Shown here: positions 1 through 21,438 of the stretch, one piece after another | Layout: every line of letters starts with the position of its first letter | Position numbering within the stretch: the stretch's first letter is position 1 | From: a virus | Strand: one strand, 5' to 3' | DNA: 21,438 bases | Virus record (IMG/VR): IMGVR_UViG_3300005832_000007 | Span: 1 to 21,438 of that record | Position numbers and translations under genes: made by a program | Notes under the pieces: model-generated | What the model was told of the DNA's origin: nothing | The model's database searches: none | Seen by the model: the letters and a program-made list of their open reading frames with translations, nothing else

Positions 1-188
1 AATGGCGTGGTGAAGTCGATTTATTGGCCCTGATCTTCTGTCCCTGCAAAAAAAATCTGCCCCTCGAGCCCGTGATTTGTACGCGGCCCTTTTACCCCTT
101 TTTGCAAAAAAAAACGAATCATACGCTTTGGTCCTAATCTAAAAAACCCTTTTTTGTCCGCTATCTTATCTCGTTTACCGTCAACCAC
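1..188. other. Non-coding left region with A-tracts
   Basis: No convincing coding frame is present. The stretch carries an A8 run at 48-55, an A9 run at 106-114 (both preceded by TGC), and a perfect A6-CCC-T6 inverted repeat at 141-155. The A-tracts would give locally bent DNA. I see no promoter with both boxes at good spacing. With the iterons that follow, this may belong to a packaging or replication control region, which is inference from position only. Confidence 0.5.
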
Positions 189-241
189 GTTGTAAACTGT
201 TGCCGAACGTTGGGCTAACCGTTGCCGAACAGTTGCCGAAG
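189..241 (+). repeat. Five tandem iteron-like GTTG repeats upstream of terS
   Basis: Five direct repeats start at 189 (GTTGTAAACT), 199 (GTTGCCGAAC), 209 (GTTGGGCTAAC), 221 (GTTGCCGAAC) and 232 (GTTGCCGAAG). The copies at 199, 221 and 232 share GTTGCCGAA exactly; 189 and 209 are degenerate. Start-to-start spacing is 10, 10, 12 and 11, close to one helical turn, so a protein could bind every copy on one face of the DNA. Arrays like this serve as terminase small-subunit binding sites (pac or cos) or as origin iterons. The nearest gene is terS, which favours packaging, but nothing in the window decides it. Confidence 0.7.
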
Positions 242-257
242 GTTCTTAAGATCTAAG

Positions 258-280
258 ACCCTTCCCTGGGGGGGAAGGGT
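258..280. terminator. Strong GC hairpin, possible terminator of an upstream transcript
   Basis: ACCCTTCCC at 258-266 pairs perfectly with GGGAAGGGT at 272-280 around a TGGGG loop. A G run (281-286) and then a T-rich stretch (288-297, TTCTTTTCTT) follow. The T stretch is displaced by about seven bases from the stem, so it is not a textbook Rho-independent terminator. It could instead be a structural element of the packaging or origin region. Confidence 0.4.
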
Positions 281-287
281 GGGGGGA

Positions 288-330
288 TTCTTTTCTTAGA
301 AAAAGAAAAAGGAGAGAAGAAAGAAAGAAG
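288..330 (+). other. AT hairpin and 33-nt polypurine tract
   Basis: TTCTTTT (288-294) can pair with AAAAGAA (301-307). From 298 to 330 every base on the + strand is a purine. It contains an AAGGAG string (309-314), but the first possible start codon (TTG at 331) is about 16 bases away, too far for normal initiation. Homopurine tracts can adopt unusual structures and, next to the iterons, may be part of a cis-acting site. Confidence 0.5.
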
Positions 331-497
331 TTGACTCTAGCTATAGCCAGGTGCTTGCTTCCCGGCAGGGGCAGTTCCTCTCCCCGTGAAAACAAACTGG
401 AACAGCCGTCGGTTCTGGCCCATAAGAACCACTCTCAGACTCTTGGTTTTGAAGTTCTTGGGTTTTCTCTTTACGCTCGCGCCGCAAAGGAAAGCAT
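331..497 (+). other. Untranslated leader before terS
   Basis: I find no gene here. A TTGACT hexamer at 331-336 has no matching -10 box about 17 bases downstream. A 6-bp inverted repeat, GGTTCT (411-416) with AGAACC (425-430), is present. The frame opening at TTG 331 has no usable ribosome binding site and overlaps terS, so it was not called. Confidence 0.4.
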
Positions 498-965
498 ATG
501 CGCAAAAGCAACGGCGGTAACGGAGACGGTAACGACAATCGACGTGTAGCAAATTGTGGGGATAAGCAACTCAAGCCACGCGAGAGAATGCTTGTCGAGA
601 TGTTAGTTGACCCGCTCGACCCACGTCCAGAGTCACAGAAGGCTTTAGCGGCGGGATACAAAAACGGCAAGCAGGTTTACGAGTTTGTTAACAGGCCGCA
701 TATTGCCAGAGCGATCCGCGAAGCAAGCGACCGCTGGATGACGTCACTTGCAAACCTACGGCGTCCACAAGTGCTCAAGGCTGTATCGGACCGAGCCAAG
801 AAAAACAGCCCACCCGACGCCAGGACGTTTTTTCAAGTTACCGACGATATCACAACCGGAACCAACCTGAACCTAACCCAGGTCCAAACGAATGAAGCAG
901 AAGTACGTGCGTTGCGTAAAGAACGCCTTGGAAACCGCGTCGCCGCGTTACAAGACGATTCTTGA
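498..965 (+). CDS. terS: Terminase small subunit
   Basis: This 155-residue protein is the likely DNA-recognition subunit of the packaging motor, which binds the concatemer at pac or cos and hands it to the large subunit. Its size is typical. After a polar N-terminus (1-25), residues about 26-75 (KPRERMLVEMLVD, AAGYKN, NRPHIARAI) have the look of the helix-turn-helix DNA-binding domain of the family; the rest is predicted helical oligomerisation region plus a variable tail. AAAGGA at 486-491 sits six bases before the ATG. It is directly followed by, and overlaps by 74 bases, the large subunit gene, the standard order. The iteron array about 260 bases upstream is a candidate binding site. Identification rests on fold pattern and synteny. 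Confidence 0.8.
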   Translation: MRKSNGGNGDGNDNRRVANCGDKQLKPRERMLVEMLVDPLDPRPESQKALAAGYKNGKQVYEFVNRPHIARAIREASDRWMTSLANLRRPQVLKAVSDRAKKNSPPDARTFFQVTDDITTGTNLNLTQVQTNEAEVRALRKERLGNRVAALQDDS

Positions 966-2607
966 CGAACTCGCTTCAGTGACGGATGACGCGATTGACC
1001 TTTGGCTGTGGTCATGGTGTGCGCGGCATCCTCGGTTTTTCCTCGAGTGCTTCACAAAGATTCCAATCCCACGCTACGGCCCGAGTGATTGGACGTTCCG
1101 ACGACCGCAACAAGCCTACTTCGACGCAACGCACCAATGGATCAACGACCGCATCGGTTACCGAAAAACGGTGCGCCGGAACATCGTCCTCAAAGCCAGG
1201 CAGCACGGCGGGACCACCGAAGAGATAGGCGAGATCTATCACGATATGTGCTTTATCGGCCTATCCTACGTTGGCAAGATTATCACGTTCGAGGACGACA
1301 CGGCCGCAAAGCTCAAGAAAATTCTTGATACGATGCACGCCGGCGCGATTGCGACGTTCACCGAACTTGGGTTTAGCCCGTACTATTTTTTGCCGTTTGT
1401 GCCGTACCGCAAGGACGATTCGACGTTTGGCAACAAACATGATTTCGAGTGCGACGACACGGGGAGTACGATCGAATTCACGACCGAGGGCGGCAAGGGC
1501 TCCGGGCGATCGCTGACGGTCAATCGCATGTACTGGACCGAATACCAGAAGTGGCAGCGCACGGCGGATGCAAAGTCGGGGTTTCTTGGGTCGATGGTCC
1601 AGGACGGCACGGCAACACACACGATCGACGGGACGGGTAACGGTATTGGCAATGCGCTGTACGCGGAATACCAAGCGGCGAAAGCGGGAGAGTCCGCGTA
1701 CATGGCGCACTTCTACGGCCTGGACTCGTTTGGTTATGACCCCGAGTTTCTCGCCGAACAGCGCTCGGCGTTGGGCGATGATTTGTTCCAGCAGGAATAT
1801 CCTGCGACGGATGAAGACGCTTTCGTCCGTGACGACAATGCGCGATTCAAAACTCGCGACATCTTCGCATGTGCCGAGCGCGATGAGGTAACTGGCGTCT
1901 GTGGCGCTCAGTACATGTGTGATGTCGACCCGTTCAAGAGCGATCCATCGCGGCTATTCGGCGAGGTGTTTTCGCACGGGTGCGACCCCGCCGATGTGAC
2001 GCCGACCGGATCAAAGACGGCGATCTCCACGCGACACGTCAAAAGCGGCATGTTGGCTTGTGAACCGTTCAACGAGTTCGCGTCCCCTCGAGAGTGCGCG
2101 TTTGAGCTTCGCCGTCGGTTTGAACGGTTTCCGGGTCTGATTGTGGTCGAGGAAAACAACCACGGCCATGCGGTGATTATGAAGTGCCTTGACCTCAGTG
2201 TTCGCAAGGGTCCGTTCGCTGGTGAACCACTACGGCGGTATATGTACAAGCACCCAAAACCGGGCCGAGATTTTGCAGATTGCAAATATGGCTGGCCGGA
2301 GAACAAGGACACCAAGGTGCAGCTTGCGTGCGACTACGAAGAACGGCTTGAACAGCGGGCAATCAACATGCCATGCGAAGAGCTGCGTAAACAGGCGCGC
2401 GAGTTTTGCCGTCGGCCGGATGGGTCGCTTGGACGACCGAAACAGGGAGAGCGTCGCGAGGGGAAACAAGAGACCTACGACGATTTGATTATGGCGGACA
2501 TGATGGCGATACAGGGATACGAGCAGGCGCTGCGGCGTGTGCGCAAGGATCGAAATAACGTGGGCGCCGGCTTGGCTGGAATGACAACCTCGATGAGGAA
2601 GGACTGA
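892..2607 (+). CDS. terL: Terminase large subunit (ATPase and nuclease)
   Basis: This 571-residue protein is the packaging motor: the N-terminal ATPase drives DNA into the prohead at the portal vertex and the C-terminal RNase H-like nuclease cuts genome units. The Walker A-like motif KARQHGGTT is at 101-109. The Walker B region ends LTVNRMYWTEY with catalytic Glu about 217. QEYPATDEDAF (301-311) is the conserved link between the domains. Nuclease signatures are DPAD near 365, VEENNHGHAV (419-428) and YDDLIMADMM (529-538). The ATG at 892 lies inside terS, with a weak AGGT eight bases upstream. An in-frame GTG at 979 is the alternative start but has no visible ribosome binding site. Length and motif order match active terminases, and nothing looks truncated. 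Confidence 0.95.
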   Translation: MKQKYVRCVKNALETASPRYKTILDELASVTDDAIDLWLWSWCARHPRFFLECFTKIPIPRYGPSDWTFRRPQQAYFDATHQWINDRIGYRKTVRRNIVLKARQHGGTTEEIGEIYHDMCFIGLSYVGKIITFEDDTAAKLKKILDTMHAGAIATFTELGFSPYYFLPFVPYRKDDSTFGNKHDFECDDTGSTIEFTTEGGKGSGRSLTVNRMYWTEYQKWQRTADAKSGFLGSMVQDGTATHTIDGTGNGIGNALYAEYQAAKAGESAYMAHFYGLDSFGYDPEFLAEQRSALGDDLFQQEYPATDEDAFVRDDNARFKTRDIFACAERDEVTGVCGAQYMCDVDPFKSDPSRLFGEVFSHGCDPADVTPTGSKTAISTRHVKSGMLACEPFNEFASPRECAFELRRRFERFPGLIVVEENNHGHAVIMKCLDLSVRKGPFAGEPLRRYMYKHPKPGRDFADCKYGWPENKDTKVQLACDYEERLEQRAINMPCEELRKQAREFCRRPDGSLGRPKQGERREGKQETYDDLIMADMMAIQGYEQALRRVRKDRNNVGAGLAGMTTSMRKD

Positions 2608-2611
2608 GCGC

Positions 2612-5017
2612 GTGAATTTTTGGAAGCGACAGGTTCAGCGTGCTTTTGATACAGTGGTCGCGCGAGGATGGGCAGCATACCAGGACCAGGACCAACCGAA
2701 GACGACGCACAAAGAGGCGGGGGTTAGCGCGCCTACGGGCTGGCGCGGGATGGGGCTTGATACGCCGTATGGATTATTTCAGACCAAAGGTTACGGACTG
2801 GTCGAGCAGATGATGCGCGATGAGGCGTTTGGGACATTCCTTGAGCTTAAAAAGTCGGCGGCGTTGTCGGTCAAGATAACGTTTGAGCCGTACCTGACGG
2901 ACGACCCGAAGGCTGTTGATATCGCAGAATCAGTCGAGGCGAGTTACGACACAATCAAGGGATCGATGGTCGAGGCATTGCACGATCAACTGACGGCGAT
3001 AGAGTATGGGTTTTCGTGTGCGAACGTAGTTTATCAGTTGATCCCGTCGGGCGATTTCGCGGGAAAGGTCGGGCTAAAACATCTCAAAGTCAAGGACCCG
3101 TCCTCGATAAAGTTTGACGTCGACGAGTACATGAACATCCGCCCAGACGGGATTATCTTCACAAACGCGGACGGGTACGACGAGCGATTGCGCACGGACG
3201 AATTTGCGGTGTACACGTATCGGCGCAGGCTGGGCAATCCATACGGATACCCTGACACGCTGCGGGCTTACGAGTCCTGGAACTCTAAGCGGTGGATGAA
3301 TAAGTTCTGGGACATCTACTGTGAGCGGTTCGGGACTGGGACGATGATGTTCAAGTACAAAACGGACTCAGAGACAGGAGACGTTCTTCCGACGGCGGAC
3401 GAATTCGCGGCCGTGCAGAGCTACATGGACAACAAACAGGCAAGGTCTGATTTGCGCGTGTCGCAGAACTGGGAAATAGACATGCACGAACCGACGGGGC
3501 GCGGAGCGGACGTTTTCCAGCAGTCCATCCAGGCGCGCAATATCGCAATAGCCCGGGCGCTGTTTTTTCCCGACCAGATTGGATTTTCCGACGTGTCGAC
3601 GGGGTCGTTTGCGAAGGCGCAGACACATTTGTCCGTGTTCCTTTGGCCGCTGCATCGCTTGCACCGTGACCTCGAGGAAGTCCACCGCGAACAGGTTATC
3701 AAGCGGATGGTCGATCTAAACTATGGTCCGCAACCGGGGTATCCTCGCATGGCGTTTGCCCCGTTGACGGAAGAGCAAAAAGTGCAATGGCTGGCGGCGG
3801 TAACTGAGGCGATCAAAACGGGCGTGATTACTCACGACCTCGAGGTTGAGAACAAAGTGCGTTCGGCGCTGGAGTTGTCTGAGAAGGAACAGGAAGAGGA
3901 TAGGCGCGCCGGCGGGTCAGGGACACCGCCGACCACCGAGCCGCCGGAGGATGGCGCCGACGTCGATGACGTTGTTTCTGACGACGGTATCGGCGACATT
4001 ATCCCGTCTCGTGGCAAGCACCAGCGCCACTCCTTTCAGTTGGCAAAGCGGAGTCGGGCGCTCACGGTCTACGAGCGGAAAATGGACATCGACGGCATCA
4101 TCAAATTTGTTAACGATACACAGAGTCAGTTCGTAGATACGTGGGCGTCCCACATGGCGGCGAATTTGCAATCGATCAAGGACTACGCGAAGAAAACAGG
4201 GTTGATTGCAAATGCGGATTCAATTGCGATCGAAAAGCTGAAGATGAGCAGGGTGGCCGACCAGCGCAAGAGCCTGCAGCGTGCGATGCTATCGCAGTTG
4301 TACTACGGTGCATTACAGGCGCAGCAGGAGGTTGAGCGCGCGCGGGCTGGGAACTATGAATTCAGCGCCGGTGGTGCGCATCAGTTTGCGGCGATAGACG
4401 TGGCCGACATGCCGATAACGGAGATCGAAAAGTTTTTCGAAAGCAAGGGCATGTCTATCAGTCCCGCGATTCGCAAGGCGGCAGCGACGATCAAACGCAA
4501 ATCCGTGTTTGTTACCGGCGTTGAGAATCAGTCGATCTTGGCCAAGGCAAAGTTGACTCTTTACCGAGGGCTTGAGAAGAGCGACCCGGTTTGGACGGAG
4601 ACTCAGCTTGCAAAAATTTTCAACGGCTATTTGAAGACAGGGGAGATCACGGACAAGGCTTTGGGGACGGCGCACCGAATCGAGTTGATCGCGCGTAACA
4701 ATTTTTCGACAGCGATCAACGACGGGCGTCGCGTGATGTTCGAGGACAAGGATGTCGCGGGCTTTGTCGAAGCGTATCAGTGGTCGGCGGTTTTGGACGA
4801 CGCCACAACGCCGACGTGCGAAATGCTCGACGGGAAAGTGCTGCGCAAAGAGGATGTCAATTCGTTTGGCTGGCCGCCAATACATCACGGGTGCCGGTCT
4901 ATGATCGTGCCTGTGACAACCGGCGAGCGGTACACGATTGACAAGATGCCACGGGCGGCGGAACGTGGAGACGGGTTTGCTCATTGTGGGCGGTCCGAAC
5001 TATTAGTAGCAGTGTAA
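2612..5017 (+). CDS. Portal protein fused to MuF-type minor head protein
   Basis: This 801-residue protein joins two head proteins. Residues about 1-440 resemble the DUF935/Mu gp29 portal family, including the RRRLGNPYGYPDTLR stretch near 205-217. The portal forms the dodecameric channel for DNA and docks terminase and connector. A charged, Pro/Asp-rich linker (about 425-475) leads into a helical region and then a gpF/SPP1 gp7-type head morphogenesis domain. Its signature is WSAVLDDATTPTCEMLDGKV (724-743) followed by PPIHHGCRS about 15 residues later. Portal and MuF are usually separate adjacent genes. The frame is continuous, with no stop or frameshift at the junction. The GTG start is four bases after terL's stop, with GAGGAAGGA at 2594-2602. 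A precursor cleaved by the downstream protease is possible. Confidence 0.88.
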   Translation: MNFWKRQVQRAFDTVVARGWAAYQDQDQPKTTHKEAGVSAPTGWRGMGLDTPYGLFQTKGYGLVEQMMRDEAFGTFLELKKSAALSVKITFEPYLTDDPKAVDIAESVEASYDTIKGSMVEALHDQLTAIEYGFSCANVVYQLIPSGDFAGKVGLKHLKVKDPSSIKFDVDEYMNIRPDGIIFTNADGYDERLRTDEFAVYTYRRRLGNPYGYPDTLRAYESWNSKRWMNKFWDIYCERFGTGTMMFKYKTDSETGDVLPTADEFAAVQSYMDNKQARSDLRVSQNWEIDMHEPTGRGADVFQQSIQARNIAIARALFFPDQIGFSDVSTGSFAKAQTHLSVFLWPLHRLHRDLEEVHREQVIKRMVDLNYGPQPGYPRMAFAPLTEEQKVQWLAAVTEAIKTGVITHDLEVENKVRSALELSEKEQEEDRRAGGSGTPPTTEPPEDGADVDDVVSDDGIGDIIPSRGKHQRHSFQLAKRSRALTVYERKMDIDGIIKFVNDTQSQFVDTWASHMAANLQSIKDYAKKTGLIANADSIAIEKLKMSRVADQRKSLQRAMLSQLYYGALQAQQEVERARAGNYEFSAGGAHQFAAIDVADMPITEIEKFFESKGMSISPAIRKAAATIKRKSVFVTGVENQSILAKAKLTLYRGLEKSDPVWTETQLAKIFNGYLKTGEITDKALGTAHRIELIARNNFSTAINDGRRVMFEDKDVAGFVEAYQWSAVLDDATTPTCEMLDGKVLRKEDVNSFGWPPIHHGCRSMIVPVTTGERYTIDKMPRAAERGDGFAHCGRSELLVAV

Positions 5018-5034
5018 CGAAAGGAGCCAATAAA

Positions 5035-5271
5035 ATGGCCAGTCAAAATGATCTGAAACTGCGGGAGTTTGGCAGAAAGCTCGCCAACCTCGGGCAGGCA
5101 CTTGCCGATGGTGTCGGCGTGGACGATCTCGATGAGCTCATTGCAGCGATTTCCGGGGTTGCACCCGTCGGCGAAATGCTCAAAGGGCCGGACGCCGCGA
5201 AAGCGTGGGTGCAAGTTGTTACTGGGATCATGACGGACGTCGCAGACGATAATATGTCCGTCCCAGACTAG
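5035..5271 (+). CDS. Small helical protein of unknown function
   Basis: I do not recognise this 78-residue protein. It is predicted largely alpha-helical, with an early basic/amphipathic helix (LKLREFGRKLANLGQAL), an acidic middle (VDDLDELIAA) and a C-terminal helix. No signal peptide, membrane segment or cysteine is seen. The start is the ATG at 5035, because GAAAGGAG lies at 5019-5026, eight bases upstream; a longer frame exists but runs back over the portal stop codon. Its stop TAG is embedded in the next gene's TAGGAGG ribosome binding site, so the two are probably translated together. Position between portal and protease suggests a head-assembly accessory role, which is inference only. 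Confidence 0.7.
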   Translation: MASQNDLKLREFGRKLANLGQALADGVGVDDLDELIAAISGVAPVGEMLKGPDAAKAWVQVVTGIMTDVADDNMSVPD

Positions 5272-5282
5272 GAGGTCTCTAA

Positions 5283-5636
5283 ATGTACCGACTCACACTA
5301 GCGCTAATGTTGTGCTTGATATCGTTGGCGGTGTGTATGCCGGCCGTCCTGGCCCAGGTTGACACAACCGCCGTTGCGGGTTCGGGCGATGTCAAACACG
5401 CCGCGATATCATTCGGCATTGGTTTGCTTGGGTCTCTTATTACGGGCAAGGTGCAGAAATCGAGCCTGCCGAAAAACAGGCGCGGAGTTATTCCGGCGAC
5501 CAACCCGATCATGTGGGGCGGCGGAACTGCGGCGATCACGCAAGACCCGATCAGTACCATTTCCGCAGTTTCCGGGTCGTTGCTTGCGACGGTGTTGCAT
5601 CAACTAATCAAGCGACTGTCTCGGTTCGCAAACTAG
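5283..5636 (+). CDS. Signal-peptide protein with hydrophobic segments, unknown function
   Basis: This 117-residue protein is not recognised. Residues 1-24 form a clear export signal: short basic start (MYR), hydrophobic core (LTLALMLCLISLAVC) and a likely signal peptidase I site after VLA, with mature residue 1 at Gln25. A cysteine at 18 lies in LAVC, but valine at the -1 position is not a canonical lipobox. Two weaker hydrophobic stretches follow: ISFGIGLLGSLI, and a second in the C-terminal third before a basic end (LIKRLSRFAN). AGGAGG at 5270-5275 overlaps the previous stop. An exported protein inside the head operon is unusual. Superinfection exclusion, a holin-like or antiholin-like role, or an envelope function are all possible. 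Confidence 0.72.
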   Translation: MYRLTLALMLCLISLAVCMPAVLAQVDTTAVAGSGDVKHAAISFGIGLLGSLITGKVQKSSLPKNRRGVIPATNPIMWGGGTAAITQDPISTISAVSGSLLATVLHQLIKRLSRFAN

Positions 5637-5648
5637 GAGTGTATTGTC

Positions 5649-7196
5649 ATGCCGAATATTGAAGATTTATCACCGAAAGACCGCAAGGCATTGCTCGGCT
5701 GCATTGCTGGAAAGAACAAGGCGTGGCAGACAGAGCATGACGGCGCGGACGTTCCGGCGGAGGTGAATCGAAAGCACTTCACGGAGTGCGCGGACAATCT
5801 CGGGCTGGAGGGGTATGCCGCAGAGCTTTCAGACGATACGCTGAAGACATTCGCATCGAATGACCTACCAACCGAGGACTTGCAAAACGTCGAGATATTC
5901 GCCGCCGGAACGTGGACGGATTCGAGTGGAAACAAGAAGACGTTCACGAATGTGGATATTGATCGAATGGTCGAAAATCACCGGGCGCTCAAGGACAAGA
6001 TCAAGCCGTTTTTGAAGTTGATGCACTTGTCGGACAAGGACCACCGGAGATTGACGGCTGCGCCGTCGCTTGGGTGGATGCGCAACCTACGCCGGATCGG
6101 AACGAAACTCGTGGCGGATTTCTCGAATGTCCCGGCGAAAGTTGCCAAGCTGATTCGCGCGGGCTCATACCGTCGGATCAGTGCCGAGATCTTCCCGAGC
6201 TTCAAAGACGAGGCAACGGGGAAAACGTACCGGCATGTTGTCTGCGCGGCGGGCTTGCTCGGCGCGACGACTCCGGCGGTGACGACGCTTGATGATGTCT
6301 TCAAATTGTTTGAGGTGGCGATGGAGGGCGAGACAATGGACACGACCGCCGTTGCCGACAGCGCGTTAGGATGGTCGGACATCGTTATTGATACGTCAAC
6401 GCCAGCGCTCTGTTTCTACGAAAGTTTTTGCGAAGAGGTCGTCGAAGGACCGGGCATACACAACAACCCACCGAAAGGAGGTGGAGCAATGACCATTGAA
6501 GAGGCATTGCAGACGATAGCGGATTTGAAAGCGAAGATATCTAGCGGCACAGCGAGCTCAGAGGCCGTGAACAAATTCGCGTCAGGTTTGCGCAAAGAAC
6601 TTGGGCTCGGCGACGACGCCGATGTTACCGCCGCGTTGAAGTTGCTCAAAAGAGACAACGAGGCGAAAGACAAGCGGATTGCGGCGGCCGAGAAAACAGC
6701 GTTCTCCGCCGAGATTGACACTGTGTTCGCCGAGGCTAAAAAGAGCGGGAAGCTCACGCCGGCCGAAGAGTCGATGTTCCGCACCCTTGCCGACAGTTGG
6801 AACGGCAAGAAGGACGAGAACGGCAATATCACCGTCGATTACGGCGAAGATAAGTTTGAAGGTACGCCGGTTGGCGTGCTCAAGCAAATCTTTGAAAGCC
6901 GTCCGAAAGTTATCAGTCTCGAACGCGAGAGCGGGCGGGAGACGCTTAGAGGAAAACGCATGGCGTCGGCTGCGATACCAGATGACATTGCGCGCAACAT
7001 GGGCAGCTGCGGGCTTCCTGGTCGCGTGATCGGAACTGGCCCGGCGGCTGAAGTTATCGCGTATCAGCACGAACACAAGTGCGATTTCATGCCCGCATGG
7101 GCAGCGGTAACTGGCAGTGAGCCAACACCGCAACCGTCCGGCGATGCCGGAGTCGCGGACTATACAATCAACGCAGAAGGTGAAGTCACGAGATAG
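5649..7196 (+). CDS. Mu gpI-like prohead protease with C-terminal scaffold domain
   Basis: This 515-residue protein matches the organisation of Mu gene I. Residues about 80-225 are the protease domain (VEIFAAGTWTDSSG, DIDRMVENH, FLKLMHLSD, LGWMRNLRRIGTKLVADF, GSYRRISAEIFP). By comparison with the family, His126 and Ser178 are the likely catalytic residues. It would mature capsid proteins and remove scaffold inside the prohead. A linker of about 55 residues leads to Met281, after which the protein is a charged, coiled-coil-rich scaffold region (about 281-400) and a less structured C-terminus. A strong internal ribosome binding site precedes Met281, giving a nested second product. AGGAG at 5635-5639 overlaps the previous stop and serves the ATG at 5649. 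It lies just upstream of the decoration and capsid genes. Confidence 0.85.
   Translation: MPNIEDLSPKDRKALLGCIAGKNKAWQTEHDGADVPAEVNRKHFTECADNLGLEGYAAELSDDTLKTFASNDLPTEDLQNVEIFAAGTWTDSSGNKKTFTNVDIDRMVENHRALKDKIKPFLKLMHLSDKDHRRLTAAPSLGWMRNLRRIGTKLVADFSNVPAKVAKLIRAGSYRRISAEIFPSFKDEATGKTYRHVVCAAGLLGATTPAVTTLDDVFKLFEVAMEGETMDTTAVADSALGWSDIVIDTSTPALCFYESFCEEVVEGPGIHNNPPKGGGAMTIEEALQTIADLKAKISSGTASSEAVNKFASGLRKELGLGDDADVTAALKLLKRDNEAKDKRIAAAEKTAFSAEIDTVFAEAKKSGKLTPAEESMFRTLADSWNGKKDENGNITVDYGEDKFEGTPVGVLKQIFESRPKVISLERESGRETLRGKRMASAAIPDDIARNMGSCGLPGRVIGTGPAAEVIAYQHEHKCDFMPAWAAVTGSEPTPQPSGDAGVADYTINAEGEVTR
6474..6482 (+). promoter_or_regulatory. Internal ribosome binding site for the nested scaffold
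   Basis: AAAGGAGGT inside the protease gene, six bases before an in-frame ATG at 6489. In the protease reading frame it encodes part of PPKGGGA, a flexible linker. This is a low-constraint place in the protein where a ribosome binding site can be kept. Confidence 0.8.
6489..7196 (+). CDS. Nested in-frame scaffold protein (Mu gpZ / lambda Nu3-like)
   Basis: An in-frame ATG at 6489 (codon 281 of the protease gene) would give a separate 235-residue product identical to the C-terminus of the full protein. AAAGGAGGT at 6474-6482 lies six bases upstream and is among the strongest Shine-Dalgarno sequences in the window. The product opens MTIEEALQTIADLKAKI, continues with a long charged helical region (LLKRDNEAKDKRIAAAEKTA) and has the composition of a scaffolding protein, which templates capsid assembly and is then degraded. 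The same protease/scaffold nesting is established for Mu I/Z and lambda C/Nu3. Expression of the short form is inferred; the start signal itself is seen directly. Confidence 0.78.
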   Translation: MTIEEALQTIADLKAKISSGTASSEAVNKFASGLRKELGLGDDADVTAALKLLKRDNEAKDKRIAAAEKTAFSAEIDTVFAEAKKSGKLTPAEESMFRTLADSWNGKKDENGNITVDYGEDKFEGTPVGVLKQIFESRPKVISLERESGRETLRGKRMASAAIPDDIARNMGSCGLPGRVIGTGPAAEVIAYQHEHKCDFMPAWAAVTGSEPTPQPSGDAGVADYTINAEGEVTR

Positions 7197-7223
7197 TGAC
7201 CACCAGAAAGTGAGGTGAATAAA

Positions 7224-7685
7224 TTGGCCGCAATCACACTCCCTAATTATCCGCGAAGGCTTTCCAATCCCGTTTTTACGGGCGTTTTGGAAGGTACGCT
7301 TTTGGCGTTCGGTTCCGACGGCGGGGCAAATATGTCGTTGATGAAACTCGGCACGGCATCGAATCAAGTCGCACCGTGTACTGGCGTACACGCGACAAGC
7401 GCATTCATACCGCCGATCGGGTTTATCCAAATTGATAGTGCAACGCTTGCCGCCGCAGGCGACCAGGTGACAGTCTGGGGACCGGGCAGCATCGTTTACG
7501 CCGTCGCCGGGGCCGCCATTACCAAGGGTCTTATGGTAATGAGCGAGGCTGCAACACAAACGGGGCGCGTGGTCACAGTGACAGACGGTAACTTCGGGAT
7601 CGGCATTGCGCTTGTCGCATCAACCGCCGAAGACGATGTTATCCCCGTGCTCGTCTGTGGCCCAACGTGCATTGAAACCACATAG
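7224..7685 (+). CDS. Capsid decoration/cement protein, DUF2190-like
   Basis: This 153-residue protein is small, Gly/Ala/Val-rich and predicted all-beta. The C-terminal half (AAITKGLMVMSEAATQTGRV, then FGIGIALVASTAEDDVIPVL) follows the DUF2190 pattern of a 'made-available' strand, a processed middle and a closing strand. That family often sits just before the major capsid gene and is thought to stabilise the mature capsid surface. I place the start at TTG 7224, because AGGTG at 7213-7217 is six bases upstream and would otherwise be part of the coding sequence. A GTG at 7215 is the alternative and adds three residues. The MAAITLP start is similar to that of the TTG-initiated tail tube gene. Confidence 0.7.
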   Translation: MAAITLPNYPRRLSNPVFTGVLEGTLLAFGSDGGANMSLMKLGTASNQVAPCTGVHATSAFIPPIGFIQIDSATLAAAGDQVTVWGPGSIVYAVAGAAITKGLMVMSEAATQTGRVVTVTDGNFGIGIALVASTAEDDVIPVLVCGPTCIETT

Positions 7686-7702
7686 AAGGAGGTGACAGAA
7701 AC

Positions 7703-8773
7703 ATGGGAAAACGAGAAAAAGCTATCCGCATGGTTGAGGATGCTTTGCCAGGCACCAACCTGTCGTTTAGCCGAATGCAAAACACGCTGTCACCAGAGGA
7801 AATACGGTGGCTTTACAGCGTGGCACCGGACGAGGACATGACGCCGCAGCACTTCGCGAGTGCAAAGGACATGGCGGTCGATGCTCACATGACTGGCTAT
7901 GTTCGGGCGTACACGTTCGAGGATTGCGTTATGGCTAATCGCGAGATCGCACCGATAAAAACCGTGCGCTCTTACACGGGAACGTATAAGACGCGGGACA
8001 AGTCGGCGCTCGATGTTGATGTGTCAGACGAGGGCTCGCAGGAAGGCGCGACGAATGAAATCCACTTCAACGTCGGAGAGGGTACTTATACGTGCGAGGA
8101 TCGCAAGCTCAAGATTTGGGTGAGCGACAAGGAAATCCTCGAACGTGGCGCGCTCGATCCGATGCAGGAGGGTGCGGTGCTGCTAAAGCACGGCATGGAA
8201 TTGCGGCAAGAGATTCGCATTCGCAACCTTGCGGAAGCGACGACCAATGCCGTGACCATCGGAACGGATTGGGATACTTCGGATGCAATCCATACGGACA
8301 TTACCACGAACCAAATCGCTTTCGAGGCGGCTTGTGGGATGCCTGCGACGCACGCCGTGATCAATAGCGACGTTGCCGGGGAAATCCTAGCTAATGCAGC
8401 GGTTGGCAGCGGCGGGCTCGGGACCGTTCCGCAAGCGAGAAACGCGGCCGATGCGCTTAGTTCGCTTGGATGGAAAAACTTCCCCAAGTACGCATGGAAC
8501 ATGCGCATTATCGTGACGAACTGCCGTTACAACTCGGCTAAACCGATGGCGACTCGCGTCGCCTCTTACATCTGGCCGGATACTATGTTCATGTTCCGGG
8601 TCGATAATTCGATTCGGGCAACGACATGGGCCATTCAGCCGGAGCTTCTGAGCGATACTATCGTGCGCTGGCGCGATGACGATCGCGGAGGGTGGTATCT
8701 GAAAATCCTTCGCAGCAGAGACGAAGTAGAGGTTACGAGCGACGCAGTACGCGAACTCGACGACGTGACCTAG
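7703..8773 (+). CDS. Major capsid protein (HK97 fold, Mu-type family)
   Basis: This 356-residue protein is the likely shell subunit. Its length is normal for HK97-fold capsid proteins and it directly follows protease, scaffold and decoration genes. Predicted layout: N-terminal arm with helices (1-70), an extended E-loop/P-domain region (about 85-190) rich in beta and charged residues, then the A domain with ACGMPATHAVINSDVAGEIL and IIVTNCRYN. The C-terminal strand SDTIVRWRDDDRGGWYLKIL and VEVTSDAVREL resemble the capsid C-terminus of Mu-like and related phages. The ribosome binding site is very strong (AGAAGGAGGTGA just upstream of the ATG), as expected for the most abundant virion protein. 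Whether the N-terminus is cleaved is not visible. Confidence 0.85.
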   Translation: MGKREKAIRMVEDALPGTNLSFSRMQNTLSPEEIRWLYSVAPDEDMTPQHFASAKDMAVDAHMTGYVRAYTFEDCVMANREIAPIKTVRSYTGTYKTRDKSALDVDVSDEGSQEGATNEIHFNVGEGTYTCEDRKLKIWVSDKEILERGALDPMQEGAVLLKHGMELRQEIRIRNLAEATTNAVTIGTDWDTSDAIHTDITTNQIAFEAACGMPATHAVINSDVAGEILANAAVGSGGLGTVPQARNAADALSSLGWKNFPKYAWNMRIIVTNCRYNSAKPMATRVASYIWPDTMFMFRVDNSIRATTWAIQPELLSDTIVRWRDDDRGGWYLKILRSRDEVEVTSDAVRELDDVT

Positions 8774-8804
8774 AACGAGATAGCAAGAAAACAAATCGGC
8801 ATGG

Positions 8805-8831
8805 GCCGGAAGCGACGGCCAACGCTCCGGC
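8805..8831 (+). other. GC-rich hairpin downstream of the major capsid gene
   Basis: GCCGGA(A)GCG at 8805-8814 pairs with CGCTCCGGC at 8823-8831 around ACGGCCAA, giving nine base pairs with one bulged A. It lies in the largest gap inside the operon (8774-8877). There is no T tract after it, so it is unlikely to be a full terminator. An mRNA-stabilising 3' structure or partial attenuator after the capsid gene is plausible. Confidence 0.45.
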
Positions 8832-8877
8832 ACCCGGTCCACCGATAAACCGCACGAGATAAAAGGAGCGAAAGAAA

Positions 8878-9108
8878 ATGGCGACGAAAAAATACGAGGT
8901 GCTAAAAGCAATCACGCTACCTGGCGGTATCGCTACCGACGAAGATGGAAAGACAATCGGCGCATGCATCATGGAAAAAGGCACAATCAATCTTGATCCA
9001 GAACATTCGGCAACTGTAAGTCTGCTTGCCAACGAGTGCATCAGAGAAAAGGGCGTCAAGGCTGCGGCAGAACGAGTCGTCGGGCGCACTGGCCGTCAAA
9101 GCAGATAG
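8878..9108 (+). CDS. Small hypothetical protein after the capsid gene
   Basis: I do not recognise this 76-residue protein. It opens with a predicted beta segment (YEVLKAITLPGGIATDEDGK), then a likely helix (SATVSLLANECIREKGVKAAAERV) and a basic tail (GRTGRQSR). No signal peptide or membrane segment is seen. AAAGGAG lies close upstream of the ATG, and its TAG stop is part of the next gene's AGGAGGG. It has weak, low-confidence resemblance to the following protein: a Gly-Gly turn, Gly-Lys/Gln-x-Ile, Asp-Pro, then a Leu-Leu helix. Position suggests a capsid or connector accessory. Confidence 0.65.
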   Translation: MATKKYEVLKAITLPGGIATDEDGKTIGACIMEKGTINLDPEHSATVSLLANECIREKGVKAAAERVVGRTGRQSR

Positions 9109-9118
9109 GAGGGCGAAC

Positions 9119-9316
9119 GTGAAAACGCTTGAAGAGCGCGTCGTTGTACTGCGCGGCGAAGTGCATGCCAAAGGCGGTGCAGTTTATCAGCAAGGTCAAA
9201 AGATTCGAGCGGGCACGGTTGTTGTAAAGGCGACTGACCCTGATATGGCCTCGCTGCTCGGCTTGACGGAGAAACCAAAACCGTCAGCGGATAAGGCGAA
9301 AGGGCGTGATGAGTAA
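9119..9316 (+). CDS. Small hypothetical protein, possible paralogue of its neighbour
   Basis: This 65-residue protein starts at GTG 9119, chosen because TAGGAGGG (9106-9113) sits six bases upstream. A longer frame starting near 9026 lies within the preceding gene and lacks a ribosome binding site. The order is a beta-rich core (VVVLRGEVHAKGGAVYQQGQ, TVVVKATDP), a short Leu-Leu segment and a charged, disordered tail (KPKPSADKAKGRDE). It resembles the small gene before it in spacing of Gly-Gly and Leu-Leu positions, though I would not claim homology without a profile comparison. It overlaps the next gene by one base (TAATG). Confidence 0.65.
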   Translation: MKTLEERVVVLRGEVHAKGGAVYQQGQKIRAGTVVVKATDPDMASLLGLTEKPKPSADKAKGRDE

Positions 9317-9810
9317 TGGCATCAACAATCGTAACGGGGCGGTTATCGCAAATTACGACGGCCGCAATTACTGACGTAGTAACAACCGGCAGCGATGGCT
9401 ATATCATCAAGGTCCACAATCCCGGATATGTCCACGTCGGCTTTTCAGTGTATGCGTCTGGCATCACTGCTGATGGTGCGGATTCGGTGCTTTGGCTACA
9501 GGGCCTCGTCCTCGACCACAACATGAATATTGCAAGCGATTGTGACGATGCTGCGGATAACGGTGCATGTCATCTAACGACAAAACATTATTTAGCGTCG
9601 GGGAATTCCGCTGGTTGGGAATGTGTTACATCCGGCGGAGCGGGCGCGATAACGGTTGACGTTATGACGGTGTTATATACGCAGTCGATGACAATAACGC
9701 ATGTGTTTCTTGGTTATGGGTTTGCGTTAAAGATTCGCGGGGACGCTGGCGATGATTCGTGGACGGCTGGCAATCTTGAAATTATGCCGCTCGCTTGGGG
9801 CGGTCGTTAG
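9316..9810 (+). CDS. Hypothetical beta-rich structural protein
   Basis: This 164-residue protein is not recognised. It is Thr/Val/Gly-rich and predicted mainly beta, with alternating hydrophobic stretches (YIIKVHNPGYVHVGFSVYAS, ITVDVMTVLYTQSMTITHVF), as in virion surface proteins. Three cysteines occur in the middle (SDCDD, GACHL, WECVT). No signal peptide is present. The ATG overlaps the preceding stop as TAATG, so it is translationally coupled. It lies in a block of five small genes between the capsid and connector genes, where decoration proteins and head fibres are often encoded. Confidence 0.65.
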   Translation: MASTIVTGRLSQITTAAITDVVTTGSDGYIIKVHNPGYVHVGFSVYASGITADGADSVLWLQGLVLDHNMNIASDCDDAADNGACHLTTKHYLASGNSAGWECVTSGGAGAITVDVMTVLYTQSMTITHVFLGYGFALKIRGDAGDDSWTAGNLEIMPLAWGGR

Positions 9811-9856
9811 TGGTGCCAGTTGCTGGGCGAAACGATCAGCCGCCGAGGCCGAAATA

Positions 9857-10510
9857 ATGGCAAGCAAGGTACTGACAATCACGAGCGATTTAACACCGCT
9901 CCAATGGACTAAAGGCGGTAGCGCGCCGACGCATGCGGCATCAGTGAGCACGAGCGATACTACCAGAAATATTTATGTGGTCATATCGAATGTAACAGAT
10001 CATCTGAAACATGGCTCACAACCGTCGGATGTGCAGGCACTGACATCAATCAGCTACCAGGCAAAATTTAACCTAACAGATACAGGTGCGGCGGGATGGA
10101 TTGGGATCCGTTGGTCTGTCTGGGCGCTCGGTGTCGAGATCGGATATAAAGCTGATATATATGGAACAAATGTAATGTACACGCAGACGGTAGATGTTCC
10201 TATCAGTGGCAGCCAGGCGCAGGCAAACGATTTGTCGTTCAAGATTCTCAGCGAGGGCGGAAACTGGGCATTCGGCGCAGCCGTTATCCAAATTTATCAG
10301 ATTGTCCCGACGCTGACGTATACTGCGATGGTTTACGGGCCAGGCCATGCGGTAGAAGGCAATGTATCGAGCGGGCGCGCTAGCGGCAAATTTGCAAACG
10401 GCGCTGTAGAAGCCAACACCACAAATGGGATGAGTAGAGGCAATTTTGCATCTGGAGTTGTGGGCGGACACTTAACAACCGGCGGCGGTATCGGAAAAAC
10501 TGGAGCGTAG
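9857..10510 (+). CDS. Beta-rich protein ending in five nonapeptide repeats, possible head fibre or decoration protein
   Basis: This 217-residue protein is unrecognised. Residues 1-160 are a predicted beta domain. Residues 169-213 contain five tandem nine-residue repeats: NVSSGRASG, KFANGAVEA, NTTNGMSRG, NFASGVVGG and HLTTGGGIG. The pattern is [KNH]-hydrophobic-[AST]-[SNT]-Gly-x-x-x-[GA], with the first Gly invariant (the third copy has Thr in the hydrophobic slot). Such short Gly-spaced repeats are typical of elongated beta-helical or trimeric fibre segments. The start is ATG 9857, with GAGG nine bases upstream. The frame extends to 9752, but that part overlaps the previous gene and contains no better start. 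The gap of 46 bases after the previous stop is one of the larger ones here. A virion surface role is inferred. Confidence 0.65.
   Translation: MASKVLTITSDLTPLQWTKGGSAPTHAASVSTSDTTRNIYVVISNVTDHLKHGSQPSDVQALTSISYQAKFNLTDTGAAGWIGIRWSVWALGVEIGYKADIYGTNVMYTQTVDVPISGSQAQANDLSFKILSEGGNWAFGAAVIQIYQIVPTLTYTAMVYGPGHAVEGNVSSGRASGKFANGAVEANTTNGMSRGNFASGVVGGHLTTGGGIGKTGA
10361..10495 (+). repeat. Five in-frame nonapeptide (27-bp) coding repeats
   Basis: The 135 bases encode five consecutive nine-residue units with an invariant central Gly and Gly or Ala at position nine. The DNA itself is more diverged than the peptide pattern, which suggests the protein pattern is under selection and is not a recent slippage product. 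Confidence 0.7.
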
Positions 10511-10512
10511 TC

Positions 10513-10881
10513 GTGGCAAAATTTGCGAAAAGTGTAACGATGAATGTTGGCGATGAGCGCCCGATACTCACGATGTACGTCACCAATGAAGAAACCGGCG
10601 CTGTTGTTAATTTGTCGAGTGCCATAAGCTGCAAATTTTTCATGTATCCGGTCGGAGAAAATGAAGCGCTTGGAACCGTAAAGGTCAACGGTGTGGCGGG
10701 CGCAATATCAGGCGGCGGCACGACGGGTATCGTCACGTACACATGGGCTACCGCAGATGTCAATACGGCCGGCCGTTACATCGGTTGGTTTGTTATTTAC
10801 TGGGGGGCGACAAGCACGGTGCCGCAAACAACGACGGCGGTTGAAATAACTTTCAAGGCTATTGGTGAGCGCAGGAGTTAA
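10513..10881 (+). CDS. Beta-sandwich protein resembling baseplate BppU/DUF2479-type domains
   Basis: This 122-residue protein reads as one compact beta-sandwich: VGDERPILTMYVTNEETGA at the start, SCKFFMYPVGENEA, TGIVTYTWATADVNTAGRY, then GWFVIYWGATST and a closing VEITFKAIG. This order (polar linear-motif start, 'G..Y.W...D...G.Y' core, 'tvPqttt' strand) is close to the N-terminal domain of upper baseplate proteins such as BppU and to DUF2479, usually found in tail tip proteins. Here it lies in the head region next to the nonapeptide-repeat protein, so the two may form a capsid fibre or appendage. The GTG start is two bases after the preceding stop, with no strong ribosome binding site, suggesting coupled translation. 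Confidence 0.6.
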   Translation: MAKFAKSVTMNVGDERPILTMYVTNEETGAVVNLSSAISCKFFMYPVGENEALGTVKVNGVAGAISGGGTTGIVTYTWATADVNTAGRYIGWFVIYWGATSTVPQTTTAVEITFKAIGERRS

Positions 10882-10886
10882 CACGC

Positions 10887-11342
10887 ATGGCAACCTATAC
10901 CGATATTGATGATTTACGCGCGCGGTTCTACCTCGTGCAGGATGACGAGGTCGCCGAGCGCATACTAAACCGAGCCGCCGTAATGGCCTACAACCTTATA
11001 AACTCCTATCTGGACGGCATTTATGGCGTGCCGTTTTCAACCACACCGGTTGAGATCAAAGATATTTCCGACTTGATTACGCGTGTGTTTGCTCAGTCGT
11101 TAACACTCAAGCAGCAGATAGTAATCAATTCGGGGGAGAACAGTGAACTTAAAGATGCTATTTCGTGGCTTATGGATGTTCGCAGCGGAAAGGCATCTTT
11201 GGTCGGTTATTCGCGGTTGACAACACGAGGCCCACGGCACAGCCGCGACGGATATACACGCATATTCGATCTTGACCCGACCGAATGCCACGAAGTTGAT
11301 CCGGATTATTTGGAGAGTGTTCTTACGGAGCGTGATTCATAA
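10887..11342 (+). CDS. Head-tail connector protein, Mu gp36 / DUF1320-like
   Basis: This 151-residue protein begins MATYTDIDDLRARF, the usual start of DUF1320/gp36-type adaptors. It continues with helices (AERILNRAAVMAYNLINSYL) and the conserved YLDGIYGVPFSTTPVEIKD segment, followed by a C-terminal polar tail. These proteins form a ring under the portal that connects it to the tail. Length is slightly above the typical size of about 140. AGGAG precedes the ATG closely. The following gpG-like gene is the expected neighbour in Mu-type head modules, which strengthens the call. Confidence 0.82.
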   Translation: MATYTDIDDLRARFYLVQDDEVAERILNRAAVMAYNLINSYLDGIYGVPFSTTPVEIKDISDLITRVFAQSLTLKQQIVINSGENSELKDAISWLMDVRSGKASLVGYSRLTTRGPRHSRDGYTRIFDLDPTECHEVDPDYLESVLTERDS

Positions 11343-11343
11343 G

Positions 11344-11898
11344 ATGGAAAAAACGGGCGGCATGACAATTTCATACGATTTGCAGCAGCTTGCAAAGATT
11401 CCAAAACTGTTGCGCGAGATCGAGCGGGCTGGCGGTAGGGCAGATCCGCCATTAAAAAAATGGGGTGTCTACATGCTCCAGCAGACAGAGAAGACATTCC
11501 GAAATCAAGGACGGCGCGGGACAGCGAAACAGTGGCCGGCATTGTCGGCCGCCACCCTTGCGATTCGCGCAGGACGCAAACGCGGGCGCACGCGCGCGAA
11601 CCCCAGAAACATTCTGCAGAACACAGGACATTTGAAACGCTCGATTAGGACGACGACATACCAGCGGCCGAGCGGCAAGGCGCAATTTGTTTTTACGCAG
11701 ACGCCGTATTCGCGCATTCACCAGGAAGGCGGATACACGAACTTGCCGACGAGGAGCAAAACAAAAAAAGGCAAACGAGTAAAGGTGCCGAAGCGGCAAT
11801 TTCTTTTTATATCGAAACGAGATCAGATTAAAGCGTTGAAGTTGGTCCGCGACCACGCAAAGAATACGGCCGTAACAGCGAGCCGGGCGGTGCGTTAA
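11344..11898 (+). CDS. Phage virion morphogenesis protein, Mu gpG-like
   Basis: This 184-residue protein matches the gpG/virion morphogenesis pattern. It has an N-terminal helix (LQQLAKIPKLLREIERAGG), QWPALSAATLAIR, then ILQNTGHLKRSIR, TPYSRIHQEGGYT, a basic loop and a VPKRQFLFISKRDQ strand. Such proteins complete the head-tail joint. It is strongly basic. I place the start at ATG 11344, one base after the upstream stop (TAAG ATG), because the longer frame from 11272 lies inside the connector gene. GGAG at 11327-11330 is 13 bases away, so initiation probably depends on coupling. It ends in a TAATG overlap with the next gene. Confidence 0.82.
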   Translation: MEKTGGMTISYDLQQLAKIPKLLREIERAGGRADPPLKKWGVYMLQQTEKTFRNQGRRGTAKQWPALSAATLAIRAGRKRGRTRANPRNILQNTGHLKRSIRTTTYQRPSGKAQFVFTQTPYSRIHQEGGYTNLPTRSKTKKGKRVKVPKRQFLFISKRDQIKALKLVRDHAKNTAVTASRAVR

Positions 11899-12440
11899 TG
11901 GGATACCCGACAAACGGCGGGATGACCGAATTGCTACTCGCGATGAAAGAGAAAGCGCAGCAGGATAATAATTATCTGCGATACTTCACCCATTATCGGA
12001 TCAAACTTGGCAACTATTGGCTAGGACCGTGGGACACGTATATGCTCAATTTCAAGCCGGTCGGTTCGCCGGAGATTCCGGCTTATACACCAGGCGACGA
12101 AGATGCGATAGGCGCGGACGCAAATCTTGATGTACGGCGCGCGGTGCATATTGTCGAGGTTGAAATACAAGTTCCCTACGCGGCGCCAGAGGACGAGGGG
12201 ATTATCGTTGGCGTGACGGGTAAGCGCAAGGGGATCACTCAGGTGGTTGCCGACGTGTGCGACTTTTTCGAGGGCCATCACCTCGGTCTGACGGGGCTGG
12301 AGCACGGGCTATCGCCGCATATTGAAGCGCCCGAGGGCGCATATCAAGAAATCGATTTGGAGAATCAAATGTTTATTCGAGTGGCGGTATTAATTTATAA
12401 GGCAACGACGGTACCTTTTGTGCGGACGAATAACGATTAG
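11898..12440 (+). CDS. Probable tail terminator protein
   Basis: This 180-residue protein is not recognised by motif. It has a helical N-terminus (TELLLAMKEKAQQDNNYLRY), then beta stretches (VHIVEVEIQVPYAAPEDEG) and a second helix around VADVCDFFEGHHLG, an alpha/beta make-up compatible with tail terminators. These cap the tail tube and dock it to the head. The assignment is mainly positional: it lies between the gpG-like protein and the tail tube, where the terminator gene almost always is. It starts by a TAATG overlap and ends in TAGGAGG for the next gene. Confidence 0.55.
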   Translation: MGYPTNGGMTELLLAMKEKAQQDNNYLRYFTHYRIKLGNYWLGPWDTYMLNFKPVGSPEIPAYTPGDEDAIGADANLDVRRAVHIVEVEIQVPYAAPEDEGIIVGVTGKRKGITQVVADVCDFFEGHHLGLTGLEHGLSPHIEAPEGAYQEIDLENQMFIRVAVLIYKATTVPFVRTNND

Positions 12441-12451
12441 GAGGTTTAACT

Positions 12452-12967
12452 TTGGCTGCCACAACAAATATAACAGTAGGCGGCGCAACAGCGTTGTTTG
12501 GTGCGGCTAACGTGGGCTACATCAAAGACGGTGTAACGATAACCCCGACTGTTGAGCTATTCACGGTAGACGGCATTGAACAATTGCTCACACCGTCGAA
12601 GGCATGGCGCATCACCGAGACGTTCGAGTGCTCGTTCACAATGGTAGAACCGACGCAAGACAACCTTGAGTTTGCGTTGGATTTGGCAGACGGTGCATTT
12701 GCCGCAGGAACTCCGAACGAGGTTGATTTCGGCACTAACGTTGTCGCGCCACGAGATCACCAGACGAGCAAGCTGACGGTCACCGGGTATACGTGCGGCG
12801 CGACGCAATACACAAGGACGATTGTGTTTCATAATGCAGTGCTTATGACGCCGGCGCCGATCAAGTTCACGAAGTCGCAAGAGACAAACCTTGCAGTAAC
12901 ATACCTCTGTCTCTATGCGGACGATGCAGACGCAGCGGTCGGCACAATCACGGATGCAACCAGTTAG
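12452..12967 (+). CDS. Major tail tube protein, copy 1 (TTG start)
   Basis: This 171-residue protein is the first of two paralogues and is the likely tail tube subunit: a small beta-sandwich protein just before chaperone and tape measure genes. Conserved blocks shared with the second copy are MAATTNITVGGA, GYIKDGVT, ELFTVDGIEQLLTPS, ATQY and TPAPIKFTK. The start is TTG 12452, with AGGAGG at 12439-12444 seven bases upstream; the same MAATTN opening in copy 2 (which uses ATG) confirms the site. Three cysteines (FEC, YTCG, YLCLY) are present, two of them at positions also occupied in copy 2. A TTG start in a high-copy gene is uncommon and may lower its yield against copy 2. Confidence 0.78.
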   Translation: MAATTNITVGGATALFGAANVGYIKDGVTITPTVELFTVDGIEQLLTPSKAWRITETFECSFTMVEPTQDNLEFALDLADGAFAAGTPNEVDFGTNVVAPRDHQTSKLTVTGYTCGATQYTRTIVFHNAVLMTPAPIKFTKSQETNLAVTYLCLYADDADAAVGTITDATS

Positions 12968-12978
12968 GAGGTGAGCAC

Positions 12979-13485
12979 ATGGCAGCGACCACAAATATAA
13001 CGGTAGGCGGCGCGTCGGTGACAGTTGGTTCTTCAATGGGCTACATCAAAGATGGCGTGACGCTCACGCCGACGTTGGAGCTATTCACTGTCGATGGCAT
13101 TGAGCAACTCTTGACGCCTAGTAGAGCATGGCGAGTCAGCGAGCAATTTGAGTGCCAGTTTACGACGGTCGAACCAACTCAGGCAAACATCAAGATTGCG
13201 CTTGATTGTGACAATACGTGGACGGGGACACCCCCGGCGCTCAAGTTCGGAGATAACCAGTTTTCGCCGGCTAACGATACCGCATACGTCGTCGTGATGA
13301 CGGGATACACCGCGGCTGCAACGCAGTACGTGAGGACGATCACGCTGCATCGGTGTTTTCTCTCAACACCGGCGCCGATCAAGTTCACTAAAGGCCAGGA
13401 AACTAATCTCGCGATGACGTTCTTGTGTTGCTACGAAGAGGACACGGATGTTTGCGTCGGGACTATATCGGACGCTACGAGTTAG
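12979..13485 (+). CDS. Major tail tube protein, copy 2 (paralogue)
   Basis: This 168-residue protein is about 60% identical to the one before it by hand alignment (roughly 105 of 170 positions) and has the same domain plan. The N-terminal half and the TPAPIKFTKGQETNLA segment are most conserved. The middle (about 76-110) differs and has a two-residue deletion. It starts at ATG 12979 with AGGAGG at 12966-12971 overlapping the upstream TAG. One copy may form most of the tube while the other is a minor or tip-proximal component, or they may co-assemble. It is followed after three bases by an unknown gene. Confidence 0.8.
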   Translation: MAATTNITVGGASVTVGSSMGYIKDGVTLTPTLELFTVDGIEQLLTPSRAWRVSEQFECQFTTVEPTQANIKIALDCDNTWTGTPPALKFGDNQFSPANDTAYVVVMTGYTAAATQYVRTITLHRCFLSTPAPIKFTKGQETNLAMTFLCCYEEDTDVCVGTISDATS

Positions 13486-13488
13486 CTT

Positions 13489-13944
13489 ATGCCGATGCGA
13501 TTCTTGCATGATTGCTCTTCGCTCGCCGAAGAGAACCCGATTATCTCGGAGCTTTTGAGGCTACCGAGACATTTCAAGTTAGTGCCTGGTGGCATCGAGC
13601 TTGGGTGTAATTGGGTTGACGTGAATGTCGCGGCGGCGTTGTTGTCGCAAACGGCGTATTGGTCAAACGATTATTACGAACGACAGCAACCGATCAAAGT
13701 TACATTCAAGCCGCACAAGATCAATCGTGTATCATGTCGGCTTAGCCCTGACGGCGTGGTGTTTGTTGTCTACACGATCGCTGGAGACCCGACGCAATTA
13801 AGAACACTGCGCTGGTATTACAATGGGGCAATGCTTTTGATCCTCGACATGAACGAACGCCTGGACCGTCTCGGCGAATTAGTCGAGGCATATTTCGAGG
13901 CCAAGAAACGGGCACAAAAACAACTAGCAGGAGGTAGGGGTTAA
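13489..13944 (+). CDS. Unknown protein between tail tube and chaperone
   Basis: This 151-residue protein is unrecognised. An alpha/beta start (FLHDCSSLAEENPIISELLR), a beta middle (CRLSPDGVVFVVYTIAGD) and a C-terminal amphipathic helix (EAYFEAKKRAQKQLAGG) are predicted. It sits between the tail tube and the chaperone, where some phages carry an additional assembly protein. No signal peptide or membrane segment is seen. No clear ribosome binding site precedes ATG 13489, so coupling to the tube gene is likely; ATG 13495 is an alternative start. It ends with TAATG into the chaperone gene. Confidence 0.6.
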   Translation: MPMRFLHDCSSLAEENPIISELLRLPRHFKLVPGGIELGCNWVDVNVAAALLSQTAYWSNDYYERQQPIKVTFKPHKINRVSCRLSPDGVVFVVYTIAGDPTQLRTLRWYYNGAMLLILDMNERLDRLGELVEAYFEAKKRAQKQLAGGRG

Positions 13945-14465
13945 TGGCGGAAAAACCCAGAACAGATTACGAAGTTCTCATAAATCAGCCGGTGACAATA
14001 AAGCTCAGCGACAAAACCGGAGAGGTTCACACGTTCACAATTTCGGAGCCGTCAATAGATGAGTTCGACAAGCATTGCGGACTGATCGTGCACGGCTTCT
14101 CGGAACTGTACAAATCAAACAGCGTGGCCGCGTTGACGTTAGTTAAGAACCTCGCGGCATCAGATGATTTTGCGTTGACGATCGCTCCGTATGTATCCGT
14201 ATTCAAGGTGTTGACGGCAGACGTTCTTGGCAAAGATGCGGAATGGATTGGTGCGATGCTGACAAAGCGCCAGCAGCTTGCCGTGCTCGAGGCGTATGTC
14301 TCGGTCATCGGGATCGAGGCGATTGCTGGTTTTTTTTCCAAGATGGTGGATCAAATCAAGAGAGAAAAGAGCGGCGTGAAATTGCCGACGCCGCCCTTTG
14401 TCGAGCAATCGCCAGAATCAGCCGGCAATACGGAATCTTCCCCCCCGGACGACTCCGTAAACTAA
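13944..14465 (+). CDS. Tail assembly chaperone, short form (lambda gpG-like)
   Basis: This 173-residue protein lies directly before the tape measure gene. A beta start (YEVLINQPVTIKLSDKTGEV) is followed by helical segments and a low-complexity tail (LPTPPFVEQSPESAGNT) ending in SSPPDDSVN. Size and place match the short chaperone that protects the tape measure and guides tube polymerisation. A C7 run at 14440-14446, just before its stop codon, allows -1 frameshifting into the downstream frame, so a longer product is expected. It starts in a TAATG overlap. Confidence 0.72.
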   Translation: MAEKPRTDYEVLINQPVTIKLSDKTGEVHTFTISEPSIDEFDKHCGLIVHGFSELYKSNSVAALTLVKNLAASDDFALTIAPYVSVFKVLTADVLGKDAEWIGAMLTKRQQLAVLEAYVSVIGIEAIAGFFSKMVDQIKREKSGVKLPTPPFVEQSPESAGNTESSPPDDSVN

Positions 14466-14728
14466 TTAGTTATCGGCAGCTGTTTTTGCTCTACCGTTTG
14501 TTTGACGAGGTTGATCGGCACGAGTTAGTCAATACAACGATTTGCTTTCGCGCTGCAATCAGTTCGGCACTGGCGGGCGCGTTTGGGAAAGAAGACAATC
14601 TTTTGCAGGATTTCCTGACTGAATTTACGAGCAATAAACGCGGTCCACAGCGAGCGGTAGAAACCCCATTAGGGCTTGCTGTCGCGCCGGCGCGGGAAAA
14701 CATCGCCGACGAGTGGGAGGAATTTTAA
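13944..14728 (+). CDS. Tail assembly chaperone, -1 frameshift long form (lambda gpGT-like)
   Basis: Slipping back one base at C CCC CCG (14441-14447) joins the 13944 frame to the frame that stays open to the TAA at 14726-14728. The result is about 261 residues, of which the last 90 or so are the extension beginning GRLRKLISYRQLFLLYRLFD and ending DEWEEF. The extension has its own helical character and no separate start codon with a ribosome binding site, which supports frameshifting over independent initiation. Its stop overlaps the tape measure ATG as TAATG. In lambda and many long-tailed phages the G/GT pair works the same way, with the T part recruiting the tape measure. Frameshift use is inferred. 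Confidence 0.72.
14441..14447 (+). promoter_or_regulatory. -1 frameshift slippery site C CCC CCG in the tail chaperone gene
   Basis: The zero-frame codons are TCC CCC CCG. In a -1 slip, both Pro codons re-pair (CCC to CCC, CCG to CCC), which fits the X XXY YYZ rule. The zero-frame stop follows at 14463-14465. I see no convincing stimulatory hairpin just after. A second candidate, an eight-base T run (14330-14337), lies upstream in the same overlap. Confidence 0.6.
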
Positions 14729-17400
14729 TGGCGGCTGGCCTAGGTTCCGTTGTTGAAGTTCTGCTCGGGCTAAATGTCAAGGGGCTGCGCGACGGCTTCA
14801 AGAAAGGCGCGTCTGCCGCGCAGGAGTTTCAAAAGAAACTCGAAGCGCACAAACAACAATTCCAAACTATTCAGCGCAATTCTGCGATAGCATTCGGCGC
14901 TATTGTTGGCGGCATCGGGCTTGCCGTTCGTGCGACGACGAAGCTACAGGATGAAATAAATAACGCGATGACGCTCACCGATGCCCAAGGTGCGCAGTAC
15001 AAAACCTTATCCAGCGATATGGAAAAGTACGCGCTTGCGCTGTCAAAACAACTCGGGATAAGTGGGCCGGAAGTTGCAAACAGTTTCTATCAAGTTATTT
15101 CCGCCGGCACGCAAGCGATGAGCGCAGAATTTAGGTCACTCGCAGAAACATCACTCAAACTTGCTAAGACCGTTGGGCTTGAAACCGCTGATACGGTTGA
15201 AATGCTTTCCGGCACGCTAAATGCGTTTAACATGAACGTAACGGAAGCAGACCGCGCGGCGGATGTTTTTTTCACAACATCAAAGGTTGCCGCAACAACT
15301 GTACCGCAATTATCGGAAGCGATGAAACAGGCGGGACCGATGGCCGCATCAATGGGGATCGAATTTGAAACGACGGCCTCGATACTCGCTGGCTTCGCGG
15401 CAAAAAATATCAAAGGCGCTGACGCTGGGACGGCCTTTCGCATGGCGATCGCAAAACTTGCGGCACCGACAGAAGAGGCCGCAGAATTGTTATCGAAGCT
15501 TGGCGTAAAAGTTTTTGATTCGTCCGGCAAACAGCGAAACATGATAGACGTTCTTGCGGAGCTAAAAAAGGCATTATCAGGAGCTAGTGACGAATTTCGC
15601 ACGCAAACGCTTACGGTTATCGGAGGTCAACTTGGTTTCTCAAAATTGGCCGCGTTATTGGAATCTGATCTTGGTCTTATGAAAGATTGGGAGCGGCAGT
15701 TACGACAATCAGGGACAGCACAAACAGCATACGACATAAAGATGCAGTCGTTTACTGGTCAAATGGCATTGCTTCGAGCATCAATCGAAGCGACGGCGGT
15801 GTCACTTGGGCGTGGGTTTGTCCCTATTGTGATCGGATTGGCAAGCAAAATCAAAGATGTTGCCGATGCGTTCGGTCCGTTCATAGACAAACACCAAAAA
15901 CTGCTTGTCGTTCTTGGGATCGCTGGCGCTGGCGGGGCGGGGCTGCTGCTCGCGTTATCCTCGATGGGGCTTTTGTTGATCGGGCTACCAACATTATTCG
16001 CTGCGCTCACGGGGCCGATAGGAATCATTGTTGCAGCACTTGGAGGACTTGCGGCGATATTTACCCTTGTGAGCCTTAAATCCAAGGGCGCGAAAAATGA
16101 AGTAGAAGAGTTTAAGGAAGCACAAAAACGTATTGGCGACACGATAGAGCGGAACAATCAAACGCTATCCGAAAACGCAACCGAAGCGGACAAGCTCAGC
16201 GCAGAGATCGAACGGCTAACCGAGAAAGTGAAAGCGGGCGGCGTCGAGAGCGGCATTTACGCGCGCATGTTGGAAGAAGCGCGCTCTAAACTTGACGAGG
16301 TTGAAACGGCAACGCGCGAGCTAAAAGAGGAAAACGAGCGGTTGCTAAAAAGCCAGCAGGATTTGACCGAAGCCAAAATCCTAGAAATGATCGAAGAGAA
16401 CAAACGCGGCTTTGACGAATTGGCACAAAAGGCCGCCGATTTGCGCGCTGAGCTTGAAAAGAATCCCACGCGAGATTGGCAAGCCGCATTTCAGCCAGCA
16501 CTGGATTATACAGAGACTGCGCTTGAGCGAAACAGGGTTGAAGCCGAAAAGCTCGTTGTGGCGTTGGAGGAGGTCCGCGATAGAATGGCGGGCGTTGTCC
16601 CGCCCGGCGGTGGTGCGCCTGGCGCTGGGCCACTGCCAGAAGTTGCGGCCGAACCTGCCATGCCGACTATTGGACTTGTGCCGATGGAAGAAACATTGCT
16701 TGCCGACGCCGACCGATTCCGCACGCACTTTGAAAACATCACAGCAATACTCGAAGAGCACAGAGAAAATGTAATAACAGAGGACGAACTTCTTTTTGGC
16801 GCACGGCAAGAGCTACGGGACAGGGACGAACAGAAAGAACGGGCATCATATCAGCGCCGCGCGCAAGTGATCCAGGGCGTAAGTCAAGCGTTCTTCGGTA
16901 GCATGACGACGATGTACGAACGGTTCGGTGGCGACATGGGCAAGGCAATAATGGGGTCAGTTATCAACGCGCTCATGGCCGTGATCGATGCGTGGAAGGC
17001 GGCCGAGATTGCAAAGGCTACTATTGGCGCAGTCCTATCGTTTGGGGCTACGCTCGCCGCTATCGGCCCAATCGTGGCGGCGGCCGAAGCCGGGAAAGGA
17101 ATTTTGCGTGCACTGTTGGGATCGATGGAATCCCGCGAAGAGGGCGGAATCCTCGGCCGCACGGGCGTCTACTACGGCCACGAGGGGGAAGTTGTTTTCA
17201 ATCCGCGCAAGAACACGCTCGCACAGCTTGGAGGATGGTTGGCGCAAACCCCAGCAGTAGCTGCGGCAGGCGGAGGCGGAGGCGGAGATACGCTCAACTT
17301 CTTTAACGATTTCGGCGACATTCATTCGACAATTGACATTGACGAGGCGACCAAAGAACTAGCGATATCTTTACGTCGTGCAACTACCAGAGGCGAGTAA
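14728..17400 (+). CDS. Tape measure protein
   Basis: This 890-residue protein sets tail length. The first 370 residues match the TP901-type tape measure core (GLGSVVEVLLGLNVKGLRDGF, EVANSFYQVISAGT, ADVFFTTSKVAATTV, AGFAAKNIKGADAGTAFRMA). A large hydrophobic region (about 392-450), a long coiled coil (455-610), a Pro/Gly-rich linker (about 622-660), a second hydrophobic segment (750-797) and a six-glycine run near 850 follow. The start is ATG 14728, because GGGAGGA at 14715-14721 is six bases upstream and the frameshift product ends in TAATG here; a GTG at 14713 is the rejected alternative. At the usual 0.15 nm per residue the tail would be roughly 130 nm. It ends in a TAATG overlap with Dit. 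Confidence 0.92.
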   Translation: MAAGLGSVVEVLLGLNVKGLRDGFKKGASAAQEFQKKLEAHKQQFQTIQRNSAIAFGAIVGGIGLAVRATTKLQDEINNAMTLTDAQGAQYKTLSSDMEKYALALSKQLGISGPEVANSFYQVISAGTQAMSAEFRSLAETSLKLAKTVGLETADTVEMLSGTLNAFNMNVTEADRAADVFFTTSKVAATTVPQLSEAMKQAGPMAASMGIEFETTASILAGFAAKNIKGADAGTAFRMAIAKLAAPTEEAAELLSKLGVKVFDSSGKQRNMIDVLAELKKALSGASDEFRTQTLTVIGGQLGFSKLAALLESDLGLMKDWERQLRQSGTAQTAYDIKMQSFTGQMALLRASIEATAVSLGRGFVPIVIGLASKIKDVADAFGPFIDKHQKLLVVLGIAGAGGAGLLLALSSMGLLLIGLPTLFAALTGPIGIIVAALGGLAAIFTLVSLKSKGAKNEVEEFKEAQKRIGDTIERNNQTLSENATEADKLSAEIERLTEKVKAGGVESGIYARMLEEARSKLDEVETATRELKEENERLLKSQQDLTEAKILEMIEENKRGFDELAQKAADLRAELEKNPTRDWQAAFQPALDYTETALERNRVEAEKLVVALEEVRDRMAGVVPPGGGAPGAGPLPEVAAEPAMPTIGLVPMEETLLADADRFRTHFENITAILEEHRENVITEDELLFGARQELRDRDEQKERASYQRRAQVIQGVSQAFFGSMTTMYERFGGDMGKAIMGSVINALMAVIDAWKAAEIAKATIGAVLSFGATLAAIGPIVAAAEAGKGILRALLGSMESREEGGILGRTGVYYGHEGEVVFNPRKNTLAQLGGWLAQTPAVAAAGGGGGGDTLNFFNDFGDIHSTIDIDEATKELAISLRRATTRGE

Positions 17401-18272
17401 TGCCGACTCCGACCGATTATTCTATTGCACTTTATTACGGTGTAACTGATTCCATTGGCTCTGGCGGGACAAGTCGCACGATTTCTAGCGACAACTTTGT
17501 CCCGATAAATCCTTACGACATTGATTTCAACTCAAACATTTCGGCAATCGCGCAAGCCGACGGCGGTATAGATTTCGCCGATGGTTTTGCAACGCCGGGC
17601 AAGATGATATTCGCATCGCAACATTATTCATCAACGGACGCCGACGATTTGCGCGAAACGTTCGAGGCAATAAAAAGTTTTCTTGTCAAGGCCGCTGCTG
17701 CTAATACGCGATCATGCTGCGTAAGAATGGGTCTTTGGAACAATGTGCCAGACATGATTTACCGAACACAGTTTGCGCGACCGACCAGCCTTAAACTCCC
17801 GATGGCCAGTAAGACGCATTTTTGCGCAACTACAAACGCAGCGAAACTAACGCTATCCGTTCTTGATCCCGCGTGGTATGCGTTAGCGGCGGAGACGCAT
17901 GTGATACCCGTAATAAGCGGATCTGGCAATGTTGTAATTAATCCTGTTGTCGGCAATCTAAAAACAACGCGCGCGTGGATTAAAATTTTAAACAATACGC
18001 CGGCGAATACTCCAACAAACGTCATCGTAACAGCGAGCACTGGCGGGCAATTCCTTCTTTTTGGGAATCTTGCAAACACAAATGACTACTGGGAAATTGA
18101 CTGCGGTTGGGGGACGGTAACTAAAAATGTTTCTGGAACGCCGTCAAATGATATTGCATCTTTCACGGGCAGCTTTTTAACACCCGATACGGGATCATGT
18201 ACGATAACCGTAACCGACACGGCATCGAGCACGTTTCTGGTCACGTTCAAATACTTGCCGCGTTATTGTTGA
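17400..18272 (+). CDS. Distal tail protein (Dit-like)
   Basis: This 290-residue protein fits the Dit plan: an N-terminal belt domain (IALYYGVTDSIGSGGTSRTI, then the IAQADGGIDFADGFATPGKM segment and DDLRETFEAIKSFL) that makes the hub ring, and a C-terminal beta sandwich (from about 165, KLTLSVLDPAWYALAA onward) resembling the galectin-like domain. It joins the tail tube to the adhesion device. It follows the tape measure and precedes the Tal-like gene, the canonical order. It starts in a TAATG overlap. Confidence 0.75.
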   Translation: MPTPTDYSIALYYGVTDSIGSGGTSRTISSDNFVPINPYDIDFNSNISAIAQADGGIDFADGFATPGKMIFASQHYSSTDADDLRETFEAIKSFLVKAAAANTRSCCVRMGLWNNVPDMIYRTQFARPTSLKLPMASKTHFCATTNAAKLTLSVLDPAWYALAAETHVIPVISGSGNVVINPVVGNLKTTRAWIKILNNTPANTPTNVIVTASTGGQFLLFGNLANTNDYWEIDCGWGTVTKNVSGTPSNDIASFTGSFLTPDTGSCTITVTDTASSTFLVTFKYLPRYC

Positions 18273-18278
18273 TGCAAA

Positions 18279-20435
18279 ATGAACAACCTTGATGAGTTTT
18301 ATATTAGAGTCGAAGAGCCGTGGTTCGGCGCGCAGACCGCTCGTATCGGCGCACTAAGTCGCTGCCCGCTGATGAAGGTGACATTTTCTTTAAATCGAAA
18401 CGGCGGATGCGGAAAGTTTTCGATGTCGGTTCATAAAGACTATCTGCAAGGAACGATCTCACACGGTGACATTATTCATTTTGTTGGGGACGACACTATC
18501 TATTATAAGGGCGTCATCACCAGGATTCCTAGCGTTACGACAGAGAAGATTGTGAAATACGAAGCTGAGGGCGTTTGGTTTCACGCCGAGCATTACAAGC
18601 TGCTCAATTATTACGACGGAAAAGCAATCGACGATCTCGTTGATGATATTGTCGCAGAGTTTGATTATTCGGCTACACCGATTGACCAAGGCGTTGACAA
18701 CTCCATATCTGCGCCGTACACGCTTGGAGACTTCGAACCCGAGCCGAACATGAGCGCCGCCGCAGCAATCAAGTTACTCGCTGACGTGCAGGGTAACGTG
18801 CAATATGGTGTTGATAATGGTCAAGGGCAGTCTTTGCCAAAAGTATATTTCAAAGACCTTGATACGAGCACCGTGATAAAATTTTTTCTTGGAAAGCATA
18901 TCAAGGCATTTGACTCGTGGGAGTTGTCCGACCGAATCATCAACACGCTGTTTATGACGTCCAAAGAAACCGTCGGTGGTGGGCTTCTGATGTTGAAGCG
19001 CGACGGATCTACCGTCGCCGCGCTTGGGGTGCGCCACGGCGTAGTGAACATGCCCGACCTACGCACAGGCGCAGATATTTGGCGTTGGGCAGGAAATTTT
19101 CTCAGCCAGCATGAAGATGCGCGCACGATCGCTAAAATTACACTCGAACAAGGCAGCGACTATCTTTGGCCGCGAGGCAAAGCAGATGTTATCGACGCAG
19201 GGGGAGTAACGATCGCATCACTTCCGATCATCGCCGTTCACTACACGTTCGACGGCACGTCTGGCCTGACGAGCACAATAGAACTCGGCGACGAAAGCGA
19301 GCCAACATTTGAAACTGAGATGCGCGATATACTGCGGACGCTCGCCGTGAACAATAACGCAACAATATCGCTCGCGAAAATCGCGCACAACAACGCCGAG
19401 CAATTCGCCGAAACAATCCGCATCGAAGCCAAGAAAAGTGGAAATTACAATTACTTCATCGATACCATAGACTCGGAAGCGGTCTACAACAAGATGTATA
19501 CGTACCACCTGTGGGTACGCCACGGAGAGTTACTTGCGCCGTTTCAAACAGAATACTCTGAAATTTGGTCAAACTCAATTCCGACGGGACGCGAAACCGC
19601 TACGGCGCGCCTGCACACCAAAGTTGATCGCACAGGCAAGATTGATTTCAAGAATGAAGATGATCTGACTGACTTTTTCATTTTTGGCGGCGGCGATTGG
19701 GCGGTCAAAACCGGAACGAGTGAGTTGGAATGTTTTAAAGCTGGATCGCAAGCGATTTTTTACCGCGACGAAGTTGCCACGGTTGGCGCGAGTAATCAGC
19801 CGTTTCAGTTGCCAACGCAATATACGTTTAGCTTCCGGGTTAACTATAACTCCGTCGGCATGTCGTCGCCGTGTATTGTCACGTTTGGCTACCAGGACAC
19901 GAACAATCAGAACCAGATGCGCATGACGAACGGGGCTGGCGGATTCCAGTTTGTTTTTGCCGATTGGACGGGCGGCGTATACACATCGCATGACAGCACG
20001 ACGCAACCGAAAGATACCGATTACGTTGTTGAGATCACAGCGAGCAACGGAGCTCTAAATTCGTACAAAATCAAAAGCGCGGACGAAGTGACCACGCACT
20101 ACACAAGCGGCAACTTTACGATGTTTGGGTTTGCGACAGGAGACCGGCTCGGCATGAACAACTGGTATCAGTCAACGCAATCGGCCATGTTCCTTGACTG
20201 GATCCGATTCGACAAGATCGGAGCAACCGAACCGGCGGTAATTGGCTTTCAGCTAACGCGGGATGCGAAAACCGCAACCCCCGACCTAACGACGCTCGAC
20301 TATCTGGACGATGGCGAGCAACATCAAGATGTTAACATTTCTGGGCTGGACACAGGTACCGATCTTGCTGCGCGTTTCTTGGTCAAGCATCCGGCGCGGA
20401 TATTAGGTTGGGGTTTGTCGTTCAAAAACTATTAG
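18279..20435 (+). CDS. Tal-like tail tip hub with C-terminal jelly-roll domain
   Basis: This 718-residue protein closes the tail tip. Residues about 1-370 resemble the gp27-type hub domain of tail-associated proteins (MKVTFSLNRNGGCGKFSMSV, HGDIIHFVGDDTIYYKGVIT, then helices). A helical linker (about 360-420) leads to a beta-rich C-terminal part, where about 450-660 has the spacing of a concanavalin/LamG-like jelly roll (YTFSFRVNYNSVG, PCIVTFGYQD, DYVVEITASNG, MFLDWIRFDKIG). That would be a carbohydrate-binding receptor domain. No other tail fibre gene lies before the lysis genes, so this may be the main host-binding protein. No peptidase motif is seen. The ATG lies six bases after Dit's stop, with no strong ribosome binding site. 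Confidence 0.72.
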   Translation: MNNLDEFYIRVEEPWFGAQTARIGALSRCPLMKVTFSLNRNGGCGKFSMSVHKDYLQGTISHGDIIHFVGDDTIYYKGVITRIPSVTTEKIVKYEAEGVWFHAEHYKLLNYYDGKAIDDLVDDIVAEFDYSATPIDQGVDNSISAPYTLGDFEPEPNMSAAAAIKLLADVQGNVQYGVDNGQGQSLPKVYFKDLDTSTVIKFFLGKHIKAFDSWELSDRIINTLFMTSKETVGGGLLMLKRDGSTVAALGVRHGVVNMPDLRTGADIWRWAGNFLSQHEDARTIAKITLEQGSDYLWPRGKADVIDAGGVTIASLPIIAVHYTFDGTSGLTSTIELGDESEPTFETEMRDILRTLAVNNNATISLAKIAHNNAEQFAETIRIEAKKSGNYNYFIDTIDSEAVYNKMYTYHLWVRHGELLAPFQTEYSEIWSNSIPTGRETATARLHTKVDRTGKIDFKNEDDLTDFFIFGGGDWAVKTGTSELECFKAGSQAIFYRDEVATVGASNQPFQLPTQYTFSFRVNYNSVGMSSPCIVTFGYQDTNNQNQMRMTNGAGGFQFVFADWTGGVYTSHDSTTQPKDTDYVVEITASNGALNSYKIKSADEVTTHYTSGNFTMFGFATGDRLGMNNWYQSTQSAMFLDWIRFDKIGATEPAVIGFQLTRDAKTATPDLTTLDYLDDGEQHQDVNISGLDTGTDLAARFLVKHPARILGWGLSFKNY

Positions 20436-20442
20436 GAGCATA

Positions 20443-20715
20443 GTGGTGACGCAAGACGCGATAATGACAGGCGGCGCAGTCGGCGCGGTGATAATACTGG
20501 CCCGCGTAATCGAAACAATTATAACGAGGAAAACAAACGGGTACGACATGTCATCGGTCCAGCGCTTATATGAAGCACACCTGACGCACGATATGGTGCA
20601 GAAGCAAATAGTCGATCAAATTAAACAAGTAGCTGAACAACAGCACACTACCGTGCAGGTATTAAATAATCTCGTAACAAAACTCGATGTGCGTTTGCCA
20701 AGGATTTTTGAGTAA
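20443..20715 (+). CDS. Small membrane protein, holin candidate
   Basis: This 90-residue protein has one hydrophobic stretch near the N-terminus (about 7-29, IMTGGAVGAVIILARVIETII) followed by a positively charged stop (TRKTNG). A long polar, coiled-coil-prone helix then runs to the C-terminus (LYEAHLTHDMVQKQIVDQIK and onward). The location directly before the endolysin suggests a single-segment holin or a holin accessory. A hub or tail membrane protein is less likely. The start is GTG 20443 with AGGAG at 20434-20438; a second GTG at 20446 is an alternative. Its TAA overlaps the endolysin ATG (TAATG). Confidence 0.6.
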   Translation: MVTQDAIMTGGAVGAVIILARVIETIITRKTNGYDMSSVQRLYEAHLTHDMVQKQIVDQIKQVAEQQHTTVQVLNNLVTKLDVRLPRIFE

Positions 20716-21113
20716 TGCCATATTTTAGCAATACATCGCTCGAGCGATTGCGGGAATGCGACGCCGATTTGCAGCGTATATTAACCGAGGTCATCAAACA
20801 TTTTGACTGCAAAATCCTTTGCGGCTACCGCAGCGAGGAAGAGCAAGATGCGCTGTTTTACTCGCGCCCGCAGCGGACCAAGGTGCGTTATCCAAACAGT
20901 AAACACAATACAATACCCGCGCGCGCGGTGGATGTTTGCCCGTGGCCGATAGATTGGGATGACCAGGAGAGGGCGACGTATTTCGCCGGCGTCGTTATGG
21001 GGATCGCGAGTCAACTCGGGGTTGGGCTCCGTTGGGGAGGGGACTGGGACCGGGATACGGAGCTTGAAGACAACCAGTTCGACGATCTGCCGCATTTCGA
21101 GCTATTTCCGTGA
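20715..21113 (+). CDS. Endolysin, M15-type zinc peptidase
   Basis: This 132-residue protein belongs to the M15 D-Ala/L-Ala-D-Glu peptidase family, which cuts peptidoglycan stem peptides at lysis (as in phage T5). Motifs are CGYRSEEEQDALF (36-48), SKHN with zinc ligand His64, AVDVCPW with Asp73, and DDLPHFEL with catalytic Asp124 and zinc ligand His127. The nine-residue His-to-Asp gap is that of the SKHNxxPAxAVD subtype. There is no cell-wall-binding domain, signal peptide or SAR segment, so export must rely on a holin. It starts in a TAATG overlap. All catalytic residues are present, so it should be active. Confidence 0.88.
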   Translation: MPYFSNTSLERLRECDADLQRILTEVIKHFDCKILCGYRSEEEQDALFYSRPQRTKVRYPNSKHNTIPARAVDVCPWPIDWDDQERATYFAGVVMGIASQLGVGLRWGGDWDRDTELEDNQFDDLPHFELFP

Positions 21114-21126
21114 TTTTTGCAATTCT

Positions 21127-21144
21127 CCGCCTTGGGGGCGGTTT
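21127..21144 (+). terminator. Weak hairpin after the endolysin gene
   Basis: CCGCC (21127-21131) pairs with GGCGG (21137-21141) around TTGGG, followed by only TTT. It is just 14 bases past the endolysin stop, a natural place to end the late operon. A short stem and short T tract make strong intrinsic termination doubtful. Confidence 0.35.
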
Positions 21145-21264
21145 CCCGGCCGTCTGGGGTAATATCGGGATTTCCACCGCTCAATTTGGCCCCTAGTGCC
21201 CGTTTTCGGCACTCTCTCCGGTTGACACTCATATTTGCCCGACAATGGACGATTATATGTGAGC

Positions 21265-21292
21265 CTGACGATGGGGCCACCAACACTATAAT
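21265..21292 (+). promoter_or_regulatory. Candidate sigma70-type promoter
   Basis: A perfect TATAAT at 21287-21292 has CTGACG (21265-21270) 16 bases upstream as a 4/6 match to TTGACA. An unpaired TTGACA also occurs at 21222-21227. Transcription would run toward the window end, where the next gene is not visible. Confidence is low because random matches are common. Confidence 0.3.
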
Positions 21293-21378
21293 CGGCCAAA
21301 ATCCCCCGGATATTTTTAGCCATTTGGGGCGCGAGCTTGCGGCCACGGGATGCCGTCGTGCTGGCACAGGATTTGCTT

Positions 21379-21423
21379 GCATATTACCGTAATGATTATT
21401 TTTGCGGATTGTGCAAATTACCG
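21379..21423 (+). repeat. Two GCA(T/A)ATTACCG direct repeats
   Basis: GCATATTACCG (21379-21389) and GCAAATTACCG (21413-21423) differ by one base and start 34 bases apart. The first overlaps a perfect ATTAC-C-GTAAT palindrome (21383-21393). The reverse-strand form GGTAATAT also occurs near 21157. The second is directly followed by TTGACA (21425-21430), so these may be operator-like sites for a promoter crossing the window end. Confidence 0.4.
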
Positions 21424-21438
21424 CTTGACACACATTAC

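Follow-up and report, generated by a model that had tools for sequence, protein, structure and literature searches.

The window, that is, the whole stretch of DNA analysed, is an entire 21,438-base virus record that by gene content belongs to a tailed phage. All genes are carried by the + strand and encode terminase, a portal fused to a Mu F-like protein, protease/scaffold, capsid, neck, tape measure, Dit and endolysin. The order, terS followed by head, tail and lysis genes, is the one used by Alt/Ltr-type phages. The portal (Portal_Mu) and the Mu F-like minor head protein form a single fused ORF at 2612-5017, as they do at 2860-5193 of L176, a related contig described below; they are encoded by two separate genes in phages Glittering, GBK1 and phiT1. 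No convincing gene was found in positions 1-497, which leaves approximately 500 bp of apparently non-coding DNA ahead of terS. The features located in this region, including an array of short direct repeats, are listed in Table 1 together with the terminase genes. To the left of the array the contig has 194 bp, again with no convincing gene, and no Rfam family was matched in the window. A second non-coding stretch, 3′ of the endolysin gene (21114-21438), may mark where the next operon begins. It includes the promoter-like sequence CTGACG-16-TATAAT at 21265 as well as a ATTACCGTAAT palindrome and a TTGACA close to the cut contig end.

Table 1. Features of the region upstream of terS and terminase genes (positions in the window)
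Feature	Positions	Strand	Basis or remark
A/T-tract segment with predicted intrinsic curvature	81-200		Bending prediction, rank 4 of 1,066 windows
Degenerate unit 5′ of the array, AACCACGTTGTA	183-194	+	Sequence
Core array, four 11-bp direct repeats, AACTGTTGCCG AACGTTGGGCT AACCGTTGCCG AACAGTTGCCG	195-238	+	Sequence, period scan
Fifth unit, partial (AAGGTT), continuing the 11-bp phase of the array	239-244	+	Sequence, period scan
Possible weak -10, TAAGAT	247-252	+	8 bp 3′ of the last full repeat
Perfect 9-bp stem with 5-nt loop, ACCCTTCCC-TGGGG-GGGAAGGGT	258-280		No other perfect stem of 8 bp or more in the window
G-quadruplex-type motif, GGGGGGGAAGGGTGGGGGG	268-286	+	Sequence
Pure purine tract, A-rich	300-329	+	30/30 purine, purest in the window
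Putative small terminase gene (terS)	498-965	+	Position before TerL, predicted all-helical content
Large terminase gene (TerL)	892-2607	+	Listed ATG overlaps terS by 74 bp

When the sequence AAC is taken as the anchor, copies are found at 195, 206, 217 and 228 (with AAG at 239), the spacing is exactly 11 bp and the repeat unit is AACNGTTGCCG. The AAC and GTT ends are retained across the units and the middle is variable. The half-sites AAC-N-GTT are small palindromes that occur roughly once per 11 bp of array, and another small inverted repeat, CAAC-CAC-GTTG (182-192), is located at the degenerate unit. The original prediction described the locus as five helically spaced iterons of the GTTGCCGAA type that start every 10-12 bases. 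Unit starts anchored on GTTG are indeed present at 189, 199, 209, 221 and 232, but GTTGCCGAA is exact only at 199, 221 and 232, while the units at 189 and 209 match at 5/9 positions. Since the AAC-anchored copies are exactly 11 bp apart, the wobble between 10 and 12 bp is an artefact of the GTTG anchor. The repeats are real, beyond what shuffled sequences produce, and their register is a strict 11 bp.

The array exceeds chance. The number of period-11 column matches was 37/44, compared with a maximum of 35 across the whole window in 2,500 Markov-2 shuffles. Matches at lag 11 and lag 22, which peak for the whole window at the array, added up to 42, compared with a maximum of 40 in the same number of Markov-2 shuffles. 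The looser 10-12 bp spacing of the GTTG register was equalled by 7 of 4,360 shuffles. These tests superseded an initial k-mer shuffle test, which was inflated by self-overlapping k-mers. The array was also detected by TRF (199-244, period 11, 4.3 copies, score 44).

The A-tracts, strong hairpin and polypurine tract that had been expected to adjoin the repeats are all present (Table 1). Curvature was predicted using a wedge model. The hairpin is located 20 bp from the array, and the purine tract lies within the 60-bp segment of the window (286-345) that melts most easily. The possible -10 sequence has no -35 partner at normal spacing, the closest arrangement being TTGCCG at 222 with a spacer of 19. 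No sigma-70-like promoter above the scan threshold was found within positions 1-1500.

The distance from the end of the array to the terS ATG at 498 is 259 bp, in line with the approximately 260 bases anticipated, and a good ribosome-binding-like sequence, AAAGGAA, lies just 5′ of this ATG. The putative TerS protein had no match in database searches. Its AlphaFold model is all helical with a mean pLDDT of 46, too poor for a fold search. Because the homology of TerL to its L176 counterpart begins near residue 43, the true TerL start is probably downstream of the listed ATG, and the GTG at 979 is one candidate.

L176, a 7.7-kb IMG/VR contig, was the only near relative found in IMG/VR, with 45% identity in TerL and 42% in the portal protein. 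A megablast search with the window and a blastn search with positions 1-497 against phages produced no match, and the array alone produced only chance-level matches against phages and plasmids. Single-sequence scans with TerL, portal and capsid identified no relative, and alignment scans identified L176 plus only distant others. Across 1,176 genomes from three phyla, a TerL profile recovered just three matches, all weak and partial. By these comparisons the window phage stands almost alone: the 50,697 phage records searched include no close relative.

The original prediction proposed looking for the repeat upstream of terS in related genomes. It is absent from L176, where the gap before terS is just 56 bp, and none of the 27 more distant relatives has an array scoring as high in the region before terL. 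The best of these reached 35/44 in AT-rich low-complexity DNA of two related contigs. The 56-bp gap of L176 includes TTGACA...TATCAA with a spacing of 18, which fails a stricter scan in which the final T is required. The DNA 5′ of terS in L176 consists of the end of an O-like replication gene followed by a gene with weak helicase-loader similarity. The putative TerS of L176 aligns poorly with that of the window; therefore, a different TerS site in L176 would not be surprising.

Pattern scans of IMG/VR returned a single strict match (L003), which was dismissed as lying inside a tape-measure gene, and 50 looser matches, of which those inspected were in coding-like frames. A widespread 11-bp element based on TTGCCGAA triplets in bacterial genomes was also considered and rejected, as there are one or two loci per genome and the neighbouring genes are unrelated. 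Short 11-bp tandem arrays of this type were seen at L101 7107-7147, L026 5668-5697, L070 2456-2496, L107 6231-6286, L118 6696-6725 and other loci. They belong to unrelated bacteria and one archaeon, are mostly in apparent non-coding DNA and have no common neighbour genes. Other TTGCCGAA arrays, with a period near 23 bp and also mostly in apparent non-coding DNA, were found in L010, L024, L051, L052, L062 and L095 (Bacteroidales, Clostridia and others); these are possibly ends of mobile elements. A phased array of approximately 10 bp and of the CCTCTTAAA type, which beats its shuffles, is located at L222 706-755, about 5.3 kb upstream of the portal gene of a distant relative.

Packaging, replication origin and late promoter were considered as functions of the array, and the late promoter is the one that fits the anatomy best. 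We hypothesized that the array serves a late-gene activator as its operator and that the activator is encoded immediately beyond the left end of the contig, and we give this reading a probability of about 0.45. A small phage-encoded activator, whose gene would be located just left of the contig end, would occupy the four 11-bp repeats as adjacent copies on a single helix face, beside the bent DNA. The bound activator would then bring the host RNA polymerase to a weak downstream promoter, and the late operon, comprising terS, terL and the portal, capsid, tail and lysis genes, would be switched on. A boundary between early and late genes at terS is suggested by L176, because its replication genes directly precede terS. 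In general, the target of a late regulator (Ltr) is a set of four imperfect repeats in the promoter that directly follows the regulator's own gene and precedes the packaging genes (PMC13123087). Deletion of the repeats in phi13 abolished promoter activity (PMC13123087). An operator of the Alt/Ltr class would be expected to have an activator gene for approximately 130-145 amino acids directly upstream. The window has four imperfect direct repeats (195-238) upstream of the packaging genes, and the TAAGAT at 247, weak and with no good -35, is a candidate -10 for a late transcript.

The layout observed, a strictly 11-bp array in a non-coding gap before terS that has no good sigma-70 promoter, matches that of lactococcal phage TP901-1. 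In this phage, the activator Alt has its binding site in four imperfect direct repeats, located at positions -76 to -32 of the late promoter (PMC13123087). The gap between alt and terS in this phage, 576 bp long, was subjected to the same scan without using the published position of the operator. Period 11 with four units was the best of periods 8-24, and the units AAATTGGGATA AAAACGACACG AAAAAGGCACG AAATTGGAGTG were found at L253:2998-3041. This result was equalled in 0/300 shuffles, and when 60 bp more sequence was included the p value was 0.006 (500 shuffles). Counted from the TATACT at 3062, 20 bp beyond the array, the repeats span approximately -76 to -33, which is the reported Alt site. 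Period 11 was also the best in the activator region of phig1e (3 units, p = 0.012), and the same scan found no significant period-11 array in the activator regions of Tuc2009, ul36, r1t and O1205. A period-11 array is therefore present in two of the six known activator regions examined; the other four, like the lack of the array in L176, speak against the reading. By analogy with TP901-1, the array most likely works like the Alt operator, and it is probably a control switch of an ordinary kind rather than a packaging signal. As for the original idea of a compact cis-acting packaging or replication site, the compact element beside terS is supported and looks protein-binding; a packaging or replication role was not demonstrated, and the operator of a late activator is the better fit to the anatomy.

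A packaging site, although unlikely, is the next explanation to be weighed. The small terminase would nucleate on the array as on a cosB- or pac-like site, the bent DNA at the left would help TerS wrap it, and cleavage would occur nearby. The array sits in the first non-coding DNA ahead of terS, the predicted bend adjoins it, and no putative DNA-binding protein other than TerS was noticed next to it. In SPP1, direct repeats are part of the pac site, which overlaps the terS promoters, and it has been proposed that TerS selects bent DNA (PMC4737164). Because of this overlap, the two readings are compatible, and a packaging site and a late promoter can coexist. However, the DNA-binding domain of SF6 TerS has little preference for the pac repeats (PMC4737164). 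The precedent of phased TerS binding sites, invoked by the original prediction, is weaker than claimed, since direct repeats do exist in SPP1 pac but the SF6 TerS domain does not read them, bent DNA being the proposed cue (PMC4737164). The lack of a comparable array in L176, in spite of its 45% identical TerL, and of one scoring as high in the 27 distant relatives also argues against packaging. A more specific version, a terminase-recognition site of a new layout in which a TerS ring would assemble on an 11-bp, one-per-turn array beside bent DNA in a lineage almost without sequenced relatives, is rather improbable.

It is also rather improbable that the repeats are iterons to which a phage initiator binds and that the A-rich purine tract in 286-345 is the unwinding element. 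Helically phased direct repeats are followed here by the easily melted stretch. Iteron DNA in lambda is bent and adjoins an A+T-rich stretch whose purines are almost all on the same strand, and the iterons of plasmids are in helical phase (PMC5043065). In addition, L176 has the end of an O-like initiator gene and a helicase-loader-like gene just before terS. Nonetheless, the 11-bp unit is shorter than the iterons reported for lambda (19 bp) and for plasmids (22 bp), a GC-rich hairpin sits between the array and the purine tract, and the window has no initiator gene, while the lambda origin is located within the initiator gene.

There is little likelihood that the array is another kind of tandem protein-binding site, such as those of OmpR/PhoB-type regulators, rolling-circle plasmid initiators or partition proteins. 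The PHO box consists of two 11-nt direct repeats, and 11-bp repeats are used by some partition proteins. In plasmid pGL2, the bind locus is made up of four 11-bp repeats in tandem, at a distance of 52 bp from nic, where an inverted repeat forms a hairpin, an arrangement comparable to the array and nearby hairpin of the window. However, no regulator, relaxase-like initiator or partition gene was noticed in the window, and none of these sites is expected ahead of terS. That the array is a functionless, chance short tandem duplication in non-coding DNA is just as hard to favor: the 11-bp TTGCCGAA arrays in unrelated contexts of bacterial genomes indicate that such arrays can arise independently and no conservation of the array is demonstrable, but the array, bend, hairpin and purine tract cluster within one 250-bp stretch, and the units preserve their AAC and GTT ends despite the variable middle.

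If the array is the operator of a late activator, the four-repeat operator of the TP901-1 type extends to a phage lineage without close relatives, and a small activator gene is predicted immediately left of the contig. A phased array before terS should then not be read as a packaging signal by default.

Comparison with known systems places the locus nearest to the activator-controlled late promoters. The lambda iterons are 19 bp long and lie inside gene O, whereas the window has 11-bp direct repeats, an intervening GC hairpin and no initiator gene in view; bent repeat DNA close to an A-rich, strand-asymmetric purine tract is common to both (PMC5043065). Like the locus, the pac regions of SPP1 and SF6 combine direct repeats with bent DNA at the gene for the small terminase (PMC4737164). 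However, SPP1 pac overlaps promoters and the start of gene 1, while the array of the window is strictly 11-bp periodic and 259 bp upstream of terS. The P23 promoter of staphylococcal phage phi13, of the Ltr/RinA type, carries three repeats and a partial one ahead of its late packaging operon, and promoter activity depends on them (PMC13123087). The phi13 repeats are 18 bp long, and the 11-bp length is not a rule of the class. The Alt/Ltr activators were described in Gram-positive hosts, which the window phage is not known to infect. In TP901-1, alt is found beside the gap, whereas the activator gene of the window phage would be outside the contig and its existence is assumed. The repeat letters of the two phages share nothing obvious, the distance from array to terS is 521 bp in TP901-1 and 259 bp in the window, and the candidate -10 of the window is weak and 12 bp closer to the array. 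The window and the operator of Alt, a late activator of the PF05263/DUF722 family, have in common four imperfect repeats with an 11-bp period, a gap of approximately 500 bp before terS, a promoter (only a candidate in the window) without a good -35 and co-directional genes.
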